Shown one piece after another: positions 1-64,000 of a DNA stretch of 64,000 nucleotides. The first letter of the stretch is position 1; each line of letters starts with the position of its first letter. This DNA is from Pseudomonadota bacterium. Lineage in GTDB: Bacteria; Bdellovibrionota; UBA1018; CAIMNF01. The notes under the pieces were generated by a model that searched no databases, was not told where the DNA came from, and worked only from the letters and a program-made list of their open reading frames with translations. The position numbers were made by a program, and so were the translations under genes. The stretch covers positions 1 through 64,000 of the forward strand of contig JAIXWV010000027.1 of NCBI GenBank assembly GCA_027491115.1, in the 5' to 3' direction.

Positions 1-54
1 GTGCACAACCAAGAAGCCTGAGGGCTTGATCGATCACCTGTCCATCTACCTGCG

Positions 55-492
55 TTACCACAATACGGTTTTGATTCGTTCTTGAACCAGGGCTTCAGGC
101 GAAGCCAAAGGGGGCAGTTGGTGGGAGTTGGAGCAAAGCAATCGAGCCCCCTCCAGAAACCCATCCAATCCAAATGGCTTCTCAAAAACAATCCTCACAC
201 CCGCCCCAAACACAGTATCCCGACACAAGTTCGGCTCCGATGCCGTCATCAACGCAAATGGAAGTTCCAGTTCGCAGTTCTTCATCCGAGCGAGGAGCTC
301 TAAGCCAGTTCCTTGGGCGAGCTGATCCTCGCAGATCACGGCATCGATCGTCTCACTAGCGAGGGTCTCCAAGGCATCCTTGATGGTGCCGGCACTGAAA
401 ACCTTGCATCTGAGAAGATTGAGAGAATCTTCGAGGATTTCTCTCATTAATGGATCTTGATCTACCACCAGAATGGATCTTCCGTTCAACAT
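55..492 (-). CDS. Single-domain response-regulator-like protein with Glu at the phospho site
   Basis: A 145-residue protein made of one receiver (CheY-like) fold and a short C-terminal tail, with no output domain. The acidic pocket near residues 10-13 (VVDQD), the Thr in LMTA and the Lys in FEKPF are present. Aligned without gaps on GLELL against the receiver at 30124, the phosphorylatable Asp is replaced by Glu (VICED against VLTDH). Glu here often mimics the phosphorylated state, so the protein may be constitutively active; that is inference. An inverted repeat lies 63 bases before its start. A weak hairpin at 14-27 without a clear T tract follows the stop. The partner is unknown and no kinase lies nearby. 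Confidence 0.85.
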   Translation of the reverse strand: MLNGRSILVVDQDPLMREILEDSLNLLRCKVFSAGTIKDALETLASETIDAVICEDQLAQGTGLELLARMKNCELELPFALMTASEPNLCRDTVFGAGVRIVFEKPFGLDGFLEGARLLCSNSHQLPPLASPEALVQERIKTVLW

Positions 493-554
493 GGCGCGGA
501 TCCTAACATGATGTAGGCGATGAATTAAGCATGAACATGTTTCGATGCGACGAG

Positions 555-574
555 TTCACAATATTTTTTGTGAA
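555..574. promoter_or_regulatory. Inverted repeat, possible operator
   Basis: Two perfect 7-base arms, TTCACAA and TTGTGAA, flank a 6-base AT spacer. It lies between the microprotein gene ending at 641 and the receiver gene starting at 492, both on the minus strand. It could be an operator for the receiver gene or a weak hairpin after the microprotein. The regulator is not identifiable. Confidence 0.4.
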
Positions 575-640
575 AAACGCAACGCACTTCCGTTTCGTTT
601 TGCTTCACGGGTCCAGTTGTCCCTCATCGGGCGGATCCGC

Positions 641-730
641 TCATGAGTTGTGACTAGCGATCCAGATCAATCCTCCGAAATAAATCCCAACAAATGCAGT
701 CAAACCGTAGACAATCCACTCAGCGCTCAT
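641..730 (-). CDS. 29-residue single-pass membrane microprotein
   Basis: A short open frame encodes MSAEWIVYGLTAFVGIYFGG followed by LIWIASHNS. It is one hydrophobic helix (about residues 5-25) with short polar ends. A strong ribosome-binding site (AAAGGAGG) sits 5 bases before the ATG, which is the main reason to call it real. A Crp/Fnr-type palindrome lies about 75 bases upstream. Size, topology and apparent redox-type control resemble small subunits of respiratory oxidases (CydX, CcoQ or CcoS-like), but no oxidase genes are nearby and sequence similarity was not tested. It is too short for routine gene calling. Confidence 0.6.
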   Translation of the reverse strand: MSAEWIVYGLTAFVGIYFGGLIWIASHNS

Positions 731-803
731 AGTGCCTCCTTTGGCGATTCTGAGTACAGTTTATCGGCGGATTTCCGTATGTGTGATGACGGTCGCTGAA
801 AAC

Positions 804-823
804 ATTATGATCCAGATCATAAT
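804..823. promoter_or_regulatory. Crp/Fnr-family-type palindrome
   Basis: Nine-base perfect arms (ATTATGATC and GATCATAAT) flank the dinucleotide CA. The core TGAT-N4-ATCA matches the Fnr/Dnr consensus TTGAT-N4-ATCAA except at the outermost positions. It lies 74 bases upstream of the microprotein start on the minus strand and 175 bases upstream of the ABA4-like gene on the plus strand, so it could control either or both. Confidence 0.55.
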
Positions 824-997
824 TGGCTCAGAACGGTCATGATCACTGTTTCCATTGAGAGAGAGGTGAATCGGGAGTCCTCGGTAGAGGCTAAAGTTGA
901 AACGGTATGGTTTTTAGTCGTGTATTTTTTTGTTTTGTTCGTAGGGGATGTCGCTACACTGAATGGATCCATTCAATTCTCGAGGTGGGGTGATTGC

Positions 998-1444
998 ATG
1001 AAATCTGCGGAGTTTTTGTTTACGATCGGAAATGCTTTGATTCTTCCGTGTTGGGCTTTGATTATTTTTTTTCCCCGCTCTAGGGTCACCGATCGGGTTT
1101 TCAGACGGTCCGGTTTTTCCCCATTACACCTTCTTGCCTTGATTTATGTATTGGCGGTGGTTCCGGCCCTATTGGCATCTCCCGAGGCTCTGGTGGCGTT
1201 GGCCCGACCCACTCTCGAAGGGGTAATGGCATTGCTGGGCACGGAGTCCGGGGCCGCAGCGGGATGGATCCACTACTTGTGCTTCGACCTTTTTGTCGGA
1301 GTCACGGTTTGGAAAACGGCTGCTGAAAGGGCGCACAGTTTTTTGTGGGTCAGTCCGATTTTGGCGATGGTGCTCATGTTGGGACCTCTGGGTTGGCTTT
1401 GTTACGAGGTGACTTCAAAGGTGGTGTCGTGGCGCAAGAGTTGA
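998..1444 (+). CDS. ABA4-like (DUF4281) integral membrane protein
   Basis: A 148-residue protein with about four hydrophobic segments. The GWIHYLCFDLFVG stretch in the second half matches the hallmark of the ABA4-like family, whose plant members act in neoxanthin synthesis; bacterial roles are not established. The frame is open upstream to an ATG at 839, but the start at 998 is preferred: it has a GAGGTGGGG ribosome-binding site, gives the family's usual length (about 150) and starts at the first membrane segment. Its end overlaps the next gene by 16 bases, which suggests co-translation. Confidence 0.7.
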   Translation: MKSAEFLFTIGNALILPCWALIIFFPRSRVTDRVFRRSGFSPLHLLALIYVLAVVPALLASPEALVALARPTLEGVMALLGTESGAAAGWIHYLCFDLFVGVTVWKTAAERAHSFLWVSPILAMVLMLGPLGWLCYEVTSKVVSWRKS

Positions 1445-1941
1445 TCTCAGTCTCCAAGAGTGAAGTATTGAAGGGTCTGCTGGACCGGTTGGCCTCTGAG
1501 ATTGCCGGTCTCACCGCAAGTGCCCGATCTGCCCATCAGGCTGCTACCCACGAGGAGTCCAAAGCCGAGGATCGTCACGATACCTTTGCTATTGAAGCGT
1601 CTTATCTTGCGGCCGGTCAGTCGGCCCGCGTACTCGAGCTTGAGAAAGTGCGAGGTGAGGTCGAGGGCTACTTAGCCGGCTTCACCCCTTCGGATCGCAT
1701 CGCTCCGGGGTGTTTGGTTGGTTATCAATCAGACGAGGGGTTCCATTGGGTTCTGATGGCCAAGTCAGGGGGTGGGTTCCGGGCTCTGGTTTCTTCGTCG
1801 GTTCAGGAGAAGGTTCCGGTGCAGATCCTTTCAATTCATTCTCCGCTTGGAGGTGAGTTGCTCGGACTGAGGGTAGGGGACGATTGCGAAGTTGAGATCA
1901 AGGGTGTGGTGAAGGAATTCATGGTCCTTCGTGTCGAATGA
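1429..1941 (+). CDS. GreA/GreB-family-like transcription factor
   Basis: A 170-residue protein from a GTG start. Residues 12-80 form a charged helical stretch, as in the Gre coiled coil, with the HEESKAEDRHDT and YLAAGQSARV patterns seen in a short Gre-like family. Residues about 88-165 resemble the Gre C-terminal domain, with the SPLGGELLG signature at 138-146. Gre proteins enter the RNA polymerase secondary channel and relieve backtracked complexes. Whether this one keeps cleavage-stimulating acidic residues at the coiled-coil tip is unclear. The frame opens at 1345, deep inside the upstream gene, so the GTG at 1429 is chosen. Confidence 0.65.
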   Translation: MAQELISVSKSEVLKGLLDRLASEIAGLTASARSAHQAATHEESKAEDRHDTFAIEASYLAAGQSARVLELEKVRGEVEGYLAGFTPSDRIAPGCLVGYQSDEGFHWVLMAKSGGGFRALVSSSVQEKVPVQILSIHSPLGGELLGLRVGDDCEVEIKGVVKEFMVLRVE

Positions 1942-1962
1942 ATCCGCCTTGGGCTTATGCTG

Positions 1963-2001
1963 AAAATAAAAAGGCCCCAATGATGTACTCACGGGAGCCT
2001 T
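1963..2001 (-). terminator. Rho-independent terminator of tRNA-Ser
   Basis: On the minus strand an AAGGCTCCC arm pairs with GGGGCCTT, and the right arm runs into a T-rich tail. It lies 9 bases after the CCA end of the tRNA and also separates it from the convergent Gre-like gene. Confidence 0.75.
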
Positions 2002-2009
2002 GTTAATAA

Positions 2010-2099
2010 TGGCGGAGAGAGAGAGATTCGAACTCTCGAGGGATGTTACTCCCTGCACCCTTAGCAAGGGTGTGGTTTCGGCCACTCACCCATCTCTCC
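2010..2099 (-). tRNA. tRNA-Ser (GCT anticodon)
   Basis: Ninety bases with a 7-bp acceptor stem (GGAGAGA with TCTCTCC), G discriminator and encoded CCA. The anticodon loop reads CTTGCTAA, giving GCT, which decodes AGC/AGU. A long variable arm (GCAGGGAGTAACATCCCTC) and the TTCGAAT T-loop are typical of serine tRNA. Confidence 0.97.
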
Positions 2100-2231
2100 G
2101 CGGTCGTGTAAGCACGGTATCAAAGCTTCTGAAAGGGTGCAAAAGCAAATTTATCCGCACAGAGGCGCTGCGTTAATTGGGAGCCGGCTTGCGAGGTTGC
2201 ACGGGGCTTTCGCCTCCCGTACCATAAAGAG

Positions 2232-2858
2232 ATGCTGAAAACATTTCCCTGCCTTGCGGTTTTTTCACTGTTTTTCATCAACCCGACAGCGAACGCGGAT
2301 TCGTCCAAGTGGTGTATCGATCCGGCTTCGGTCCAAGTGGTCTGGACCGCCTTCAAAACTACCCAGAAAGTTGGCGTGAATGGGAATTTCACCACACTCA
2401 AAGTGACCGCTCCCGGGAAAGGGGCAAAAGGCCTCAATCAACTATTGAACTCATTAATGGCTGAGATCAAGCTTGAGGGCCCGTCCTCTCTCTCCACAGG
2501 CAATCCCGGTCGGGATCAAACCCTGTTCGATCATTTTTTCAAATACATGAAAGGGCCGGTTCAGATCCAGGGTCAGGTCCGTAACGCCGAAGGAAACGAC
2601 GAGAAGGGTAACTTGATCCTCCAATTGAGCATGAATGGTAAGCGGAAGTCCGTTCCTATGGCCTGGACCCGCAATTCTGAGGGTGGATTGACCGCAACGG
2701 GGTCTCTTGATGTCCTCGATTTCGGTCTCAAGACTGCTTTTGATGATCTGCACAAGACTTGCGAGGTCCTCCACACTGGATCGGACGGAGTCTCGAAAAC
2801 ATGGTCCGAGGTGGCTCTTCAGATCCAGGCTAAGTTAATTCCGGGTTGCGGCAAGTGA
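2232..2858 (+). CDS. YceI-family periplasmic lipid-binding protein
   Basis: A 208-residue protein with a signal peptide (residues 1-22, cleavage after ANA). The mature part fits the YceI lipocalin-like beta barrel: CIDPASVQVVWTAFKTTQKVGVNGNF at the N-terminus, a central strand ending FDHFFKYM, and GSLDVLDFGL near the end. Members bind isoprenoid or similar lipids in the periplasm. The natural ligand here is unknown. It heads a densely packed run of genes extending to about 8.3 kb; the next start overlaps its stop codon. Confidence 0.8.
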   Translation: MLKTFPCLAVFSLFFINPTANADSSKWCIDPASVQVVWTAFKTTQKVGVNGNFTTLKVTAPGKGAKGLNQLLNSLMAEIKLEGPSSLSTGNPGRDQTLFDHFFKYMKGPVQIQGQVRNAEGNDEKGNLILQLSMNGKRKSVPMAWTRNSEGGLTATGSLDVLDFGLKTAFDDLHKTCEVLHTGSDGVSKTWSEVALQIQAKLIPGCGK

Positions 2859-3754
2859 TCGCTTCGTTCTCGCTACTGCACCCTTCTGAACTAGAGGCTC
2901 TTTCTCCGGAATTGACCCTGTTCATTTTTCCTGTAGGAGGCTTAGAGCAACATGGGCCTCATTTGCCGTTGGGTGTAAAGCTTCTACAGGCGGAGGAGCT
3001 CGCAAAAGCGCTTGCTACCGAGCTAGCACGGAAACTTCCTGGCTGGAATTTCATCCTCATGCCCCTCTTGCCACTGTCTGTTGACACCCACACGTCCCGG
3101 ATGGCTCTGCCGGTCAGGGCTCATGTGGTCCGGGATGCCTTGGTCGATCAGGCGGATCAGTTGAAGCGACTCGGATTCCGGAATTTCATCAGTGTGAGTT
3201 CCCATTTGACTCCGCGACAACTTACGGCACTTGAAGATGCTGCACGGTTGGTCACTTCAGGATGGTTCGGTGGTGGGCGTGCGCAGATGGTGTCCGTTTC
3301 GAGTGCTCTCATCGACTCGTCCGAACTGTGGAACTCACCCGTGCTGTCCTTACCCAAGGAACACGGTGGTGAAAGGGATACGGGGTTCATCCTTCATCAT
3401 CACCCGGACTCGGTCGTTACGGGGTCTGTTTCCTTGCCGGCAATTCCGTCACCCAAGGCATCTCCGTCTCGCCTGATCCGCTTTCTCCGTCATGAAGTGG
3501 ATGGTTACTGGGGGGCGCCGTCGACTGCCAGTGCTTCAGATAGTCTGCGACTCATGATCCGGGATGCGGAGATCCTGGCCACGCGGCTTTTGCCCTGGCT
3601 CGAGCGTTCCGAGGGAAAAAAGCAGTTTCTTTCTGCCTATGGCCGTTTTCCAGTGAATGGCAGTTTTTTCAAGGCCTATCTCCTTGCCGCGATTTTTTTC
3701 GTGATCATGACTTTCTGGGTGCTCTGGAGCATGAAAGATGTATTCGAGCCTTAA
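2855..3754 (+). CDS. Degenerate creatininase-family protein with C-terminal membrane anchor
   Basis: About 299 residues from a GTG that overlaps the YceI stop by four bases (GTGA); an in-frame TTG at 2846 is the alternative. The creatininase signature is recognisable (PVGGLEQHGPHLPLG, residues 26-40), with metal ligands Glu31 and His33, but the Asp that normally follows (PLGTD) is Lys42. The family's NGHGGN loop is replaced by SSHLTP. The C-terminus carries one membrane helix (AYLLAAIFFVIMTFWVLW) followed by a short tail. Family enzymes are two-metal amidohydrolases; with a bridging ligand lost, catalysis is doubtful. The next gene also encodes a degenerate hydrolase. Confidence 0.7.
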   Translation: MIASFSLLHPSELEALSPELTLFIFPVGGLEQHGPHLPLGVKLLQAEELAKALATELARKLPGWNFILMPLLPLSVDTHTSRMALPVRAHVVRDALVDQADQLKRLGFRNFISVSSHLTPRQLTALEDAARLVTSGWFGGGRAQMVSVSSALIDSSELWNSPVLSLPKEHGGERDTGFILHHHPDSVVTGSVSLPAIPSPKASPSRLIRFLRHEVDGYWGAPSTASASDSLRLMIRDAEILATRLLPWLERSEGKKQFLSAYGRFPVNGSFFKAYLLAAIFFVIMTFWVLWSMKDVFEP

Positions 3755-4502
3755 GTCGATTATTGCTACGGTCCTCATCTCGATGCTGTGGTCTTGTGCA
3801 ACACCTCCGGCGCCAAAGACGCTCAGCTTAAAGGAACAGATCGAGGTGGATACGGTCCGCGCTCGAGATCTCACTGTGGAGTTCATGGATCGGGTTGCGT
3901 TCCGTCAGTGGAGCAGTGCTGAGCTTTTTTTACTTCGGATTGCGGACTCGCTGTCTAAAGAGGCCCAGGGCTTTCCAATTCAAAGTCTCAGTGTCCGAAT
4001 TCACATCGCTCAACCCCCAGCGGGTGATGTGAGTTATGCGTTCCCGGGGGCTCTCATTTCGCTACCTGATGTCTGGGTACGCAGTGTGGAATATGAGAAT
4101 GAGTTGGCCGCAGTGATTGCATATCAAATGGCCCATCTTGTGCGTCGGAGTCTTGCCATCCATGTGGAGGAGCAGGCGATCAGGCCCGTTCCGGTACCAC
4201 CGGTACTCTTCGGCTCGGGGAGTGTGTTTGAGTTTCGTCGCGAGGAGCGTGCTTCCGCAATCCGGCTTGCGGTCAGGATGCTTTATCGAGCCGGGTATGA
4301 CACCCGCGGAATGGCGTCAATTTTTCAGCGGGCTCCCGCACTCTTTGGAAATCCCGATTCCGAATCGTTGAAAAAAGAAGTAGAATTCAATATCAAGGAG
4401 GCTCAGCGAGCTTCGAGTGAGCTGCTTCCTGCGATCAAACCGGTGGTCAGGAGTCCGGAGTTCATCCGGTTCAAGAAAGACCTGGAGCGGGTGAAGTCAT
4501 GA
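3738..4502 (+). CDS. Lipoprotein with inactivated M48 metallopeptidase-like domain
   Basis: 254 residues with a lipoprotein signal ending in LWSC (Cys20). Residues about 85-235 follow the M48 (BepA/YfgC-like) pattern: a strand with AFPGALISLPDVWV, then ELAAVIAYQMAHLVRR, then RMLYRAGYDTRGM. In active M48 enzymes the helix reads HExxH; here it is Tyr129-Gln130-x-x-His133, so one zinc ligand and the catalytic Glu are lost. It is therefore likely a pseudopeptidase, perhaps a scaffold or chaperone at the outer membrane. It overlaps the previous gene by 17 bases and the next by 4 (ATGA). Confidence 0.65.
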   Translation: MYSSLKSIIATVLISMLWSCATPPAPKTLSLKEQIEVDTVRARDLTVEFMDRVAFRQWSSAELFLLRIADSLSKEAQGFPIQSLSVRIHIAQPPAGDVSYAFPGALISLPDVWVRSVEYENELAAVIAYQMAHLVRRSLAIHVEEQAIRPVPVPPVLFGSGSVFEFRREERASAIRLAVRMLYRAGYDTRGMASIFQRAPALFGNPDSESLKKEVEFNIKEAQRASSELLPAIKPVVRSPEFIRFKKDLERVKS

Positions 4503-5569
4503 AATTCAAAGGAGTGATTCAAGCGATGGAAGCCAGAGTCGTTGAAGAGCAGGGGATGGAAAGCTTTGTCGAGCGAACTGGTGGCGTCTTATCCATCGAA
4601 AAGATGCCCGGTGACGCCAGCACTCGGAAATATTACCGCATCCGTGCCCTCGACGAGAACCAAGTTCCACGCGATTGGGTCATGATGGTCATGGAATCGT
4701 TCGAAGAGAAGGGCAAAAACATTCCTTTTCTTGCGATTCAACGTCACTTGGTCCAGGCCGGAGTCGATGTGCCTCGCGTGATGGATTTCGAGCCGAGAAA
4801 CGGCTTCATTCTGTTGGAAGATCTCGGTGACACGACTCTTTTGCGCAGACTTCAGGAAGTGGCGGGTCCCGACGAGGAGAGAGCATTGTTCGAGAAGGCG
4901 ATTGACGCACTCGTCGCACTGCATACCGGTACCGGTCCCACCCACGCAGACGATGAAACTGCACGAGCCATCGACGGATTCAGGCTCCGTTTCGATCATG
5001 AAAAACTGATGTGGGAAGTGAATTTCACCATCGAGCATTTCTACCAGAAGCATTTACAGCGGGAGTTCAAGGAGCAGGATTACAAGATCATTCAAGATGG
5101 CTTCAGCCGGATTTGCTCAGAGCTTGCGGCCGAACCGACTGTATTCACCCATCGGGATTACCATAGCCGCAACGTCATGGTGTCGCCTGAGGGCAGGTTC
5201 GTGATGATCGATTTCCAAGATGCCCGAATGGGTCCCTGTCAATACGATCTTGCCTCGCTCCTTCGTGATAGCTATTACCAACTGGACGAGAGCCAGATCA
5301 AGAGATTGACCGGTTATTATTTCGCCCGAATGAAGGAAGCTGGCGCCGATCTCGGTGACTCCGAGCACTTTCAACGTATGTTCGACCTGATGTCGGTCCA
5401 ACGGAATTTCAAGGCTATCGGTAGCTTCGCCTCTTTTTTGAACCGCCGTGGGAATCCGGCCTACCTCAAATTCATTGGCAATACCTTCGAGAACATCCGC
5501 AGGAATCTTCTGAAGTATCCCGAATTCCGCGAATTGCGTGAGGTTCTGTATCACTACTACTATTTCTAG
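4499..5569 (+). CDS. amgK: AmgK-like amino-sugar kinase (anomeric MurNAc/GlcNAc kinase)
   Basis: 356 residues of the aminoglycoside-phosphotransferase fold. Key matches to AmgK are GDASTRKYYRI near residue 38, ILLEDLGDTTL, the catalytic-loop FTHRDYHSRNVM, the metal-binding segment MIDFQDARMGPCQYDLASLLRD, and SVQRNFKAIGSFA. AmgK phosphorylates the anomeric hydroxyl of MurNAc or GlcNAc in the shortcut recycling pathway that bypasses GlcN-6-P. It is directly followed by the MurU partner, overlapping by 32 bases if the longer start is used. An extra N-terminal segment of about 30 residues precedes the usual beginning. The MupP phosphatase is not in this window. Confidence 0.85.
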   Translation: MKFKGVIQAMEARVVEEQGMESFVERTGGVLSIEKMPGDASTRKYYRIRALDENQVPRDWVMMVMESFEEKGKNIPFLAIQRHLVQAGVDVPRVMDFEPRNGFILLEDLGDTTLLRRLQEVAGPDEERALFEKAIDALVALHTGTGPTHADDETARAIDGFRLRFDHEKLMWEVNFTIEHFYQKHLQREFKEQDYKIIQDGFSRICSELAAEPTVFTHRDYHSRNVMVSPEGRFVMIDFQDARMGPCQYDLASLLRDSYYQLDESQIKRLTGYYFARMKEAGADLGDSEHFQRMFDLMSVQRNFKAIGSFASFLNRRGNPAYLKFIGNTFENIRRNLLKYPEFRELREVLYHYYYF

Positions 5570-6425
5570 TGCAATGGTGCTCGCGGCTGGTCTGGGCACC
5601 CGACTGAAACCATTCACGGACAGATTACCTAAACCGCTTTTTCCGGTGCTCGGTGTCCCGTGCATTGAATTCGCTCTCGGAAGGTTGGTGGATGCCGGTG
5701 TGCGGGATTTGGTGGTCAATGTACACGCTCATGCGGACCAGCTTGAATCGTGGCTTCGAGTCAATCTCCCTCCTGTCCTGAGGTTGGCCATCAGTGATGA
5801 GCGCAAGAACCTACTCGGGAGTGCAGGAGGATTCCGTCAGGCTTTGAGCCTCATTCCCGGGGAGCGTTTTTTCTCGATGAATGCTGATGTCATTCATTTC
5901 GCCTCTCTTGATGTTTTGGCAACCGTCCATGAGCGGGCGAATCGGGAGCAGGGAGTCTGGATGACCCTCGTGCTCAATCGTGGGAGCGCACTCCGTGGGG
6001 TGGAGGGGGCATATAGGGAAATCATCGTAGATGAAGCTTCCGGACTGATCACCGGATTCGGAGAAAAGAAAGTGGGCGTGCCATTTTATTCTGGAACCGC
6101 GGTTTTCGAAAAAGCCGCTTTTTCCCCCCTTCAGCCGGGTGTCCCCGCTGAGTTCGTACCGGATGTGCTGGAACCGGCGATTCGGCTCGGCAAGGTTGCG
6201 TTTGTTTTCGCGGAGGATCTGTGGATCGATATTGGTAGCCCAGAGCTATGGGTGCATGCGCAGGAACACCTGCGTCACGCGATTCTCACAGACCGGATTC
6301 AGGGTGCCCTGAGGGCCCGTTTGGAAACAGCCGATCCCACCTGCGGGGGTCGATTCGACCTTGGCAAAAACAGGATCCGGATGGACGATATCGAATATGA
6401 GATTGCGGGTGTTCGGGATTCCTAG
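5538..6425 (+). CDS. murU: MurU-like N-acetylmuramate-1-phosphate uridylyltransferase
   Basis: A nucleotidyltransferase of the sugar-1-phosphate family with MVLAAGLGTRLKPFTDRLPK at its N-terminus, FFSMNADVIHF near the middle (metal-binding Asp) and WIDIGSPELW at the end. MurU makes UDP-MurNAc from MurNAc-1-phosphate, completing the AmgK-MurU route from turnover products to UDP-MurNAc without de novo MurA/MurB steps. Such cells can be partly insensitive to fosfomycin. The start is uncertain: GTG at 5538 overlaps amgK, while ATG at 5574 begins directly at MVLAAG; neither has a good ribosome-binding site, consistent with coupling. Confidence 0.85.
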   Translation: MRFCITTTISSAMVLAAGLGTRLKPFTDRLPKPLFPVLGVPCIEFALGRLVDAGVRDLVVNVHAHADQLESWLRVNLPPVLRLAISDERKNLLGSAGGFRQALSLIPGERFFSMNADVIHFASLDVLATVHERANREQGVWMTLVLNRGSALRGVEGAYREIIVDEASGLITGFGEKKVGVPFYSGTAVFEKAAFSPLQPGVPAEFVPDVLEPAIRLGKVAFVFAEDLWIDIGSPELWVHAQEHLRHAILTDRIQGALRARLETADPTCGGRFDLGKNRIRMDDIEYEIAGVRDS

Positions 6426-7086
6426 GCTGCTCTTGATCGGTTACGGTCTGTTCCCCTGGATCATCTGGGCTGGTTTCCACCTGTCGTCGATTCTGTACCG
6501 GCGCGAGGATGCGTGGTGGGCCTCAGGTCTCGGTCTTTTTTTCTGTGCAGGATTCGTGTACTTCTTCCGGAGAGGAGGATTTTGGATCCGCTACACATGG
6601 GCCGGGTTGGTGCTACTGGAGCTGCTCTGGGAGATCGTTCCGGCCGTTTCTGAGCGGGATTTCGCCTCGATCGCCGGCATTCTTGGTGCACTTCTCGTGG
6701 GTGTTGCCATGGCGATCTGGCTCGAGCGCAAAGTCGGTTCTGCTTCCTTGAACCCCGGGGCTTTTTGGTTCGAAGGTGAATTGAAGTCGATTCCCAGGAT
6801 CCGGGCGCGTATACGCTCAGGAGACCTCTGGCTTCAAGCCAGGATTCGCAAAATAGACGAGCGCGGCCTTTTTTTGTTGCAAGAGGCCACCTTCGGGGTT
6901 CGGGCCGGGCAGTTCCTCGAGTTTGAACTCGAACATGAGGGCCAGAAAGTTGGAGGAGAGGGGCGGGTCGTCGCTTTTTTTATGGATGCACTACCTGGTT
7001 TGGGTCTTCAGTTTTTACCCAAAGACCTTTATCATTTTCAACAGTACACAGCGTTGGTCAGGCGCTTGAGAGGAGAGGGACTTTGA
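6397..7086 (+). CDS. Membrane protein with PilZ-like C-terminal domain
   Basis: 229 residues from ATG 6397 (the frame opens with TTG at 6361; both lie inside murU). Three or four membrane helices occupy residues 5-115. The soluble part from about residue 125 resembles a PilZ barrel: RIRARIRSGDLWLQARIRKIDERGLFL, then EFELEHEGQ, GRVVAFF and GLGLQFL. The canonical c-di-GMP motifs RxxxR and DxSxxG are not clearly kept (IDERGLFL in place of the second), so binding is uncertain. It overlaps the following lipoprotein start by four bases. Confidence 0.5.
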   Translation: MRLRVFGIPRLLLIGYGLFPWIIWAGFHLSSILYRREDAWWASGLGLFFCAGFVYFFRRGGFWIRYTWAGLVLLELLWEIVPAVSERDFASIAGILGALLVGVAMAIWLERKVGSASLNPGAFWFEGELKSIPRIRARIRSGDLWLQARIRKIDERGLFLLQEATFGVRAGQFLEFELEHEGQKVGGEGRVVAFFMDALPGLGLQFLPKDLYHFQQYTALVRRLRGEGL

Positions 7087-7562
7087 GATTCCCCTTTAGG
7101 ATTCGGTGTTGGAACGGGTTGGGGGCTTTCTTTTTGCTCCTGTTGGCGACTGCATGTACCCGTGACTCTGAAGAGTCGACGCCGGTTCGCACTCTAGAAC
7201 AGTATGTGAGGACTAGCTTCCAGGCCACTGGCATCCAGGACAAACGGGTGATGGAGAGTCTTTTGACCGGCGATACCCGTTCCAGACTAGAAGCCTGGAA
7301 CGATGAGCAGTTCCAGCGGGCTTTTGTCGAGCAAAAGAAGACCTTCAAAGAACTGAAGATTCTTGAAAATCGTAAGGTGTCTCCTCAAGAAGTCATCCTC
7401 GTTTACGAGCTTTCCTACCAGCAGGGCCCCCAAGACAAGGGTGTTCGGATCACTCAGCGCAAGCTCGGGACCTTGGTTCGTGAGCAGGCGGATTGGAAAA
7501 TTAAAGAAGTTCGCAGTATCCGGGAATCGATCGAGTACCTCGAGGAGTTAAGTCTTCCGTGA
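7083..7562 (+). CDS. Small lipoprotein, unknown function
   Basis: 159 residues from a TTG start overlapping the upstream stop (TTGA). A lipoprotein signal ends in LLATAC. The rest (QYVRTSFQATGIQDKRVMES, VYELSYQQ, WKIKEVRSI) alternates helix and strands in the manner of NTF2-like or DUF4878-type lipoproteins; this fold guess is inference. It is in the same overlapping gene run as AmgK/MurU, so an envelope role is likely. Confidence 0.7.
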   Translation: MRFPFRIRCWNGLGAFFLLLLATACTRDSEESTPVRTLEQYVRTSFQATGIQDKRVMESLLTGDTRSRLEAWNDEQFQRAFVEQKKTFKELKILENRKVSPQEVILVYELSYQQGPQDKGVRITQRKLGTLVREQADWKIKEVRSIRESIEYLEELSLP

Positions 7563-8101
7563 GCCGGATGTTGATCATTCTCATTCTGTTTTTTTCCGCA
7601 CCCTTTCTGTTGGTCGGGGTTTCCCTTCACTCATGGCCGGTCGCACTGACTGGAATCGTCCTCGCATCCACTTATATTTTTGCACTGATTTCGAGCGGAT
7701 TTTCAGAATTCGTTGCCGATTTGAGGGCGCAACATGTGGATGATTCATTGGATCAACGCCTGAACCGACTTTGGGACCAGGCTGGTCCGGGAAAGCTCAA
7801 GGCCAGATTTTGGATTTATCCGTCCCCCATGATTGAGTTCAAAATTTGGGCCCCAGACGACCAGCGGGTCGAAATATTGTTTAGTCGCGGCCTGATCCAG
7901 ATGGCAACCGACTCCGGATTGAAAGCGGCGTTCCAGAGTATCGGGGAAAAACGGATTTCCGAGGTGAGACTCCAGAATCGCCTCCATGCGTTGATGACGC
8001 GCCTTGAACGGATCAAGGGGCCAAAAGAGGACTATCGCTATTGGTTTCTATCGTTTTGGCTCTATCCTCTTGAGCGGCTCCTGAATATTGCTAAGATCTG
8101 A
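7559..8101 (+). CDS. Membrane-anchored protein with vestigial M48-like segment
   Basis: 180 residues from a GTG start overlapping the previous stop (GTGA). Two hydrophobic segments lie at about residues 4-24 and 28-50. The following region, FWIYPSPMIEFKIWAPDDQ, then VEILFSRGLIQM and LKAAFQSIGEKRI, has the order of strands and helix seen before the HExxH of M48 peptidases, but no HExxH exists. The relationship to M48 is an inference from pattern alone. C-terminal WFLSFWLYPLERLL may be amphipathic. Confidence 0.5.
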   Translation: MSRMLIILILFFSAPFLLVGVSLHSWPVALTGIVLASTYIFALISSGFSEFVADLRAQHVDDSLDQRLNRLWDQAGPGKLKARFWIYPSPMIEFKIWAPDDQRVEILFSRGLIQMATDSGLKAAFQSIGEKRISEVRLQNRLHALMTRLERIKGPKEDYRYWFLSFWLYPLERLLNIAKI

Positions 8102-8104
8102 GAC

Positions 8105-8338
8105 ATGCTTCCCAAACTCGATTTGACCACATTTTTTCTATCCGTGTCCCAAGCGGCCATGCAGTCCATGGATGAACAGGGCAGGGATCTGCAAATGGCT
8201 CGACACAATATCGATTTGCTCGAGCTCCTCCAGGACAAAACCAAAGGGAACCGGACCCCCGAGGAGGATCAGCTCCTCGATCATCTTTTGTTTCAGCTCC
8301 GAATGACTTACGTAAAATCGGATCAAAATCCATCCTGA
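8105..8338 (+). CDS. DUF1844-family small protein
   Basis: 77 residues matching DUF1844: DLTTFFLSVSQAAMQSM, then MARHNIDLLELLQDKTKGNR, PEEDQLLDHLLFQLRMTYV. The family is common in deltaproteobacteria and related phyla as a short all-helical protein of unknown role. It ends the overlapping gene run that began with YceI, starting three bases after the preceding stop. Confidence 0.8.
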   Translation: MLPKLDLTTFFLSVSQAAMQSMDEQGRDLQMARHNIDLLELLQDKTKGNRTPEEDQLLDHLLFQLRMTYVKSDQNPS

Positions 8339-8366
8339 TCCATTCACCCAGAAAGTAGAACCAATC

Positions 8367-9689
8367 ATGGAAAACCAGGTATCTTTGCAAAAGAACGGCC
8401 GTGCACGTGCGGACGTACTTGAGGAACTGAAACAACTTCATCTGCAGGACACCAAGTGGCACGATGGTCGCGCCTTCAGTCTCGTCTATCATGAGAGCGA
8501 CGAACACACAGAGTTCCTGAAACAGGTCTACACCATGTATTTCCACGAGAACGGACTCAACCCTGGGGCGTTCCCTTCGATTCGAAAGTACGAAGCCGAG
8601 GTGGTTGCGATGGCCGCGCGTCTGCTCGGAGGTGGTTACCGGGCCGCAGGGACCATGACCTCGGGTGGATCCGAGAGCATCATGATGGCGGTCAAGGCCC
8701 ACAGGGATTGGGCGTTTACCACTAAAGGCATCAGGAATCCTGAAATGATCGCTCCGTTGACGGTTCATCCTGCCTTCGACAAAGCCGCACATTATTTCGG
8801 AGTGAAGCTCGTCAAGGCAGGGTTGGATTCCGGTCAACGAGTGGACCTCGAACAAGTGAAGTCACTGATCCGTCCCGAGACCATTCTTCTGGTGGGTTCG
8901 GCTCCCCAGTATCCCCACGGTGTGATGGACCCGATCGTAGCATTGGCCGCTCTGGCTCGCGATCATGGAATCGGCATGCACGTCGACGCTTGCGTGGGTG
9001 GCTTCATGTTGCCTTTCTTGAGAAAACTCGGTGTCGATGTTCCACCCTTCGATTTTTCGGTGGATGGGGTCACCTCCATGTCGGCTGATTTACACAAGTA
9101 TGGTTTTGCTGCAAAAGGCGCTTCGGTTGTTCTTTATCGTGATCAGGATCTGAGACGATTCCAGTTCTTTGTCAGCAAGGATTGGCCGGGTGGGCTCTTC
9201 GCATCCCCCTCTGTCACGGGAACCCGTCCTGCGGGATCAATCGCCGCTGCTTGGGCCACTTTGAATGTACTGGGTGAAGACGGTTACCTTCGGATTTATC
9301 GGGATCTTCTCGAAACCATGAAGCGTTATCGTGCGGGAATTGAAAGGGCGGGCTTCCGGATTGTCGGTGAGCCCGTAGGGACCGTGCTCGCTTACGAGTC
9401 CCCGTCGGTCAACATTCATGTGATCGCTGATTTGATGGAAAAGCGCGGGTGGTTCGTGGATCGGCAGATGAATCCGGACTCCATTCATCTTACGATCACA
9501 CCCGCCAATGCACCCGTGGTGGATCGCTACTGTCTCGACTTGGCCGAGAGCACCGAATTCGCCCGCGCTCATCCAGAGCTCGGAGGTGAAGGAATGGCGG
9601 CCATGTACGGCATGGTGGCCAAACTACCCGATCCGACCCAGGTTAATCAATTCCTGTATCATTACATGGATCAGCGTTATCAAACCTGA
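8367..9689 (+). CDS. Sphingosine-1-phosphate-lyase-like PLP-dependent enzyme
   Basis: 440 residues of the group II PLP decarboxylase fold, closest by motif to sphingosine-1-phosphate lyase: MTSGGSESIMMAVKAHRDWA (residues about 98-117), HVDACVGGFMLPF with the PLP-nitrogen Asp207, and SADLHKYGFAAKGASVVLYR with the Schiff-base Lys244. S1P lyases cleave phosphorylated long-chain bases to phosphoethanolamine and an aldehyde. The bacterial enzymes lack the N-terminal membrane helix, as here. It may degrade sphingoid bases made by the cell or taken from prey or host; substrate is inferred from family only. Confidence 0.8.
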   Translation: MENQVSLQKNGRARADVLEELKQLHLQDTKWHDGRAFSLVYHESDEHTEFLKQVYTMYFHENGLNPGAFPSIRKYEAEVVAMAARLLGGGYRAAGTMTSGGSESIMMAVKAHRDWAFTTKGIRNPEMIAPLTVHPAFDKAAHYFGVKLVKAGLDSGQRVDLEQVKSLIRPETILLVGSAPQYPHGVMDPIVALAALARDHGIGMHVDACVGGFMLPFLRKLGVDVPPFDFSVDGVTSMSADLHKYGFAAKGASVVLYRDQDLRRFQFFVSKDWPGGLFASPSVTGTRPAGSIAAAWATLNVLGEDGYLRIYRDLLETMKRYRAGIERAGFRIVGEPVGTVLAYESPSVNIHVIADLMEKRGWFVDRQMNPDSIHLTITPANAPVVDRYCLDLAESTEFARAHPELGGEGMAAMYGMVAKLPDPTQVNQFLYHYMDQRYQT

Positions 9690-9706
9690 TCCCGGTCCCA
9701 CGCTGG

Positions 9707-9735
9707 CTTGACTTCAGTTTTTCCGTGTCCATTAG
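9707..9735 (+). promoter_or_regulatory. Possible sigma-32-type promoter of clpB
   Basis: CTTGAC is followed after 16 bases by CCATTA, resembling the heat-shock promoter (CTTGAA, then CCCCAT-T). It would place the transcript start about 12 bases before the clpB ATG, leaving only the GGAGG ribosome-binding site as leader. The match is partial and the short leader is a reason for caution. Confidence 0.35.
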
Positions 9736-9752
9736 TTGAACGGAGGGACGAT

Positions 9753-12341
9753 ATGAGCCAGAAATTCACAACCTCGATGATGAACGCTCTGCAGGCAGCC
9801 CAAAGTGAGGCGCACCAGCGGGAGCATCAGCAGTTGGCGCCTGAGCACGTGCTGTTGGCTTTGGTTGCTGGCGAAAAGGACGACGAAAGCTCTTTGCCTC
9901 ATCTGCTCGAGGCGGGGGGCGTCAATCTCTCCGCCATGAAGGTCGCTCTGGAGACCCGGCTCAAGGGGTTTCCGAGGGTTTTGAGTTCAACCGGGCAGCT
10001 CTATCCGGCTCCCGAGCTACAGAAACTCCTGGCTCTTTCTGAAGGAGAGGCGAAGAAGTGGGGTGATGATTACGTCGCTCCGGAGCATTTCATTTTGGCT
10101 CATTTTCAAGGGAGTGTTTCGACTTTTGAATCGACCCGGATGATCCGGGATACCGGTCTCACCGAGACCGGATTCCGTGATGTCTTGAAGAAGGTTCGCG
10201 GGAACTCACGCATTCAGGACGAGAATCCGGAGAGCAAAATGAACGTACTCAAGAAATACTGCAGGGATCTGACCTCTTTGGCGCGGGACCAAAAGTTGGA
10301 TCCTGTGATCGGACGGGACGAGGAGATCCGTCGGGTGATGCAGGTCCTTTCGCGCAGGACCAAGAACAATCCGGTGCTGATCGGTGAGCCGGGTGTCGGG
10401 AAAACGGCAATCGCAGAAGGACTCGCACTCCGGATATCGACCGGCGACGTCCCGGAGAGTCTGAAGAACAAGCGGATCCTGGTACTCGATCTCGGTGCGT
10501 TGATCGCAGGAGCCAAGTTCAGGGGCGAATTCGAGGAGCGACTGAAGGGCGTATTGAAGGAGGTGACCGGAGCGAAAGGTGAGATCATCTTATTCATCGA
10601 CGAAATCCACACCTTGGTGGGTGCGGGTGCCACCGAAGGGGCGATGGATGCGGCCAACCTGTTGAAACCTGCCCTGTCGAGAGGGGAACTCCATTGCATC
10701 GGGGCGACCACGCTGGACGAATATCGCAAGTACATCGAAAAAGACGCGGCACTCGAACGGCGGTTTCAGCCCATTCAGGTCGAGGAACCGACTGTGGAAG
10801 CCACAGTCTCCATTTTGAGGGGACTTCGCGAGCGGTACGAGGTCCATCACGGCGTCACCCTGCGTGACGCTGCCTTGGTCGCCGCCGCAACGCTGTCCCA
10901 CCGATACATCTCAGATCGGTTTCTCCCTGACAAGGCCATCGATCTCGTGGACGAGGCCGGTTCAAGAGCGCGGATTGAATTGGACTCAAGGCCCGAAAAA
11001 ATCGACCAGATCGAGCGGAGGCAAATCCAGCTCGAGGTCGAAAGGCAAGCCCTAAAAAAGGAGCCCGATCCTGCTTCGAAAACCCGACTTGATACGGTCG
11101 AGAAAGAACTCGCCCTGCTGAAAGATGAATCTCAGGCTTTGAAAGCCATTTGGGAGAGTGAGAAAAAGATCGTCGAGAAAGTGAAGTTGCTCAAAGAGCA
11201 GATCGAACAAACCAAGCTCGCATCTGAAGCCGCCGAACGTCGGGGAGAACTCGAGAAAGCTGCCGAGCTCCGTTACGGCAAACTGACCGCTCTTCAGAAG
11301 GAGTTCGAACTCGCCACTCGTGGAGACGGGGGTCGGAAATCGGGTACTTTATTGCGGCAGGAGGTGACCGAAGAGGACATTGCTGAAATCGTCTCCAGAC
11401 GGACGGGGATCCCAGTCGCCAGGATGGTCGAGAGTGAGGGCGTGAAGCTCGTTCAGATGGAAGAGCGCCTTTCGGGGAGGGTAGTGGGGCAGAAGTCGGC
11501 GTTGTCAGCCGTGGCCAATGCGGTCAGACGTTCCCGCGCCGGATTGCGCGAGCCGCATCGTCCGATCGGCAGCTTCTTGTTTCTGGGACCGACCGGAGTC
11601 GGGAAAACCGAAACAGCCAAGGCCTTGGCCGAGTTTCTCTTTGACAGCGAAACTGCCATGATCCGCGTGGACATGAGTGAATACATGGAAAAGCATTCAG
11701 TCGCGCGCTTGATCGGGGCGCCTCCGGGTTATGTGGGATACGAAGAAGGGGGAACCCTGACCGAGGCGGTACGTCGGAAACCGTATTCGGTGATCCTGCT
11801 TGACGAAATTGAAAAGGCCCATCCTGATGTTTTCAACGTATTCCTCCAGGTTCTTGACGACGGGCGGATCACGGATGGTCAGGGGCGCACAGTGAACTTC
11901 AGTAACACCCTGATCATCATGACCTCGAACCTCGGAAGTCAGATCATTCTCGGAGAAAAGAATCCCTTGATCCGTGATTCGAAGATCCAGGAGTCCATCC
12001 GGGCTCAATTGAAGCCGGAGTTTGTGAATCGGATTGACGAAATGGTGGTCTTCGATCAGCTCGGTCGTGAAGACCTGGCTCACATTCTGGGATTGTACTT
12101 GAAGCGTTTGAATTCCCAGCTCAAAGAAAAGGATCTCCACATCGAGTTGACCGGTGCGGCGGAGACCCGCTTGCTCGAGGAAGGGTATGATCCTGATTTC
12201 GGGGCTCGGCCGATGAAACGTGTTTTTCAGCGGAGGATTCAGGACAAGCTGGCGCTCGAAATATTGCGTGGTGGATTCCAGTCCGGGCAAGTCCTGCGGA
12301 TGGATTTTGATCCGAAGCGCGAAGAGTTCTATCTCGTTTGA
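9753..12341 (+). CDS. clpB: ClpB disaggregase
   Basis: 862 residues, a normal ClpB length. The start at 9753 ([10 protein letters not shown]) follows a CGGAGGGACG ribosome-binding site; the frame opens at 9708. Order: N-terminal repeat domain (1-145), first AAA+ domain with GEPGVGKTA and Walker [15 protein letters not shown], a coiled-coil middle domain of ordinary ClpB size (about residues 400-520), and second AAA+ domain with [11 protein letters not shown] and [16 protein letters not shown]. It rescues aggregated proteins with DnaK. The gene stands alone and overlaps the convergent FAD oxidase gene by 13 bases. Confidence 0.97.
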
Positions 12342-13729
12342 TCGAAGATTTTTCCAGGATTCAGCAATCCGAGAGGGTCGAACCCTTGTTTGATCCCTCG
12401 CATTAGTTCGATCTCGGCCTGGCTCCTTGAAAACCCGATGGCATGCTTCTTCAGGAGTCCGATCCCGTGTTCGGCTGAAATCGAGCCATGGTATTTTTCG
12501 AGGGTTCGAAAAAGCTGGAAGTCCGAATCTTTTGCTGTTTCACGGAACTCATCAGCCGACATGGTCACCGGTTTTCGGATGAAGATGTGCAGGTTGCCGT
12601 CCCCGATGTGTCCGAAAAAGAACACCTCGAAGCCAGGCAGAGTGGTTGAATACCTTTCCTCGATCTCCGTGTAGAATTCTCCCAAGGTCCGGACGGGAAC
12701 CGAGACATCCTCCTGGTGAACCAGGTGTCCGGTGAGGATCGCCTCGGCCACTCCCTCACGATAGTGCCAGAGTCTCTTTTTCTCGGTGTCACTCCGAGCC
12801 ATGATTCCGTCGAGCGCAAGGCCATTCTCGAAAATTCCGGTCAACCCTTCCTCTGACTCTGAATCGGGGGTGTTTTCAAGCTCCATTAATGCATACACCT
12901 TACCTGGAGTGCTCAAGGGCATGGATTCTCCGGAGAATGCCAGAACCTCCGATAGTGAAGCGTGATCGAGACACTCGAAAGCACTGAGACCGGGAAACCT
13001 CGATCGGGCATAATCGAAGAGTCCGAGCAGTTGCTTGAAATCTTCCAAAGCGAAGAAAAAAAGCGAGGTACTTTTCGGCAGGGGACAGAGTTTCAGTGTG
13101 GCTTCGGTGATGACACCCAGGGTGCCTTCACTTCCCGTAAGTAATTGCCTGAAGTCGTATCCAGTATTGTTTTTTTCTAAATCACGATTGAAACGATGGA
13201 TAGTACCGTCCATAGAGACCGCGGTCAGTCCGAGGACCCAGTTGCGGGTGTTTCCATAGCGGATGACCCGGATTCCTCCTGCGTTGGTGGCGATATTCCC
13301 TCCGACGGTGGACGAACCCTTAGATGCGAAATCAACAGGCCAGGTGAGGCCGAGAGTGGAACAGTGTTCGTGAACGGCCTGGGTGATCGCACCAGCTTCC
13401 ACTTGGATGGTCAGCGATCCGGCATGGATTTCACCGATACGGTTCATCTTCACTGTGGAAAGGATCACTTCACCCTGGGTGGCAACCGCTCCACCGGAGA
13501 GTCCGGTCCTTCCGCCAGAAGGGACCACCGGGATGCGGTGTTGATGGGCCAGGGAAAGGACTTTTGATACTTCGTCAGTGTTCTGAGGGAAAACAACCGC
13601 AGACGCAAATGGGGTGAGAGTGCGACTCCAGTCTTGGGCGAAATATTCACACTCTCCCACGTCGCGAGTGAAACGTGAGGACGGAAGGTGTGAAGCGAGC
13701 TCGGTCAAAAAACTGTCGATTTTTTCCAT
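12329..13729 (-). CDS. FAD-linked 2-hydroxyacid dehydrogenase (GlcD/D-LDH type)
   Basis: 466 residues. The N-terminal FAD-binding half carries VVPSGGRTGLSGGAVA and GSSTVGGNIATNAGGIRVIRYG; the C-terminal half carries the metal-site motifs GHIGDGNLHIFI and SAEHGIGLLKK, then LMRGIKQGFDPLGLLNPGKI. This is the GlcD/DLD/D-2-hydroxyglutarate dehydrogenase family, which oxidises D-2-hydroxyacids to 2-oxoacids. The exact substrate cannot be set from sequence. It stands alone, without GlcE/GlcF partners. Confidence 0.85.
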   Translation of the reverse strand: MEKIDSFLTELASHLPSSRFTRDVGECEYFAQDWSRTLTPFASAVVFPQNTDEVSKVLSLAHQHRIPVVPSGGRTGLSGGAVATQGEVILSTVKMNRIGEIHAGSLTIQVEAGAITQAVHEHCSTLGLTWPVDFASKGSSTVGGNIATNAGGIRVIRYGNTRNWVLGLTAVSMDGTIHRFNRDLEKNNTGYDFRQLLTGSEGTLGVITEATLKLCPLPKSTSLFFFALEDFKQLLGLFDYARSRFPGLSAFECLDHASLSEVLAFSGESMPLSTPGKVYALMELENTPDSESEEGLTGIFENGLALDGIMARSDTEKKRLWHYREGVAEAILTGHLVHQEDVSVPVRTLGEFYTEIEERYSTTLPGFEVFFFGHIGDGNLHIFIRKPVTMSADEFRETAKDSDFQLFRTLEKYHGSISAEHGIGLLKKHAIGFSRSQAEIELMRGIKQGFDPLGLLNPGKIFDQTR

Positions 13730-13792
13730 TGAGAACAGAATGCCTTTGTCTTGGCAAGGGGGTCAAGCTCACTTCATGGTCAAGAACTAAAT

Positions 13793-13821
13793 TTGCACTA
13801 TTGAATAAATTTTCGTAAACT
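13793..13821 (+). promoter_or_regulatory. Candidate sigma-70-type promoter upstream of spoVG
   Basis: TTGCAC and TAAACT are separated by 17 bases in an AT-rich patch. Transcription from here would give a leader of about 160 bases before spoVG. Box matches are moderate, so this is only a candidate. The rest of the 13730-13986 gap shows no open frame that can be supported. Confidence 0.35.
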
Positions 13822-13986
13822 TATTTATGAAGCTTCGCGCGATGTCGGGTGTGACAACGCATCCAAAACAGCGAACGAAGTGGTGTGGTCAACCAAACCT
13901 GGCATGAGGAATGCGAGGGAAAGTCTGCAAAACGGGATCAACAGGGAAGTTGCAACGATTCTGAATGAGCAGCAAGGAGAAGGAAA

Positions 13987-14304
13987 ATGGAAATCACCGA
14001 AGTGAAGGTTTTTCCCGTGAACGAAGAGAAGCTGAAGGCTTACGTGACCATCGTTCTTGACCAATGTTTTGTGGTCAGGGATTTGAAGATCATCAATGGC
14101 GCCACAGGGCTCTTTGTCGCGATGCCGAGTAAAAAGAGATCGGATGGATCCTACAAGGACGTAGCCCACCCTCTGAACAAGGCGACCCGGATGCACATGG
14201 AGAAGAAGATTCTCGAGGCTTATCTCGCGGAGATTAAGCGGGGCGTCGGACACTCTGGCATGCCTGAGGACGACGGATTCCAGGAACGCGCCGGGAACGA
14301 ATAA
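13987..14304 (+). CDS. spoVG: SpoVG-family regulator
   Basis: 105 residues: ITEVKVFPVNEEKLKAYVTI, then FVVRDLKIINGATGLFVAMP, SKKRSDGSYKDVAHPLN and a basic C-terminal helix. These are the conserved parts of SpoVG, a small nucleic-acid-binding protein that acts as a post-transcriptional or DNA-level regulator in many phyla, including non-sporulating ones. A good AAGGAGAAGG ribosome-binding site precedes the ATG. The tail after EIKRGVG is variable in the family. Confidence 0.95.
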   Translation: MEITEVKVFPVNEEKLKAYVTIVLDQCFVVRDLKIINGATGLFVAMPSKKRSDGSYKDVAHPLNKATRMHMEKKILEAYLAEIKRGVGHSGMPEDDGFQERAGNE

Positions 14305-14330
14305 GATTTATCAATTTTCAGCACTTGACC

Positions 14331-14357
14331 AATCGAGTCATTCTTGCGTGACTGATT
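14331..14357. other. Hairpin between spoVG and tRNA-Gln
   Basis: AATCGAGTCA pairs with TGACTGATT with one bulged G and an 8-base loop. It could end the spoVG transcript (no T tract follows) or lie in the tRNA promoter region. Confidence 0.3.
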
Positions 14358-14398
14358 AGGCTGTGTTAGCACTATTTCATCCGCATTCAGTTTTTTGT

Positions 14399-14473
14399 TG
14401 GGGTGTCGGCAAGTGGTAAGCTAGCGGATTTTGATTCCGCCATTCCTAGGTTCGAATCCTAGCACCCCAACCA
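14399..14473 (+). tRNA. tRNA-Gln (TTG anticodon)
   Basis: 75 bases with acceptor stem TGGGGTG/CACCCCA, A discriminator and encoded CCA. The anticodon arm GCGGA-TTTTGAT-TCCGC gives TTG, decoding CAA/CAG. The T-arm CCTAGG-TTCGAAT-CCTAG is standard. Confidence 0.97.
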
Positions 14474-14570
14474 TTTTTCTTTTTACATCCTTCATTTTTC
14501 ACCTTTAGCTGCTGATATTCTTCTCTTTCAGTGGAACAATTTTGATTTAACCATTCCAAAGGAGTGAATT

Positions 14571-15335
14571 TTGAAAATTTTGAATACTTTCTTTTTGATC
14601 GGATTATCGCTTTGCTCACTTGAGGCACGGGCTACCACTGGTGGATGTGTCAACGTGAACAATGTTCCTAGCCCGTCTAGCACGAGCTCGGCTGCTTTCC
14701 AACATTGTCAGACAACGGGATACAACGGTTCCGTGCCATGTAATGCCGACAGCGCGTGTACTTGGAATCCGATTTTGTATCATCAAAACTATTGCAATGG
14801 TTCGTTCATGACGTCTGTGTTTGAGGGGAATTGTCCAATGGGTTCTTCCCAGGTCCCTTATCCTGCGGGTGTCCCGTTGAATCCTAAGTTTAAGTGCTGT
14901 AAGAGATCGGGTGAGCCCACGCCGACGGTCACCCCGAAGCCTACGGCGACTCCAAAGCCTACGGCGACTCCGAAGCCTACAGCGACTCCGAAGCCTACAG
15001 CGACTCCGAAGCCTACAGCGACTCCGAAGCCTACAGCGACTCCAAAGCCAACCCCCACGACCACTCCGAGACCTTCACCTACCGCCACGCCTAGGCCTTC
15101 GGCCACTCCTAGGCCTTCGGCCACTCCGACTGCGACCCCCAGTTCCACCCCGAATTCCGGAGCCGGTGTTTGTTGCAATCCGGCAGGCAACGTGGTTCCA
15201 GGATTGGTTCCATGTCCGTCCCTGAGCAATCCCCATCAGTGTTGCAATCCGGGCGGGAATCCTGTTCCTCCCATGAATGGTTCGTTGGACCAGTGTAAGG
15301 GCGGGTTGGCTAAGCCCAATAGTGGGAGACGCTAA
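14571..15335 (+). CDS. Secreted Cys-rich protein with Thr-Pro-Lys-Pro repeat linker
   Basis: 254 residues from a TTG start behind an AAAGGAGTGA ribosome-binding site. Signal peptide at 1-22 (LEARA), then a Cys-rich head with about nine Cys, a low-complexity linker of TPKPTA hexapeptide units at about 120-165 changing to TPRPS(A/P)T units, and a small Cys-rich tail containing two CCNP(A/G)GN motifs. The two tail motifs look like a duplicated mini-domain. The linker would be extended and possibly O-glycosylated. No family was recognised; secretion and disulfides suggest an extracellular or surface role. Confidence 0.8.
   Translation: MKILNTFFLIGLSLCSLEARATTGGCVNVNNVPSPSSTSSAAFQHCQTTGYNGSVPCNADSACTWNPILYHQNYCNGSFMTSVFEGNCPMGSSQVPYPAGVPLNPKFKCCKRSGEPTPTVTPKPTATPKPTATPKPTATPKPTATPKPTATPKPTATPKPTPTTTPRPSPTATPRPSATPRPSATPTATPSSTPNSGAGVCCNPAGNVVPGLVPCPSLSNPHQCCNPGGNPVPPMNGSLDQCKGGLAKPNSGRR
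14941..15048 (+). repeat. Six tandem 18-base coding repeats
   Basis: Six head-to-tail copies of an 18-base unit (CCTACAGCGACTCCGAAG and close variants), each encoding PTATPK, without interruption. Units differ by only one or two synonymous bases, so copy number could change by slippage or recombination in steps of six residues. A second pair of 18-base units follows at about 15091-15126. Confidence 0.95.
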
Positions 15336-15365
15336 TCAGCATCCAAAACCGTTATCCAGAATAGG

Positions 15366-15400
15366 TCGGGCCCTCTGATAGCAGGGGGCCCGATTTGTTT
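15366..15400 (+). terminator. Rho-independent terminator
   Basis: TCGGGCCC pairs perfectly with GGGCCCGA around a 12-base loop, followed by TTTGTTT. It ends the secreted repeat protein gene and touches the stop of the convergent gene at 15399. Confidence 0.9.
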
Positions 15401-16376
15401 ATACGGCTTCGGGGTCTTTTTCGGTTGGCTTTTCTCGAACCACAAACGAACCCGTATTTTTGATTGACCGTTCGATTCTGTCGAGGGCGAGATTCATGGC
15501 TTTGATCTCAGTCAGTCCCGGATCTCCGGATCGGAGTGACAGTCTTGCGGCCAAATTTCCTTCCAAGAACATTCGTAATTGTCTGCGAATCGCATAGGAA
15601 GCCATGTATGTTTTTCTAGAGAAACTTGCACCCGCCATGCAAGATGTGAGTGTCACCAAAATGGTATAGGTCCAGCCGATGTTCTCTGAAATACTGAATT
15701 GGAACTCAAAAAAACTGGCCGCGTTGACCGTCTTAATTTGTGTCATTTGGGAAGTCAGGATGACGACCTTCGAGTTGGCGTGCCAAAAAACCATCATGCA
15801 AAGAGCTGAATAGTACGCGGCTAGGCCTCCAGCGATTACCGCGAACTGGATCTGGTCCAGCAGATAGATCCGAATCCCCTTCGGCCATAGGGACAGCAGT
15901 TTATTCCTTAAATCTCTGAATCTCTCTGAGTCCCCCTCTTGTTTACGTATCGAGAGTAAATGGATGAAGTCTTCCGCGCTGTCCTGAAGAGGGCCCAGTT
16001 GCCGGGGCTTGTGGAATTGAAGAGTTTCTGAAAAGTGTTCAAGTTCTTTTCTGAATCGAGAGAAGTAGTGTTCCTGTGAAACTCCAAAAATGCCCGCTAT
16101 CGCAGTATTGGCGAGAATTCCAAGCAGAATCAGCGCTGGGAAGAATCCATCATAAGAGAATGCTTCTCTCATGATGTCCGCCCGGATCATTTCATTCCTC
16201 AACATGTGGTTCGCTTCCATGAAAGCGATATCCATACGTACGGTGTATGCGGTAAGGAGCACCACCCCAATGAGGGCACTCACAGAAAGCAAAGCCAAAG
16301 TGAGTGCAAAACGAGCGTAAGCCTTGACCCGGTCATCCAGCTTGAGCTGGATTTCACGGATTGTCTTCAACATCAT
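15399..16376 (-). CDS. Four-helix membrane protein with HAMP-like C-terminal region, unknown
   Basis: 325 residues. Hydrophobic segments at about 22-46, 78-100, 172-198 and 228-250. A cytoplasmic charged loop (about 100-170) separates helices 2 and 3. After helix 4, RRQLRMFLEGNLAARLSLRSGDPGLTEIKAMNLALDRIERSI has the helix-loop-helix look of a HAMP module, often found in signal transducers, but no kinase, cyclase or methyl-accepting domain follows. Not assigned to a family. The gene has its own promoter region and no operon partner. Confidence 0.6.
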   Translation of the reverse strand: MMLKTIREIQLKLDDRVKAYARFALTLALLSVSALIGVVLLTAYTVRMDIAFMEANHMLRNEMIRADIMREAFSYDGFFPALILLGILANTAIAGIFGVSQEHYFSRFRKELEHFSETLQFHKPRQLGPLQDSAEDFIHLLSIRKQEGDSERFRDLRNKLLSLWPKGIRIYLLDQIQFAVIAGGLAAYYSALCMMVFWHANSKVVILTSQMTQIKTVNAASFFEFQFSISENIGWTYTILVTLTSCMAGASFSRKTYMASYAIRRQLRMFLEGNLAARLSLRSGDPGLTEIKAMNLALDRIERSIKNTGSFVVREKPTEKDPEAV

Positions 16377-16448
16377 GATGCTTAGAGTTTAGTCGATTCG
16401 ATGATTCAGGTTAATGTGTCATCGGTGACTCTTGTAATTGCTAGATCT

Positions 16449-17609
16449 TTACGGCATCTTTCCGGTCGCTCCACGTCCTGGAAGACCGTCGAGCGCAGGT
16501 GCTGATATTCGGATCAGGTTTTGTTTGACCCTGCTGGTGGAGCGGTGATGGAGTTGGTCAGGACTCAGGTCGGAATCTACCGCCATGACCCCAGTTTCAA
16601 GGTTGGACAGTCGGTTTCCACGGAGCCTCAGTTTCGGTGCTTGTACCCAGATGCCAAGATCACCTCCTTGAAGGGTGTTCCTTGAGATTTTCGAGGCGGA
16701 ATTTGAAGTGATCGAGATCCCGATATTGGCGTTGTCCACGATATTCTCATCACAGTCTATGGTGTAGGGGCGCAAGACGATCCGATCCGAATAGACCAGG
16801 GGTGTGACATAGATTGCTGCTGAGGACCAGATGCCTGAATAGCTGAATACACCCTCGAATGCATTGTTCTGGATTCGTACGCGTATGGGTGACTCTCCAC
16901 CGTCTTGAAGTCCACCGATCTGGATCCCATTTTGGTTTTGGATGATTGCTCCCGCACCCCGGATCCGATTATTCTTAACGATCAATTCGAGCGATTTTTG
17001 CTGAGATCCATTCACTGAGTTCTGAATGAAGATTCCGTTACTTTCAAAATCTTCGATGAGGTTCTCCTCAATTCGAATCAGGCCCGATACCCCGGGACCG
17101 GGCCGTTGGTGGATGTGGATGGCAGAGACATCCCAGTCGCTCCGGAGCTCGGGGTGTCGGATACGGACAACCCGGTTGCGGACTAGGGAGCCCCGGCTGT
17201 TGATGAGGTGAATGCCGATGAGCCCTGAAGCCCAGGGATCCCCAGCACGATTTTTGCCATCAATGGTGAGACCCTCGATCCGGACGACCGAGCCCACGGC
17301 TTGCAAGATCGGATGATGGGTGGAGTGGGGAAGTGCCGTCCAAGGATAGTCTGGCGCCTCAAGTGTGGACCCCGGAGTTCCCATCAGGGTGATTTTCCGG
17401 TTCAGGATCCTGACGGACTCCCTACAGATGCCTCGAATCGAGAGCGTATCCCCATCCCGTGCCCGATCGATGGCCAGTTGTAGGTGGGCTCCCCCGGATC
17501 CGCATTCAACCGCATGAGTTCGGGCATGCGCGGGGCCTTCTAGGGCGACCATTGAGGCAAAGAGTCCCGTGAGGGTCAAGAATGGGACAAGCTGTTTTGG
17601 GCTAAGCAT
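16449..17609 (-). CDS. Secreted right-handed parallel beta-helix protein
   Basis: 386 residues with a signal peptide (to AHA). The mature part begins with LQLAIDRARDGDTLSIRGIC, typical of pectate-lyase-like beta-helix proteins, and shows repeated Asn-rich rungs (LVRNRVVRI, IEENLIEDFESNGIFIQN, VKNNRIRGAG, IQNNAFEG, ISRNTLQGGDLGIWV, LRGNRLSNLETGVMA). Such proteins are polysaccharide lyases, epimerases or structural surface proteins; no catalytic signature could be fixed. It is divergent from a secreted glycoside hydrolase, which favours a polysaccharide substrate. Confidence 0.8.
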   Translation of the reverse strand: MLSPKQLVPFLTLTGLFASMVALEGPAHARTHAVECGSGGAHLQLAIDRARDGDTLSIRGICRESVRILNRKITLMGTPGSTLEAPDYPWTALPHSTHHPILQAVGSVVRIEGLTIDGKNRAGDPWASGLIGIHLINSRGSLVRNRVVRIRHPELRSDWDVSAIHIHQRPGPGVSGLIRIEENLIEDFESNGIFIQNSVNGSQQKSLELIVKNNRIRGAGAIIQNQNGIQIGGLQDGGESPIRVRIQNNAFEGVFSYSGIWSSAAIYVTPLVYSDRIVLRPYTIDCDENIVDNANIGISITSNSASKISRNTLQGGDLGIWVQAPKLRLRGNRLSNLETGVMAVDSDLSPDQLHHRSTSRVKQNLIRISAPALDGLPGRGATGKMP

Positions 17610-17737
17610 TTGTAATCTCCTTGTTATTCAGTTTACAGGGAATGGAGATTCGCAAGGCTTGTGCCAGGGCATCAAAGAAGTTGCACCCTGAGTCAAAGGT
17701 GGTAAGGTCAGGGACGATGTTCCGGGGATGGAAAGGC

Positions 17738-18814
17738 ATGAGGTGGGAGACCGTGGTCGCAAAGTTGATTGCGTGGACCATGGTGGGTGTGGTCGGGGCG
17801 GGTTTGATGAGTCCAGTTCTCGCCATTCCCACAGGATTCAATCAAGCTTGGTTCAAGAATCATTATGGCACTCAGTACCTGGATGAGGCATTTGATCCCA
17901 TTGAGGTACAGCGGATATTCAAGCTGGCAAAATCGGGTGGGGCCGATCAAGTCCGCCTTTGGTTGTTTGAAACCACGAATTATCCCATGTTGGAATGGAA
18001 CGCTCAGGGTCACATCCAGGGGATTCGCCAGGATTTTGTACGGAATGTGCTCCGGATGCTGACCATTGCCCGTGAAAACGGTGTCCGGATCTACCTGACG
18101 CTGCTCGATCCCCAGGTATATCGACCGGATCAAACCAATCAGGATCATTCTCGGTTTAGGTGGATCGTGAATTCGGCCGGGGGGCGCGAATTTCTGGAAG
18201 TCGCACTCGGACCCTTGCTCCTTGCGATCCACGAGGCAGGGCTTTCTGATCGAATTTCCAGAATCGATCTTGCCAATGAAATGGACGCTGCAGTGAACCG
18301 CTTCGCATTCGAGGGGGGGTGGAACGGAGCTTCTCGGTTTTTGTGTCGATGGCGGGAATTTATCCGCTCCAGGCCCGGTTTTGGATCCACCCCTGTGAGT
18401 GCCTCACTTCGCTTGCATCCATTGCTCTGGTTGCCAGGTTCCCTTTTTCATCGGAACGGCTCCATGGCTTGTGCTGATTTTCTTGATTTTCACTCTTATG
18501 GGGATCACGGACAGATCCACCGGTGTGAGGAAATCAAGAAGTACTCCCGATCCGGATCGAAGCCGGTCATTTTGGGGGAGTTCGGGCAGGCGTATTTCAC
18601 ACACCGTTACAGTGACGATCTTCAGGTGCGAAACACACGTGCCTACCTTGCCTCTGCAAACTCATGCGGATTCAAAGAGGCTCTGGCATGGCGGTTGTCG
18701 GATATCCGTGAAGGGGAGAATCCCGAAGCCCGTTACTCTTTTGAAGCCTTCGGGACGACCCGTCCTGCGTTTGACTTGATCCGTGCTGAAAATGTCCGTA
18801 CCTTACGGCCCTGA
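17738..18814 (+). CDS. Secreted clan-A glycoside hydrolase (GH5-like)
   Basis: 358 residues from ATG 17738 (alternatives ATG 17717 and TTG 17621). Residues 1-29 form a signal peptide ending SPVLA. The mature domain is a TIM barrel by motif: the acid/base Glu181 in RIDLANEMD and the nucleophile Glu281 in VILGEFGQ are spaced as in GH5 and related clan-A families, with DFLDFHSYGDHG between them. Substrate (a beta-glucan or mannan is typical) cannot be told. Its promoter region is shared with the divergent beta-helix gene. Confidence 0.75.
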   Translation: MRWETVVAKLIAWTMVGVVGAGLMSPVLAIPTGFNQAWFKNHYGTQYLDEAFDPIEVQRIFKLAKSGGADQVRLWLFETTNYPMLEWNAQGHIQGIRQDFVRNVLRMLTIARENGVRIYLTLLDPQVYRPDQTNQDHSRFRWIVNSAGGREFLEVALGPLLLAIHEAGLSDRISRIDLANEMDAAVNRFAFEGGWNGASRFLCRWREFIRSRPGFGSTPVSASLRLHPLLWLPGSLFHRNGSMACADFLDFHSYGDHGQIHRCEEIKKYSRSGSKPVILGEFGQAYFTHRYSDDLQVRNTRAYLASANSCGFKEALAWRLSDIREGENPEARYSFEAFGTTRPAFDLIRAENVRTLRP

Positions 18815-18816
18815 CT

Positions 18817-21800
18817 TCAGTTTCCTCCGACGGCTCGGAGTACGTCCAGGAATACATTGCACTCCGTGATGGATCTGCCTCTGGCTTGATGTTTTTCTTT
18901 CAGTTTTTTCAAAAACGAAAGGGTGTCGGCACCCGGATCCACTTGTTTTAGGATCGACTCGGCAAATTCAGGCTTCTCACCGCCGAACAGCTCCAAGATG
19001 GCCTTGTTCTGCGGATTGAATTCCAGCACATCTCCCCAGCCTTGACGGAGTTCGAGGATCTCGTATCTCATGTCGAGATAGATCTGGGCACGTACCGGGT
19101 CCGGCAATTTTTTGAATGCGGCACGAACCCTGCCTTGGGCCACTCCCGGTTTTTCATCGATGAGCAGTTCTTTGAATCGTGACAGAAGGCGTTCTCGAGC
19201 CGAAGCGTCATGGTTGAAGTCCGCTTTGGACAGGTCGGGATGCACCATGATTCGCTCCAGGAGCTGGGTTTCGGCCTCCCGAGACCCATTTGACGAGAGG
19301 AGTGTTTCAAGGTCTCGGATCCCTGGATTCCCGAGCGCGTCGAACACCTGCTTCACCACGGTGGGATCGGATGCTCCCATCATGGATCCAGCATGCAGGA
19401 TTCTGGACTCACGGGAGAGTGGCAATTGGGTGAACACCTCTCCGTAGGTTTTTTGGAGTTCTCTCGGTAGCTTGGGATCGGAAAGATCCGCACCCACATA
19501 TCGCATGAGATTTTGTGACTGTTCTTCAGGTAGAGAGGCTATCCATTGACTCTCCTGGGCTTTCAGCTCTTGGATGAATGCAATGTCTCTCGCACGCATT
19601 TGCTTCAGGTCCTGCGCCAGCAACACCCTTTCATAAGGGGGAATTTTGGTGAGATCCTCCAGCTTCATGGTTCTGAGTTTCTGCTGGTACCGCTTCAGGT
19701 AGTCTTTCGCGCTCTCACTGAGACGGGGGTAGGGTGATTCGGCCAGGTACTGCATGGCCCGTTTCCCGCTCGGCCCCAATTCATCCTTGATTGACTCCAC
19801 TGCCAGATAGGAGACCACCGGGTCGGTGCCCATGCTTCCTGCCGCAAGGCTTACAGCTGAATGGTAAGCAGGACTTCCTACCTTGGGCGACTTGAGCTGG
19901 TGTACGGCCGAGTACCGGTACAACTGCTTTTTCATGGACTCGTCATAGATCCCTTCGGCAAGACGCGAGAAGTCTTGCGCTTCCTTGTACTTCAGATCCA
20001 GGGCCTTTGCTGCGCCCTTCACTTGGTCTTTCGAAAGCCCCCAAGAATGAGTCTCGAAGAGGCTCTTGGCCATCTCACCCACCGCTTTCTTCTGCCTGGA
20101 ATTGAGGTTCAGATCGGCCAGATCTCCCAGCAACTCCGCTTTTCTCGATGCCTCGAGATGATCAAAACGGCTCTGAATGAACTGGAGGGTCTCCTTGGGA
20201 CGGGCCTCGTGCTGGTATTTCAGAAGGTCTCTCCGTACCAGTGGATCCGGATTGCGTTCAATCGCACCCAGGGTGAGTGAGCCCTTTCCGGCCCGATCTG
20301 CACGCTCAGCCAACCATCGCGCAAAATCCCGATCTTTCGTGTTCTCAAGATAGAGTTGAATGGTCTGGTCCAACAAGGGAAGGGGTTGTGGGCGACTCAA
20401 AATGCGATCGAGTTTTCCAGCCAGGGCCTGACGCTCAGTTAGGGGTATTTTCGGATCACGTGAGCGCTCGTATGCGGCTTTCAGGTAGAGTGGTAAGTCT
20501 GGCGCCTGAATCTTTTCAATGTCACGGAAGGCTTTCGGGAACGACTCATCGAGAAGAGTGGCAGCGAACTTCCTCTCGGCCTCACTCGAGCTCAGGAATC
20601 CCGAAAGCATGTTCTTGATTCCCTCTTTGTCATTTCGAGAGATCGCAGCTTTCAAGAAAGCATTCCTAATTTTCTCGTCCGGATGTTTCATGAGGTCGCT
20701 CAGTGCCGTATGGGCGGCAGTGGTCCCGCCGGTGAGATCTTTTTGAGCCAGATATGCAGATTTGAGTTCAGAGGATCGATTGTACCTCTGTACCGCTGTA
20801 GACCAGTATCGGGTCAAGGCATCGGAGGCGTAAGGAGGGAGCTTTTTCGGTTCAATGCTGCGAGACAGATCAGAAAGTCCTTTCAGACTTTTGGTCTCGT
20901 CAAGGATTGAAGCGAGGTCGGCGTTTTTGAAGAGCGAGGCCTTTCTGGTATCGTCGAGCTTCATCAGCTCTTCCAAAATCGGTCCGCTGATCTCGGAGTC
21001 CGGGTAGAAAGCGAGTTGACGGATGAGCGCTGATGCAATCTGATCTTCACCGTGCTTGAGCAAAGCATTGGCCATGAACCGGGTTCGATCACTGTTTTGC
21101 CTGAATTTCTTCGAGTTGAAGAAGTGAGAGAGGCTATCCTCGTCTTGGGGGTCGAAACGATTGAGACTCCAGGATGACATTCTCGAAACTGTTTCAGCGG
21201 TTAGGCGTTCCAAATCTTCCGGTTTCAAACTTTTGGAGTGCATCCGGAGGAGGTCCAGAGCCTCTAGGGGTTCAAGCGCTGCAAGCTGGCGCTCATTGAA
21301 GGCCTCCAGAATCTCAGGACGACTCGGGAGGTTCTGACTCGTCAGGTTCACCCGCTCGACCGAGTTCATTTCTTCCCTGAGATTCTCGGCACGTGCAGCC
21401 GCTCTCCGTCTCAAATCGAATAATTTCTGGGATTCTTCATCCACCGTGCCGGTCCAACGGTAGTCTTCGGCACGCAGGGATCGGGTGGAGGGCCTTTCAG
21501 CGACAGCGGGGCTCCAGTTTTCTGTCTTCGGGAAAAGGGCCATCTTCTCGTTGTAGGGGACATAGGTTTTGGAGGTTCTCCAGTCCTCGGTGATCCTGAG
21601 ACCGTCATAGAGGTAACCTCGGTATTCCTCAGGGTTGAGTCCCAATTGGGATGTGAGTTTGGAAAGTCCCTCCTCGGCTTTATTTGGATTCTTTGCCCAG
21701 CCTTCATAATTGACTTCTTGGATCGTGCCACTCAGGGGAGCGGTTTCATCGAGGGCGTAATCAATCAGGGAACGGACTAACTTGATCTGCGACTCGGCCT

Positions 21801-24351
21801 CGGACGGGGTTCTCGGAGCGCCAAAGAGTCGGAACTCGGCTTTCCTAATCTTGGGATCCACATTGAATGTTTTTCTCCAAGCGTCGTTTTTCAGGTCGAA
21901 ATCGGCAGTGAGGTACTCCTCCGGGATGACGTCTTGGAAGTAAGCCGATACATCGAGTTGAGTGTACTTGGTTTTTCTTCCAAGTCGGGTGTTGAAAAAT
22001 TTCTCGTCATAGAGGAGTTTTTTCAGTTCGGACTCGGTTCCATTGAAGTCCTTGAGTTTCTTCAAGAGGTGGGTCGAAACGGTATGGGGTTCCGCTGAAG
22101 CCAGTCGTCCCGGATGTTGGTAAAGCATACCGATCGTCGCGCGGTTCTCGAGGAACACCGACAGGAATCGGGCCATCGCTTTCGGGCGGCCCTCGAATAC
22201 CTTCAGGTCCACGTTGATGTGGCCTCCCCCCATGGCAAATGAGGGTTTCATCCCTTTGGCCTCGAAAGCATCGAAAACTGCTCCGACCCTTGTGGATTCC
22301 GGGATGAATTTGGGGGTCACCACTTCGATGTGTCCGCCACGGATCGACTTATCGATGAGTTTCCCTGTTTGATCATAATCGCGGCCGACCCCGTCCCATT
22401 CCACCCGCCATTTCTGGTTGTTCTGGTCCCGAAACTCGTAGGCGATCACCATGGAGTGTCCGTGACCGGGATCGGAAAGAGAGGTGATCTGTGTTTTTTT
22501 GCCTCCGTTCATCCTACTGGCAAGATCGTTGGCGAGATCTTCGATCACCTTTTTCTTTTCATCGACACTGAGATCGGACTGGGTGGTGATCCAGGCTTTT
22601 TTTCCGGTTTCCGGAAGCGGGCTCTCGCTCATCACGACCTTGGTCCGTGTCGGGAATCGAGCTGTGTATTCGATTCCGAGATCCACACGATTGACATCGA
22701 CCCCTTTTGGATTTTTCGAAGCGAATCCTCCGAATTCGGGATTTTGTGAGTAAGACGGGGGCTTCGGCTTCAGGTAGGTTTCGATGTCTCTTTTCAGGTC
22801 ACTTGAAGAGACCCAGGTTTTGAGGTGTGCCCGGATCCCATCGAGTGTCGGGTCTTTCATCGCAGCCAGGTTTTTCACAAATGACTGGGTCAGTTTTTTG
22901 AGTTCATCTTTCTTTGCAGCCGAAACATAGGGACTTTTTTCCCAGTTCCAGAAGGGGAGCCAGAATTCCTGTTGGAGTTTGCGGGTTTGCTCGTACCCAC
23001 CTTTCATTTTCGACATCTCCACCGACTGGATGTTGGCAATGGCCTGTTTGACTTCGAGATCGCTGAGTCCGAATCGTTTTGCGAGGTCCCCCTTGTCAAA
23101 TTTGTGGAGTTCATAATCTGCGTTTCCGAGATCGTCGAACTCGGCCGTTGCGTAGCGGGAGATCAGGCAGGATTGAAGGAAACGACGGTTCTTGTCAAGC
23201 TTGGTTCCGGCCCGCTGTTCAAGATTGAAGGAGGGGACTCCATCCACTTTGAAACGATTTCGCTCCACACGGAGCACTCCACGTTGGGTTTCATGGCTTT
23301 TTAGGTTTTCGGCTTCCTGGAGATCTTTGAAGTCGGCGATTTCAATTCCGGTGCCGCCCTCTATTCCTGATAATACCGTGTGGGCTTGCATGTTCTGGTA
23401 GATGTCCGCAAGTTTGTTTCGGACTTTCTGATCGGCCTCGGTGTTGGAGGCCAGATTCTTGTATTCCGGAAACACGATCCACTGGTGGCCTGGCGCCTCA
23501 AACAAAACACCCTGGTGAGACAAAGCCTTTCTGTACCAGGATATCATTTCCTCGAACTCTCCATAGGATCGCTGAGGTTTGAAGTTCATTTCCCATCCCA
23601 CGGATGTCCCATGGGCATCCGAGAGGAAGCGCTCTGCATCACCGAAGTGAGGCTTCCAAGCTTTGTATTCTGCTTTTTTATTGTAGTTTCCTTTTCCCCA
23701 GTTGTCCGCGCCCGTCATTCCCGTGAATTGTCCGTTGAACATTTTTGACCTTGTGGTTTGATTCAAGAAGCTGAACGGGCGGTCTTCGGTGAGTTTCAAC
23801 CACGAATCGAAGTCTTTTTTGACATCGGCATAGGGAATCGTTTTGTAGTCTTTTTTTTGAAAGGACTTCGGATCCACTACCTTCTTGTTGCCTCCTGCAT
23901 CGACTACAGGCGTCTTGTTCCGGTAGCGGCCGTCGGACCAGCCCTCCATAAAGTCACGCATGAACTGTTCCTGTCGAGGGGCGTCCATGGTTCCAATGAG
24001 TTTCTTAAATTCGTCTGAATCCGGGCCCATCACCCGCGTGATTCTTGAGGATGATCCTTCTTTTTCACCCCCGAACATGAAGACTTGCTCGGTGCCGACC
24101 ACTGTGACGGGCTTCTTCTCGAAAGTCATCGAGGTTTCCATGAGGTCCGACCAGACTCCCCAAGCACTGCGCTGGGCATCCTTGGGCATTGTGAATTCCG
24201 GAGTCGGGATCGTTGATTTCGGCTTGGCTTGGACCGTTCTGCTCTCTCGTGGTGAGACCACCAGTCGAGGATCCTGGGCATTAACCAGAGTCGTTCCAAG
24301 AGTGAGCAGTGAGCCGAGGAGAGCTGTCGAAAGGATGGATTTGAAGTTCAT
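18817..24351 (-). CDS. 1844-residue secreted protein with amidoligase-like core and helical-repeat tail
   Basis: Signal peptide at 1-25 (LVNAQ). Residues about 555-880 carry the pattern of the COOH-NH2 ligase (amidoligase_2) superfamily related to glutamate-cysteine ligase: VDLGIEYTARFPTR (556-569), WRVEWDGVGRDY (648-659), GGHIEVVTPKF (672-682), GGGHINVDLKVF (708-719) and KAEFRLFGAP (837-846). Residues about 240-370 (SVGWEMNFKPQ, GHQWIVFPE, LRVERNRFK) look like a second, weaker copy. From about 990 to the end it is almost all helix, with HEAT/Armadillo-like 35-40-residue units (LEELMKLDDTRKASLF and similar). Amidoligases need ATP, so an exported one is odd. It ends three bases from the convergent hydrolase stop. 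No close relative is known to me. Confidence 0.6.
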   Translation of the reverse strand: MNFKSILSTALLGSLLTLGTTLVNAQDPRLVVSPRESRTVQAKPKSTIPTPEFTMPKDAQRSAWGVWSDLMETSMTFEKKPVTVVGTEQVFMFGGEKEGSSSRITRVMGPDSDEFKKLIGTMDAPRQEQFMRDFMEGWSDGRYRNKTPVVDAGGNKKVVDPKSFQKKDYKTIPYADVKKDFDSWLKLTEDRPFSFLNQTTRSKMFNGQFTGMTGADNWGKGNYNKKAEYKAWKPHFGDAERFLSDAHGTSVGWEMNFKPQRSYGEFEEMISWYRKALSHQGVLFEAPGHQWIVFPEYKNLASNTEADQKVRNKLADIYQNMQAHTVLSGIEGGTGIEIADFKDLQEAENLKSHETQRGVLRVERNRFKVDGVPSFNLEQRAGTKLDKNRRFLQSCLISRYATAEFDDLGNADYELHKFDKGDLAKRFGLSDLEVKQAIANIQSVEMSKMKGGYEQTRKLQQEFWLPFWNWEKSPYVSAAKKDELKKLTQSFVKNLAAMKDPTLDGIRAHLKTWVSSSDLKRDIETYLKPKPPSYSQNPEFGGFASKNPKGVDVNRVDLGIEYTARFPTRTKVVMSESPLPETGKKAWITTQSDLSVDEKKKVIEDLANDLASRMNGGKKTQITSLSDPGHGHSMVIAYEFRDQNNQKWRVEWDGVGRDYDQTGKLIDKSIRGGHIEVVTPKFIPESTRVGAVFDAFEAKGMKPSFAMGGGHINVDLKVFEGRPKAMARFLSVFLENRATIGMLYQHPGRLASAEPHTVSTHLLKKLKDFNGTESELKKLLYDEKFFNTRLGRKTKYTQLDVSAYFQDVIPEEYLTADFDLKNDAWRKTFNVDPKIRKAEFRLFGAPRTPSEAESQIKLVRSLIDYALDETAPLSGTIQEVNYEGWAKNPNKAEEGLSKLTSQLGLNPEEYRGYLYDGLRITEDWRTSKTYVPYNEKMALFPKTENWSPAVAERPSTRSLRAEDYRWTGTVDEESQKLFDLRRRAAARAENLREEMNSVERVNLTSQNLPSRPEILEAFNERQLAALEPLEALDLLRMHSKSLKPEDLERLTAETVSRMSSWSLNRFDPQDEDSLSHFFNSKKFRQNSDRTRFMANALLKHGEDQIASALIRQLAFYPDSEISGPILEELMKLDDTRKASLFKNADLASILDETKSLKGLSDLSRSIEPKKLPPYASDALTRYWSTAVQRYNRSSELKSAYLAQKDLTGGTTAAHTALSDLMKHPDEKIRNAFLKAAISRNDKEGIKNMLSGFLSSSEAERKFAATLLDESFPKAFRDIEKIQAPDLPLYLKAAYERSRDPKIPLTERQALAGKLDRILSRPQPLPLLDQTIQLYLENTKDRDFARWLAERADRAGKGSLTLGAIERNPDPLVRRDLLKYQHEARPKETLQFIQSRFDHLEASRKAELLGDLADLNLNSRQKKAVGEMAKSLFETHSWGLSKDQVKGAAKALDLKYKEAQDFSRLAEGIYDESMKKQLYRYSAVHQLKSPKVGSPAYHSAVSLAAGSMGTDPVVSYLAVESIKDELGPSGKRAMQYLAESPYPRLSESAKDYLKRYQQKLRTMKLEDLTKIPPYERVLLAQDLKQMRARDIAFIQELKAQESQWIASLPEEQSQNLMRYVGADLSDPKLPRELQKTYGEVFTQLPLSRESRILHAGSMMGASDPTVVKQVFDALGNPGIRDLETLLSSNGSREAETQLLERIMVHPDLSKADFNHDASARERLLSRFKELLIDEKPGVAQGRVRAAFKKLPDPVRAQIYLDMRYEILELRQGWGDVLEFNPQNKAILELFGGEKPEFAESILKQVDPGADTLSFLKKLKEKHQARGRSITECNVFLDVLRAVGGN

Positions 24352-24417
24352 CGATCTCTGATCGGTAGACGATCGGATCGAATCAAGTTTTCCTAGCGCT
24401 CGTCAGATTTTTGGCGA

Positions 24418-25167
24418 TTATCGAAAAGCCTGACGGTACGCGGTTTCGATGTCGAATTCCTCGAAACGCTCCTTTACGGGGGAGCCACTGTCGACCGCCT
24501 CCAGGTCTTTGGGTTGCCACATGTACATAGGCGCCATCATGAAGTAGCAGTATTCCGTGTGAGGGACCGATGCGTACTCAGAGTAGCGCTGCACCACCTT
24601 GCAGGGTGTTTTCGGTTTGATGAAATGGTCTGACCAAGTCTTCTGGGTGACCGGACGGTCGAAGAATCCCGGATCCATGACGCGTGATTCAGTGCCCCGA
24701 CCCGTGTCGACTCGAGTCAATGGTGCCACATGGAACCACCAGCGGTAGTGGTATTCTCGGATGTACCGGGAAGAAAAAAACATGAAAATCTTTTCCGAGC
24801 GGATATTCAGATCACGATTGGCTTCATATGCCCATACGTGGGCCCGATTGTAGCACTGGGCACGATAGCGGGTTCTTCGATTCATGGATTTGAACCAGCG
24901 GGTCATTCGGGACTCATCCAAAAGGTCAGCTTCATACTCCAGCTGAGGGTAAGGGGGTTCAAGAGTTGTCCACTCAGAGGGGGTCTGTAGGATCAATCGC
25001 CGCAGAAATTCTTCTTGCCCGGGAGGAGCCTCCTTAACCGATCCATCGGACAGATAGACCAAAGGGGTCAACCCGGGTGCAGTGTCCAATGCCACGATGG
25101 AGGTTGCAACCGGAGATGCTTGGGCTGGTGAGGAACATAAAAAAAGTGTCAGGATCCAAATCAACAT
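24418..25167 (-). CDS. Secreted protein-glutaminase-like deamidase
   Basis: 249 residues from ATG 25167 (a further ATG at 25185 is possible). Signal peptide at 1-17 (PAQA). The mature region has the order Cys105 (AQCYNRAHVWAYE), His146 (WWFHVAPLTRV) and Asp165 (SRVMDPGFFDRP), followed by TWSDHF. This Cys-His-Asp layout is that of protein-glutaminases of the Chryseobacterium type, which deamidate Gln side chains in proteins and share a papain/transglutaminase-like fold. Active enzymes are often made with a pro-region, for which residues 20-80 could serve. It lies just upstream of the amidoligase-like giant gene on the same strand. Confidence 0.7.
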   Translation of the reverse strand: MLIWILTLFLCSSPAQASPVATSIVALDTAPGLTPLVYLSDGSVKEAPPGQEEFLRRLILQTPSEWTTLEPPYPQLEYEADLLDESRMTRWFKSMNRRTRYRAQCYNRAHVWAYEANRDLNIRSEKIFMFFSSRYIREYHYRWWFHVAPLTRVDTGRGTESRVMDPGFFDRPVTQKTWSDHFIKPKTPCKVVQRYSEYASVPHTEYCYFMMAPMYMWQPKDLEAVDSGSPVKERFEEFDIETAYRQAFR

Positions 25168-25208
25168 GTCGGATCCTGACTGCAAAAGGTGTGCTCAATC
25201 CCCCGAGT

Positions 25209-26282
25209 TCAGGGCCCGGAGCTCGGTGCACGCTTCAGTTTGGGATTGTGAATCATGAACTTCATCCCGACGCTGTTCCCCATGAACCCGAGATTGTACT
25301 CCTGGGTACCGTCGAGGAAACCGTGCTTCATGTGGTATAGGCCCAATTTATTCTCATAAAACAGACCGAAACGTTCGTTCGGTGTGTTGAACTCAATGCG
25401 ATTGGTCACATTTCCTCCGAACCCTTGAATTTGCATCCGGTCGGTGTTTCCGTCGAACTCCCACCATTCTCCTTGTTTCACCGCTTGAGTCACGCACGCA
25501 CCCGCCATCACACCGGTTGCAATCGAAGGAGTGTATACTAGGGACCCCGCTTTTCCATCAGCCAGGGTGAAGCGTTTGCCGGCGCCGACTGTGAATTCCA
25601 TCTGTTTGTGCGTGCATCGGTTCTGAACAATCTTACTTTCACCCGGGGTGTGCATGTATCCGTAAAAAGGTGTGTTCACTGCTTGCATCCGGTCGATTGC
25701 CACACCGTCGATGGTGCCCGTCATGTGCTTAATCTGACCTTCATTTTGGAGGTACTTTGGATGAAATGCAGACAAAAAGAACTCTGTCCCGTCTTTTTCG
25801 ATGCTTACAGTGAAGGTGTTGGTCGGTTCATCGAGCATCTGAAACGGGTTATTTCCATCCTTTCTCCAGGTTTCCGGCAGAAAGAATTCTCTGGAGCTCC
25901 TTTCGGCCCATTCATAGTCCTGGATGGAGACCTGGTATCGGGAGGAGTCGATTTTCAGATCCGAGTTGAAGTAGGTGGTGAATGAGTGGCTGGTGTAGAG
26001 TCTGACTTTCCATTTGTCACCCGAGGCTTTCACCGGTGATGGAGAAGGAATCGCCTCGGCACAGGCGGGGACGGCGTTCATCTTCCCAGTTGCAGGGATG
26101 ATATTCTCAGCACTGATTTTGGCACGTGTTTCGAGCCAAACCTCACAAAACCCATCGTCAATCACGATCCAAGGCTGTGAAGGAACTGACTCACGACAGA
26201 TCGAATCGAGATCCGGAGAAGCTGGTGTCTGTGGATCTGATTGTGCCGAGACTGAGAACAATAGAGCAAGAATAGACAACAT
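25209..26282 (-). CDS. Exported protein, unknown
   Basis: 357 residues with a short signal peptide (to about residue 14). The mature protein is strand-rich with many aromatic residues and alternating polar/apolar segments (VRLYTSHSFTTYFNSDL, YQVSIQDYEW, FTVSIEKDGTEFFLSAFHPK, EYNLGFMGNSVGMKFMIHNP), which fits an outer-membrane barrel or large beta sandwich. Six or so Cys residues suggest disulfides. No family was recognised. It is co-directional with the protein-glutaminase-like gene, 41 bases apart, so they may be co-transcribed. Confidence 0.65.
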   Translation of the reverse strand: MLSILALLFSVSAQSDPQTPASPDLDSICRESVPSQPWIVIDDGFCEVWLETRAKISAENIIPATGKMNAVPACAEAIPSPSPVKASGDKWKVRLYTSHSFTTYFNSDLKIDSSRYQVSIQDYEWAERSSREFFLPETWRKDGNNPFQMLDEPTNTFTVSIEKDGTEFFLSAFHPKYLQNEGQIKHMTGTIDGVAIDRMQAVNTPFYGYMHTPGESKIVQNRCTHKQMEFTVGAGKRFTLADGKAGSLVYTPSIATGVMAGACVTQAVKQGEWWEFDGNTDRMQIQGFGGNVTNRIEFNTPNERFGLFYENKLGLYHMKHGFLDGTQEYNLGFMGNSVGMKFMIHNPKLKRAPSSGP

Positions 26283-26352
26283 ACCTTGGTCTTGTCGGTT
26301 AATTGCAGTCGGGATTGAAGGGGTGCGGCGAAAAAATCTCAGCGTGTCATGC

Positions 26353-27531
26353 TCAACGTGTCATCCGCAACACGGTCAGCCCGTCTCGTCCCGCAATTCG
26401 GGTCAAGCGCCCCGGGCCCTTCCATCCCTGCAGATAATCCTTGTAGCTCCGGTCATGGACGATGATGTGAATGCATCCGGAAGCCGTCAGAAGGAGGTGC
26501 AATCGGGTGAGGTCATCCAAAACGGTGGTGGAACCAAGTGAGGGCGACACCTCATAGGTGATCAGATCGAACGAGGCAGAATCGAGATGGAGATCCTCTA
26601 AGTCGGGGGATTCCAGGACTTTCACCGCCGCCTTGGGATATCGGGTTTCGAGGTTTCGTCGTGTAAACCTTACTCCGAGCAGGTCCCGGTCGAAAGTGGT
26701 GATGGAGACTTCCGGCCATCTCTTGTGGCAGAGCAAGGGAAGTACGCCATAGGCGCACTTGAAGCAAAGGATACGCATCAGGTCCGGGCTGGAGTTGCGT
26801 GGCAGAGTTTCCAACAGCAACGGCAGAGTGGAACGCAGGCGTTTGGGATCGTCGCCCCCGAGATCGAACGGTCGGTCGAATAGGATGCCCTCCACTTCGA
26901 CCCGGTCCCTGAGGTAGAGATCCGGATCGGAAGCATGGGGAGGGCGATCTGAATGAATCAGCCCGAGAATGAAATGTCTCGGACCGCTGGCAATATGCTC
27001 GAGTTTCATGCCACTGTTTTCTGCCGTACTCTCGAGTAATGGAAGCAAGTCTCGGATGATCACCATCCGGAGTTCACCCCCGGGGTTCAGGAGGGCATTG
27101 CCACCTTCTAGGAGCATTTTCATGAACGGAGGCCCAATGCGGGCCGGAACATTGCATAGGATCCAGTCAAATTTTTGGCCTAAATCAAGGGAGTCGAAAC
27201 CCAAGCTTCCGAGGCAACGCACATTCGTCAATCGATTCCGGAGAGCATTCCTTGCGGACCATTTCACGGCAAGGAGATCACGATCCACGAGAATGGCTTC
27301 CGCATCGGGGTGGAGGCGGGCCACGGGTAGACCCAAAGCCCCATAGCCGCAACCGAGATCGAGGAAACGCTTGGGAGCATGGTCGGGAAGGTGGTCGAGG
27401 AGGAGGCGGGTTCCGTCGTCGATCCATTGGGTGGAGAACACATCATGTGGGATGTCGTAATCGAAGCGTTGGCCTTTCCATTCGAAAGACAGTGATGTTT
27501 TCTTCCAGGGATCCGGCTTAACGGTGTTCAT
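26353..27531 (-). CDS. Tandem-domain methyltransferase, RsmC/RlmG-like
   Basis: 392 residues with two methyltransferase folds. The first (residues about 35-185) has a complete SAM-binding motif (RFLDLGCGYGALGLPVA) and LVDRDLLAVKWSARNAL, with CNVPARIG in place of the usual NPPF catalytic loop. The second (about 225-392) lacks a glycine-rich motif I (LMRILCFKCAYGVLPLL) and has YEVSPSLG in the loop position, so it is probably non-catalytic. RsmC and RlmG also pair a degenerate with an active copy, but in the opposite order. rRNA or tRNA guanine N2 methylation is a guess. It is divergent from the next gene with only 29 bases between start codons. Confidence 0.65.
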   Translation of the reverse strand: MNTVKPDPWKKTSLSFEWKGQRFDYDIPHDVFSTQWIDDGTRLLLDHLPDHAPKRFLDLGCGYGALGLPVARLHPDAEAILVDRDLLAVKWSARNALRNRLTNVRCLGSLGFDSLDLGQKFDWILCNVPARIGPPFMKMLLEGGNALLNPGGELRMVIIRDLLPLLESTAENSGMKLEHIASGPRHFILGLIHSDRPPHASDPDLYLRDRVEVEGILFDRPFDLGGDDPKRLRSTLPLLLETLPRNSSPDLMRILCFKCAYGVLPLLCHKRWPEVSITTFDRDLLGVRFTRRNLETRYPKAAVKVLESPDLEDLHLDSASFDLITYEVSPSLGSTTVLDDLTRLHLLLTASGCIHIIVHDRSYKDYLQGWKGPGRLTRIAGRDGLTVLRMTR

Positions 27532-27552
27532 CCACTTTCCATGATATATAAT
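27525..27552 (+). promoter_or_regulatory. Candidate promoter with -10 TATAAT very close to the start codon
   Basis: A perfect TATAAT (27547-27552) sits 8 bases before the ATG at 27561. The -35 region is poor (TGTTCA with 16-base spacing). Transcription would begin within one or two bases of the ATG, implying a leaderless or nearly leaderless message. Confidence 0.35.
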
Positions 27553-27560
27553 GCTGATCT

Positions 27561-28418
27561 ATGTACCCAAGCTTTCTTTTTGCACTTTTGACCCTTCTTC
27601 TGAATGAATCATTGGCCGAAGTTTCTCATTCCAAGGAGCGGATCGATTGTGGAGCCTCGAAGGAGTTTGTCACACTTCATTCCTACTTGAAAAAGGACGC
27701 GGATGACCAGCTCCAGGACCCGGATGCGCTCGAACTCGCAAAAAAGGCGGTGCAAGGGTGTTCTGGTGCTGCGCATCGATTCATTCGGGCCTCCAAAACA
27801 CTCGGGATCGCTGGGGTCAATCGTAAAAACCGGATGGTCCTTGCGCTGGATTTGTCCCTTCGTGACGAGGCGACCGCGGAAGCGTTCGTTGCCGTTTTCC
27901 GGGCGGCCAGTGCTTCAGATGTACTCGATCTTGATCTCGACGCATCTCTTCAGTTGGCCAAGTCCTTGTCCGTGGAGTTCAAGGGTGATCCGACAAGGGC
28001 GCTCAAGGATTTCGATCGGATGTTGAAGTGGTGCTCGGATTCTGCACGTTCCGGATTGATCCGAAGGGATTGCGGCATGTTTGCGGTTGAAATCGCCCGG
28101 ACAGGAGAAGGGTGGAAAGACCCCGTCGCCAAGGCCTGGATCGATTTGTTCGAATATCTGACCTCATCCTCGGGCCCCGGTCTGACCACGGGGGAAGCAA
28201 GGGAACTGGCGCGCCAACTGGCCCCTCACGGGCCCGGAGCGTTGAAGAATTTTACTGCAGCTTACGAGTATGCTTTGGACAACAAGGGCCTCGCTTTTTC
28301 CCGTGACCAGAGTATCGAGCTTGCGAAGACTCTGGTCAGCCTCAGCCATCCTGAAGCGCTCAAAAGCGGAGAGACAGGGACACCCCAGGGGACAAAGAAA
28401 GTCCGCTCGGGTCAGTGA
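27561..28418 (+). CDS. Exported helical protein, unknown
   Basis: 285 residues with a signal peptide (MYPSFLFALLTLLLNESLAE). The rest is helical, built of loosely repeated units of about 40 residues (ALELAKKAVQGC, SLQLAKSLSVEF, GEARELARQLAP, QSIELAKTLVSL), so it may be a small solenoid. No catalytic motif or known family was seen. There is no ribosome-binding site before the ATG. The 3' end overlaps the convergent membrane protein gene by 59 bases. Confidence 0.7.
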   Translation: MYPSFLFALLTLLLNESLAEVSHSKERIDCGASKEFVTLHSYLKKDADDQLQDPDALELAKKAVQGCSGAAHRFIRASKTLGIAGVNRKNRMVLALDLSLRDEATAEAFVAVFRAASASDVLDLDLDASLQLAKSLSVEFKGDPTRALKDFDRMLKWCSDSARSGLIRRDCGMFAVEIARTGEGWKDPVAKAWIDLFEYLTSSSGPGLTTGEARELARQLAPHGPGALKNFTAAYEYALDNKGLAFSRDQSIELAKTLVSLSHPEALKSGETGTPQGTKKVRSGQ

Positions 28419-29100
28419 GCAGGGTCGGTCCAGCGACAGGGGCGTAAATCCTCCTTTTGTATTCCTCTTGGAGGCTCTCGGTCTCTTCCCAACGGTGCTT
28501 GAAGATCAAGGGAGTAAGGGATGCCGCAGCGGAAACTCCCGCCAATGCATTGCTCCAGCCATCTGGTTTGCCTGCGCTTCCCATGAGCGCTGACGCGGCA
28601 AGATTGCTGACCACCGAAATCCATTTCATCCGCCTTGCCGTCTTCGCCGCCCTTCGGATGCTCTCTTCCGCCATTCTTTCGCGGGTCAGGAGGTCGCGTG
28701 TGGATTTGCCGCTGATTCGTGAGGTTTCCTCCAATCCTTTGCCGTAATGGTCCATGGGGTGAATCCAGACCGTGGTGGCCAACCACCAAAGCGCTCCGAC
28801 CCCCATTCCGATGTAGGGCGCGGCTCGGTGCAGGTCACTCTGCGAACCCACTCTCGGGCCTTCAGCAAGTAATCCGGCTCCGGCGATGAAAGTTAATGTG
28901 GCCGGAAACAGAATGTTGGCGTGTGTCTTCCACCCCTCGACGCGGTCTGCATCTTTTTGCTGAATCAACCTGTCGCTGGCCAGGGGAACCACGGATAGTT
29001 CAGGGTAGTCGAATCCAGATTCTTTGGCTTGGCACCAATAGCCTGAAAGAAAGGAAAACAAGAGAAACACAGCGTATATTTGTGATTTACGATTCTTCAT
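28360..29100 (-). CDS. Exported membrane protein, unknown
   Basis: 246 residues: an N-terminal signal or anchor (YAVFLLFSFLSGYWC, possibly a lipoprotein Cys), two hydrophobic segments at about 63-78 and 95-112, an amphipathic charged middle (RISGKSTRDLLTRERMAEES) and two further weak hydrophobic stretches. Ends in a Ser/Leu-rich tail finishing with Phe (SLSLRF), which can be a barrel-insertion signal. Not assigned. Convergent overlap of 59 bases with the preceding gene is unusually long. Confidence 0.6.
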   Translation of the reverse strand: MKNRKSQIYAVFLLFSFLSGYWCQAKESGFDYPELSVVPLASDRLIQQKDADRVEGWKTHANILFPATLTFIAGAGLLAEGPRVGSQSDLHRAAPYIGMGVGALWWLATTVWIHPMDHYGKGLEETSRISGKSTRDLLTRERMAEESIRRAAKTARRMKWISVVSNLAASALMGSAGKPDGWSNALAGVSAAASLTPLIFKHRWEETESLQEEYKRRIYAPVAGPTLLTDPSGLSLSPGVSLSLRF

Positions 29101-29144
29101 TTCTCCCCCTATAATAACAGGCTGTCGGGGAAAGGTGCAGGGTT

Positions 29145-30101
29145 ATGAAATTGACACATTCTATGGTGATTGCGCTCTGGATTATGGGTTTCGCAACTGA
29201 AGGCTGGGCCTCGGATGCCCAAGTGGCAACTGTCGCCCAAGTGGAAGGACGGGCTCAGATTTTCACCAGACCCTCGAAAAAGCTGGAGAACAGTGCTGGG
29301 GTGAATGAAGGGGTGATCGCCTCTTTTGAAGGGGAATACTACCGGGTCAGGGATTTGAAAGCCTCGGACCGGGTCGAAAACGGGAACGTGGTTCGGACCT
29401 TTCCCGGCGCAAAAGTGAAAGTAATTTACGACAACGGAGACCAGATTTATGTCGGGCCGGGATCTTCGTACCGGATTCTTTGGAAGAATGACGTCAAAGC
29501 AACTCCCGAGATCCGTCTCGCTTATGGACGGATCCGGGGGGTAATCTCCAAGGAGGGGCCGAGGAAGAAAGTGATCATCCGGACCCGTTCGGCGGTCATG
29601 GGTGTTCGGGGAACCGATTTTTTCATTTCAGACGAGGGTCAGGGCGAAACTTCGGTTTCCGTTCTCAGGGGCGCGGTGGAAGTGGCTCCGACAAAAGGAA
29701 AACCCACTGTCGTCGAAACGGGGATGACGGCAGAAGTGGTCACCCGCAGCGTAGAGGTTCCAGTGAGAAAGATTTCGAAGGAGGATTTGGGTGAGATTCG
29801 GGTGGCGAGCTCGCTTCCCGTTAAAAAAGAGACTCAAATGGAAGAGCTGAAGGCTCTCGAGAAGAAAGCCCTCGAGGTCACCTTGAAAGATATCCGGGTT
29901 TACCAACCCGAGCTGCTCAAAGAGATGCCTCAGGCGGCTGCCGGCGAGATGTTCGTAGCGGATTTGAATTCGAAAGTGGTGGATATCGCAGCAATTCAGG
30001 CACCTTCCATACCGAAAAAGAAAAGGCCTGGACTCGAGGAGTTGAAGAGTCCGGATGGGGTCGATTACTATGAGAAGTATTTTCAAAATGGTGGTCACTG
30101 A
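29145..30101 (+). CDS. FecR-domain secreted protein
   Basis: 318 residues with a signal peptide (to WAS). Residues about 80-200 are a FecR domain: ENGNVVRTFPGAKVKVIYDN, IYVGPGSSYRIL, LAYGRIRGVIS, IRTRSAVMGVRGTDFFIS, SVLRGAVEV. Here it is an exported, stand-alone form and not an anti-sigma factor, since there is no cytoplasmic N-terminus or sigma gene. The C-terminal 100 residues are helical and charged. Stand-alone FecR proteins are surface or periplasmic binding modules. A receiver-protein gene follows 22 bases later. Confidence 0.8.
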   Translation: MKLTHSMVIALWIMGFATEGWASDAQVATVAQVEGRAQIFTRPSKKLENSAGVNEGVIASFEGEYYRVRDLKASDRVENGNVVRTFPGAKVKVIYDNGDQIYVGPGSSYRILWKNDVKATPEIRLAYGRIRGVISKEGPRKKVIIRTRSAVMGVRGTDFFISDEGQGETSVSVLRGAVEVAPTKGKPTVVETGMTAEVVTRSVEVPVRKISKEDLGEIRVASSLPVKKETQMEELKALEKKALEVTLKDIRVYQPELLKEMPQAAAGEMFVADLNSKVVDIAAIQAPSIPKKKRPGLEELKSPDGVDYYEKYFQNGGH

Positions 30102-30123
30102 GGACACCTGAGTAGGGATCAAG

Positions 30124-30717
30124 ATGAGTGATTTCGGTGATTTTGAAAGAATGGTCGACGTGACGGGAGGGGCTGGGGCGGAGCTCCAAGGGAAGGTGTT
30201 CGTCGTGGATGACGAACCTGAGATTGTCGAAATCCTTTCTGATTTAGTGGGTTCTCTCGGGTACAAGGTGACGGGATTCACCGATTCTAAATTGATGCTC
30301 GATGCATTTCGGCTCGGAACCCCCGACCTGGTCCTGACTGACCACAAGATGCCCGGAACCACGGGGCTTGAGCTCCTGGGTTTGGTCCGCAGAATCAACC
30401 CCGATGTTCCGGTGGTCATGATCAGCGGGTATCTGGACCGGAAAGATTTGATTCAAGCCATTTCGGCAGGTGTGTTCGCTGTAATTGAAAAGCCATTCGA
30501 TTCAGATCGGGTTCTTCAAGTTTGCAAGAATGCGGTAGACTTTTCACAAGCCGCCCAGCTGTTGAGCCGCAGTCTCAATCTCTTGCTGTTTCATTGTGAC
30601 GACATCCAGAGTTACTTGGTTTCAGAGGGCAAGGGTGATCTCGCCCATACGGTTCATGCTGAAATCCAGTATCTCGCCAAGCAGCGGCGCAAGCTCCAGC
30701 ATATTGAACGCGGCTGA
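30124..30717 (+). CDS. Response regulator, receiver plus helical extension
   Basis: 197 residues. The receiver (about 23-140) is complete: VVDDE with Asp29/Asp30, phosphoacceptor Asp73 (VLTDHKMPG), Ser101 and Lys123 (EKPF). The remaining 55 residues form a helix-rich tail (LSRSLNLLLFHCDDIQSYLV, HAEIQYLAKQRRKLQHIERG) with no DNA-binding motif. It probably signals through protein contact. It is convergent with the receiver/TPR gene of the stator operon, 11 bases away. Confidence 0.9.
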   Translation: MSDFGDFERMVDVTGGAGAELQGKVFVVDDEPEIVEILSDLVGSLGYKVTGFTDSKLMLDAFRLGTPDLVLTDHKMPGTTGLELLGLVRRINPDVPVVMISGYLDRKDLIQAISAGVFAVIEKPFDSDRVLQVCKNAVDFSQAAQLLSRSLNLLLFHCDDIQSYLVSEGKGDLAHTVHAEIQYLAKQRRKLQHIERG

Positions 30718-30728
30718 TTTCAGATCGT

Positions 30729-32081
30729 TCAACCGGACGAGATTTTCTTGAGATCTTCCAGACTGAGCCCTTTGAGAAAGTACTTCTCACGTTCAGGCCA
30801 TTTTTTGCGGGCTTGGTCGGCAAGCTCCAAAGCCGCGTCCTTGTATCCGGCCAGCAGAGAACAGTTGATCAGTTTTTCGTAAACTGCGGGGTGCTCGACC
30901 CCATCTTTGAGTGCAGCACGCCCCCGGAACACGATATCCTTCATGTCCATTTTGGGATCAAGAGTGAGGAATTGCGCGGCAATGTGCTCTTTGCTCCCGG
31001 GGGCGACCTTCCCCAAACGTCCGAGAAAGGGGTCGGTTTGGTCGAGCAGCCGGTATTCGGCCAGGGTTTCGATGATGTAGAGAAGGAACTGAGGTCTCCC
31101 GGCGGAACTGATTGCCGCACTCTCGAACACCTCGATTGCCCTCGGAACGGTTTTTTGTCTGAGAAAGTGCCTGCCGGAAACAGCTAATGCCGAGCACATG
31201 TGGCGGACCAATTCCTCGGAGCGCTCGTCGATCTCGACAAAAATTTTGTAAAACGAGTCCACATCATGGAAGTTGTTGGTCAGGATCGAGAGACGCAGGA
31301 CGCTCGAAAGTCGTTTCGGATTCGCCGGAAAAAACTGGGACAGCTTTTTCATGACATCATAGGCGTCGGTGTAGCGCTTTTCGTTGTAGAGGAGGTCGAA
31401 AAGACCCACCAGACACTTGTAGTGGATCTGGTTGTAGGACAGTCCGGTCTGGTAACTCCCTTCAGCCAGATCGAGTGCCTTCATCATGGCTTCCGCCTGG
31501 CCATGATAGAAGCAGGCCAGGGTCGGAGTGTCGTTCTGGTCCATCGCCGCTTTGAATTTGTCCAGTGCGGCGGGATACTCGCCCTTGAACAACAGTTCTT
31601 TGCCTTCGTCAATCAACCGGAGATACAGGTTGGGGTGAAGCTTCACCTTGACCGCGTTCATCAACGCCTTCTTCATGGTGTCGAGTGAAAAGGGCTTGAT
31701 GATGAAGGTGTCGACATCCTCCTCGGCCGCTCTGGCAACCGTGGATTGGGAGGCGTTCGAGGTCACCAGGACGAACAGGTTGTCTTTGATCCGCTCCTGC
31801 TCCTGAAGGGTTTTCTGAACCTGGATGAGGTCGAGACTCGATTCCTTACCGACCATGAAATCGGCGAAGATGACCTTGGTTTTGTTTTTTTTGAGTTCTT
31901 CGCGGGCTTCGTGAAGCGTTCCGACCAGGGACATCTTGTGGCGTTGGGCCCCGAATTTACTGAGGCAGGAGGCGATGTTCGTCCTGCCACTCGAAATCGC
32001 ATCGATGATGAGGATGTGGTTGTTCGACAGATAGTCTTTCAGTACCTGCTCGGCATCGATGTTGTCGGTGAGATCCGCCAT
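30729..32081 (-). CDS. Response regulator with TPR-like repeats
   Basis: 450 residues. Receiver at about 20-145 with Asp in VIFADFMVGKESS, Thr/Ser in LVTSN and Lys in IIKPF; the N-terminal acidic pair is reduced to one Asp (ILIIDAIS). From about 155 onward there are helical pairs of TPR type (ELLFKGEYPAALDKFKAA, ACFYHGQAEAMMKALDLAEG, LYNEKRYTDAYDVMKKLSQF and so on). TPRs would mediate protein contacts. The ATG at 32081 shares one base with the stop of the upstream gene (TGATG), so it is translationally coupled and is the last gene of the stator operon. Confidence 0.85.
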   Translation of the reverse strand: MADLTDNIDAEQVLKDYLSNNHILIIDAISSGRTNIASCLSKFGAQRHKMSLVGTLHEAREELKKNKTKVIFADFMVGKESSLDLIQVQKTLQEQERIKDNLFVLVTSNASQSTVARAAEEDVDTFIIKPFSLDTMKKALMNAVKVKLHPNLYLRLIDEGKELLFKGEYPAALDKFKAAMDQNDTPTLACFYHGQAEAMMKALDLAEGSYQTGLSYNQIHYKCLVGLFDLLYNEKRYTDAYDVMKKLSQFFPANPKRLSSVLRLSILTNNFHDVDSFYKIFVEIDERSEELVRHMCSALAVSGRHFLRQKTVPRAIEVFESAAISSAGRPQFLLYIIETLAEYRLLDQTDPFLGRLGKVAPGSKEHIAAQFLTLDPKMDMKDIVFRGRAALKDGVEHPAVYEKLINCSLLAGYKDAALELADQARKKWPEREKYFLKGLSLEDLKKISSG

Positions 32082-33667
32082 CACATGCCCTTCGCTTTCT
32101 TGAAGAACGCTAGGACTTCAGCTTGTCGACGCTCTATCGCTTCACGGATCTTTCCGACGTTCTTGTGTGAATCCGGATGCAGGGTGAGTTGGAAAACGGC
32201 TCTTCCCGACTCATCTTTTTGCACGGAAGAAATCACCCCAACTAGTTTGAAGTCGAGAGCGGGCCCAAGATTCTCAGACCTGATATCAAGTGCGACCGCA
32301 TCCTTCAGCTTCAGTTCCGATGGTCCTCCGAAAGTGAGCAACGGCGAATCTTCCGAGTAGGAAAGCAGCTCGATGTCCTCTTCCCGGAGTGTCGCCCGGA
32401 GTCCGCAATCCCGCATGGCCTGAGCACCGATTGCAAATGTGAATTCCTCCGAACCGTCGAACGGCGGCTTTTCAGTCGATTCTTTCTCCTCTTCCGGCTT
32501 GAGGTTGGTGTTCCAAGCGGGGCCTTCCGCTTTTTCGAGATCGTGCTGTTTCCACGCTGGGGGCGGGATGTCGGCCGAGTCGAGTCGATCCGTCCAGGGC
32601 AAGTTTGGCGGCGGATCAAGGGTAATGCTCATGTCTTGTTTCTCGAGCCGTTCGAGCTCAAGGTAGTAATCCTGGTCGTAAGTTTCCTTGATTTTCGGGA
32701 ATGCCTCGATCGCGGCGGAGGAGTTGTCGGACATGTCCAAAACCCCTTCGTCAGTTTCGAAAAATCGCACTTCCAGCACTTTTCCGTCTTCGACGAAGTA
32801 AAGTCCGGGGACCTCGCTGATGAAGGCCCAACGATTCACCATCCAGCTGTATTCCGGTTTCTTCCCGACGAATACCCAAACTCCGGGAGTCGGGTTGAAG
32901 GTTTCTCCGAATTTACCGGGAGGTTCCCGCTGACTCCATTCCCAAAGGGTGTCGGCTTCGGGGAACAAGTGAGCGAAACGTGAGGAGAGCTTCCATTTTC
33001 CGGATGCGGGACTCGGACCGATCAATTCGACCATCCAGTTTCCCTTGTAACGGCGGATGTAAGGGCGCTTTCTGAAGAGCCAAAAGTCGTACTTCGTCAC
33101 CAAAGGGGGCGAGAGCCGGACCTGGTTGCCGAGGTCCCTGAAATGGACCTGGCCCGGTTTCTTCTTTGCGAGCGGGGATTCCGCATCCCACGCCGTCCGC
33201 TTCGAGGCTTTTTTCGCCTTTTCGAGAGAGGCTTTGGCTGCCACGTCTCCGGCACTGAGTTCGGTGAGGTGACGCTTCAGCTTGTAAATGAAACCTCTCG
33301 CCGGGATCTCGTATTTCAGCACTGTGGCGCATCCCGATTTCTCAAGAACGGTCTCGATTTTATCGGAGATCACCTTCGCGAACATCATGACCACCAGCTT
33401 TTGCGAGATGATCATGGGTTGCAAACGGGGCATCAAGTTCAAAAGATTCAGGAGGTCTTCACGGTCCGAGAAGTTGCCGACCAGTATTCCTCTCCGTCCG
33501 GACTCCACCAGGTTGAAGAACTCATCCAGTTCGCCCTGATCCTTGAGTTCGGCATCAGTGATGGAGTGTGGAAAAAGTTTCAGGAACTGGCCATGTGAAT
33601 CGGGAAGCACTTTGGCTTTCAAGATGAAGACGAAAGGCTTGGTGACAGGGGCCCGATCCTGGGTCAT
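32081..33667 (-). CDS. Receiver-like and PilZ-like multidomain protein
   Basis: 528 residues. Residues 10-140 resemble a degenerate receiver (FVFILKAKVLPDS, GRRGILVGNFSDREDLLNLL, QKLVVMMFAKV) without a phosphorylatable Asp in the right place. A middle part rich in Trp/Tyr (about 180-300, RRYKGNWMVELIGPSPASGKWKL, PEYSWMVNRWAF) may be a GYF-like fold. The last 110 residues (ATLREEDIELLSYSED, VALDIRSENLGPALDFKLVG, AVFQLTLHPD) have a PilZ-like strand order, but the RxxxR c-di-GMP motif is not visible. Domain calls are tentative. It follows the MotB-like gene by 72 bases. Confidence 0.5.
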   Translation of the reverse strand: MTQDRAPVTKPFVFILKAKVLPDSHGQFLKLFPHSITDAELKDQGELDEFFNLVESGRRGILVGNFSDREDLLNLLNLMPRLQPMIISQKLVVMMFAKVISDKIETVLEKSGCATVLKYEIPARGFIYKLKRHLTELSAGDVAAKASLEKAKKASKRTAWDAESPLAKKKPGQVHFRDLGNQVRLSPPLVTKYDFWLFRKRPYIRRYKGNWMVELIGPSPASGKWKLSSRFAHLFPEADTLWEWSQREPPGKFGETFNPTPGVWVFVGKKPEYSWMVNRWAFISEVPGLYFVEDGKVLEVRFFETDEGVLDMSDNSSAAIEAFPKIKETYDQDYYLELERLEKQDMSITLDPPPNLPWTDRLDSADIPPPAWKQHDLEKAEGPAWNTNLKPEEEKESTEKPPFDGSEEFTFAIGAQAMRDCGLRATLREEDIELLSYSEDSPLLTFGGPSELKLKDAVALDIRSENLGPALDFKLVGVISSVQKDESGRAVFQLTLHPDSHKNVGKIREAIERRQAEVLAFFKKAKGM

Positions 33668-33739
33668 TCTCTCAATTCTCTATGAATATCCCCCCAAAGC
33701 TCAATCGAAATGAGCATTTCCTTGTGACGGTTTTTTGAC

Positions 33740-34720
33740 TTACGGAAGCTGGGGCCGGACGATCCGGTAGGAGCGGGTGACTGGGTTCCAGATTTCCAGA
33801 AATGCCGGGCGCTGCGGGTGATTTGACAGAGTTTCGGGATGGTCCACCGGAACCCCGTCCACCGACACAATGACATCATCCTTGCCGGGCTCCGTGCATC
33901 CCGGGCAGGTTTCAAGCACGAGCAGGCCCTCGATGTCCGAAGGGATGTAGCGCATGATTCGCTCCCTCATGCCGATTTTGGTCACCTTGAGTCGCCCGTA
34001 AAGGGTGAGGACGGGTGCAGGTGGCTCGTTCTCAACCAGTTTACGCGCTTCTTCCGAGGTTTGGTCGAGTTTGACCACCGTCTCCGATCTGACTCCCCGG
34101 CGACGGTACTGGACTTTGACTTCCTTTCCGATCGGGAAGCTCTTGAAGAGATCAGGCTTTTTCGGGTCCTGCCCATCCACGGTTTCCAAAATGTCCCCGG
34201 CGCGGAGTCCGGCTTGGTCTCCAGGTCCGCCCCGGGTGACGTGAAGGATCATCATGTCTGAATCCGAAGCATGGAGTTCTCCCTCCAAGGACCAGGGTAC
34301 CGAGGTGAAGGTGACGCAGATCCGGCACGGAGTCCTGCTCAGGAGGCGCCCTCCATCGGCCATTTGCTTTTCCAGGACTTTGATCTTTTCCTCAAGCGCG
34401 AGTTCCCGTTGGGTCGGACCGGGCGTCGGAGTGGTCACAGGTTCCGGAGTCGGCATGGCGGTAGTGGCTGCCAGAGCGACTTCAGCGGGTGCATTCTGAA
34501 GCGCCTCCTTAATTTTATCCAGATGGTTGGCGTCAGAGTACATCATCACGAAAAATCCGAAAAGGAGGGTCATCAAGTCGGCGTAGGAGACGAGCCAGAG
34601 CTCGTTATTCCCACCCTCGTGGCCGTGCTCTTCTGCTCCTTCGTGGAGGTGATCTAGGATTTTGCGTGTGACCGAGTCTTTGGGGATGTCAGGCTTTTTG
34701 TTTTTGAATCCCGGGTTCAT
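33740..34720 (-). CDS. MotB-like stator subunit with PDZ domains instead of OmpA domain
   Basis: 326 residues. A His/Glu-rich N-terminus (HLHEGAEEHGHEGG) precedes one membrane helix, LWLVSYADLMTLLFGFFVMM (41-60), whose Asp48 matches the ion-carrying Asp of MotB. A short amphipathic segment (DKIKEALQNAP) looks like the MotB plug. In place of the OmpA-like peptidoglycan-binding domain there are a Pro/Thr linker (90-103), a coiled segment and two PDZ-like domains: one at about 144-218 (GGPGDQAGLRAGDILETVDG) and one at about 240-322 (PGKDDVIVSVDGVPV). Two CxxC pairs (CRIC, CPGC) are present. It overlaps the motA-like stop by 4 bases (ATGA). The PDZ domains may anchor the motor to a protein rather than to the wall. 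Confidence 0.75.
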   Translation of the reverse strand: MNPGFKNKKPDIPKDSVTRKILDHLHEGAEEHGHEGGNNELWLVSYADLMTLLFGFFVMMYSDANHLDKIKEALQNAPAEVALAATTAMPTPEPVTTPTPGPTQRELALEEKIKVLEKQMADGGRLLSRTPCRICVTFTSVPWSLEGELHASDSDMMILHVTRGGPGDQAGLRAGDILETVDGQDPKKPDLFKSFPIGKEVKVQYRRRGVRSETVVKLDQTSEEARKLVENEPPAPVLTLYGRLKVTKIGMRERIMRYIPSDIEGLLVLETCPGCTEPGKDDVIVSVDGVPVDHPETLSNHPQRPAFLEIWNPVTRSYRIVRPQLP

Positions 34721-35529
34721 GCCCCCATCCTTGAATCGGGGAATTGATCGAGAAAATGGCGCTCGATCTCATCCCGTTCCTCTTGCTTCAGGAAGCTGAC
34801 CAGCTTCTCCTTCAAGACCACGGGGGACTCCCGTCTTTGAATCAACAGAAGACCCTGAACCATGAGGTTTCGAGCCTCGAGATCTTCGACTCCTAGCCGA
34901 TGGGCGTAGTCCGCCAATGGAAGGAGGATGAAATTCGCCACTCCCACTCCCCAGAAGGTGGCCACCATGGCAGTGGCCATCGCAGGCCCAAGTTGGTCCT
35001 TGCCCCCTGTTCCCAATTGAGACATGAGCGAGATCATCCCGGCTGCAGCCCCGAGGAGGCCGAAGGCCGGAGGGAACTTGGCAATGGCGGCAAGAGCTTT
35101 GGCATCCTCTAGGTAAGAGCGTTTGAATTGACCGACCCGAAGCTCGAGAACTTCTTGCAGCTCAGCGGCATTGAGGTGCCCTTCTCGAATCAGGTCAATG
35201 CCTTCACTCAGAAACGGGTGAATGCGGTCGGTGATCTGTACCCTAGAAGCTCCGGATCTGAGGATGTATGCATGAGCTGAGATAAGTGTTTTCACCAAGT
35301 AAGACTTTGAGCGCTCCTTCCGAAGGAAAGCGCCTTTGATGAAAAACCTAACGATCTCTCGTAGTCTGCCCGGTGGGCTTGCGATCAGGGCAGCAGCCAG
35401 GGTGCCGAGCCCGACGATGATCAATGCGTGGGTGTCGAAAAAAAGCGCGGGATTCGAAGCATGCCCGATCGCCCCACGGGTCATGATCCAAGCCCCGAGT
35501 GTCAGCCCCAAAATCAGATTCAGATTCAT
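34717..35529 (-). CDS. MotA/PomA-family motor subunit
   Basis: 270 residues with four membrane helices at about 3-22, 33-52, 155-178 and 188-212. LGAWIMTRGAI and DTHALIIVGLGTLAAALIASP match the first two MotA helices; AIAKFPPAFGLLGAAAGMISLMSQLG and AMATAMVATFWGVGVANFILLPLA match helices 3 and 4. The cytoplasmic loop holds charged residues as in stators that engage a rotor. It is the first gene of a four-gene operon with the MotB/PDZ protein and two receiver-type proteins. No flagellar rotor or switch genes are in the window. Confidence 0.9.
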   Translation of the reverse strand: MNLNLILGLTLGAWIMTRGAIGHASNPALFFDTHALIIVGLGTLAAALIASPPGRLREIVRFFIKGAFLRKERSKSYLVKTLISAHAYILRSGASRVQITDRIHPFLSEGIDLIREGHLNAAELQEVLELRVGQFKRSYLEDAKALAAIAKFPPAFGLLGAAAGMISLMSQLGTGGKDQLGPAMATAMVATFWGVGVANFILLPLADYAHRLGVEDLEARNLMVQGLLLIQRRESPVVLKEKLVSFLKQEERDEIERHFLDQFPDSRMGA

Positions 35530-35665
35530 GAATGCATTCCTTGTGTCGACCTGATGTCTTCAGGATAGGATCTGATTTGCACCGCGTCAAAAAGAAACCG
35601 TGGTGGGTTAAATTGGAGTGGTTTTGCAATTACTTTCATTGAGTTTTCAACTTGGGAGTCGGACA

Positions 35666-36313
35666 ATGGGGTGTATGCCGTATCGTGAAGAAATGAAAGT
35701 TCCCCGGGGGTATTCGGCGGGGGTTCATTTTTTAGGAACCACCGGTGCCAGCCTTCCCCTGGTCGTCTGGGGTGCGATTCGTATGGGGAAAGAATGGTCG
35801 CAATTCTCTTTTCTAGCATGCGCGCTCTGGGCGTCCTTGTTCTTCCTGTTTGCATCCGGGGTCGAGTATGCGGCACACCGGTGGATCCTTCATCGAAGAC
35901 GGCCAGGTTTGACGCATGCTTTTGTTGAACATACCCTGCGCCATCATCGTTGGTTCGATTCCACGGACATTGAGGCCAGGTTAGGAAGGGATTTCCATCA
36001 GATTCTGTTCCCGGTCTGGGGTGTGATTCTGATCCAGTACTTGGTCAATCTTCCCTTATGTTTCATTTTGTCCCATTTCATCGGCGAATGGATTGGCTCG
36101 CTTGGTCTCTGCGTTGGTGCAGGTTTTTTCTTTCTGTACGAGCTGGTCCATGCGATCTGCCATTTCCGAGCCTCCCATCCGCTATTCAAGGTGGGGATCA
36201 TCCGGGCACTCCGGGACCATCACCGTCGTCATCATGAATCGGGACTGATGGCACATCGGAACTTCAACATTGTTGCACCAGTTTGGGATATTCTGCTCGG
36301 AACACGTGTCTGA
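35666..36313 (+). CDS. Fatty-acid-hydroxylase-superfamily membrane enzyme
   Basis: 215 residues from ATG 35666 (GGAGTCGGA just upstream; the frame opens at GTG 35618, and ATGs at 35675 and 35693 are possible). Four membrane segments and the histidine clusters of the di-iron superfamily are present: HRWILH, HAFVEHTLRHHRWF, and RDHHRRHHESGLMAHRNFNI near the end. Members hydroxylate or desaturate fatty acids, sterols, carotenoids or sphingoid lipids. Given the S1P-lyase homologue 27 kb away, sphingoid hydroxylation is one option among several. It stands alone. Confidence 0.8.
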   Translation: MGCMPYREEMKVPRGYSAGVHFLGTTGASLPLVVWGAIRMGKEWSQFSFLACALWASLFFLFASGVEYAAHRWILHRRRPGLTHAFVEHTLRHHRWFDSTDIEARLGRDFHQILFPVWGVILIQYLVNLPLCFILSHFIGEWIGSLGLCVGAGFFFLYELVHAICHFRASHPLFKVGIIRALRDHHRRHHESGLMAHRNFNIVAPVWDILLGTRV

Positions 36314-36366
36314 ATCCCGGTTGATTTCATCTTATCGACGTCGCATCATGGAAAGAGGACTCCATC

Positions 36367-37251
36367 ATGGCCAATCTGATTCAGATTACGGAAGTGTCAA
36401 AATCGTATTACGGGAAAACGGTCCTTGAGAACGTTTCTCTAGGGATCAATGGCGGACTTTTCTATGCGCTTCTTGGAAAGAACGGTGCAGGGAAGTCCAC
36501 CTTGATGAGGATACTGATGAGGCACGAGGCTCCCGATGCGGGCGGGGGGCTCGCATTCGGTATTCCTTTTTCAGGGAACGACCAATCTGTGAACCACCAA
36601 ATTGGGTACGTTTCAGAAATGATCGAGATCCATTCTTTCCGGGACATAGGTTCGTTTTACAGACAATACGGAAAGTTTTTCAGGGCATGGGATCAGACAT
36701 TATTCGATAGCTTCATTCAGCGGTTCAAGGTGGATACTTCGAAGCGATTCCAAGAACTTTCCCGCGGTCAAAAGATGCAGGTCGTGTTTTCATCCGCAGT
36801 GGCCATCCAGCCGAAAGTGCTCTTTTTGGATGAGATCACCTCCGTTCTTGACGCCAGTGCGCGTGCTTATGTCATGGATTATCTCGGCAGCTTCTGCAAG
36901 GCGGGAGGTGCGGTGGTGATGGCGACCAATCTGGTTTCCGAAGTGGAAAGGTATGTGGATCATATCTGGTGGCTCGACAACCGGAGGATCCTCATTAATC
37001 AGGGGGTCAAGGAGCTAAAGAACCAGTATGTGAAGCTCAGACGTACATTGGGTGAGGATCATCCCGTTTTCCACAAGCCCCACTGTATTTCGGTTGGAGT
37101 GAACTCTGACGGTTCAGAATCGTATGTGATGGTGAAGCAGAAGTTCGACGCGGCCAAGCCAGAGAATGCGGAGGCACTGTTTGATCGTCGTGCTCTATCG
37201 GCAGAGGAGCTGTTTATCTATCTCACCCGTGATCGAGGAGTGATCACATGA
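36367..37251 (+). CDS. ABC transporter ATPase
   Basis: 294 residues. Walker A GKNGAGKST (about 38-46), signature LSRGQKMQV, Walker B VLFLDEI and D-loop SVLDASAR are intact; the switch His appears to be Asn or Thr (MATNLVSE), as in several YtrB/BcrA-type exporters. The final 80 residues after the ATPase core form an accessory domain. It precedes its permease by an ATGA overlap, so the two form an exporter-type ABC system with unknown cargo. Confidence 0.88.
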   Translation: MANLIQITEVSKSYYGKTVLENVSLGINGGLFYALLGKNGAGKSTLMRILMRHEAPDAGGGLAFGIPFSGNDQSVNHQIGYVSEMIEIHSFRDIGSFYRQYGKFFRAWDQTLFDSFIQRFKVDTSKRFQELSRGQKMQVVFSSAVAIQPKVLFLDEITSVLDASARAYVMDYLGSFCKAGGAVVMATNLVSEVERYVDHIWWLDNRRILINQGVKELKNQYVKLRRTLGEDHPVFHKPHCISVGVNSDGSESYVMVKQKFDAAKPENAEALFDRRALSAEELFIYLTRDRGVIT

Positions 37252-38801
37252 TCCGTCTCATCTTGTACTTTATTCCGGATTTGCTCAGAACGGCTGGGTT
37301 GGCATTAGTCGGAGTGATTCTTGTATTGTTCGTGGGATCACGCCTCAATGTTGACCGGGAACTTTTGGCAGCTCCTGGGTTTGTCATTTTGATGCTCGGC
37401 TTTTCGGGTGGGGTCGGGCTCCAAAGAAACTCAAGTTGGATCAAAAGCATTCCCGTGAATCGAGTGGGTTTCTGGATGAGTTCGCTTTTGATCTCGCTCA
37501 TTCATTTGGCGTTGATGTTCGGTGTCTACACCGTGTTCGTGATCGTAGGAAAAACTTGGGTGCCGGGTCTCGAAGAAAATTTGATACTGAATTCGTTTGC
37601 TTCCGGATTAATGAAGGACCTTGAAGGGGGTGGGCCCTTCGGAGTGGTGGTCCTTCAGTTCATGTTGGCGTTTTTTTTCACGGCAAGTTTTAGCCCGTTT
37701 GTGAATCGCCTCAAGTACGGGCAGTGGTTTGAGTCGATTCCACTCAAGCGGAAATTAGGCTATTTTGGTGCCTTCATCTTTGCTGGAATGGTCATTACCG
37801 AAATCGATTCTTTTTTTGTTGGGTGCCTAGCCATGCTTGGACTCATGTGGTGGTCGATCCAGAGCTCCATTCTACGTGAATTAGCCCTGTACCCCGCCGC
37901 AAGGAATGCTGTGCGTGGAACTGTGATTGCCATTTTGATTGCCCAAGGAGCTGTGGTTTATTGGCTGGCACATAGAGATCTCAGAGGGGGAGACGCACGT
38001 AGAGCCTTCAATGCCAGCTGGCTTCTTGGATCTTTGGCGTTACCGATACCGGAGGAGCGCCTGCTCCAGTTTATGAACGAGACCAATGATGCTGGATTGA
38101 TCACTGAGATGGTCAAGTCCAATCCCAGGATCCTCAATTTGGTCAATCTCGAGGTTTGGCTCAAGTCCCGGACTGATCCAAAGATGGTTTTGGCGATCGA
38201 AGAAAAATTAGAGCCGGAAGCTTTTGAAAAAGCCAAGGTCGAGGAGTTTCTCCAAAAGTATGATGAATTGAAATTTGATCCGCGCCCGCAACTCTATTTG
38301 AAGTTACTCCGATCCAAGGTCCCGCCGGAACAAGCGAAAGAGTTACTCGAGTCATCAAGCAAGCACACGGTTGCGTTCGGTGTGTTGTTGTGTCGAAGTG
38401 GGTTAGAGCAAAGCTGTGTTCCGGGGTTGTTCGATCAAATCAAAGTTCTCTCGGACAAGGATCCTTTCCAAAGGTATCTCTTGAGCGAGATTTTGAAAAC
38501 TCTGTCGGTATTGAAGGGGGAGCATCTCGGGTTTGATTTTTATGCCGATGTCCGGTCTGAAAAAATCAAGGCCCTCGACTGGGTGGAGCCTGATCTGAAT
38601 TGTCGGGAATGGGCGCAAGGCCTTGGCCCAGGATTGGTCGAGACCCAGGATGAAGTGTCGCGCTGGAATCATTGCATTTTGGTTGCCCTGAAGAAGGGTG
38701 GGCCTGAACGAACGCGGATGACGGCGGTTGGATTTTTGGAGAAGTCTGCTCTCGATCGGGATCGAATGAATTGGATCGCTTTGCTCAAGAAACTCCTCTG
38801 A
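37248..38801 (+). CDS. ABC transporter permease with helical C-terminal extension
   Basis: 517 residues. Six hydrophobic segments in the first 240 residues fit an ABC-2 permease. The remaining 270 residues are soluble and helical with HEAT-like character (EERLLQFMNETNDAGLITEMVKSNP, KVEEFLQKYDELKFDPRPQL, QAKELLESSSKHTVAFGVLL, DPFQRYLLSEILKTLSVL), which is not part of ordinary ABC-2 permeases. Coupled to the ATPase by a 4-base overlap. Ends 50 bases before the secreted protease start. Confidence 0.75.
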   Translation: MIRLILYFIPDLLRTAGLALVGVILVLFVGSRLNVDRELLAAPGFVILMLGFSGGVGLQRNSSWIKSIPVNRVGFWMSSLLISLIHLALMFGVYTVFVIVGKTWVPGLEENLILNSFASGLMKDLEGGGPFGVVVLQFMLAFFFTASFSPFVNRLKYGQWFESIPLKRKLGYFGAFIFAGMVITEIDSFFVGCLAMLGLMWWSIQSSILRELALYPAARNAVRGTVIAILIAQGAVVYWLAHRDLRGGDARRAFNASWLLGSLALPIPEERLLQFMNETNDAGLITEMVKSNPRILNLVNLEVWLKSRTDPKMVLAIEEKLEPEAFEKAKVEEFLQKYDELKFDPRPQLYLKLLRSKVPPEQAKELLESSSKHTVAFGVLLCRSGLEQSCVPGLFDQIKVLSDKDPFQRYLLSEILKTLSVLKGEHLGFDFYADVRSEKIKALDWVEPDLNCREWAQGLGPGLVETQDEVSRWNHCILVALKKGGPERTRMTAVGFLEKSALDRDRMNWIALLKKLL

Positions 38802-38852
38802 TTTCCATTGGACTACTTTACAATTGTCGCGCCGCCCGATACAACTAGGGCC

Positions 38853-39980
38853 ATGATGGCAATCGTGTTGTTTTCATTAGCTATTCTATTCCAGATGCCC
38901 GCTCAGGCCCAGCACGGAGGAATTCCCGGCTATTGCCCCGCTGTAAATCTCTATGAAGTAGCGGGAAGACCCTTCGATCGGATGCCGATCTACGATCAGG
39001 GTGAGTTAAGCACCTGTTATGCCTACACGGCATCTCAGTTGATTGATTTCTGGCGATTCAAGAATCAGCCGGAAGCGGTTGATCTGACCTCACCCCTTTG
39101 GACCGCCTTGGTTCACAAGGTTCGGCTGCCTGTGCATTGGAATCCGGATAACTTAGATTTTTCTAGGATGGCTTGGGTATTCAGGAGCATTGAAAATGAG
39201 GGTATTTGTCGCGCTGATGTGGTGGATCGTGCAATCGAGCGCTTGAGGAATGGGAATCCGCGGATGCAGGAGGCCGACCTCATGGCATTTTTCCAGCAGC
39301 TTTGGGACGAGTACCAGGAGCAGGACTCGATTCTCGGACTCAACCCAGGAGCCTACGACATTGCTTATGCCAAGGTCTCGTCGCAACCTTATTTTTCCGC
39401 TCGTATTGAGCAGTCCTTGATTGAGAAATTCCGTTTCATCGATGGACGGTCTAAAGGAAGAAGGCTAGAAACCCTCCTGACTGAGGTATTCAGCGAGTGT
39501 TCGGGGTCGAATCTACTTCCCATAAATCTGCCTCGTTGGAAGTCGATAGGTCTCGGATTCGCATCGAACCGGAAGATCATCCGTAAATTGAACGAGGTGC
39601 TCGAGCAGGGGAATCCACTGGGGATCGGTTATTGCTCGAATCTCCTGGATGAGGGGCATGGGTATCGTGCATTCAAGATGAAGCCGCGTGTCCTCGGTCT
39701 GGCTTTTCGGCAAGAGAAGTGCGGTGCTCATTATTCGATCGTTGCGGGTCAGCGTCCGCGTCACGATGGAAGTTGCGAGTTCTTGATCCGGAACACCTAC
39801 GGTACGGGCTTCTGGACGGATCATTTTTCGTGCATGTGTAAGAGCCGTGATCCTTCCATTGCTGGGTTTCAGGAGTGTCGCGCGAGTGAAGCGGAGCGCA
39901 GCAATCTGCAAGTGGTCGGTTGTTGGATCAGTGGACAGGATCTCGCCAACAACACCTACGACCTGACTTGGTTCCGGTGA
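38853..39980 (+). CDS. Secreted papain-like cysteine protease
   Basis: 375 residues from ATG 38853 (TTG at 38808 is the frame's first start). Signal peptide MMAIVLFSLAILFQMPAQA. The C1-type active site is present: oxyanion Gln in DQGELSTCYAYTASQ with catalytic Cys55, His in KCGAHYSIVAG, and Asn in FLIRNTYGTGFW. A long insertion (about residues 110-250) separates Cys and His halves. There is no obvious inhibitory pro-peptide, so it may act quickly once exported. Likely substrates are extracellular proteins. Confidence 0.8.
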   Translation: MMAIVLFSLAILFQMPAQAQHGGIPGYCPAVNLYEVAGRPFDRMPIYDQGELSTCYAYTASQLIDFWRFKNQPEAVDLTSPLWTALVHKVRLPVHWNPDNLDFSRMAWVFRSIENEGICRADVVDRAIERLRNGNPRMQEADLMAFFQQLWDEYQEQDSILGLNPGAYDIAYAKVSSQPYFSARIEQSLIEKFRFIDGRSKGRRLETLLTEVFSECSGSNLLPINLPRWKSIGLGFASNRKIIRKLNEVLEQGNPLGIGYCSNLLDEGHGYRAFKMKPRVLGLAFRQEKCGAHYSIVAGQRPRHDGSCEFLIRNTYGTGFWTDHFSCMCKSRDPSIAGFQECRASEAERSNLQVVGCWISGQDLANNTYDLTWFR

Positions 39981-40726
39981 GTCGCATCGACCGGCATTTT
40001 TGACCTTTTGTCCACACTCAGGCGATGACAGTCTCTCTATCGTGATTTAAGTGGGTAGGGATGGTGGTACGCGACCTGCACTCTATCCGGACGTCGAGGA
40101 TGGAGGTCCTCGATGGAGGAACAGCAGCGATGCTCGCTTCTCTTTCCTACGGGTTGGAGTCCCGGAGGCGGAATCGTCCGGTTGCCGCCTGAAGCACAGA
40201 TCCGGAAAGCCCTCTGAGAGGAGGGCTTTTTGAGCAGGGCCTGAAAAGTCCGGGGAAACGCATTCCCGGGCGGCGAAAGCCCCGGTTGGCACGAAAGTGC
40301 ACCTTGTTGAACTTGTCTACTCGACGGTCGGAGCGAAACCGTCGGGGGGAGATCCGCCGATTCCGGGTGAAGCCGGATGAAGGCCAGTGTCATCGAATCC
40401 TTACCGGAAAATACGGATTCGAGAGGGTCGGACAGGGAAAAGGACTACGGGGGCTGGAGGAAAGGAAGTCAAAGCACGGAAGCACTCTCTTCACACCGAT
40501 CCGGCTTGAGGTTGAAGGTCGGTAGCCGCGCAAGCGGTGAAGGAGTGTGGCGGATGAGGCCGACAAGTGCGTAAGCACGAGGGCCTCTGCAGTTGATCGG
40601 ATGAGGTCGGGTCCCGACTTCATCTCATGGAGAAGGCAAACGGGTGTCAGAGTTCCGTTCCCCTCAAGAAGGAGCGGGGCTGATGGATGTCCCGGAAGAC
40701 CTCTCTTGAATAGATCGACTGTTCAG

Positions 40727-40753
40727 CCGTACCGGGAAAAACCCCATGTACGG
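40727..40753 (+). other. Domain-V-like hairpin
   Basis: CCGTAC pairs with GTACGG, a two-base AT bulge on the 3' side follows the upper stem, and GGG/CCC is closed by an A-rich loop. Group II domain V also has a lower stem, a two-base 3' bulge and a short tetraloop-capped upper stem, and it begins AGCCGT as here. The expected GTT after GTACGG reads GAA, so the catalytic AGC would not pair as usual; this weakens the assignment. Confidence 0.5.
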
Positions 40754-40763
40754 AATGAGTCAA

Positions 40764-40812
40764 ACGGGAGTGGAAACGTCGATCCGCAAGGATTGAAACG
40801 CGCCACTCCCGT
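40764..40812. other. Ten-base-pair stem at the 3' end of the structured RNA
   Basis: ACGGGAGTGG pairs perfectly with CCACTCCCGT around a 29-base loop that itself holds GATCC-GCAA-GGATT. It may be the last domain of the RNA, or a shared terminator between it and the convergent MFS gene ending at 40820. Confidence 0.6.
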
Positions 40813-40819
40813 CTCCATT

Positions 40820-42025
40820 TTAGGCCTTGCTCGGAGTGGCGGTGGGCGAACGGAAGAGAAATGCCATCAACATGGTTCCTCCTGCAAACAAGGCCCATGC
40901 CTCGAGCGACACGTGTCCGATCAGAAGCCCTGCGATGATGGGGGCGAAAATCGATGCCATCGAAGCCAAACTCTGTCCGACACCAAAAATGGCCCCCTGC
41001 TCTTTGGGGCCGACAGCATGGGACATCAGCGCCGAGACGGAAGGTCGAATCAATCCTGATCCAATCGAGGACAGTGTGGATGCAACCAGTGCCATTGGAA
41101 CGGTTTGTACGAAAGCGTAAGTTGTGAATCCGAGCCCTTGCGCCAGGAAGCCGATTCGTGAAGTCCCTTTTTCTCCAAATCTGTTGATCAATGCACTGAT
41201 AATCCAGCTCCGGACTCCAATCCCCAAAAGCCCGAGATAAGCATAGAGGTAGCCGACTTCCTTGGGTCCGAAAGGGGTGCCGTTCCAGGTCAGTCTTCTT
41301 TCGGCAAAGAGTGCGAAACACGAGATGTGAGCCGAGAATGAAAGATTGAAAAAGAAGAATTGGAGCAGCAGAGGACGGACCTCGATCTGACGGAGATAAC
41401 TGAAGAGAGGTTTGAAGTCGAAAGCGTGAGACAACTCACCGAGGCCGATCTTGAACGGCTTTTTCTCTTCATGCATTTGCTTCGAGTCCTGAAAAAAGGC
41501 AATAGTCGACAGGATGCTCAGAAATGAAAGTGCAGCTGCCCCCCAAGCAGGGGCTTGATTTCCAAAATGCGATAGCAGGGCTGAAATGGCGGGGCCAACG
41601 AAAAACCCGAGTCCGAAAGAGACGCCGATCAGTGAAAAGGCCTTGGCGCGTTCTTGGGGCTTCGTGATGTCAGAAATCGCCGCTTGTGCCACCGTGATGT
41701 TTCCGGCAGTGATTCCGTCCATGATCCGAGCAAGATAGACCATCCACAGTGAATTGGAGAGCGCGAGGATGACAAAACCAACACAAGTCCCGATCTGGCT
41801 CAGAATCAGGACGGGCTTACGGCCCATGCTGTCTGACATTCGGCCCAATACCGGGCCTGCAAGAAACTGACAGAATGAGAACGAAGTCAGGATTAGACCG
41901 ACCTGGGTGGGGGTCGCACCAAACTGCTCTGCATAAAACGGTAAGTAAGGGAGCACCAAGGTGAAGGCGAGGATGTCGACAAAAACGATGAAGAAAATCG
42001 CGAGAAGAGGCCTCGACCGGAGCAT
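40820..42025 (-). CDS. MFS drug-exporter-like transporter (DHA1/TetA type)
   Basis: 401 residues with twelve predicted membrane helices. Motif A of the MFS appears between helices 2 and 3 as GRMSDSMGRKPVL, the helix-5 motif as FSLIGVSFGLGFFVGPAISALL (SLIGVSFGLGF) and the second-half copy of motif A is degenerate. The arrangement resembles TetA/Bcr-type proton antiporters. Substrate is unknown. It is convergent with the structured RNA and lies downstream of lexA on the same strand. Confidence 0.85.
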   Translation of the reverse strand: MLRSRPLLAIFFIVFVDILAFTLVLPYLPFYAEQFGATPTQVGLILTSFSFCQFLAGPVLGRMSDSMGRKPVLILSQIGTCVGFVILALSNSLWMVYLARIMDGITAGNITVAQAAISDITKPQERAKAFSLIGVSFGLGFFVGPAISALLSHFGNQAPAWGAAALSFLSILSTIAFFQDSKQMHEEKKPFKIGLGELSHAFDFKPLFSYLRQIEVRPLLLQFFFFNLSFSAHISCFALFAERRLTWNGTPFGPKEVGYLYAYLGLLGIGVRSWIISALINRFGEKGTSRIGFLAQGLGFTTYAFVQTVPMALVASTLSSIGSGLIRPSVSALMSHAVGPKEQGAIFGVGQSLASMASIFAPIIAGLLIGHVSLEAWALFAGGTMLMAFLFRSPTATPSKA

Positions 42026-42072
42026 GATCCCAGTATGTGTCGGTCTGGTGTAAATGTCACTTCAGAAGCTGA

Positions 42073-42759
42073 TCAAGCGTAGCGACGGATCACTCCGATC
42101 AGAATACCTTGAATCTCGAAGCGGTCCTCGGACGAGATCCGGATGATCGGATAAGCAGGATTCGCTGGATGCAACTCGATACCGGACTGGGTTGGATGAT
42201 AGCGTTTCAGGGTGGCCTCCCCATTGTGGAGTGCGGCAACGGTTTCCCCGGTTCTAGCTCGACTCGCTTTCTTCAAAATGACCCAGTCTCCGGGATGGAT
42301 TCCGTCTTCGATCATCGAATCACCCCGGACGGTCAGGACGAAAGTGTCTTCTTTGCGAACTGGTGGTCCACCGGGTGTGGCAAACATCTGAAGTGGAATT
42401 CTGATTTCTCTAGAATCGGGGTAGACCTCGATCGGGTAGCCGGCGGCAATCGAACCCAAAAGCGGAACGGTATCCACCCCGTCCGATTCATCGGTTGCAC
42501 GGACGGGAGCGGCCTGAATAGCTGAAAACAGTTTCTTAGAGCGCGCAGTCCATTGAAGCGCCCGGCTTCCGCCACTTTCGCCGCGTTTCAGGTAGCCCTT
42601 CTTCTCGAGCGCTTCAATGTGCTGCTGTATGGTTGCGGGAGAGGACAGCCCCAGGCCCAGAGCGATTTCCCTGCGTGATGGCATCGTTTGATGCTTCCGG
42701 AGGTAGTCTTCGATCCACTCGAGGATCTGTTTTTGCTTCGGGGTCAGAAAACTTTCCAT
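42073..42759 (-). CDS. lexA: LexA repressor
   Basis: 228 residues. Winged-helix N-terminus (LTPKQKQILEWIEDYLRKH, then PSRREIALGLGLSSPATIQQ), cleavage site Ala106-Gly107 in GSIAAGYPIE, catalytic Ser148 (VRGDSMIEDGI) and Lys185 (GEATLKRYH). It represses SOS genes and cleaves itself when RecA is activated. The linker between domains is somewhat longer than in E. coli. Its own promoter contains a GTTC-N7-GTTC box, so it is probably autoregulated. Confidence 0.96.
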   Translation of the reverse strand: MESFLTPKQKQILEWIEDYLRKHQTMPSRREIALGLGLSSPATIQQHIEALEKKGYLKRGESGGSRALQWTARSKKLFSAIQAAPVRATDESDGVDTVPLLGSIAAGYPIEVYPDSREIRIPLQMFATPGGPPVRKEDTFVLTVRGDSMIEDGIHPGDWVILKKASRARTGETVAALHNGEATLKRYHPTQSGIELHPANPAYPIIRISSEDRFEIQGILIGVIRRYA

Positions 42760-42770
42760 ATCCGAAATTC

Positions 42771-42799
42771 AGCGTACCGAACAAAAAGCGAACATTCAA
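42771..42799 (-). promoter_or_regulatory. lexA promoter
   Basis: On the minus strand TTGAAT and TACGCT are separated by exactly 17 bases, in the 42-base gap between the APC permease stop and the lexA ATG. The 15-base LexA-type box fills most of the spacer. Confidence 0.6.
42779..42793 (-). promoter_or_regulatory. SOS box of GTTC-N7-GTTC type
   Basis: Reads GTTC-GCTTTTT-GTTC on the minus strand, a direct repeat identical to the LexA operator known from alphaproteobacteria. It lies between the -35 and -10 elements of lexA, where binding would block polymerase. Confidence 0.65.
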
Positions 42800-42801
42800 C
42801 T

Positions 42802-44352
42802 TCAATTTGAAGCTTTTTGAAGTTTTGAATTCCGCTTTCCGTATCCGAAGTAAATCACAAATCCAATGGCAAGCCAGATGAAGAGACGGATCCAAGTGTC
42901 ATGGGGAAGTCCGGACATCACCCACAAGCAGGAAATTGCACCGGCAGGACCGACCAGCCAGAACAACGGGGCTTTGAATGGACGCTCGATTTCCGGATGC
43001 TTGATCCGAAGAATGACCACTCCCAGACACACCAGGACGAATGCCAAAAGGGTTCCGATCGAAACCAGCTCTCCCACGAGGCTCATCGGCATGCAACCTG
43101 AGCACAGTGCCACGAACAAAGCTGTGATGACGGTCGCTTTGTGCGGGGTTTGGAATTTCGAGTGGAGTTCGGAGAACCAGGGGAGCAGGCCGTCTTTTGC
43201 CATCGAGTAAAAGATCCGAGTCTGTCCGAGCATCAACACCAGAATCACTGAGGTGAGTCCCATCAGTGCGCCGAACTTCACCGAGAAGGCCAGAGTTTTT
43301 TGAGCACCGGTGCTCCAGCCCTTGAGTGCGACGATCCGGTCCACACCCACGGCGACGGGATCCGGTACCGCGAGTTCCTTGTAGGGCACCACACCGGTCA
43401 TCACGAGTGCCATCAGGATGTAAATGGCGGTACAGATGAACAATGAGGCGAGAATGCCGATCGGCAGGTCCCGTTGAGGGTTTTTGGCTTCCTGCGCGGT
43501 GGTGGAGACCGCATCGAAGCCGATGTAGGCGAAAAAGACCACGCCTGCCCCGGTCAATACCCCGGGCCATCCGTAACTCATGATGGATTGTCCGTTCCGG
43601 GTGGATTCAGCCATGGCCGGAACTAGGGCTGCCAGTCCGGTAGCTGCGGGATTGGCATTCCAATTGATCGCATCAATCACACCCCATCCGAGGAAGATAA
43701 AGGAGAGAATGATCGCGACCTTGATGAAGACGATGATGTTATTCAGCGAAGCACTCTCACGGATTCCCTTGTAAAGAATTGCGCCGACAAACAAGGAGAT
43801 GAAGCTGGCCGGGAGATTCCAGAACCCAGCGACGGAGGAGCCGTCTGCAAGTACCACGGACTCCCAGGGGCCTTTAGTGAAGCGCAGAACCAGATCGGTC
43901 AATTCAATTCCCAAGGTCTTGTGAAGCAATGAAATGAAGTATCCTGACCAAGCGGCGGCCACGGTCACGGCACCGAAGGCGTACTCTAGAATCAGATCCC
44001 ATCCGATGATCCATGCGATCAGCTCGCCAAGGGTAGCGTAAGAATAGGCATAGGCCGACCCTGAAACCGGTACCATGGCGGCCATTTCGGCGTAGCAGAG
44101 ACCTGCAAACGCGCACAGCACTCCCCCGATCACAAAACTGAAAACAATTCCCGGTCCGGCGTAATTTGCGGCTGCCATTCCAGTAAGTGAAAAAATCCCG
44201 GCTCCGATGATTCCACCGATTCCAAGCAGGGTCAGGTTGAGAGCACTCAAGTGACGTTTCAAACCACCGGACTGGGAGTGTTCACTCGCGTTCGGGTCAC
44301 CCGCATCTGCGATCAGTTTTTTCAGATCTTTTTTAATGAAAAGACTCGCCAT
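42802..44352 (-). CDS. APC-family amino acid permease (CAT-like)
   Basis: 516 residues with about twelve membrane helices. Family signatures are LSALNLTLLGIGGIIGAGIFSLTG at the start (GAGIF), GLCYAEMAAMVPVSGSAYAYSY, and FFAYIGFDAVSTTAQEAKNPQRDLP, as in YfnA/cationic amino acid transporters. A ribosome-binding site GGAGAAATAAAG precedes the ATG. It is divergent from a homologous permease with only 75 bases between the starts. The lexA gene follows on the same strand after 42 bases. Confidence 0.93.
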   Translation of the reverse strand: MASLFIKKDLKKLIADAGDPNASEHSQSGGLKRHLSALNLTLLGIGGIIGAGIFSLTGMAAANYAGPGIVFSFVIGGVLCAFAGLCYAEMAAMVPVSGSAYAYSYATLGELIAWIIGWDLILEYAFGAVTVAAAWSGYFISLLHKTLGIELTDLVLRFTKGPWESVVLADGSSVAGFWNLPASFISLFVGAILYKGIRESASLNNIIVFIKVAIILSFIFLGWGVIDAINWNANPAATGLAALVPAMAESTRNGQSIMSYGWPGVLTGAGVVFFAYIGFDAVSTTAQEAKNPQRDLPIGILASLFICTAIYILMALVMTGVVPYKELAVPDPVAVGVDRIVALKGWSTGAQKTLAFSVKFGALMGLTSVILVLMLGQTRIFYSMAKDGLLPWFSELHSKFQTPHKATVITALFVALCSGCMPMSLVGELVSIGTLLAFVLVCLGVVILRIKHPEIERPFKAPLFWLVGPAGAISCLWVMSGLPHDTWIRLFIWLAIGFVIYFGYGKRNSKLQKASN

Positions 44353-44427
44353 TCTTTATTTCTCCGTGGTTGTGGTCTAGACTGGGCTGCGTTCATCATT
44401 ACTGCTTCAAGGGAGTGCGTCAAGTCC

Positions 44428-46182
44428 ATGATTTGGAAATCTTTATTTCGAACCAAGCCTATCGAACGCATCTTGCGGGAGGCTGTGGAATCCCCTGAAG
44501 GACACGGGGCGCATGGAGGGGTATCCCTCCGACGGACCCTCGGGGTGGTCGATCTGACTGCTCTCGGAATTGCAGCTGTGATTGGGGCGGGGATTTTCTC
44601 CACCATCGGGACCGCCGCTTCGTCCGGTGGACCTGCCACGGTTTTTTTGTTCATCTTCACCGCCATCGCCTGTGCCTTCTCGGCTTTTTGTTATGCCGAG
44701 TTCGCATCGAGTATTCCGGTGGCCGGTTCGGCCTACACTTATGCCTATGCCACTCTCGGCGAATTGATCGCTTGGATCATTGGCTGGGACCTCCTCATGG
44801 AATACGCGATCGGAAATATTGCAGTGGGGATCTCTTGGGGTGATTATTTCGGCTCGTTCTTATCGGGTTACGGCATCCGCATCCCGGACTATCTCACTTT
44901 GGATCTCTTGACCGCCTCCCGTGGATACGAGCAGGTGAAAGCCTTGCTCGATTCCGGTGTGGGCATGGCGGATTTGGCGGGTCAGGGAGTCACTCCGACT
45001 GCTGTTCGGGCTTATCAAGCGTGGATGGATGCCCCTCGTTGGCTCGGAATTCCAGTGATCCTTCATTTCCCAGCTTTTCTAGTCACGGTATTGGTTACCG
45101 CGATTGTTTATGTTGGGATCCAGGAATCCAAGAAAGTCGCCAATGCCATGGTTCTTCTCAAAATTGGAGTGTTGGTGCTCGTGGTCGGGGTCGGTGCCTT
45201 CTATGTCCGACCAGAGAACTGGACTCCCTTCGCTCCCAACGGGGTTTCCGGGGTACTGAAGGGCGTTTCTGCGATTTTTTTCGCCTACATTGGGTTTGAT
45301 GCGATTTCCACCACTGCCGAAGAGTGCAAGAATCCGCAACGGGATTTGCCCAGGGCCATGATTTACTCACTGGTCATTTGCACCGTGCTGTACGTGCTCG
45401 TGGCCTTGGTATTGACCGGAATGGTGCGCTACGATCGCCTGGCGGTCGGTGATCCTCTGGCCTACGTGTTCGGGCCTGAGGGCGCAGGGGTGAACTGGAT
45501 CTCTGGAATCATTTCAGTGAGCGCCATTGTGGCCTTGTTCACCGTGCTCCTCGTGTTCCAGCTTGGCCAACCCCGGATCTGGATGGCCATGAGTCGAGAC
45601 GGGTTGCTTCCTCCCATTTTTTCGGCGATTCATCCGCGTTTCCAAACCCCATGGTTCTCTACCCTGATGACCGGGGTCATCGTAGCGGTCCCTTGCATGT
45701 TCATGAATCTGACCGAGGTGACGGATCTGACCTCGATCGGGACCTTGTCGGCTTTTGTATTGGTTTGCGCAGGCGTGCTCCGCCTGGATCCCCATCGACC
45801 CAAGGTCCCCGGACGGTTTTATACGCCCTACATCAATTCAAAATGGATCTTTCCGGGACTGGTGTTCATGACGGGCATTGCATGTTGGATCTGGAATCGC
45901 GACGGAATCCTGGAATTCCTCTCAAATAATGGACAATGGGAGGTGTTCAAACACCGGATTCCCATGATGGCATTCGTCATCTCCTTAGTTTGGCTGTCTT
46001 TCCAAGCTTATAGGAAGTCCTGGTCGCTCATCCCCTTGTTGGGATTGTCGAGTTGTGCTTATCTGATGACAGAGCTCGGATGGATCAATTGGGTCCGTTT
46101 CGGAATTTGGATGGTGATCGGTCTGTCGATTTATTTTTTGTACGGATACCGGCACTCGAAGTGGAAAGGTGAGTCACCATGA
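44428..46182 (+). CDS. APC-family amino acid permease, paralogue
   Basis: 584 residues from ATG 44428 (the frame is open back to 44251, inside the divergent gene). Same signatures as its neighbour: LTALGIAAVIGAGIFSTIG, FCYAEFASSIPVAGSAYTYAY, FFAYIGFDAISTTAEECKNPQRDLP. It is longer, with an insertion after helix 5 (about residues 150-205, including YEQVKALLDSG) and extra C-terminal helices. It starts a likely operon: the 57-residue membrane protein overlaps its stop (ATGA), then MoxR, VWA and the ferritin/ATP-grasp protein follow. Confidence 0.92.
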   Translation: MIWKSLFRTKPIERILREAVESPEGHGAHGGVSLRRTLGVVDLTALGIAAVIGAGIFSTIGTAASSGGPATVFLFIFTAIACAFSAFCYAEFASSIPVAGSAYTYAYATLGELIAWIIGWDLLMEYAIGNIAVGISWGDYFGSFLSGYGIRIPDYLTLDLLTASRGYEQVKALLDSGVGMADLAGQGVTPTAVRAYQAWMDAPRWLGIPVILHFPAFLVTVLVTAIVYVGIQESKKVANAMVLLKIGVLVLVVGVGAFYVRPENWTPFAPNGVSGVLKGVSAIFFAYIGFDAISTTAEECKNPQRDLPRAMIYSLVICTVLYVLVALVLTGMVRYDRLAVGDPLAYVFGPEGAGVNWISGIISVSAIVALFTVLLVFQLGQPRIWMAMSRDGLLPPIFSAIHPRFQTPWFSTLMTGVIVAVPCMFMNLTEVTDLTSIGTLSAFVLVCAGVLRLDPHRPKVPGRFYTPYINSKWIFPGLVFMTGIACWIWNRDGILEFLSNNGQWEVFKHRIPMMAFVISLVWLSFQAYRKSWSLIPLLGLSSCAYLMTELGWINWVRFGIWMVIGLSIYFLYGYRHSKWKGESP

Positions 46183-46352
46183 ATCAAGAAAAACCTGCTG
46201 AACCACAAAGCCATGTACAGGGATCGAACACCGATTCCTTTAATGTTCCCGTTAAAAAGAGCCCTCTGTTCCTTTTTGCTTTGCTCCAGATCCCCATCCT
46301 GATCTTGATGGTTCTGATGATCTGGTTCATGTATCAGACCCAATCTAGCTGA
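46179..46352 (+). CDS. 57-residue single-pass membrane protein
   Basis: The ATG overlaps the permease stop by 4 bases (ATGA). The product has a polar N-terminal half (about 34 residues, ending NVPVKKSP), one strongly hydrophobic helix (LFLFALLQIPILILMVLMIW) and a short tail (FMYQTQSS). It is probably a small partner of the permease or a membrane tether. It falls below common length cutoffs for gene calling. The MoxR gene begins 10 bases after its stop. Confidence 0.7.
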   Translation: MNQEKPAEPQSHVQGSNTDSFNVPVKKSPLFLFALLQIPILILMVLMIWFMYQTQSS

Positions 46353-46362
46353 GGAGTTCGTG

Positions 46363-47199
46363 ATGAAGTTGATCGGACGGACCGTTGAAAAGAGGAGGAT
46401 GGAGGCCCTGATCCGGGCTGGTCGTCACCTCTTGCTCGAGGGGTCCGTGGGGACCGGCAAGACCACACTCGCCCTCGAAGTCTCGAAGGCACTGGGCCGG
46501 CCTGTGTTCCGTGTCGACGGTGACGGACGTTACACCGAGCAAAAGTTGGTGGGCTCGTTCGACCCGAAGTTGGTGCTCGAGCGCGGATTTGTCCGTGAAA
46601 GTTTTTTACCCGGTCCGCTCTTCCAAGCCATGGAGGAGGGCGGGATTCTTCTGATGAACGAGCTGAATCGTATGCCCGAGATGGTTCAGAACGTCCTCCT
46701 TCCGGCCCTGGACGAGGGCTTGCTCCAAATTCCGGTACTCGGTGCGATCCGTGCGACATCCGGTTTCGCGGTGATCGCCACCCAGAATCCGCGGGAGTTT
46801 GTCGGGACCTCTGCACTTTCTGAAGCCTTGCTCGACCGTCTGGAGTGGGTAGGGCTCGCTCCGATGAGCGAGGATGAAGAGCGTTTGATCGTCTCCGAGC
46901 ACCTGGGTGCCTCCGCTCCTTCGGGGCTGGTTCCCGAATCTGTCGCCTTGATCCGGATGACCCGGAGTCATGCGCGGGTGAAGCGCGGAGCCTCGGTGCG
47001 CGCCTCGATCACCTTGGCGCGGGTGGTGGCCTCCACCGGAGTCGCTTCCATCGAGGATCCCGAATTCGTCGCAGCTGCAAAGTCGGTATTGGCTAACCGG
47101 ATCGAGCTTCAAAGTGGGAAGTTTTCGAGTCTTCCCTATTCCGAGCTTCTGGATGAACTGCTTCAGGAACTGTTGGACGCCTTAAAAAAAAAATCCTGA
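46363..47199 (+). CDS. MoxR-type AAA+ ATPase
   Basis: 278 residues from ATG 46363 behind GAGGAG (GTG at 46360 is the alternative). Walker A GSVGTGKTTLA (about 28-38), GSFDPKLVLERGFVRESFLPGPLF (the MoxR insert before Walker B), then GGILLMNELNRMPE, sensor TQNPREF and LLDRLEW. The Walker B position usually reads DE in this family; here it is Asn-Glu, which may slow or alter hydrolysis. MoxR ATPases act as chaperones with VWA proteins to mature or insert cofactors into partners. The gene ends in a run of ten A. Confidence 0.88.
   Translation: MKLIGRTVEKRRMEALIRAGRHLLLEGSVGTGKTTLALEVSKALGRPVFRVDGDGRYTEQKLVGSFDPKLVLERGFVRESFLPGPLFQAMEEGGILLMNELNRMPEMVQNVLLPALDEGLLQIPVLGAIRATSGFAVIATQNPREFVGTSALSEALLDRLEWVGLAPMSEDEERLIVSEHLGASAPSGLVPESVALIRMTRSHARVKRGASVRASITLARVVASTGVASIEDPEFVAAAKSVLANRIELQSGKFSSLPYSELLDELLQELLDALKKKS
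47184..47193 (+). other. A10 slippery run at the MoxR/VWA junction
   Basis: Ten A end the MoxR frame (Lys-Lys-Lys-Ser-stop). A -1 shift here enters a frame with no stop that reads straight through the gap into the VWA frame. A partly paired hairpin (47211-47229) follows. Frameshifting or transcript slippage could make a MoxR-VWA fusion. Confidence 0.45.
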
Positions 47200-47240
47200 T
47201 TCGGAGACCCCAGGGACCTCAGGCTCCTGACGGAGTTTTG

Positions 47241-48134
47241 GTGTTCCAGTCGGAATCCTCGGTGGATGACGATGATGATTCAAGCCAGAGTGCGGACGAG
47301 ACCGGAGGACGGCACACGGGACAGAAAGATGACTGGGACTTGGCCATCCGGTTCCGTGACATCCAAAGATACGGCTACCTCGACCCGAAAGAGAAACGGG
47401 ATCTGGGCGAGAAAGCCGTACGGTCCGTGATTGAGCGGGCCCGTCAGAGTCTCGGGCCGGTCCAGAAACCTTACCGGTACCAATGCATGAACTCTCTTGA
47501 GGTGGCCGGTTTGCAAGGGCGAAACGTTCAGGTCGAGCTCGATGTTGAGGAAACCTTGCTGGAGCAGATCGGCTTAGCCGGTCGCGAGGCGCTGCCCCGG
47601 TATCAGGTCCGGATGGAGAAAGAGCACGGATTGGTTTTATTGCTCGACACATCTTTATCGATGAAAGGTGAGAAACTCGCGCTCCTTGGGGTCACGGTCG
47701 CAGCGGCCTGCGAAAGCGTTCCTGCCGAAGCCCTGTGTGTGCTGGGATTCGACTCTGAGATTCATGTGATTAAAGATTTCGAAGAAACTGTGAGTCTCGA
47801 GGATGCGGTGGGGAGGACACTGTCGATTCCTCCCGGTGGATTCACCCACATCGAACTCGGACTCCGTGAGGCTCGCAAACGGATTGAAAACAGTAAGCAT
47901 CCGCGCGCGAGGGTGATCCTGGTCAGTGACGGGCGTTACACCGAGGGAGCGCATCCGCTCGACGAGGCCCGGATGTTGGGTGTGGTGTTTCCGGTGAAAA
48001 TCGGAAAGGATCCGGGCGGACGGACGGTCATGAAGGAACTCGGGGATTCGGGAATCGGACGTTTTTCAGAAGTGAGAGAGATGACTGAACTTCCCCGGTT
48101 TTTGCTACGTGCGGTCAGGGATTGGGTGAGATGA
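47241..48134 (+). CDS. VWA-domain protein, MoxR partner
   Basis: 297 residues from GTG 47241 (CGGAG upstream; TTG at 47238 also in frame). A very acidic leader (SSVDDDDDSS) and a helical region precede a von Willebrand A domain from about 130. The metal site is complete: LLDTSLSMKG (DxSxS), Thr in GGFTHIELG and Asp in LVSDGR. MoxR-VWA pairs assist metalloenzyme or complex assembly. It is followed one base later by the ferritin-like/ATP-grasp gene. Confidence 0.88.
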   Translation: MFQSESSVDDDDDSSQSADETGGRHTGQKDDWDLAIRFRDIQRYGYLDPKEKRDLGEKAVRSVIERARQSLGPVQKPYRYQCMNSLEVAGLQGRNVQVELDVEETLLEQIGLAGREALPRYQVRMEKEHGLVLLLDTSLSMKGEKLALLGVTVAAACESVPAEALCVLGFDSEIHVIKDFEETVSLEDAVGRTLSIPPGGFTHIELGLREARKRIENSKHPRARVILVSDGRYTEGAHPLDEARMLGVVFPVKIGKDPGGRTVMKELGDSGIGRFSEVREMTELPRFLLRAVRDWVR

Positions 48135-48135
48135 C

Positions 48136-50100
48136 ATGGAAAGGGGTGATGAAATCCTGCTCAGAATCCTCCGTGGTGGATCACTAGCCGATAAATTGTC
48201 CGGGACCGGGCTGCGGTTCCAGGAGATCGACTGGGGGCGCGGCAACTGGAGTCCGGGTTCGATTCCCGAGGTCCCATCCCGGGATGGATTGACTGGCGGA
48301 GGCTCCGGTCAGGAGTCAGGTTTCCCGAGACCTTCGGAGCTCCGAAAATCTCCGGCTGCAAGGGGACGCTTGCTTCATTATTTCGCCAATCACGAATTGC
48401 TCGCGATCGAGACGATGGCGCTCACACTGCTCAAATTCCCCGAAGCCCCCGAAGAGTTCCGACAGGGATTGTTCCGGACCCTTCAGGACGAACAAAGGCA
48501 CCTCCGGTCCTACCTGGATCGGATGGAAGCCTACGGAGTCGGACTCGGATCGGTTCCATTGAACCTGTATTTCTGGCAATCCCTGAAATCGGTCCGGACT
48601 CCGCTCGAATTTGTGGCGGGAATGAGCCTCACTTTCGAGCAGGCCAATCTAGATTTTGCACACGAGTTTTCAGTTTTTTTCGAAGAGGAACTCGGAGACG
48701 ACAGTACGGCGAAATTGCTCCGTGAGGTCCATGACGATGAAGTGCGCCATGTGGCTCACGGATGGAAGTGGTTTCAACGCTGGAAGAACCCGCAAGCCGG
48801 ATCGGACTATGAGGCCTACCAGGAGGCGCTCCGGTTTCCGTTGACTCCGAGACGAGCCCGTGGAACGCGGCTCTTTTCGATGAATTCGCGATCACAAGCA
48901 GGGTTAGACGCTGATTTCATCCGGGAAATGAAAGTGGCCGGTGGATCCCGTGGACAGATTCCGGACTTACTCCGATTCAATCCCGGCTGTGAGTGGGAAT
49001 GTTCGGGGGGGAGAATCAGCCCTGCGATGGAAAAGAAGATCGCGGATTTCGAACCCTTGCTCGCCTGGCTCGGGAAAGAGGAAGATGTGATCCTTTCCGG
49101 TTCTAAGCCTGATTTGTCGTTTCTGGAACAGGTCCACTCGATTCGAGGGTTTCTTCCGGAGTGGGTTTCTGAGGTCAGACACCTCGAGAGGGTGCCGATG
49201 TTCCGGAATTTCCGACCGTGGGGGCATTCGCCATCCACTTTCAATTTATTGGATCAACTGGGCTCTAAATTCCAGTTTTCTCCAAGGTTCGAACGGGACT
49301 GTCTCAAGGATTTTTACTCAAAAAGTTTTTGGAAGCGTGAGCTCGACACTCCGGGTGGGGTGATCCGTACGGAAGAGGATCTCGCCTCGTGGCGGGCGAA
49401 GTCCAGTGCCACGACCGGAGAGTGGATCTTGAAGAGCGAAACAGGACTGAGCGGAAGGGGGCACCAACGGTTGGTCGATCCGTCCCTTGAGCAGCTCCGG
49501 AACCGTCTCCAGCGGAGCGGTCCCTTCGTGATCGAGCCATTTTATGAAAAAATTAACGACTTCTCCGTCCAGTACGAGTGGACGGAGTCGGGAGAACTCA
49601 AGGTTGGGGAGCCCAGAATTTTTTTCACCGATGAGCAACGGTTTTCCTATCTCGGGAGCTGCTTGGGTTCAAAAGGCCTTGCCGAGGAACAGGTGCTCGA
49701 CCGGATTCTCGCCGTTGAGTCTCAATGGCGTCCGGAACACATTCGGGTCGCGGAGATCCTGAGGTCCAAGGGCTTTCATGGAAACTTCGGAATCGATTGC
49801 ATGTGGTCTAAGTTTGATGGAGAGGGTCGTGTGATTCCGGTCATCGAGGTCAATGTCCGGACCACGATGGGAAGAGTCGCCATCGAGATCGAGCGGGCCC
49901 TACGCAGGCGCTTCGGTAGGGCTGACGGCTATTGGTGGTTGGCCACAGAGGCTGACTTGACCCGTGCTGGAGTCTCGGGGTTCACCGGTCTGGAAAAGAA
50001 ACTGAAAGAGCAATTTGGTGATCGCCTAGTTCCCACCACGCCTGCAACTCAGGCCAAATCCACCTGGAGCTACGCACTTCTGGGTCCTGAAAGGCCTTAG
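48136..50100 (+). CDS. Ferritin-like (DUF455) and ATP-grasp fusion protein
   Basis: 654 residues. Residues about 75-230 form a DUF455-type ferritin-like bundle with carboxylate/His ligands: NHELLAIETMAL (Glu87, Glu92), DEQRHLRSYL (Glu119, His122), LTFEQANLDFAHEF (Glu168) and HDDEVRHVAHGW (Glu202, His205). Residues about 420-625 have ATP-grasp features: GEWILKSETGLSGRGHQRL, FVIEPFYEKINDFSVQYEW, GNFGIDCMW and VIPVIEVNVRTTMGR with the metal-binding Glu-x-Asn. The first half likely oxidises or binds metal; the second ligates a carboxylate to an amine or thiol. Joined in one chain and coupled to MoxR-VWA, it suggests a peptide-type modification pathway. Function is inferred. Confidence 0.75.
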   Translation: MERGDEILLRILRGGSLADKLSGTGLRFQEIDWGRGNWSPGSIPEVPSRDGLTGGGSGQESGFPRPSELRKSPAARGRLLHYFANHELLAIETMALTLLKFPEAPEEFRQGLFRTLQDEQRHLRSYLDRMEAYGVGLGSVPLNLYFWQSLKSVRTPLEFVAGMSLTFEQANLDFAHEFSVFFEEELGDDSTAKLLREVHDDEVRHVAHGWKWFQRWKNPQAGSDYEAYQEALRFPLTPRRARGTRLFSMNSRSQAGLDADFIREMKVAGGSRGQIPDLLRFNPGCEWECSGGRISPAMEKKIADFEPLLAWLGKEEDVILSGSKPDLSFLEQVHSIRGFLPEWVSEVRHLERVPMFRNFRPWGHSPSTFNLLDQLGSKFQFSPRFERDCLKDFYSKSFWKRELDTPGGVIRTEEDLASWRAKSSATTGEWILKSETGLSGRGHQRLVDPSLEQLRNRLQRSGPFVIEPFYEKINDFSVQYEWTESGELKVGEPRIFFTDEQRFSYLGSCLGSKGLAEEQVLDRILAVESQWRPEHIRVAEILRSKGFHGNFGIDCMWSKFDGEGRVIPVIEVNVRTTMGRVAIEIERALRRRFGRADGYWWLATEADLTRAGVSGFTGLEKKLKEQFGDRLVPTTPATQAKSTWSYALLGPERP

Positions 50101-50840
50101 GAAGCGTTTTCTTCGGGCTTCAGGGCCGCGTAAATCCGGTGGACGTCATCGTGATCGTCAATCTCTGAGAGAAATTCTCCGACTTCCTTCATCTGCTCCG
50201 AAGTGAGATCCACCTGGTTCTTGGCAAGATAACTGAGCTCGGAGTTGAGTACGTTCCAGCCCAAGGCACTAAGTGTCTTGCTGACAGCGTCGAGATCGGT
50301 CATGGCGCAGAGAAAGCGTGCGAGTGTGCCACCTGTAGGCTGGCCTTCTCCTGGCTTGATCACTGAGACCTCGTCCGCTCCTGCTTCGATGGCAGCAGTT
50401 TCGGCGTCTTGGCCTGCATCGGTGTGGTGAGCTTCGACCACACCCTTCCGATCGAACATCCATGCAACTGACCCAGCCGAGCCGAGCTGACCCTTACGGA
50501 ACTTCACACGCATGTCGGCTGCTGTTCGATTACGGTTTTCGGTCAGACACTCGACGATCAAGGGGACTTGATGGGGAGCGAATCCCTCGTAAAGTATGGT
50601 TTCATAGACGATGGGGTCATCGAGGAGTCCAGCACCGCGCTTGATGGCACGCTCGATGGTATCTCTCGGAACCGAAGCTTTTCTTGCGTCTTCGATCGCA
50701 CCGCGCAGGCGGAAATTCGACGCAGGGTCCGCTCCTCCGAGCTTCGCCGCAACGATCAATTCCTTGGTCAACTTTCCGATGACGGCGCCCTTTTTGGCTG
50801 CCGCAGCCGCTTTGAGCGGCGCTTTCCATTGTGCTCCCAT
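50097..50840 (-). CDS. YebC/PmpR-family protein
   Basis: 247 residues from ATG 50840 (MGAQWKAPLKAAAAAKKGAV), preceded by AAGGGAGGAC; the frame opens at 50894. Conserved parts are ASNFRLRGAIEDARKASVPRD, IERAIKRGAG, YEGFAPHQVPLIVECLTENRNRTAADMRV and the acidic loop with YAAL near the end. The family was first described as DNA-binding regulators, and some members are translation factors that relieve stalling at proline stretches. It overlaps the convergent ATP-grasp gene by 4 bases. Confidence 0.92.
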   Translation of the reverse strand: MGAQWKAPLKAAAAAKKGAVIGKLTKELIVAAKLGGADPASNFRLRGAIEDARKASVPRDTIERAIKRGAGLLDDPIVYETILYEGFAPHQVPLIVECLTENRNRTAADMRVKFRKGQLGSAGSVAWMFDRKGVVEAHHTDAGQDAETAAIEAGADEVSVIKPGEGQPTGGTLARFLCAMTDLDAVSKTLSALGWNVLNSELSYLAKNQVDLTSEQMKEVGEFLSEIDDHDDVHRIYAALKPEENAS

Positions 50841-50890
50841 GTCCTCCCTTATCTCAGAGTCGAGAAGAAAACGCAAAGTATGCGCAAAGA

Positions 50891-51466
50891 TCAAATGGGT
50901 TCTTGTCTAAGTGCGAGGAACCTGAAAGTCCTGAATTGGGCAAGTCCGGCGGTGTACATGATCTTCCGGAGGGTATCGTAAAGCACCTTTTGATCAGCTT
51001 GAATCGCAAGCACTCCATCGAAAGGGATCGGATTGCCAGATGAATCCCTTAAGGGGAGGCGTTTGTTGTTTTCCTCGGCTGTCTGGCGCGCCTTGGTCAA
51101 AGCATCGAAGAGCTTCCAGATCTTCATATTGCCCTCGGTCAAGTCCTCAGATGCGAATGCATAGGCTGCCGACTCCGGCGATTCAGGTGATATGGGTACG
51201 AAACTCACAACGGTTTTACCGTCAAAGGTGATCCCGGCGGGAGTCACGATCAGGTGGAGGCTGTCGCGGGGGACGTCCTGGCTTTTTGAGTAGGGGAGTT
51301 TGATGCCCTTGATGGTGGTGAAGGAGTTGGTGCTGGTGCTGTAGCTCTTCAGGAGGAACACCAGAATGATGACGAGAATGTCCATCATCGAGGTGAGTTG
51401 GAGGTCGAAGTCACGGTGGATGTTCCGGCGAGTGCGACGATTACGGATCGATTTTCTGATCGACAT
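50891..51466 (-). CDS. TolR/ExbD-family motor protein (second copy)
   Basis: 191 residues. A basic N-terminus and one membrane helix, FDLQLTSMMDILVIILVFLLKSY, with the ion-path Asp in MMDIL. The periplasmic part (LHLIVTPAGITFDGKTVVSF, VLAIQADQKVLYDTLRKIMYTAG) is the TolR/ExbD fold, here with an insertion of about 50 residues. It follows the first TolR copy by 3 bases. A TolQ with two TolR proteins is the composition of the myxobacterial AglR-AglQ-AglS gliding motor. Confidence 0.87.
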   Translation of the reverse strand: MSIRKSIRNRRTRRNIHRDFDLQLTSMMDILVIILVFLLKSYSTSTNSFTTIKGIKLPYSKSQDVPRDSLHLIVTPAGITFDGKTVVSFVPISPESPESAAYAFASEDLTEGNMKIWKLFDALTKARQTAEENNKRLPLRDSSGNPIPFDGVLAIQADQKVLYDTLRKIMYTAGLAQFRTFRFLALRQEPI

Positions 51467-51469
51467 GCC

Positions 51470-52012
51470 TTATCCCCCGAGGATGTTTCCGAAAACGACG
51501 TTCTGAAAGAGAACCTTGAGCTGCTCGGGAACACCGGCTGCATTCGGGGCGGAAATCACACCGTCGGTCTTCTCGATCGTCCGGGCGGCATCCATCACCT
51601 CGACCAGTGTCTCATAAGGGATGCTCCCTTTCGGCATGACCACCAGGTTGTTTTCGCCAGGGAACTCACGTTTGATTTTGACGAGCTCATCATGCACCTG
51701 GATCGCATTGACCCGTCCATTTCCCGATTCGAGATGGGGAATGGTCACGCTCTTGATCCGGTTGAAGGGACTCCAGATCACCACGTCCCGCTCATTCACC
51801 GTCACGGTGAGCTGAAGGGGCTTCTCTTCTTTCACCTGGGGTGGGGATTCACTTTGCGCAGGCAGTGGGGTCTCGATCATGTTCAAGGAGAGAAATGCCA
51901 TGGTGAACATGAGGAATGCGATCATCGTCACGAGCGCATCGAGCATGGGAACCAGGTTGATCTGGACCTCCTGCGGTGGATGGCGGCGTCGGGATGAGGG
52001 GCGCTTCAACAT
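51470..52012 (-). CDS. TolR/ExbD-family motor protein (first copy)
   Basis: 180 residues: a basic, Arg-rich start, then VQINLVPMLDALVTMIAFLMF with the Asp of the ion path, and a periplasmic domain beginning with a Pro-rich stretch (LPAQSESPPQVKEEKP) and ending LVVMPKGSIPYETLVEVMDAAR, typical of ExbD/TolR. Seven bases separate it from the TolQ-like gene. It differs clearly from the second copy, so the motor is probably heteromeric. Confidence 0.87.
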   Translation of the reverse strand: MLKRPSSRRRHPPQEVQINLVPMLDALVTMIAFLMFTMAFLSLNMIETPLPAQSESPPQVKEEKPLQLTVTVNERDVVIWSPFNRIKSVTIPHLESGNGRVNAIQVHDELVKIKREFPGENNLVVMPKGSIPYETLVEVMDAARTIEKTDGVISAPNAAGVPEQLKVLFQNVVFGNILGG

Positions 52013-52021
52013 GTGTTCCGC

Positions 52022-52675
52022 TCACTTCTCCGAAGAGTGTTGGACTTTTCTTGCTGAAATGAGGTCGAGCAACTTGACGCTGTATTCATCGATGTCCGAG
52101 ACGATAGCTGAAGCCCGGGAGGAGAGGATAGCATGGGCTACCATGGCCAGGATGGCGACCAGAAGACCGAATGCGGTTGCATACATCGCCTCGGAGATCC
52201 CGGCTGACAGTGCTTGTTGGCGTTGGGCGGGGTCGACCATGCTCGCGATCGCCGAAAAGGAACCGATCAGACCCAGGATGGTTCCCAGGAGTCCGAACAG
52301 GGTGGACAGGTTGGCGATGGTCGCCAGGAACGGGAGATTCCGTTCCACTTGTGGAATCACTTCGAGTGAGGCGGCATCAATGGCGTTCTGGATCTGCTCC
52401 TCGGAGCGGGAGGCCCGCATCAATCCGGCTTTCAGCACCTTAGGAAGGGCGGCGTCCTGCTTGGCATTGCAAACCCGGATCGCCCCATCGAGGTCATTGT
52501 TGAGAATGTAGGTCTGGATTTCCGCCATGAAAGGCTTGCCCTTCACATAAAGGCTTCCGTAAAGCCTGACTGAGCGCTCAATGATGAATCCGACAGCGAA
52601 GACCAGGGCGGCCAGAATGAATATGGCGGCAAAACCGGCGGTGGAAAGCAGTTTGACGATGTACAAAGTGTTCAT
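52022..52675 (-). CDS. TolQ/ExbB/MotA-family motor protein
   Basis: 217 residues with three membrane helices at about 10-30, 115-140 and 160-182. NLPFLATIANLSTLFGLLGTILGLIGSFSAI and SAGISEAMYATAFGLLVAILAMVAHAIL are the conserved helix-2 and helix-3 regions of TolQ/ExbB. First gene of the TolQ-TolR-TolR operon. Without Pal, TolA or TolB here, and with two TolR proteins, a gliding (AglRQS-like) or uptake motor is more likely than the Tol-Pal system. Confidence 0.9.
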   Translation of the reverse strand: MNTLYIVKLLSTAGFAAIFILAALVFAVGFIIERSVRLYGSLYVKGKPFMAEIQTYILNNDLDGAIRVCNAKQDAALPKVLKAGLMRASRSEEQIQNAIDAASLEVIPQVERNLPFLATIANLSTLFGLLGTILGLIGSFSAIASMVDPAQRQQALSAGISEAMYATAFGLLVAILAMVAHAILSSRASAIVSDIDEYSVKLLDLISARKVQHSSEK

Positions 52676-52761
52676 CCGGTGATTCTCCTCAGTGGGTACA
52701 TAAAGCTGTTCGGGGTTCCATGTCCATTCTAGGAGCTAGATCCGGAAAGGGCAAAGATAAA

Positions 52762-52797
52762 AGCTAAAAAGGACCGAGGCTTAGGCCCCAGTCCTTT
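52762..52797 (-). terminator. Rho-independent terminator of trxA
   Basis: On the minus strand AAAGGAC and GTCCTTT pair, with an inner GGC/GCC stem, followed by a T-rich tail. It lies 30 bases after the thioredoxin stop. Confidence 0.88.
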
Positions 52798-52826
52798 CGT
52801 CAGTAATTTGTGCGCATTGCGCTGTA

Positions 52827-53159
52827 TTAGAGGTGTTTCTGCACCACCGACACAAAGCTGTCTTTCGGCTGGTTGCCGACCAGCTGATCCACGACCTGGC
52901 CACCCTTGAAGAACAGGATGGTCGGAATCCCGCGGATATTGAATTTTTGCGCCGCACCAGGATGCTCGTCCACGTTCATCTTGTAGACCTTCACCTTACC
53001 CTCGTACTGGTCGGCCAAGGCGTCGATAGTGGGGCCCAGAGCTTTGCAGGGTCCGCACCACTCCGCCCAGAAATCCACCATGGTCAGGCCTGGTTGAGCC
53101 ATGACTTCGGTGTTGAAATTGTCGTCGGTCGCTACCAAAACATTTTTTGAATTCGCCAT
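52827..53159 (-). CDS. trxA: Thioredoxin
   Basis: 110 residues with the active site WAEWCGPCKAL, the cis-proline loop IRGIPTILFF and KMNVDEHP. These are the defining parts of cytoplasmic thioredoxin 1, which reduces disulfides in ribonucleotide reductase and other proteins. The frame is open upstream to 53543, but the ATG at 53159 gives the standard protein. It is divergent from gmhA with 69 bases between. Confidence 0.96.
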   Translation of the reverse strand: MANSKNVLVATDDNFNTEVMAQPGLTMVDFWAEWCGPCKALGPTIDALADQYEGKVKVYKMNVDEHPGAAQKFNIRGIPTILFFKGGQVVDQLVGNQPKDSFVSVVQKHL

Positions 53160-53228
53160 GTTTCTGTCGTAACACTGAAAGCAGAAATATCCAAATAGAA
53201 GCACTCGATGAAAGGGTCGATAAAAACA

Positions 53229-53813
53229 ATGGATTCCATCAGAGAATACATCCGTGGCACCTTCGAAGAGTCCATCCGGGCCAAACAGCGTTTTCTGGAC
53301 GAGCACCTTGATACCGTGATCGATGCTTGTCGCGTGATTTCGGACTCGATCCGGTCCGGTGGAAAGCTCATGATCTGTGGCAATGGCGGGTCCGCTGCCG
53401 ACGCTCAGCACATGGCAGCCGAGATGGTCGGCCGGATGTTGATCGAGCGCAATCCTCTTCCAGCACTTGCTCTCACCACAGACACTTCGAATCTCACTGC
53501 GATTGCCAACGACTACTCTTACGATGTCATTTTTGAGAAGCAAGTTCTCGGCCTCGGCAGGAGTGGAGATGTCCTCCTAGCCATTTCCACTTCGGGGAAC
53601 TCCAAAAATGTGATCAAAGCCGTAGAGGCCGCCAAAGCTCGAGGGATGAAAGTTGTTTCGATGACCGGTGGGACCGGAGGCAAACTGCGGGACCTTTCGG
53701 ATGTGAATCTCAATGTCGCGGGCGGATCGAATTCGAGCCGGATCCAGGAAACCCATATTTTCATCGTTCATTCACTCGTTGATGTCATGGATCGATTTTT
53801 CCTGAAGGCTTGA
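53229..53813 (+). CDS. gmhA: Phosphoheptose isomerase (SIS domain)
   Basis: 194 residues from ATG 53229 (MDSIREYIRGTF aligns with the usual GmhA start; ATG 53208 adds 7 residues). SIS-domain motifs are GGKLMICGNGGSAADAQHMAAEM, AIANDYSYDVIF, LAISTSGNSKNVIKAVEAAK and the C-terminal SRIQETHIFIVHSLVD with the zinc-site Glu/His. It converts sedoheptulose-7-phosphate to heptose-7-phosphate for the LPS inner core, which points to a Gram-negative cell. The RDD gene follows after 8 bases. Confidence 0.93.
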   Translation: MDSIREYIRGTFEESIRAKQRFLDEHLDTVIDACRVISDSIRSGGKLMICGNGGSAADAQHMAAEMVGRMLIERNPLPALALTTDTSNLTAIANDYSYDVIFEKQVLGLGRSGDVLLAISTSGNSKNVIKAVEAAKARGMKVVSMTGGTGGKLRDLSDVNLNVAGGSNSSRIQETHIFIVHSLVDVMDRFFLKA

Positions 53814-53821
53814 GTTAAACG

Positions 53822-54244
53822 GTGCAATACGCAAGTTTACAATCCCGCCTGTTTGCCAAGTTCATTGACCTCCTGATCGTCTTCATGCTCGGCAGGGCAC
53901 TCGGAACCTCAGGAGCGGTGCTAGGATTTGTTTATTCCATCGTGGCGGACGGACTTCCGGTTGAGAAGCTGAGGGGGCAGAGCCTTGGCAAGAAGTGGGT
54001 CGGTATCCGGGTCGTGGATCACGAGGGTCGTCCTGTCGGACTCAAGACTTCGGTGATCCGGAACATTCCGGTCGGCTTCGTGACCTTCCTGATGATTATC
54101 CCGTTCTGGGGTTGGATCCTTTCCGCATTGGTCGGAATCCCTCTGGGTTTGATCGAGCTCAGCTTGATCGCCCGTGCGGAACAGCATCAGCGGCTCGGCG
54201 ATGTCATGGCCGACAGTCTCGTTCGGAAAGGCCCGCTCTCTTGA
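53822..54244 (+). CDS. RDD-family membrane protein
   Basis: 140 residues from a GTG start. RLFAKFIDLLIVFMLG near the beginning holds the Arg and Asp that name the family; GQSLGKKWVGIRVVDHEG and VIRNIPVG follow, with two or three membrane helices and QRLGDVMADSLVRK at the end. RDD proteins are of varied or unknown role, some in ion homeostasis. Its stop overlaps the TTG start of polA. Confidence 0.85.
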   Translation: MQYASLQSRLFAKFIDLLIVFMLGRALGTSGAVLGFVYSIVADGLPVEKLRGQSLGKKWVGIRVVDHEGRPVGLKTSVIRNIPVGFVTFLMIIPFWGWILSALVGIPLGLIELSLIARAEQHQRLGDVMADSLVRKGPLS

Positions 54245-56964
54245 ATAACCGCTACAACACGCTCTATCTGGTCGACATCAGTTCGTTTATTTTCAGGGCG
54301 TTCTACGCAGTGAGAGAATTGACCGCTCCGGACGGTACCCCGGTCAATGCAGTCTACGGAGTGGCCACCATGCTTGGCCGCCTCATTGATGAGGCTGGAC
54401 CTCGGTATCTCGCAGTGGTCTACGATTCCAAAGAACCGTCCTTCCGGAAAATCCGTTATCCGGAGTACAAAGCGAACCGTTCCGCTCCGCCCGACATGCT
54501 CATTCCCCAATTCGATTTGATTGAAAAGCTCGTGGGAGTGATGGGGATTCCGTCCTTTCGGCAGAGCGGGGTCGAAGCTGATGATCTGATCGCCACACTC
54601 AACCGCCAGTGGATCTCAAGCGATACCCATCACCGGACGGTCATCGTTTCAGGGGACAAGGATCTCATGGCCCTGGTGAATTCCAAGACCCAGCTTTGGG
54701 ACACGATGAAGGAGATTCACTACACTCCACACGAAGTCCAGGAAAAGTTCGGAGTCGAGCCGTCCCAGGTCCGCGACTATCTGGCCATGGTGGGGGATTC
54801 TTCCGACAATATTCCGGGCATTACGGGGATCGGACCGAAAGGCGCCGAGGTGCTTCTCAAGGAATACCGGACTCTTGAGAGTGTCATCGAGGCTGCCAAG
54901 CAGGGACGAATCAAAGGCAAAAAGGGCGAGATGATCGTAGAGGGTGAGTCCGCAGCGCTGCTGTCCCAGGAACTCGCCACACTGAAGGAAGATGTCCCTC
55001 TCCAGATTTCACCGGAACAGGCGGCATTCGAGTTTCGAGTGACCCGGCCCTTGCTTGATTTCGTCAAGCACTACAATTTCCGTTCGCTCGTTTCGAAGTA
55101 CTCTTCTTTGGGTTCCGCCCAGGACGCGCCTCTCGAGGCACCGGTTGAAAACTCGCTGAAACCAGGTTTTCACACCATCAGTACAGCTGCGCAACTGCGC
55201 GACCTGGCAATGAAGATCCGTGAGAAGAAACGATTCGCCTTCGACACCGAAACCACTTCGCTGGACCCGCGCCGTGCCCGTTTGGTCGGGATCGCAATAT
55301 CGGTGGATCCGGAGAACGGGTATTATATCCCGGTCGGGCACGAGCTCACCCTGGAATCGAAGATCCCGCAGTTGGAACTCGAAACCGTGATCGGTGAATT
55401 GAAACCCTTGCTCGAGGACCCTTCCATTCTGAAGATCGGTCAGAATTTGAAATACGACATCCGGGTGATGCGGTCCCAAGGCGTGGATCTGCTGGGTATC
55501 GAGGCCGACACCATGGTCGCTGCCTACGCTTTGGATTCCAGTGGCCGTCACAACCTCGATTTCCTTGCTAAGAAGTACCTGGGGTACAATATGAAAACCT
55601 ACGAGGAGGTCACCGGGAAGGGAGCTTCCCAGATAGGGTTCGACCAGGTTTCGATCGAAGAGGCGACACGGTATTCTGCCGAAGATGCTTGGGCCGCTTT
55701 TTTGCTCTGGGAGAGGCTCCGCTCCGAGGTGAGCCGCGCCGGTGTGGACCGGCTCTTCCGTGAGGTCGATCTCCCGATGGTTGGAGTGGTCGCCGATATG
55801 GAAGACGCCGGAATCAAGGTGGATGTTCCGTTCCTGAAGACCCTTGAGCAGGAGTTCGAGAAAGACCTGAAGGCGATCGAACAGCGGATTTTGTCCTATT
55901 CAAAGAATCCCGGATTGAATCTGAATTCCCCGAAACAGCTGGCGGGGTTCCTCTTTGAGGAGTTGAAGCTTCCGCCTCAGTCCAAGACGAAAACGGGATA
56001 TTCTACGGATGCATCGGTTCTTGAAGCATTGGCCCCGATGCACGAGGCTCCTCGCTTGTTGCTCGAGTTCCGGGAGATTTCGAAGTTGAAGGGGACCTAC
56101 GTTCAGCCCCTGCAAGAGCTTCGGGATGCGCAAGACAGCCGCATCCGGACCAGTTTCCACCTGACGGGGACGGCCACCGGGCGACTCTCCAGTTCCGATC
56201 CGAATCTTCAGAACATTCCGACCCGGTCGACCCGCGGCCAGCGTATCCGGGAAGCCTTTGTTGCGGAGGCCGGTGCCAAGTTGATCTCTGCCGATTATTC
56301 CCAGATCGAGCTCCGGATTCTCGCCCATTTGAGTGGTGATCCGGTACTGTGTGAATCCTTTCGTTCGGGTGAGGATGTCCACCGGAGGACGGCGAGCGGT
56401 ATTTTCAAGAAAGACCCGTCGAAGGTCACGGATGAGGAGCGCTCGTTCGCGAAGGCCATCAACTTCGGACTGATGTACGGCAAGACGGTGTTCGGTCTTG
56501 CCGAGGAACTCCACATTCCGAGAGGCGAAGCCAAGGCCATGATCGAGAGCTATTTCCACCGTTACTCGGGTGTGAAGTCATTCCTCGACTCCCAGGTGGC
56601 GGCCGCTCATGCCGACGGTTTTGTGACCACACTTCTGGGTCGGAAACGGATGCTCCCTGAGATCCGTTCTTCGAACGCCGCGGTGAGGGCCAATGCCGAA
56701 CGGATGGCCATGAACAGCCCGATTCAAGGGACGGCTTCGGATCTGATCAAAGTGGCGATGGTCCGTCTGCACCGAGAATTGAAGGGGCGTGATCTTCGGG
56801 CGAGGATCCTGCTCCAGGTCCATGACGAATTGGTGCTCGAGTGCCCGGATGAAGAGATCGATACCGTTCGTGAACTGCTCCGGGTGACGATGGAAAGTGC
56901 GATCGAACTCAAGGTTCCCCTGGTTGTCAATGTTTCCACCGGTTCCCGTTGGTCGGAGCTATGA
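54241..56964 (+). CDS. polA: DNA polymerase I
   Basis: 907 residues from a TTG start that overlaps the RDD stop (TTGA); the open frame extends back to 53995. N-terminal 5'-nuclease (YLVDISSFIFRAFYAVREL, SGVEADDLIATL, VSGDKDLMALV, GDSSDNIPGI), 3'-5' exonuclease with intact acidic residues (RFAFDTETTSLD, NLKYDIRVM, YSAEDAWAAF), and polymerase with motif A SADYSQIELRILAHLSGD, the O-helix KAINFGLMYG and motif C LQVHDELVLEC. Complete proofreading distinguishes it from the proofreading-deficient Taq type. It processes Okazaki fragments and repair gaps. Confidence 0.97.
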   Translation: MNNRYNTLYLVDISSFIFRAFYAVRELTAPDGTPVNAVYGVATMLGRLIDEAGPRYLAVVYDSKEPSFRKIRYPEYKANRSAPPDMLIPQFDLIEKLVGVMGIPSFRQSGVEADDLIATLNRQWISSDTHHRTVIVSGDKDLMALVNSKTQLWDTMKEIHYTPHEVQEKFGVEPSQVRDYLAMVGDSSDNIPGITGIGPKGAEVLLKEYRTLESVIEAAKQGRIKGKKGEMIVEGESAALLSQELATLKEDVPLQISPEQAAFEFRVTRPLLDFVKHYNFRSLVSKYSSLGSAQDAPLEAPVENSLKPGFHTISTAAQLRDLAMKIREKKRFAFDTETTSLDPRRARLVGIAISVDPENGYYIPVGHELTLESKIPQLELETVIGELKPLLEDPSILKIGQNLKYDIRVMRSQGVDLLGIEADTMVAAYALDSSGRHNLDFLAKKYLGYNMKTYEEVTGKGASQIGFDQVSIEEATRYSAEDAWAAFLLWERLRSEVSRAGVDRLFREVDLPMVGVVADMEDAGIKVDVPFLKTLEQEFEKDLKAIEQRILSYSKNPGLNLNSPKQLAGFLFEELKLPPQSKTKTGYSTDASVLEALAPMHEAPRLLLEFREISKLKGTYVQPLQELRDAQDSRIRTSFHLTGTATGRLSSSDPNLQNIPTRSTRGQRIREAFVAEAGAKLISADYSQIELRILAHLSGDPVLCESFRSGEDVHRRTASGIFKKDPSKVTDEERSFAKAINFGLMYGKTVFGLAEELHIPRGEAKAMIESYFHRYSGVKSFLDSQVAAAHADGFVTTLLGRKRMLPEIRSSNAAVRANAERMAMNSPIQGTASDLIKVAMVRLHRELKGRDLRARILLQVHDELVLECPDEEIDTVRELLRVTMESAIELKVPLVVNVSTGSRWSEL

Positions 56965-58136
56965 GCATGGCTCGACCGTTACTTCGCAAACCCGGCATTT
57001 CGCCCGGGACTTTGATCGAAGCGGTGGAAGGCACGGCGCCCTTTGTATTCGGTGGACCGAACGCCCTTTCGGAGGGGAATGCCCGGGGCTTCGTCGGCAT
57101 ACTCAGGAAGGCGAAAGAGACCCTGCCGGACGAGCATGACCTTTGGGATTATTTTGATCTCTGTTTAAGTGCCCACTTTGCAACAGTGGGGACCTTTGTC
57201 CCGACTGATGTCGATCTGGCGATCCGCCAGAAACTCTGGAAAGGGGTTCAGGCGGAATCCGCTTTTGATCCACTCTGGAACCGGGTGGTGGAAATGGAGA
57301 ACTGGGAGGAAACGGGAGTTTCTGCCCGGGTGGTCAGGACTCCTTCCGGTTTGAAACTTTCCGGGCATCAGGGAGAGTGGTTTTCAGTGGCCATGGGTGC
57401 GTACGGATGTGCCCGGCGGTCGAATCCTCACCGTATCGGAGAGATCCGCGAAGGCATCGAGGCCGTTTGGAAGCTTCAAGAACGGGCACTTTTGGAATTG
57501 AGAGAATCATTCGTTTCGGATCCAGCTCCCTCCAGTATGAAAGACTACCTGTCCGGAGTCGCTGCAGTGGCGCACAATCTGGGTGACCTCGATCGAATGT
57601 TCGACATCTGGGAAGTCGAGGATACCGACATTCTCAAGCGTCGGGTGTACCGGTCCGGCCATGAGGATGCCCGATCTCCTAAACCCTTATTCATCGAAGT
57701 GGGCCGGGTGTATCAGTCCATGATTGCGAGTGAAAATCATCGAAATTTCGCTCTTCGGGGACCGAAAGGCCTCCGGAAGAACCCGAAGTTCCTTCTGCCG
57801 TTCGGCTTGTTCCTGGATGACTGGGGGAAGACGCTGGTGAAAGAGGGACGCCGGACTGGAGAGCTTCAGGAAGGGGATTACCGAGAGATCATCGAGGCTC
57901 TCGTTCTCGGCTGGAAGAAATTGAATCCGCTCTCCATTTACACCTCTCAAGGGTACTCAAGAGCCTTGGCGGGGTTGGCGGCGGGATTTGGTTCAGGCAA
58001 GGTTCTCGAGGGCTTTCTTCCTCCGGCAGTGAGGAAGGAACTACTTGAAGGCGGGTTGAAAACGCTGCTTTCTGTCAGTCAGGAAGCTTTCGAGAAGAAG
58101 CAAGTGACCCGTTTGAAGGGCTTGCTGCTTTCCTGA
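56961..58136 (+). CDS. Uncharacterised protein downstream of polA
   Basis: 391 residues from ATG 56961 overlapping the polA stop (ATGA). No signal peptide or membrane helix. The sequence is mixed helix with many Trp and Arg residues (LWDYFDLCLSAHF, LWNRVVEMENWEETGVSARV, MGAYGCARRSNPHRIGEIRE, AALVLGWKKLNPLSIYTSQGYS-like C-terminal helices). I do not recognise a family. Coupling to polA suggests a shared promoter, not necessarily a shared function. Confidence 0.7.
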   Translation: MSMARPLLRKPGISPGTLIEAVEGTAPFVFGGPNALSEGNARGFVGILRKAKETLPDEHDLWDYFDLCLSAHFATVGTFVPTDVDLAIRQKLWKGVQAESAFDPLWNRVVEMENWEETGVSARVVRTPSGLKLSGHQGEWFSVAMGAYGCARRSNPHRIGEIREGIEAVWKLQERALLELRESFVSDPAPSSMKDYLSGVAAVAHNLGDLDRMFDIWEVEDTDILKRRVYRSGHEDARSPKPLFIEVGRVYQSMIASENHRNFALRGPKGLRKNPKFLLPFGLFLDDWGKTLVKEGRRTGELQEGDYREIIEALVLGWKKLNPLSIYTSQGYSRALAGLAAGFGSGKVLEGFLPPAVRKELLEGGLKTLLSVSQEAFEKKQVTRLKGLLLS

Positions 58137-58137
58137 A

Positions 58138-61100
58138 TCAGTCGGCTGAGAACTCGGTCGAGGGGACTGCGATACTCGGGCGGACCATCTGCGAAATCCG
58201 GATCTCATCCAATGCCCCGCCCATGAATCGAGCGGTACCGTTCGTCGTCGAGTTCGGTCCGAAACCGATCCGAAGCGGAGCCGTGGTGGAGGCCAGGGTC
58301 GCACTCCCGACGGTTCCGATGGTTCCGTTGCCGACACTACTTGCCGAAGTATTCCCGAAGAAAAACGAAACGGTACCCGCATTCCAGGTCACTGCGAAGT
58401 AATTCCAAGTGGAAGATCCGGTGGTAGAAATCATAATCCGGCTCGAGGAGACCGATTTCCTGTCGCGCCCAACCGCTTTACCAGAGAAAACCAATTGGTA
58501 CTCCCCGGATCTCTTTGCCTTACGGAGGCGCAGTTCCCAACTCTGTTCAGTGGTCGTTGAACCCGACTTCGAGACCAGGGTGTAGTATTCACCTTCTTTT
58601 AGGTGAGAAGTGAGTTTGACAAACCCTTCAATGGTCATGGTCTTCAAACCCAGGGTGTTCAAAACCTGGCTTCCCGGATTGAAGTACTGGTTGGCGGAGC
58701 TCGGGATCAGGCTGGTCGGGCCGGTGGTCGGGAGTTTACCGGTCAGGTCCAGTGTCGGTGATGCTGTGGAAGAACTCTTCAAACTGTGGTCGAACAAGGA
58801 CCCCGAAGAAGAGTAAAGCGAAGAGTCTTGAAGGGGCACATTTTTTCCGAAGTGATACAGGGCAAGAGTATTGTAAGAAGCTTGCACCCAGGTCCGGGTC
58901 ACAGGCGCACTGCCGTTTCCGGCAGCGTCGAAGGCTCTCACCGTGAAGGTATGAGAACCGTTCGGAATGGAACTGATGAGGTAGGGAGATTGGCACCCCA
59001 CTTCGATTTGTCCTTGATCCATTTGACAGTGGAAGGTCAAGGCGTTTTCCGATGCAGTGAACGCGAACTGTACCGATTTCTCCAGATTTTTATCAGGGGG
59101 TTGGGAGGTGATTTCGACCGTCGGAGCCACAGTATCACGAGTCCAACGAAAGGTTGCCGGGGCAGACTCGACCCCATGGATCGATTGTCGGAATGCATAG
59201 TCTCTGCTTCCATCGGTAGTCGCAGTGAGAGTGAAGCTGAAGGAATTGTTCTGACAAGTCACTTGTCCAGAAGCACCTCCGGTCATGGTGACACTGTAAC
59301 CGGCCTGGCAGGATCCACCCACCGTCATCTGGCTCAGGAAGTTGACGGCCGGATTCTTCACTGGAGAGAGGATCGCGGGCGGAGCGATGGCATTCGAGTT
59401 TCTGATCCACTTGAGGGGCACCGGGAGCGATGTGTTACCAGCCGCGTCCTTTTGTGTGAGGGTGAAGTCGTAGGTCGCATCGGTGGTTTTCTGGATGAGT
59501 GCGGAGAACTGGGCATCTGATCCGCATGGAACACTCAATTGTGCCGCTCCCTGAATCTGAACGGTGGCCAATGCTTCACAGGTGCCAAAAATAATGAGAG
59601 ATCCCGGAGCCGTGATGGGTTGCACAGAAGGCGAGAGCAGCACCACTTTGGCCGGAGCTTGGGTGTCTCGAACCCAGACAAACTCGGTGAAGGATGAGCT
59701 GAAAGAGGTGTTCGGGTTGTCTTGGGTGAAGAGGAAACGGTAGACCCCATCTTGGGATTTGGCGATCTCGAAGGTCGCCGCCCCGTTTTGACAGTCTTTG
59801 GTTGGTGAATGGAGCGGGTTCAGGATCTCTGAGGGATCGACATCTCCTTCCACTCGAATCTCAGCAGGAAGTGGACTGATCAGCGAATCACAGGATGCGG
59901 AGATCACGATGGAGTTCCCATTGCTGTATGTGGGTACGAAGGCAGGGACCAGATTCGGGGATTGGGGAATGCTGGTGTCCCGAGTCCAGCTGAAATCCGT
60001 AAAGGGCGAAAGATTCCCCGCTTGGTCTTTTTGGATCAAACGGAGGGGGTAGGTCCCATCCACTGTTTTTTGGACAGACACTTGAAAGGTTCCATTCGGA
60101 GAACACATGGATTCAGACACTGTCTGAGTTTCATCGCTGATCAGAATCATCAAGGTAGGTTCGCATGATCCTGCCAAAACCAGGGTGTCATCCCCGGAAA
60201 CGAAAGGACTGGAGGCGGGGGTGGTGATCACGAGGGCCCCCGGGCTGGTTGCGTCTCGCTTCCAGATCGTGTTCACCAATCCGGACTCGTTCCCTGCGAG
60301 GTCTTTTTGAGAAACCTGGAAGGAATAGATTCCGTCCGTGGTTTTACTCACCACGAAACTGAAGGCTCCCGTGGAGCAGCTCGTGCTGAAGGTGGAATCT
60401 CCCGTCAGGTTGACGGTGGCACCACTCTCACACGAACCTGAAATCAACAGGGAATCGGAATTGCTGATGAACTCGGGACCCGTAGGTTGAGACAGCACCG
60501 GAAGCTCCGGAGCAACGGTATCCCGTGTCCAATTCAACGAGACGGCACTCGAAGGTACCCCCGTCTGACTGATTTGCCGGACACTAAAGGGGTACGCTCC
60601 GTCCATTCCTTTTTGAACTTGGAATGAGAAGGTCCCGTTTGCACAGGCCTCAGTGACTGAGGCAGCCCCATTCAACTCCACGGTCGCCCCGGTCAGACAG
60701 TTGCCGCTGATCACCAACGAGTTCTGGTTGCTGACCGGATTCCCGGTGGCAGGAACCAGAATTTCAGGCTCGGCCGGGATGGAAGCATCCCGCTTCCAGG
60801 TCAGGTTCGCTACGGCCGACGCGTTTCCGGCCGGATCGGTTTGTGAAACGGTGTACGGATAAGTACCATCGCCGGACTTGTGGACCGTGAAAGTGAATGC
60901 TTGAGCGGCACATGTGACCGATTCTGATGCTTCTCCTCCGATATTGACGGTGGTCCCGTTTTCACACGATCCTTTGATCTCGAGGCTGTCGGCTGCCGAA
61001 AGAAAGGGAGAGGTGGAAGGCGACAGAATTTGAGGAGCGACAGGGGCGACTTGGTCCCGGGTCCAGACAAAGAGGGTTTCATCCGAGACGTTCCCCGCTG

Positions 61101-62247
61101 CGTCGCTTTGGGTGACTCCATAGGAATGGGTTCCGTCCTGCCTCGGATCGAGTTCAAACTGGAACAGGCCGTTCGAACAGGTCGCGAGTAGGGAGGCCGA
61201 GCCCGTAATCATCACCAGTGCGCCGGTTTCGCATTCCCCTTGAAGCGTTACGGTAGGTTGATTCGAGAGGTGAGGATTGGACGGAGAAGTGATTTTCGGA
61301 GCTGTGGGAAGAGTCGAGTCGTGTCTCCAGGAGTGTTCCGCTGATGGAGACCGGTTGCCTGCGAGGTCGGTCTGGAAGATTTCAAATGCGAAGGTCCCGT
61401 CCACGATCCGGACCACCGGAAAGCTGAAGGCGTCCGCCACACAAGAAACCTCGGCGGTTTCGGCCCCCCGGAGGCTCACTACGGTTCCACTCTCACACGC
61501 CCCGGAGAGCGTCAGCGTGTCGCTCCTGCTCACGGAAGGATTCTGGATCGGATATTGAACCACCGGAACCGAAGGAGCCTGTGAGTCCCGGAACCAGAGG
61601 AAATCAGCAGCTCCCGAAGCCAGCCCCGCAGGATTTTTTTGGATCACGGAAAAGGAATAAAGGCTGTCTGGTTGTTTTTGAATCGGGAACGAGAAGCTTC
61701 CTGACTGGCAATCCAGCGAAGCAGAATGATCCCCTGACAGTTCCACTCGATTGCCCGGAATGCAGGTCCCCTCCAGAGTCAGGGTCGAGCCAGACGAATA
61801 AGAGGGATTCGCTGGTGACTGGATCACCGGGGTAGGGGGCAGGGTACTGTCCCGCTTCCAGCGAAGGTTGGCGTTGCCGGTGAGTTTCCCTGCGGCGTCG
61901 ACTTGTTCGAATGCGGTCTCGAAGTCCCCGTCCGCCGGAGCAGTGAGGATGAGAAGGAATTTTCCGCCCGCACACCCGGTGGTTTGGGAGAACGCTCCAC
62001 TGGTGCGAATCATGGCCCCCGAGCGGCAAGTGCCATGAACTGATAATGCTCCATCAGAAGAGAGATAAGGGTTGGAAACCGGTTGGGTAATCAGAAACGG
62101 GGTCGCATCCGATGAAGACGGTCTCGTGCCACCCCCGGAAGGTTTGACGAGGGCCTTCGACAGGGAACTCAATCCTTTTTTCGAACAGGCCACACCACTG
62201 AATGCGAGGAACATCAGTGTCAATCCCGAGATCAAACGAAACAACAT
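58138..62247 (-). CDS. Giant lipoprotein with about 11 Ig-like repeats and LamG-like C-terminal domain
   Basis: 1369 residues. Lipoprotein signal ends FSGVAC (Cys21). From about residue 70 to 1090 there are about eleven repeats of 80-95 residues, each ending in an aromatic-x-Arg-Asp block (WKRDS, WFRDS, WTRDT and similar) followed by a Pro-rich start, with two conserved Cys per repeat in a GxCExGAxV context. They resemble bacterial Ig-like domains. The last 250 residues match a LamG/jelly-roll fold (MTIEGFVKLTSHL, YTLVSKSGS, FAVTWNAG, GGALDEIRIS). The layout suggests a surface stalk presenting a binding head. Confidence 0.85.
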   Translation of the reverse strand: MLFRLISGLTLMFLAFSGVACSKKGLSSLSKALVKPSGGGTRPSSSDATPFLITQPVSNPYLSSDGALSVHGTCRSGAMIRTSGAFSQTTGCAGGKFLLILTAPADGDFETAFEQVDAAGKLTGNANLRWKRDSTLPPTPVIQSPANPSYSSGSTLTLEGTCIPGNRVELSGDHSASLDCQSGSFSFPIQKQPDSLYSFSVIQKNPAGLASGAADFLWFRDSQAPSVPVVQYPIQNPSVSRSDTLTLSGACESGTVVSLRGAETAEVSCVADAFSFPVVRIVDGTFAFEIFQTDLAGNRSPSAEHSWRHDSTLPTAPKITSPSNPHLSNQPTVTLQGECETGALVMITGSASLLATCSNGLFQFELDPRQDGTHSYGVTQSDAAGNVSDETLFVWTRDQVAPVAPQILSPSTSPFLSAADSLEIKGSCENGTTVNIGGEASESVTCAAQAFTFTVHKSGDGTYPYTVSQTDPAGNASAVANLTWKRDASIPAEPEILVPATGNPVSNQNSLVISGNCLTGATVELNGAASVTEACANGTFSFQVQKGMDGAYPFSVRQISQTGVPSSAVSLNWTRDTVAPELPVLSQPTGPEFISNSDSLLISGSCESGATVNLTGDSTFSTSCSTGAFSFVVSKTTDGIYSFQVSQKDLAGNESGLVNTIWKRDATSPGALVITTPASSPFVSGDDTLVLAGSCEPTLMILISDETQTVSESMCSPNGTFQVSVQKTVDGTYPLRLIQKDQAGNLSPFTDFSWTRDTSIPQSPNLVPAFVPTYSNGNSIVISASCDSLISPLPAEIRVEGDVDPSEILNPLHSPTKDCQNGAATFEIAKSQDGVYRFLFTQDNPNTSFSSSFTEFVWVRDTQAPAKVVLLSPSVQPITAPGSLIIFGTCEALATVQIQGAAQLSVPCGSDAQFSALIQKTTDATYDFTLTQKDAAGNTSLPVPLKWIRNSNAIAPPAILSPVKNPAVNFLSQMTVGGSCQAGYSVTMTGGASGQVTCQNNSFSFTLTATTDGSRDYAFRQSIHGVESAPATFRWTRDTVAPTVEITSQPPDKNLEKSVQFAFTASENALTFHCQMDQGQIEVGCQSPYLISSIPNGSHTFTVRAFDAAGNGSAPVTRTWVQASYNTLALYHFGKNVPLQDSSLYSSSGSLFDHSLKSSSTASPTLDLTGKLPTTGPTSLIPSSANQYFNPGSQVLNTLGLKTMTIEGFVKLTSHLKEGEYYTLVSKSGSTTTEQSWELRLRKAKRSGEYQLVFSGKAVGRDRKSVSSSRIMISTTGSSTWNYFAVTWNAGTVSFFFGNTSASSVGNGTIGTVGSATLASTTAPLRIGFGPNSTTNGTARFMGGALDEIRISQMVRPSIAVPSTEFSAD
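58890..62040 (-). repeat. Tandem Ig-like repeat array (protein level)
   Basis: About eleven consecutive coding repeats of roughly 250-285 bases within the lipoprotein gene. The repeat boundaries are diverged at the base level but share the Cys pair and the WxRD block. The tenth repeat is degenerate at that block (WIRNS). Confidence 0.8.
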
Positions 62248-62299
62248 CAGTCCCCGCCCCCTTGACTGATCTTATCGGCGCGAAAGGAGAAACTACAGA

Positions 62300-62315
62300 G
62301 TGTCAGCGATGACAC
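62300..62315. other. Small perfect hairpin
   Basis: GTGTCA and TGACAC pair around a GCGA tetraloop, upstream of the giant lipoprotein gene and downstream of the glycosyltransferase gene. There is no T tract. It may shape the lipoprotein leader RNA. Confidence 0.4.
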
Positions 62316-62331
62316 ACCAACGAAATTCAGA

Positions 62332-62349
62332 GTGATCTAGGAAGATCAC
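62332..62349 (-). terminator. Hairpin at the end of the glycosyltransferase gene
   Basis: GTGATCT and AGATCAC pair perfectly around a 4-base loop, covering the glycosyltransferase stop codon on the minus strand. No T tract follows, so termination by itself is doubtful. Confidence 0.35.
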
Positions 62350-63881
62350 CGCTTAAGTCTCGGAAAATAAAGGTCCTGCGGTTCGGGAGCCGGGACACAT
62401 TTTGTGGGGGGCTTCAATTCTCGGTGAAGGGGGGTGAGGTTCATCCGATCTTTTTCTGGGATGATCCTTGAAAAAAGATGTTGATCAGCGAAACTCAGCC
62501 GGGAAGGGTAGCGGGTTAGGATGTGTTCCGGTACGCAGCTCGTGGGATCCTTCGCAGTGAGGACCACCCATTCCGGTGAGCGTGTTTCGATCAACTGGAT
62601 CGCCTCCCTGCATTCCCGGGCCTGGAGGATGTTCCGTCCCGTGTAGAAGGACAGCTCATAGATGGAGTCGAGTGCCGTACCGAAGGGTTGTCCACCGTCG
62701 ATGAAGAGGACCCGGTCGCTACAAGTTCCATACGATTGGATGAAGGGATGGAACTTACGCAGGCCCGGGAAGCTTTCCGGCCCGAGTGCCACAGGAAAGC
62801 AGACCAGGATCACCGGGAGGGCGACTCCGAGCAGCGTGATCCCGTCTCGGATCCGTGCTGAGTGGCGGTCGAACAGATCCCGGAAAGCCCCGCTCAGGAT
62901 GAGCGCGAAGAATGGGAATACCGGAAGAAAGTACCAGTAGTGCTTGAAGCGAAGGGAGGACAGAATGGTTTCGAGAACCAGAACCGAGATCAGTGGCAGG
63001 GCGAACGCCTGGGTCCTGATTTGTCCTGACTTGAAGATCCTGTAAAGGGCATAAGGGACGAGCAGGATCCAGGGAAGGTAATGCCTCAGGAGAAGCTCGA
63101 GACCCCACAGGTGGTTCACCGGACCCACGGCGCCCCGGCCCCCTACAGCGGTTCCCCAAACCTGACGTGTCCAGTAGTCGCGGACGAGATCCCAGCCCCC
63201 GATCATTCCTGTCAGCCCCCAAATGAAAAACCCCGTGAGGACCGAGATCAACCCCGAATAGATCCAGTCTTTGTATCGCGAACGCCCCCAATCCTTCGAG
63301 ACCCAACCCGTCAGCAGCACGACCGGGAAAAGCAGGAAAGCAACCGGGGATTTCATCCAGAGACCGATGCCAGCGGCGACTCCTGCACGGATGGGGAATT
63401 GCTTCAGCCAAAGCAAAAAAGAAAGCAGGATGAAAAAGATCATTGGGGTATCGAGATGAAACCGGGATCCGATGAGAACGAAATCCCGAGACATCAGCAA
63501 GATGAGGCCTGCGACCAGTCCCGTGACCGGCGAATAAAGAATTCCCCCGATCGCAGCAGTCAGCATCACCGACCCTACTGAAAACAGGGCGGGAAGCAGA
63601 CGGACTGACCAAGCATCCGGGCCGAAGGTATGCATGACCCAACCGACCAGGTAAAAGAGCGTGAAGGGATGGTCGTTAAAGGTCGTGTCGAGACGGTGAT
63701 TGGTGACGAAGTTTGCCATCGGGAGTGCCGGGACGGCCCCTTTCGAGGTGACTTCCTGTGCAAGGAGCGCGTGGGTCGTTGAATCCAGTGCCTGCAGGCT
63801 GGTTTCATGGCTTTTCCCGAGGAACACACATAAGGAAAGACCGAACAAAGCAAGGGCCGCCAGGCCTTGTCCCTTAAACAT
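62346..63881 (-). CDS. GT39/ArnT-like membrane glycosyltransferase
   Basis: 511 residues with a signal-like first helix and about ten to twelve membrane helices. After helix 1, LQALDSTTHALLAQEV places an acidic residue (Asp) in the first periplasmic loop as in the PMT/ArnT family. NDHPFTLFYLVGWVMHTFGPDAWSVRLLPALFSV and LIGSRFHLDTPMIFF are further family features. These enzymes transfer a sugar from polyprenyl phosphate to lipid A or protein. The C-terminal 150 residues are soluble. The ATG overlaps the aminotransferase stop by 8 bases. Confidence 0.82.
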   Translation of the reverse strand: MFKGQGLAALALFGLSLCVFLGKSHETSLQALDSTTHALLAQEVTSKGAVPALPMANFVTNHRLDTTFNDHPFTLFYLVGWVMHTFGPDAWSVRLLPALFSVGSVMLTAAIGGILYSPVTGLVAGLILLMSRDFVLIGSRFHLDTPMIFFILLSFLLWLKQFPIRAGVAAGIGLWMKSPVAFLLFPVVLLTGWVSKDWGRSRYKDWIYSGLISVLTGFFIWGLTGMIGGWDLVRDYWTRQVWGTAVGGRGAVGPVNHLWGLELLLRHYLPWILLVPYALYRIFKSGQIRTQAFALPLISVLVLETILSSLRFKHYWYFLPVFPFFALILSGAFRDLFDRHSARIRDGITLLGVALPVILVCFPVALGPESFPGLRKFHPFIQSYGTCSDRVLFIDGGQPFGTALDSIYELSFYTGRNILQARECREAIQLIETRSPEWVVLTAKDPTSCVPEHILTRYPSRLSFADQHLFSRIIPEKDRMNLTPLHRELKPPTKCVPAPEPQDLYFPRLKR

Positions 63882-64000
63882 GCAATTCCCGGACTGCCTG
63901 GGATATCCGTTCTAGGCCGAGGAGGAGTTCACGGTCCTCAGGCCAACCATAGCCGATTCTCATGTGGCGGCGCTCTTGCTCAAACCAGTGTCCCGGCCCA
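63874..64000 (-). CDS. Aminotransferase, C-terminal end (cut by window edge)
   Basis: Only the last 42 codons are visible: PGHWFEQERRHMRIGYGWP followed by LLLGLERISQAVRELHV. The HWFE...R.MRIGYGW pattern is the C-terminal substrate-binding segment of class I PLP aminotransferases, including the Arg that holds the substrate carboxylate. The rest lies beyond base 64000, so the exact enzyme cannot be named. Confidence 0.7.
   Translation of the reverse strand, partial: GPGHWFEQERRHMRIGYGWPEDRELLLGLERISQAVRELHV

Follow-up and report, generated by a model that had tools for sequence, protein, structure and literature searches.

We report, within a 64,000-nucleotide stretch of DNA from a member of the Bdellovibrionota (hereafter the window), a gene for a protein of 1844 residues that we tentatively read, with confidence somewhat short of even, as an exported and probably prey-directed protein-modifying amide ligase of this mostly predatory phylum, a reading in which we infer the catalysis, ATP source, substrate and delivery. 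An earlier note had taken the same reading frame for a secreted protein with an amidoligase-like core, and the four motifs it listed (GIEYTARF, HIEVVTP, GGGHINVDL, EFRLFGAP) are all present in the translation. The gene is also complete in congeners G001 and G007, at 81–84% identity to the window protein, and comparison of the three genes gave dN/dS values, where dS was unsaturated, of 0.02–0.03 for the C copy, about 0.02 for the connector and about 0.06 for the tail, with the N copy saturated in dS and showing a pN/pS of about 0.1. The family is under strong purifying selection and, because the frame is intact in congeners and dN/dS lies far below one, it encodes a constrained protein and is no chance reading frame. 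Searches of NCBIfam, PHROGs and PADLOC yielded no useful family for the window protein.

Table 1. Coordinates of the ligase gene, its predicted domains, its upstream neighbours and related fusion genes (unprefixed positions refer to the window).
Feature	Position	Strand	Basis and remarks
Amide-ligase-like gene	18817..24351	-	ORF call; 1844 aa, ATG start
Domain order of the product	18817..24351	-	Signal peptide + N copy + helical connector + C copy (amidoligase-like) + HEAT-like tail
Predicted signal peptide, residues 1-25 (MNFKSILSTALLGSLLTLGTTLVNA)	24277..24351	-	Sequence; equivalents in nearly all relatives
N copy, residues ~61-430	23062..24171	-	Divergent, probably amidoligase/GS-like domain; conservation, AlphaFold, Foldseek
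Helical connector, residues ~431-545	22717..23061	-	Peak identity to the L014 protein, 96.5%
C copy, residues ~546-940	21532..22716	-	Amidoligase (COOH-NH2 ligase)-like; Pfam, hhalign, Foldseek
HEAT-like helical-repeat tail, residues ~985-1844	18820..21399	-	HEAT_2 matches
Protein-glutaminase-like gene (PF18626)	24418..25185	-	Upstream, 66-bp gap to the ligase gene; Pfam 4e-14
357-aa gene, probable exported protein	25209..26282	-	Next upstream; Pfam family not found
Amidoligase-ATP-grasp fusion	L099:1378-3630	+	Signal-peptide-like start + Amidoligase_2 + R2K-like domain
Amidoligase-ATP-grasp fusion	L100:304-2598	+	Signal-peptide-like start + Amidoligase_2 + R2K-like domain
Amidoligase-ATP-grasp fusion	L105:1-2481	-	Signal-peptide-like start + Amidoligase_2 + R2K-like domain

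Profile and fold searches support the C copy, the central third singled out in the earlier note, as a divergent member of the glutamine-synthetase (GS)-like COOH-NH2 ligase, or amidoligase, superfamily. Against Pfam Amidoligase_2 (PF12224) the window protein scored 15.7 bits (E 0.015) and its core alone 16.6 bits, both short of the curated gathering score of 22 bits, which congener G001 reached only with its neighbouring pieces in frame; family-wide, matches at E <= 1 were obtained for 24 of 33 members, the best at E 9.8e-9. Profile-profile alignment (hhalign) of the C copy to 11 amidoligases or amidoligase-like proteins of the same class, the majority of which exceed the Pfam cut-off, gave Prob 98.5 and E 2.8e-15 across 313 columns with the motifs in register. 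The AlphaFold model of residues 55–1000, built with 33 sequences, reached a pLDDT of 85.8 and a pTM of 0.84, and a Foldseek search with this core model put viral amidoligases at the head of its list (E 6e-6, prob 1.00). Of the solved structures, glutamine synthetases scored best (prob 0.99–1.00, best E 2.4e-3), followed lower down by a GCS2-like protein, Dop (7oxv) and PafA (4bjr), with the whole list spanning prob 0.85–1.00 and E 2e-3 to 4e-2; Foldseek TM-scores were low, in part because a two-domain query was aligned to single domains. The core sequence searched against the PDB gave no match. Profile search, profile-profile alignment and fold search thus agree on an amidoligase-like core, and neither outcome that the earlier note had named as telling against it, a missing amidoligase match or a different fold, occurred. 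The top viral fold matches, which are phage and giant-virus amidoligases, share only 9–14% sequence identity with the query, which gives no sign that the gene came recently from a virus.

Conservation within the C copy argues for an active enzyme, as predicted from its motif pattern. Seven residues are invariant in 33 sequences (E561, H630, H632, E651, D653, R657 and E676; residue number = alignment number + 54) and five more are nearly so (H711, N713, D715, E839, R841), and E561, E651, D653, E676, H711, E839 and R841 align with motifs of bona fide amidoligases. The first motif reads ExT/S (GIEYT or GIEYS) rather than the ExE usual in Amidoligase_2, and ExT also occurs in other exported-looking single-domain relatives (L079–L081).

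The weaker second copy that the earlier note placed before the core is likely a second, very divergent amidoligase-like domain. Its residues E96-K97-E98-G99, G288-H289 and E378-x-R380-x-G382 are invariant and follow the order of amidoligase motifs (E-x-E as EKE, a (W,Y)E strand, GHQ and E-x-R-x-G), and residues 61–430 were modelled confidently (pLDDT 89.1, pTM 0.86). Confident fold and motif order thus speak for the claim, but the searches fell short of significance: four of the top five Foldseek matches were named amidoligases at E >= 0.03, and two hhalign attempts to link the N copy to the C copy or to amidoligases returned E 0.04–0.13 and no link. We regard homology between the two copies as suggestive.

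The C-terminal tail of about 855 residues, noted previously as a helical repeat, is probably HEAT-like, judging by its relatives. Measured against a Pfam cut-off of 27.7 bits for HEAT_2, the match was weak in the window protein itself (18.3 bits, E 0.003–0.011), stronger in two congeners (E 9e-6 to 2.1e-5; 26.3 bits in L014) and over the cut-off in L029 (31.2 bits, E 2.8e-7); a scan of the tail for repeats found no family other than HEAT_2. A tree built from the C copy places every long-tailed member in one clade, and most other members are proteins of about 890–1040 residues consisting of a signal peptide and the tandem core without a tail.

Export is predicted from the N-terminus, MNFKSILSTALLGSLLTLGTTLVNA^QDP, which by inspection is a textbook Sec signal peptide. 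Inspection of the sequences, together with a crude scan, showed similar N-termini in nearly all relatives, and AxA-type cleavage sites occur in much of the tandem family, supporting the earlier call of a secreted protein and a prediction of Sec export through a conserved signal peptide. The scan used a home-made and crude detector, not SignalP, which at a loose setting was positive for 31 of 32 family members versus 132 of 314 control ORFs, and at a strict setting for 16 of 32 versus 63 of 314; inspection is the stronger evidence. Nearly all other amidoligases in the 58 nearest genomes that could be traced to a full N-terminus also begin in a signal-peptide-like way, including L095, L097, L099, L100, L101, L105 and the single-domain L079–L082 (positive with the loose detector) and L096 and L104 (by eye only). 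Among these, L099, L100 and L105 are fusions (Table 1) of an Amidoligase_2 domain and a C-terminal R2K-like ATP-grasp domain recognised through sub-threshold Pfam matches (best 2.4e-5), each apparently an exported pair of ATP-dependent ligases in one polypeptide. Taking these exported-looking amidoligases and ATP-grasp fusions together, ATP-dependent ligases thus appear to have been exported repeatedly in the class.

Several further architectures were observed among these relatives. L095 and L096 resemble the R2K-like fusions by eye, and with them the group spans about 600–830 residues, with Amidoligase_2 matches at E values down to 1e-17. L081:1610-3418 (-) is an exported-looking fusion of an N-terminal transglutaminase-like domain (DUF553, E 9e-5, over the cut-off) and a divergent amidoligase-like domain, and L101:1387-3453 (+), also exported-looking, seems to contain a pair of amidoligase domains (FGVELEY ... 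LGFEAEF) and may be a tandem that arose independently. L015:8633-10001 (+) bears an extra N-terminal domain of about 450 residues before the tandem core, with no Pfam family above cut-off and a stretch (HSQNFLVELD...RDLGDSN) that is reminiscent of siderophore-synthetase or kinase-like motifs.

Evaluating the gene neighbourhood, we found the protein-glutaminase-like gene next to the ligase gene in all three ligase-bearing congeners. Its product is similar to 8z3i, a protein glutaminase domain of solved structure (E 0.0075), and its N-terminus, hydrophobic, ending in AQA and devoid of basic residues, is probably a signal peptide. The 357-aa gene beyond it is possibly in one transcription unit with the ligase gene, and 8 of 12 congeners have homologues of its product, whether or not they carry the ligase. 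Glutaminases of PF18626 are expanded in the genus, with one to six copies (frames of about 190–370 aa) in each of 12 genomes, congeners G001–G011 among them. A fixed glutaminase-ligase pair is weakened by the presence of glutaminase genes in 12 of 12 congeners versus the ligase in 3, and by other clades having other neighbours; functional coupling of the two is only a lead, since congeners carry one to six glutaminases with or without the ligase. In a sister deep clade an exported-looking subtilisin-like protease lies directly downstream in six loci (L034, L038, L039, L040, L041, L044), that of L038 matching Peptidase_S8 at E 1e-41. Convergent with the ligase gene, the frame at 17621-18814 (+) of the window encodes a probably exported protein with a glycoside-hydrolase look (GVRIYLTLLDPQ, DLANEMDAA, LGEFGQAY) and no convincing match in Pfam.

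The tandem core with its signal peptide is an old family. Genomes from 84,980 species were scanned with a pair of conserved peptides, a two-pattern design with limited power to detect remote relatives outside the phylum. This recovered 32 loci that are essentially all Bdellovibrionota, with titles naming Bdellovibrionales, Bacteriovoracaceae, Halobacteriovorax, Silvanigrellales or Oligoflexia or remaining vague (Deltaproteobacteria, 'bacterium'). One locus (L042) is titled Lysobacteraceae, probably wrongly, and seems to correspond to genome G016, which belongs to the window's own order. A survey of the phylum gave matches in 71 of 369 genomes, 61 of them strong (E <= 1e-12) and 10 weak, the latter through single-domain relatives. 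The gene is present in every listed genome of two genera (5 of 5 in g52, 6 of 6 in g53), and the fully sequenced Bdellovibrio sp. qaytius (CP025734) has a tailless homologue. In the window's own genus 3 of 12 genomes carry the ligase gene; as the other 9 lack it, the genus does not depend on it for its way of life. At L030, near-identical pieces of one gene (7655-8473 and 11638-12162) lie on either side of the amidoligase gene, as if a duplication had brought the latter in or had accompanied its insertion.

To connect these observations to function, we start from the known chemistry of GS-fold ligases, in which an acyl phosphate is formed in an Mg-ATP-dependent step and then attacked by an amine. 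As an exported ligase the protein would leave the cytoplasm via Sec, and its C copy, if no other GS/amidoligase-fold domain, would probably be catalytic, binding Mg-ATP and converting a side-chain or terminal carboxylate into an acyl phosphate; joining of this intermediate to an amine would tag or cross-link a protein, a peptide or a peptidoglycan peptide. The N copy may add an active site of its own or serve as the half that binds substrate, and the HEAT tail, where present, may be a protein-binding scaffold that chooses the target. The predator's own periplasm is expected to lack ATP, which counts against an exported ligase; Bdellovibrio takes up intact prey ATP, and the nucleotide could be supplied by dying prey whose contents are freed where the predator feeds. 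The partner enzymes would suggest work on prey proteins: here a glutaminase, and in the sister clade a subtilisin-like protease that looks exported. Predators of the Bdellovibrionota secrete enzymes into prey (PMC2797640), and digestion of the prey inner membrane releases the contents into the prey periplasm (PMC4289276). Because predators secrete enzymes into prey and break its inner membrane, a ligase acting in or on prey would be an economical reading, and prey would be its natural target since the family is Bdellovibrionota-wide.

Where the enzyme works and whether it spends ATP are the points on which two other readings part from this one. The protein may instead stay in the predator's periplasm or at its surface and modify peptidoglycan, pili or outer-membrane proteins of the predator itself, for instance amid nucleotide-rich prey contents. 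We consider this unlikely, although a signal peptide by itself takes a protein no further than the periplasm, family searches of the window proteins recognised no passenger, autotransporter or dedicated secretion signal, and relatives in the phylum without a known predatory life may exist; weighing against it are a periplasm without ATP, the confinement of the family to a predator-rich phylum and the degradative nature of the partner enzymes. The ATP problem would disappear if the GS fold served a Dop-like hydrolase or transferase, using the nucleotide as a cofactor or not at all, that hydrolyses or exchanges amide bonds outside the cell through deamidation, isopeptide cleavage or transglutamination-like exchange. 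Dop and PafA among the fold matches, neighbours that are amide hydrolases (protein glutaminase and protease) and the transglutaminase-like domain fused to the related L081 are all in keeping with such an activity, but the nearest profile relatives are amidoligases and the exported amidoligase-ATP-grasp fusions of the same class argue for ATP-dependent ligation outside cells, so that we hold it to be improbable.

That the protein is no enzyme at all, with the fold reused as a binding module or adhesin on a large secreted HEAT-repeat scaffold, seems to us quite improbable. This would fit the strong divergence of the N copy, the long non-catalytic tail and the first motif of the C copy, where T/S takes the place of the second acid of ExE; however, the pseudoenzyme option raised in the earlier note is made less likely because two deep clades keep the acidic, histidine and arginine motif residues unchanged, or almost so, in both copies, and the low dN/dS of the C copy (where dS is unsaturated) and the lack of a tail in most members beyond the long-tail clade stand against a scaffold as well. 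An enzyme kept in the cytoplasm, or anchored in the membrane by an uncleaved N-terminal helix and facing inwards, would likewise have ATP at hand, and the signal-peptide call draws on inspection and a crude scan, but the AxA-type cleavage sites and the exported look of the partner-gene products leave it very little probability. The exported, probably prey-directed ligase remains the reading we prefer.

Comparison with known systems places the fold and chemistry among known kinds. Amidoligase_2 (PF12224), reportedly described by Iyer et al. 2009, a study cited in PMC4431377, with other COOH-NH2 ligases of GS-like fold, shares with the window protein the fold, the order of motifs (E..., D, E-x-TP, GGH-x-N/H, E-F/x-R), the hhalign profile match and an association with peptidases and other ligases, from which the window protein departs in its signal peptide, tandem domains, C-copy ExT, HEAT tail and sub-cut-off score. 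Glutamine synthetase and the GCS2-type gamma-glutamylcysteine ligases (YbdK-like, 1tt4) are likewise found by fold search (best prob 0.96–1.00) but are cytoplasmic and of other architecture, and no similarity of the window protein to solved structures could be detected at the sequence level. PafA and Dop, the Pup ligase and depupylase, have the GS fold and act on protein side chains; in contrast to the window protein they are cytoplasmic and possess neither a tandem nor a signal peptide, and no Pup-like partner was seen by the window gene. To our knowledge, GS-fold amide ligases consume ATP and are cytoplasmic.

Two further systems share parts of the proposed biology. R2K/CDC123-type ATP-grasp ligases have been suggested to act in biological conflicts as toxins or effectors (PMC4431377), which offers the notion that peptide ligases are sent into other cells and a link to the exported-looking L099, L100 and L105, but these ligases have another fold and are associated with T6SS or T4SS rather than Sec, and the window protein lacks an ATP-grasp domain. 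The Rlo system of Pseudomonas aeruginosa (PMC12239564) also links an exported hydrolase to an amide-ligase-like gene, whereas its ligase-like RloC (ATP-grasp) is cytoplasmic and the window's ligase-like protein is itself predicted to be exported. We found no description of the exported tandem architecture, its HEAT-tailed version or its phylum-wide conservation in the literature searched.

More broadly, we consider it possible, if doubtful, that the Bdellovibrionota send out of the cell an entire class of ATP-dependent amide ligases, comprising tandem amidoligases and amidoligase-ATP-grasp fusions, which would ligate prey macromolecules with prey ATP as a previously undescribed predatory tagging or cross-linking system. 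If true, these predators would perform synthetic as well as degradative chemistry in their prey, for instance by tagging, capping or cross-linking proteins or wall peptides.

What the first reader, a model, noticed from the sequence alone, without database searches (positions are those of the whole stretch)
40045..40815. Large structured RNA, possibly an ORF-less group II intron
About 770 bases with no credible gene hold many stems, four GNRA-type loops, a domain-V-shaped hairpin and a perfect 10-bp 3' stem. It fits a ribozyme-scale RNA. An ORF-less group II intron would need a trans-acting maturase, none of which is in the window; the domain V pairing is also imperfect, so a new RNA class is possible.
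Basis: partly seen in the sequence, partly recalled or inferred. Interest (0 to 1): 0.75.

Follow-up and report, generated by a model that had tools for sequence, protein, structure and literature searches.

The report
Domesticated intron RNA in stress regulon
A 730-base RNA in an uncultured relative of predatory Bdellovibrio bacteria is descended from a self-splicing (group II) intron but seems no longer to be an intron: in relatives across its phylum it has its own stress-type promoter and usually a terminator, which suggests that a genomic parasite was turned into a free-standing cellular RNA.

Summary
Window 40,090-40,820 folds far better than shuffles (z -8.1). Its homologues show massive compensatory base changes: 15 of 19 DI pairs and 26 of 29 DV-DVI pairs change on both sides. 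The RNA is homologous to ORF-less group II introns in DI (Rfam RF02003 reaches gathering score in 8 relatives, not in the window), DIII, DV and DVI.

It does not look like an intron any more. No GUGYG 5' end was seen. The branch-point A is missing from a perfect 10-bp DVI helix. No reverse transcriptase was found in the 98.7%-complete genome. A sigma-54 promoter (GG-N10-GC) sits directly upstream in 31 of 33 members outside one host family (2.2 expected), and the DVI hairpin usually ends in a U tract.

The family occurs in 37 of 368 phylum genomes (7 families), groups largely by host family, and has a second paralogue in this genome. Members repeatedly adjoin Hsp20, CBS, FtsH, hibernation-factor, Usp and PRTase/erythromycin-esterase genes.

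Best reading: a group II ribozyme core domesticated into a stress-induced, free-standing RNA, probably acting in trans. What it does is unknown. DV's AY bulge is kept in every intact DV scored, so catalysis in trans is possible but unproven. I found no description of it in the papers and Rfam searched.

The parts
40065..40079 (+). sigma-54 promoter-like element TGGTACGCGACCTGC (GG-N10-GC)
   Evidence: Same element at offset -53 from the R2 match in all 8 family-A copies, and at fixed offsets in 31 of 33 members outside host family f15; 2.2 expected in shuffles. rpoN is present in this genome.
40090..40821 (+). predicted RNA: group II intron-derived, free-standing (5' end inferred from promoter spacing)
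   Evidence: Homologues in the genus and phylum; fold z -8.1; covariation.
40094..40113 (+). 5' hairpin, present in types A and B only
   Evidence: Fold; extra sequence between promoter and DI motif in types A and B.
40118..40296 (+). domain I core
   Evidence: R2 covariance model 40118-40198; Rfam RF02003 40147-40296, 25.7 bits, E 0.0015, below gathering; RF02003 above gathering in 8 relatives.
40545..40590 (+). domain III-like element GUGGCGGAUGAGG...GAGGGCCUCUG
   Evidence: Same element in ORF-less introns, e.g. L037, L107, L114 and in the family alignment. Domain assignment by comparison.
40725..40756 (+). domain V-like hairpin AGCCGUA...AUGUACGGAAU, with AGC triad and AU (AY) bulge
   Evidence: Part of the R1 match: 10 DV pairs, 7 with two-sided changes; AY bulge in 42 of 42 scored.
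40764..40812 (+). domain VI-like hairpin, 10-bp perfect lower helix without bulged A
   Evidence: Folds and alignment, compared with intron DVI ending CUCUACUCGG.
40812..40821 (+). UCUCCAUUUU tail, terminator-like (weak in this copy)
   Evidence: U tracts follow the hairpin in most members. The mechanical terminator scan did not call it in the window.
40820..42025 (-). convergent MFS transporter gene ending at the RNA's 3' end
   Evidence: PF07690, E 1.7e-58. Rules out a downstream sense gene for this copy.

Best explanation
The RNA is a domesticated group II intron core. Shown by sequence comparison: an RNA with group II domains DI, DIII, DV and DVI is preceded directly by a sigma-54 promoter, the intron's 5' GUGYG and branch adenosine are missing, and the DVI hairpin is followed in most relatives by a U tract. 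It is kept under selection for structure across seven host families, with paralogues (types A, B, C). Inferred: transcription of the host's own sigma-54 (stress or starvation) programme makes it directly as a free RNA about 730 nt long, in effect an intron that is born already excised, terminated by its own DVI hairpin. In type A it is followed at once by a convergent gene, so it must work as the RNA itself, in trans. The members next to Hsp20, CBS, FtsH, hibernation-factor and other stress genes suggest a role in a stress or dormancy response. Whether the kept DV still catalyses a reaction (cleavage or ligation of another RNA) or only serves as a scaffold for an RNP is not decided; I lean to a structural or regulatory RNA that may have residual catalysis.
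For: Fold z -8.1. RF02003 in the window E 0.0015 and above gathering in 8 relatives. Homologous ORF-less introns with GUGCGAC 5' end and bulged-A DVI for comparison. sigma-54 element in 31 of 33 members against 2.2 expected, at fixed offset; rpoN present. Covariation with 0 of 500 shuffles reaching the score and slid controls far lower. Distribution 37 of 368 genomes by two independent models. Tree: family one clade apart from the introns sampled, grouping largely by host family. Synteny of A and of B copies. No RVT_1 in own genome; no GIIM in 14 of 18 carriers. Stress-gene neighbours.
Against: No expression data; the transcript ends are inferred. In this window the U tract is weak (UCUCCAUUUU) and the terminator scan did not call it. 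f15 members lack the sigma-54 element. The window copy is below the Rfam gathering score. The separation of family and introns in the tree has weak support (0.61) and few introns were sampled. The A copy itself is not next to a stress gene. Distribution is patchy (about 10% of the phylum genomes). Genomes are mostly MAGs.
Confidence: 0.8

Rival explanations
1. It is an ordinary ORF-less group II intron that still splices, helped by a maturase in trans.
For: DI, DIII, DV and DVI homology to ORF-less introns; AGC triad and AY bulge kept. Some genus members do encode reverse transcriptases.
Against: No GUGYG 5' end and no bulged A were seen; promoter immediately upstream; U tract after DVI; no RVT_1 in own genome and no GIIM in 14 of 18 carriers; one copy per type kept at the same place instead of scattered copies.
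Confidence: 0.07
2. It is a 5' leader that controls downstream stress genes in cis (by termination or ribozyme action), for example Hsp20 or CBS genes.
For: Hsp20 or CBS genes start 16-48 nt after the R1 match end in G004C, G222a, G222b, G248, G249, G132a and G132b, on the same strand, leaving little room for another promoter.
Against: In the window and in the close type-A copies a convergent MFS gene follows within a few bases. Other members are followed by unrelated or opposite-strand genes. A U tract usually precedes the gene.
Confidence: 0.2
3. It is a decaying remnant of a group II intron without function.
For: Some members have lost DV (G039) or have it rearranged (G344); the AGC triad is altered in 11 of 42 scored.
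Against: Compensatory changes throughout, conserved promoter, conserved synteny and paralogues.
Confidence: 0.03

Closest known systems
ORF-less group II introns of the Rfam RF02003 (group-II-D1D4-4) type
   Same: DI core, DIII element, DV with AY bulge, DVI internal loop GGAAACG...CGCG, size 700-900 nt.
   Different: They have a GUGCG 5' end, a bulged A in DVI, a CUCUACUCGG 3' end and often several copies per genome; the family described here has a promoter, a U tract after DVI and fixed positions.
Circularly permuted group II RNAs (PMC8637638)
   Same: Large free-standing non-coding RNAs derived from group II introns, without their own RT.
   Different: Domain order there is D5-D6-D1-D4; here DI precedes DV, and no sigma-54 link is described.
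Spliceosomal snRNAs (as compared with group II introns in PMC4424553)
   Same: Conceptual: group II active-site RNA transcribed as a separate gene.
   Different: Here the core is in one piece; no trans-splicing is shown. Analogy only.
merRNA of Bdellovibrio bacteriovorus (PMC3627812)
   Same: Free-standing structured RNA in the same phylum.
   Different: merRNA carries a c-di-GMP riboswitch; no riboswitch was found in this window.

Membership tests
Group II intron | Domain I core of group II type | tested here: met
   RF02003 E 0.0015 in the window, below gathering; above gathering in 8 relatives.
Group II intron | Domain V with two-nucleotide AY bulge and AGC triad | tested here: met
   AGC and AU in the window; AY in 42 of 42 scored, AGC in 31 of 42. 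The strand opposite AGC is GAA instead of GUU in the window; RF00029 did not match.
Group II intron | 5' end GUGYG at the splice site | tested here: not met
   Not seen at the 5' boundary of the window copy or other type-A copies; introns of the same type have GUGCGAC. Some f13 and f10 members have GUGUU or GUGCU there. Judged by eye.
Group II intron | Bulged branch-point A near the 3' end of DVI | tested here: not met
   10-bp helix without bulge in the window; no equivalent of intron CUCUACUC in type A. Judged by eye from folds and alignment.
Group II intron | Splicing from a precursor with flanking exons (EBS-IBS pairing) | not testable with these tools
   No RNA data. A promoter directly upstream leaves no evident 5' exon.
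Group II intron | Intron-encoded RT/maturase in cis or in trans | tested here: not met
   No RVT_1 and no GIIM in own genome. ORF-less introns can lack it in cis, so this alone does not exclude membership.
Circularly permuted group II RNA | DV-DVI precede DI | tested here: not met
   DI at 40118-40296, DV at 40725-40756.
sigma-54-dependent transcription unit | GG-N10-GC (-24/-12) element and rpoN in the genome | tested here: met
   Dependence itself not tested.
cis-regulatory leader or riboswitch | Sense gene directly downstream | tested here: not met
   Convergent MFS gene follows in the window; met in some other members.

The most novel reading that the evidence does not exclude
A free-standing group II ribozyme made as a stress-induced gene product that still catalyses RNA cleavage or ligation in trans on cellular RNAs, i.e. 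a bacterial parallel to the step from group II intron to snRNA.
Probability: 0.2. Interest if true: 0.95.

Novelty: new variant of a known kind. Interest (0 to 1): 0.8.

Why it matters
Domesticated group II reverse transcriptases are known (e.g. G2L4, PMC12337344), but I found no report of a domesticated group II intron RNA turned into a promoter-driven, free-standing bacterial gene. The idea that spliceosomal snRNAs arose from group II introns needs such a step; here is a bacterial lineage in which something like it seems to have happened and which can be tested. It also offers a phylum-wide marker RNA linked to stress genes in relatives of bacterial predators, and two covariance models (R1, R2) of about 130 and 80 positions that recover it.

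Tried and rejected
Rfam at gathering score: only a tRNA in the window. CRISPR-repeat, microRNA and snoRNA matches at E 0.09-9 are chance. Blastn against plasmids and phages: nothing. Intron with trans-acting maturase: rejected on RVT_1, GIIM, 5' end and branch A. Circularly permuted intron: wrong domain order. First sigma-54 regex had a spacing error and gave no hits; corrected. The empty-site test in RNA-less relatives was uninformative: the only clear MFS match (G010) is not in the same gene order. RtcB/RNA-repair parallel: archease beside two f15 copies is suggestive only.

Full report
What is there. The window stretch 40,045-40,815 has no credible gene and folds far better than shuffled sequence (z -8.1). 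It holds GNRA-capped stems, a hairpin at 40,725-40,756 with the sequence AGCCGUA...AUGUACGGAAU, and a perfect 10-bp stem at 40,764-40,773/40,803-40,812. The 5' part of its interval (to about 40,089) is promoter and flank, not RNA.

Relatives. Blastn in whole genomes found the RNA at 92% and 87% identity in two species of the genus and as separate conserved blocks in six more, plus two genomes of another family. Alignment of full lengths showed conserved blocks throughout. Two covariance models, R1 (DV-DVI, 131 positions) and R2 (DI, 80 positions), were each run on 368 genomes of the phylum: 29 genomes each, 37 in union, in seven families. In the 46 members extracted the two matches lie on the same strand at comparable spacing (in G039 only R2 matched). 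The genome of the window holds a second, diverged copy (type B, contig C30, 68,048-68,813).

Structure under selection. On 47 DI sequences 90% of cells pair and 15 of 19 pairs show changes on both sides; on 44 DV-DVI sequences 91% of cells pair and 26 of 29 pairs do. No shuffle of 500 reached the covariation score, and slid structures score several times lower. These alignments were fitted to the structures, which favours them, but unfitted alignments of divergent members give the same picture (11 of 18 pairs). The shuffle control does not remove relatedness; the slid control does.

Kinship with group II introns. In the window Rfam gives RF02003 (group II D1D4-4) at E 0.0015, below its gathering score. 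In eight relatives the same model passes gathering, up to 73 bits. A pattern made from the DV hairpin, run over 84,980 genomes, returned 93 stretches. Besides family members these include ordinary group II introns, several with an RT upstream of DV and many with no RT reading frame detected nearby; ten of the sampled loci carry RF02003 above gathering. Side by side, these introns share with the window RNA the DI motif (GGGUGAAAGUCCC...), the GUAGCGAAAGCGAACCU element, the DIII element (UGGCGGAUGAGG...GAGGGCCUCUG), DV and the DVI internal loop GGAAACG...CGCG.

What is missing for an intron. The introns begin GUGCGAC and end in a DVI helix with a bulged A (CUCUACUCGG). The window RNA and the other type-A copies have neither: the 10-bp DVI helix has no bulge, and no GUGYG was seen at the 5' boundary. 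These two judgements were made by eye. No RVT_1 domain is found in the genome (98.7% complete) and no group II maturase domain in 14 of 18 carriers. Copies of types A and B sit at conserved places rather than scattered.

What is there instead. A sigma-54 element GG-N10-GC lies at a fixed offset upstream of the DI motif in 31 of 33 members outside host family f15; shuffles predict 2.2. The offset is -53 in type A, about -48 to -50 in most of type B and -32 to -34 in the others, matching presence or absence of the 5' hairpin. f15 members have none; by eye they carry sigma-70-like elements, not tested. rpoN is present in the genome. Downstream, the DVI hairpin is followed by U-rich sequence in most members, long tracts in many; in the window copy and in the B copies nearest to it the tract is weak, and the generic scan did not call a terminator here.

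Active site. The AY bulge of DV is present in all 42 members that could be scored (AC 24, AU 18), and the AGC triad in 31; the others have UGC, CGC or AAC. DV is absent in G039 and rearranged in G344. PMC4424553 describes the AGC triad and AY bulge as the metal-binding elements of the active site. So the catalytic centre is mostly preserved but not universally.

Neighbours. Across distant families the RNA adjoins Hsp20 genes (G004C, G222a, G248, G249), CBS-domain genes (G221, G222b, G254, several f15 copies), a PRTase-erythromycin esterase gene (type B), FtsH (G005C2), a Ribosomal_S30AE hibernation factor (G039), BON and Usp genes, archease and sigma-54 activators (FtsH and some CBS calls by sequence inspection). 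This was not tested against a genomic background, but the recurrence in unrelated families is unlikely to be chance. Type A, the window copy, lies between a secreted-protein gene and a convergent MFS gene, so this copy cannot be the leader of a downstream gene.

Interpretation. The RNA is best read as a group II intron core that lost its exons and mobility and became a sigma-54-driven, self-terminating gene (confidence 0.8 for domesticated free-standing RNA). Its action is inferred: stress- or dormancy-linked, in trans. Catalysis in trans is the most novel reading not excluded (0.2). A cis role for the copies in front of Hsp20 or CBS genes remains possible.

Tree. A FastTree of 46 family members and 7 introns separates the two sets (support 0.61 at the split) and groups members largely by host family, f13, f18 and f22 being mixed. 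This suits one domestication in the phylum followed mostly by vertical descent and duplication, with many losses; the sampling of introns is small.

Novelty. Paper searches found no group II intron RNA domesticated in this way; subscription papers are mostly not held. [quoted passage not shown]

Noticed in passing
L036-L115: ORF-less-looking group II introns with a DV of the form AGCCGUAY..AYGUACGGAAU are widespread in bacteria and archaea (Desulfobacterota, Planctomycetes, Bacillota, Methanophagales), several with more than one copy per genome, although ORF-less introns are described as rare in bacteria (PMC4424553).
   Followed up: partly
L070:3929-6609, L049:5625-7642: An RF02003 intron core and DV lie next to an RF02005 intron core and a reverse transcriptase reading frame downstream of the DV, in L070 in the order RF02003 core, DV, RF02005 core, RT; possibly nested introns (twintrons).
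   Followed up: no
L209 (G039), L212 (G344): Family members that keep DI and the terminator hairpin but have lost or rearranged DV; if expressed, they would show that catalysis is dispensable.
   Followed up: partly
f15 loci L171, L173, L214-L224: Members in host family f15 lack the sigma-54 element; by eye they have sigma-70-like -10 elements at the position that gives the same RNA start. Apparent promoter swap.
   Followed up: partly
L171, L221: Archease, a partner of the RNA ligase RtcB, is encoded next to two f15 copies; RtcB operons are sigma-54-regulated in other bacteria.
   Followed up: no
40764-40812: In several type-A relatives the hairpin is flanked by A-rich sequence on its 5' side, so it could also terminate the convergent MFS gene.
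   Followed up: no
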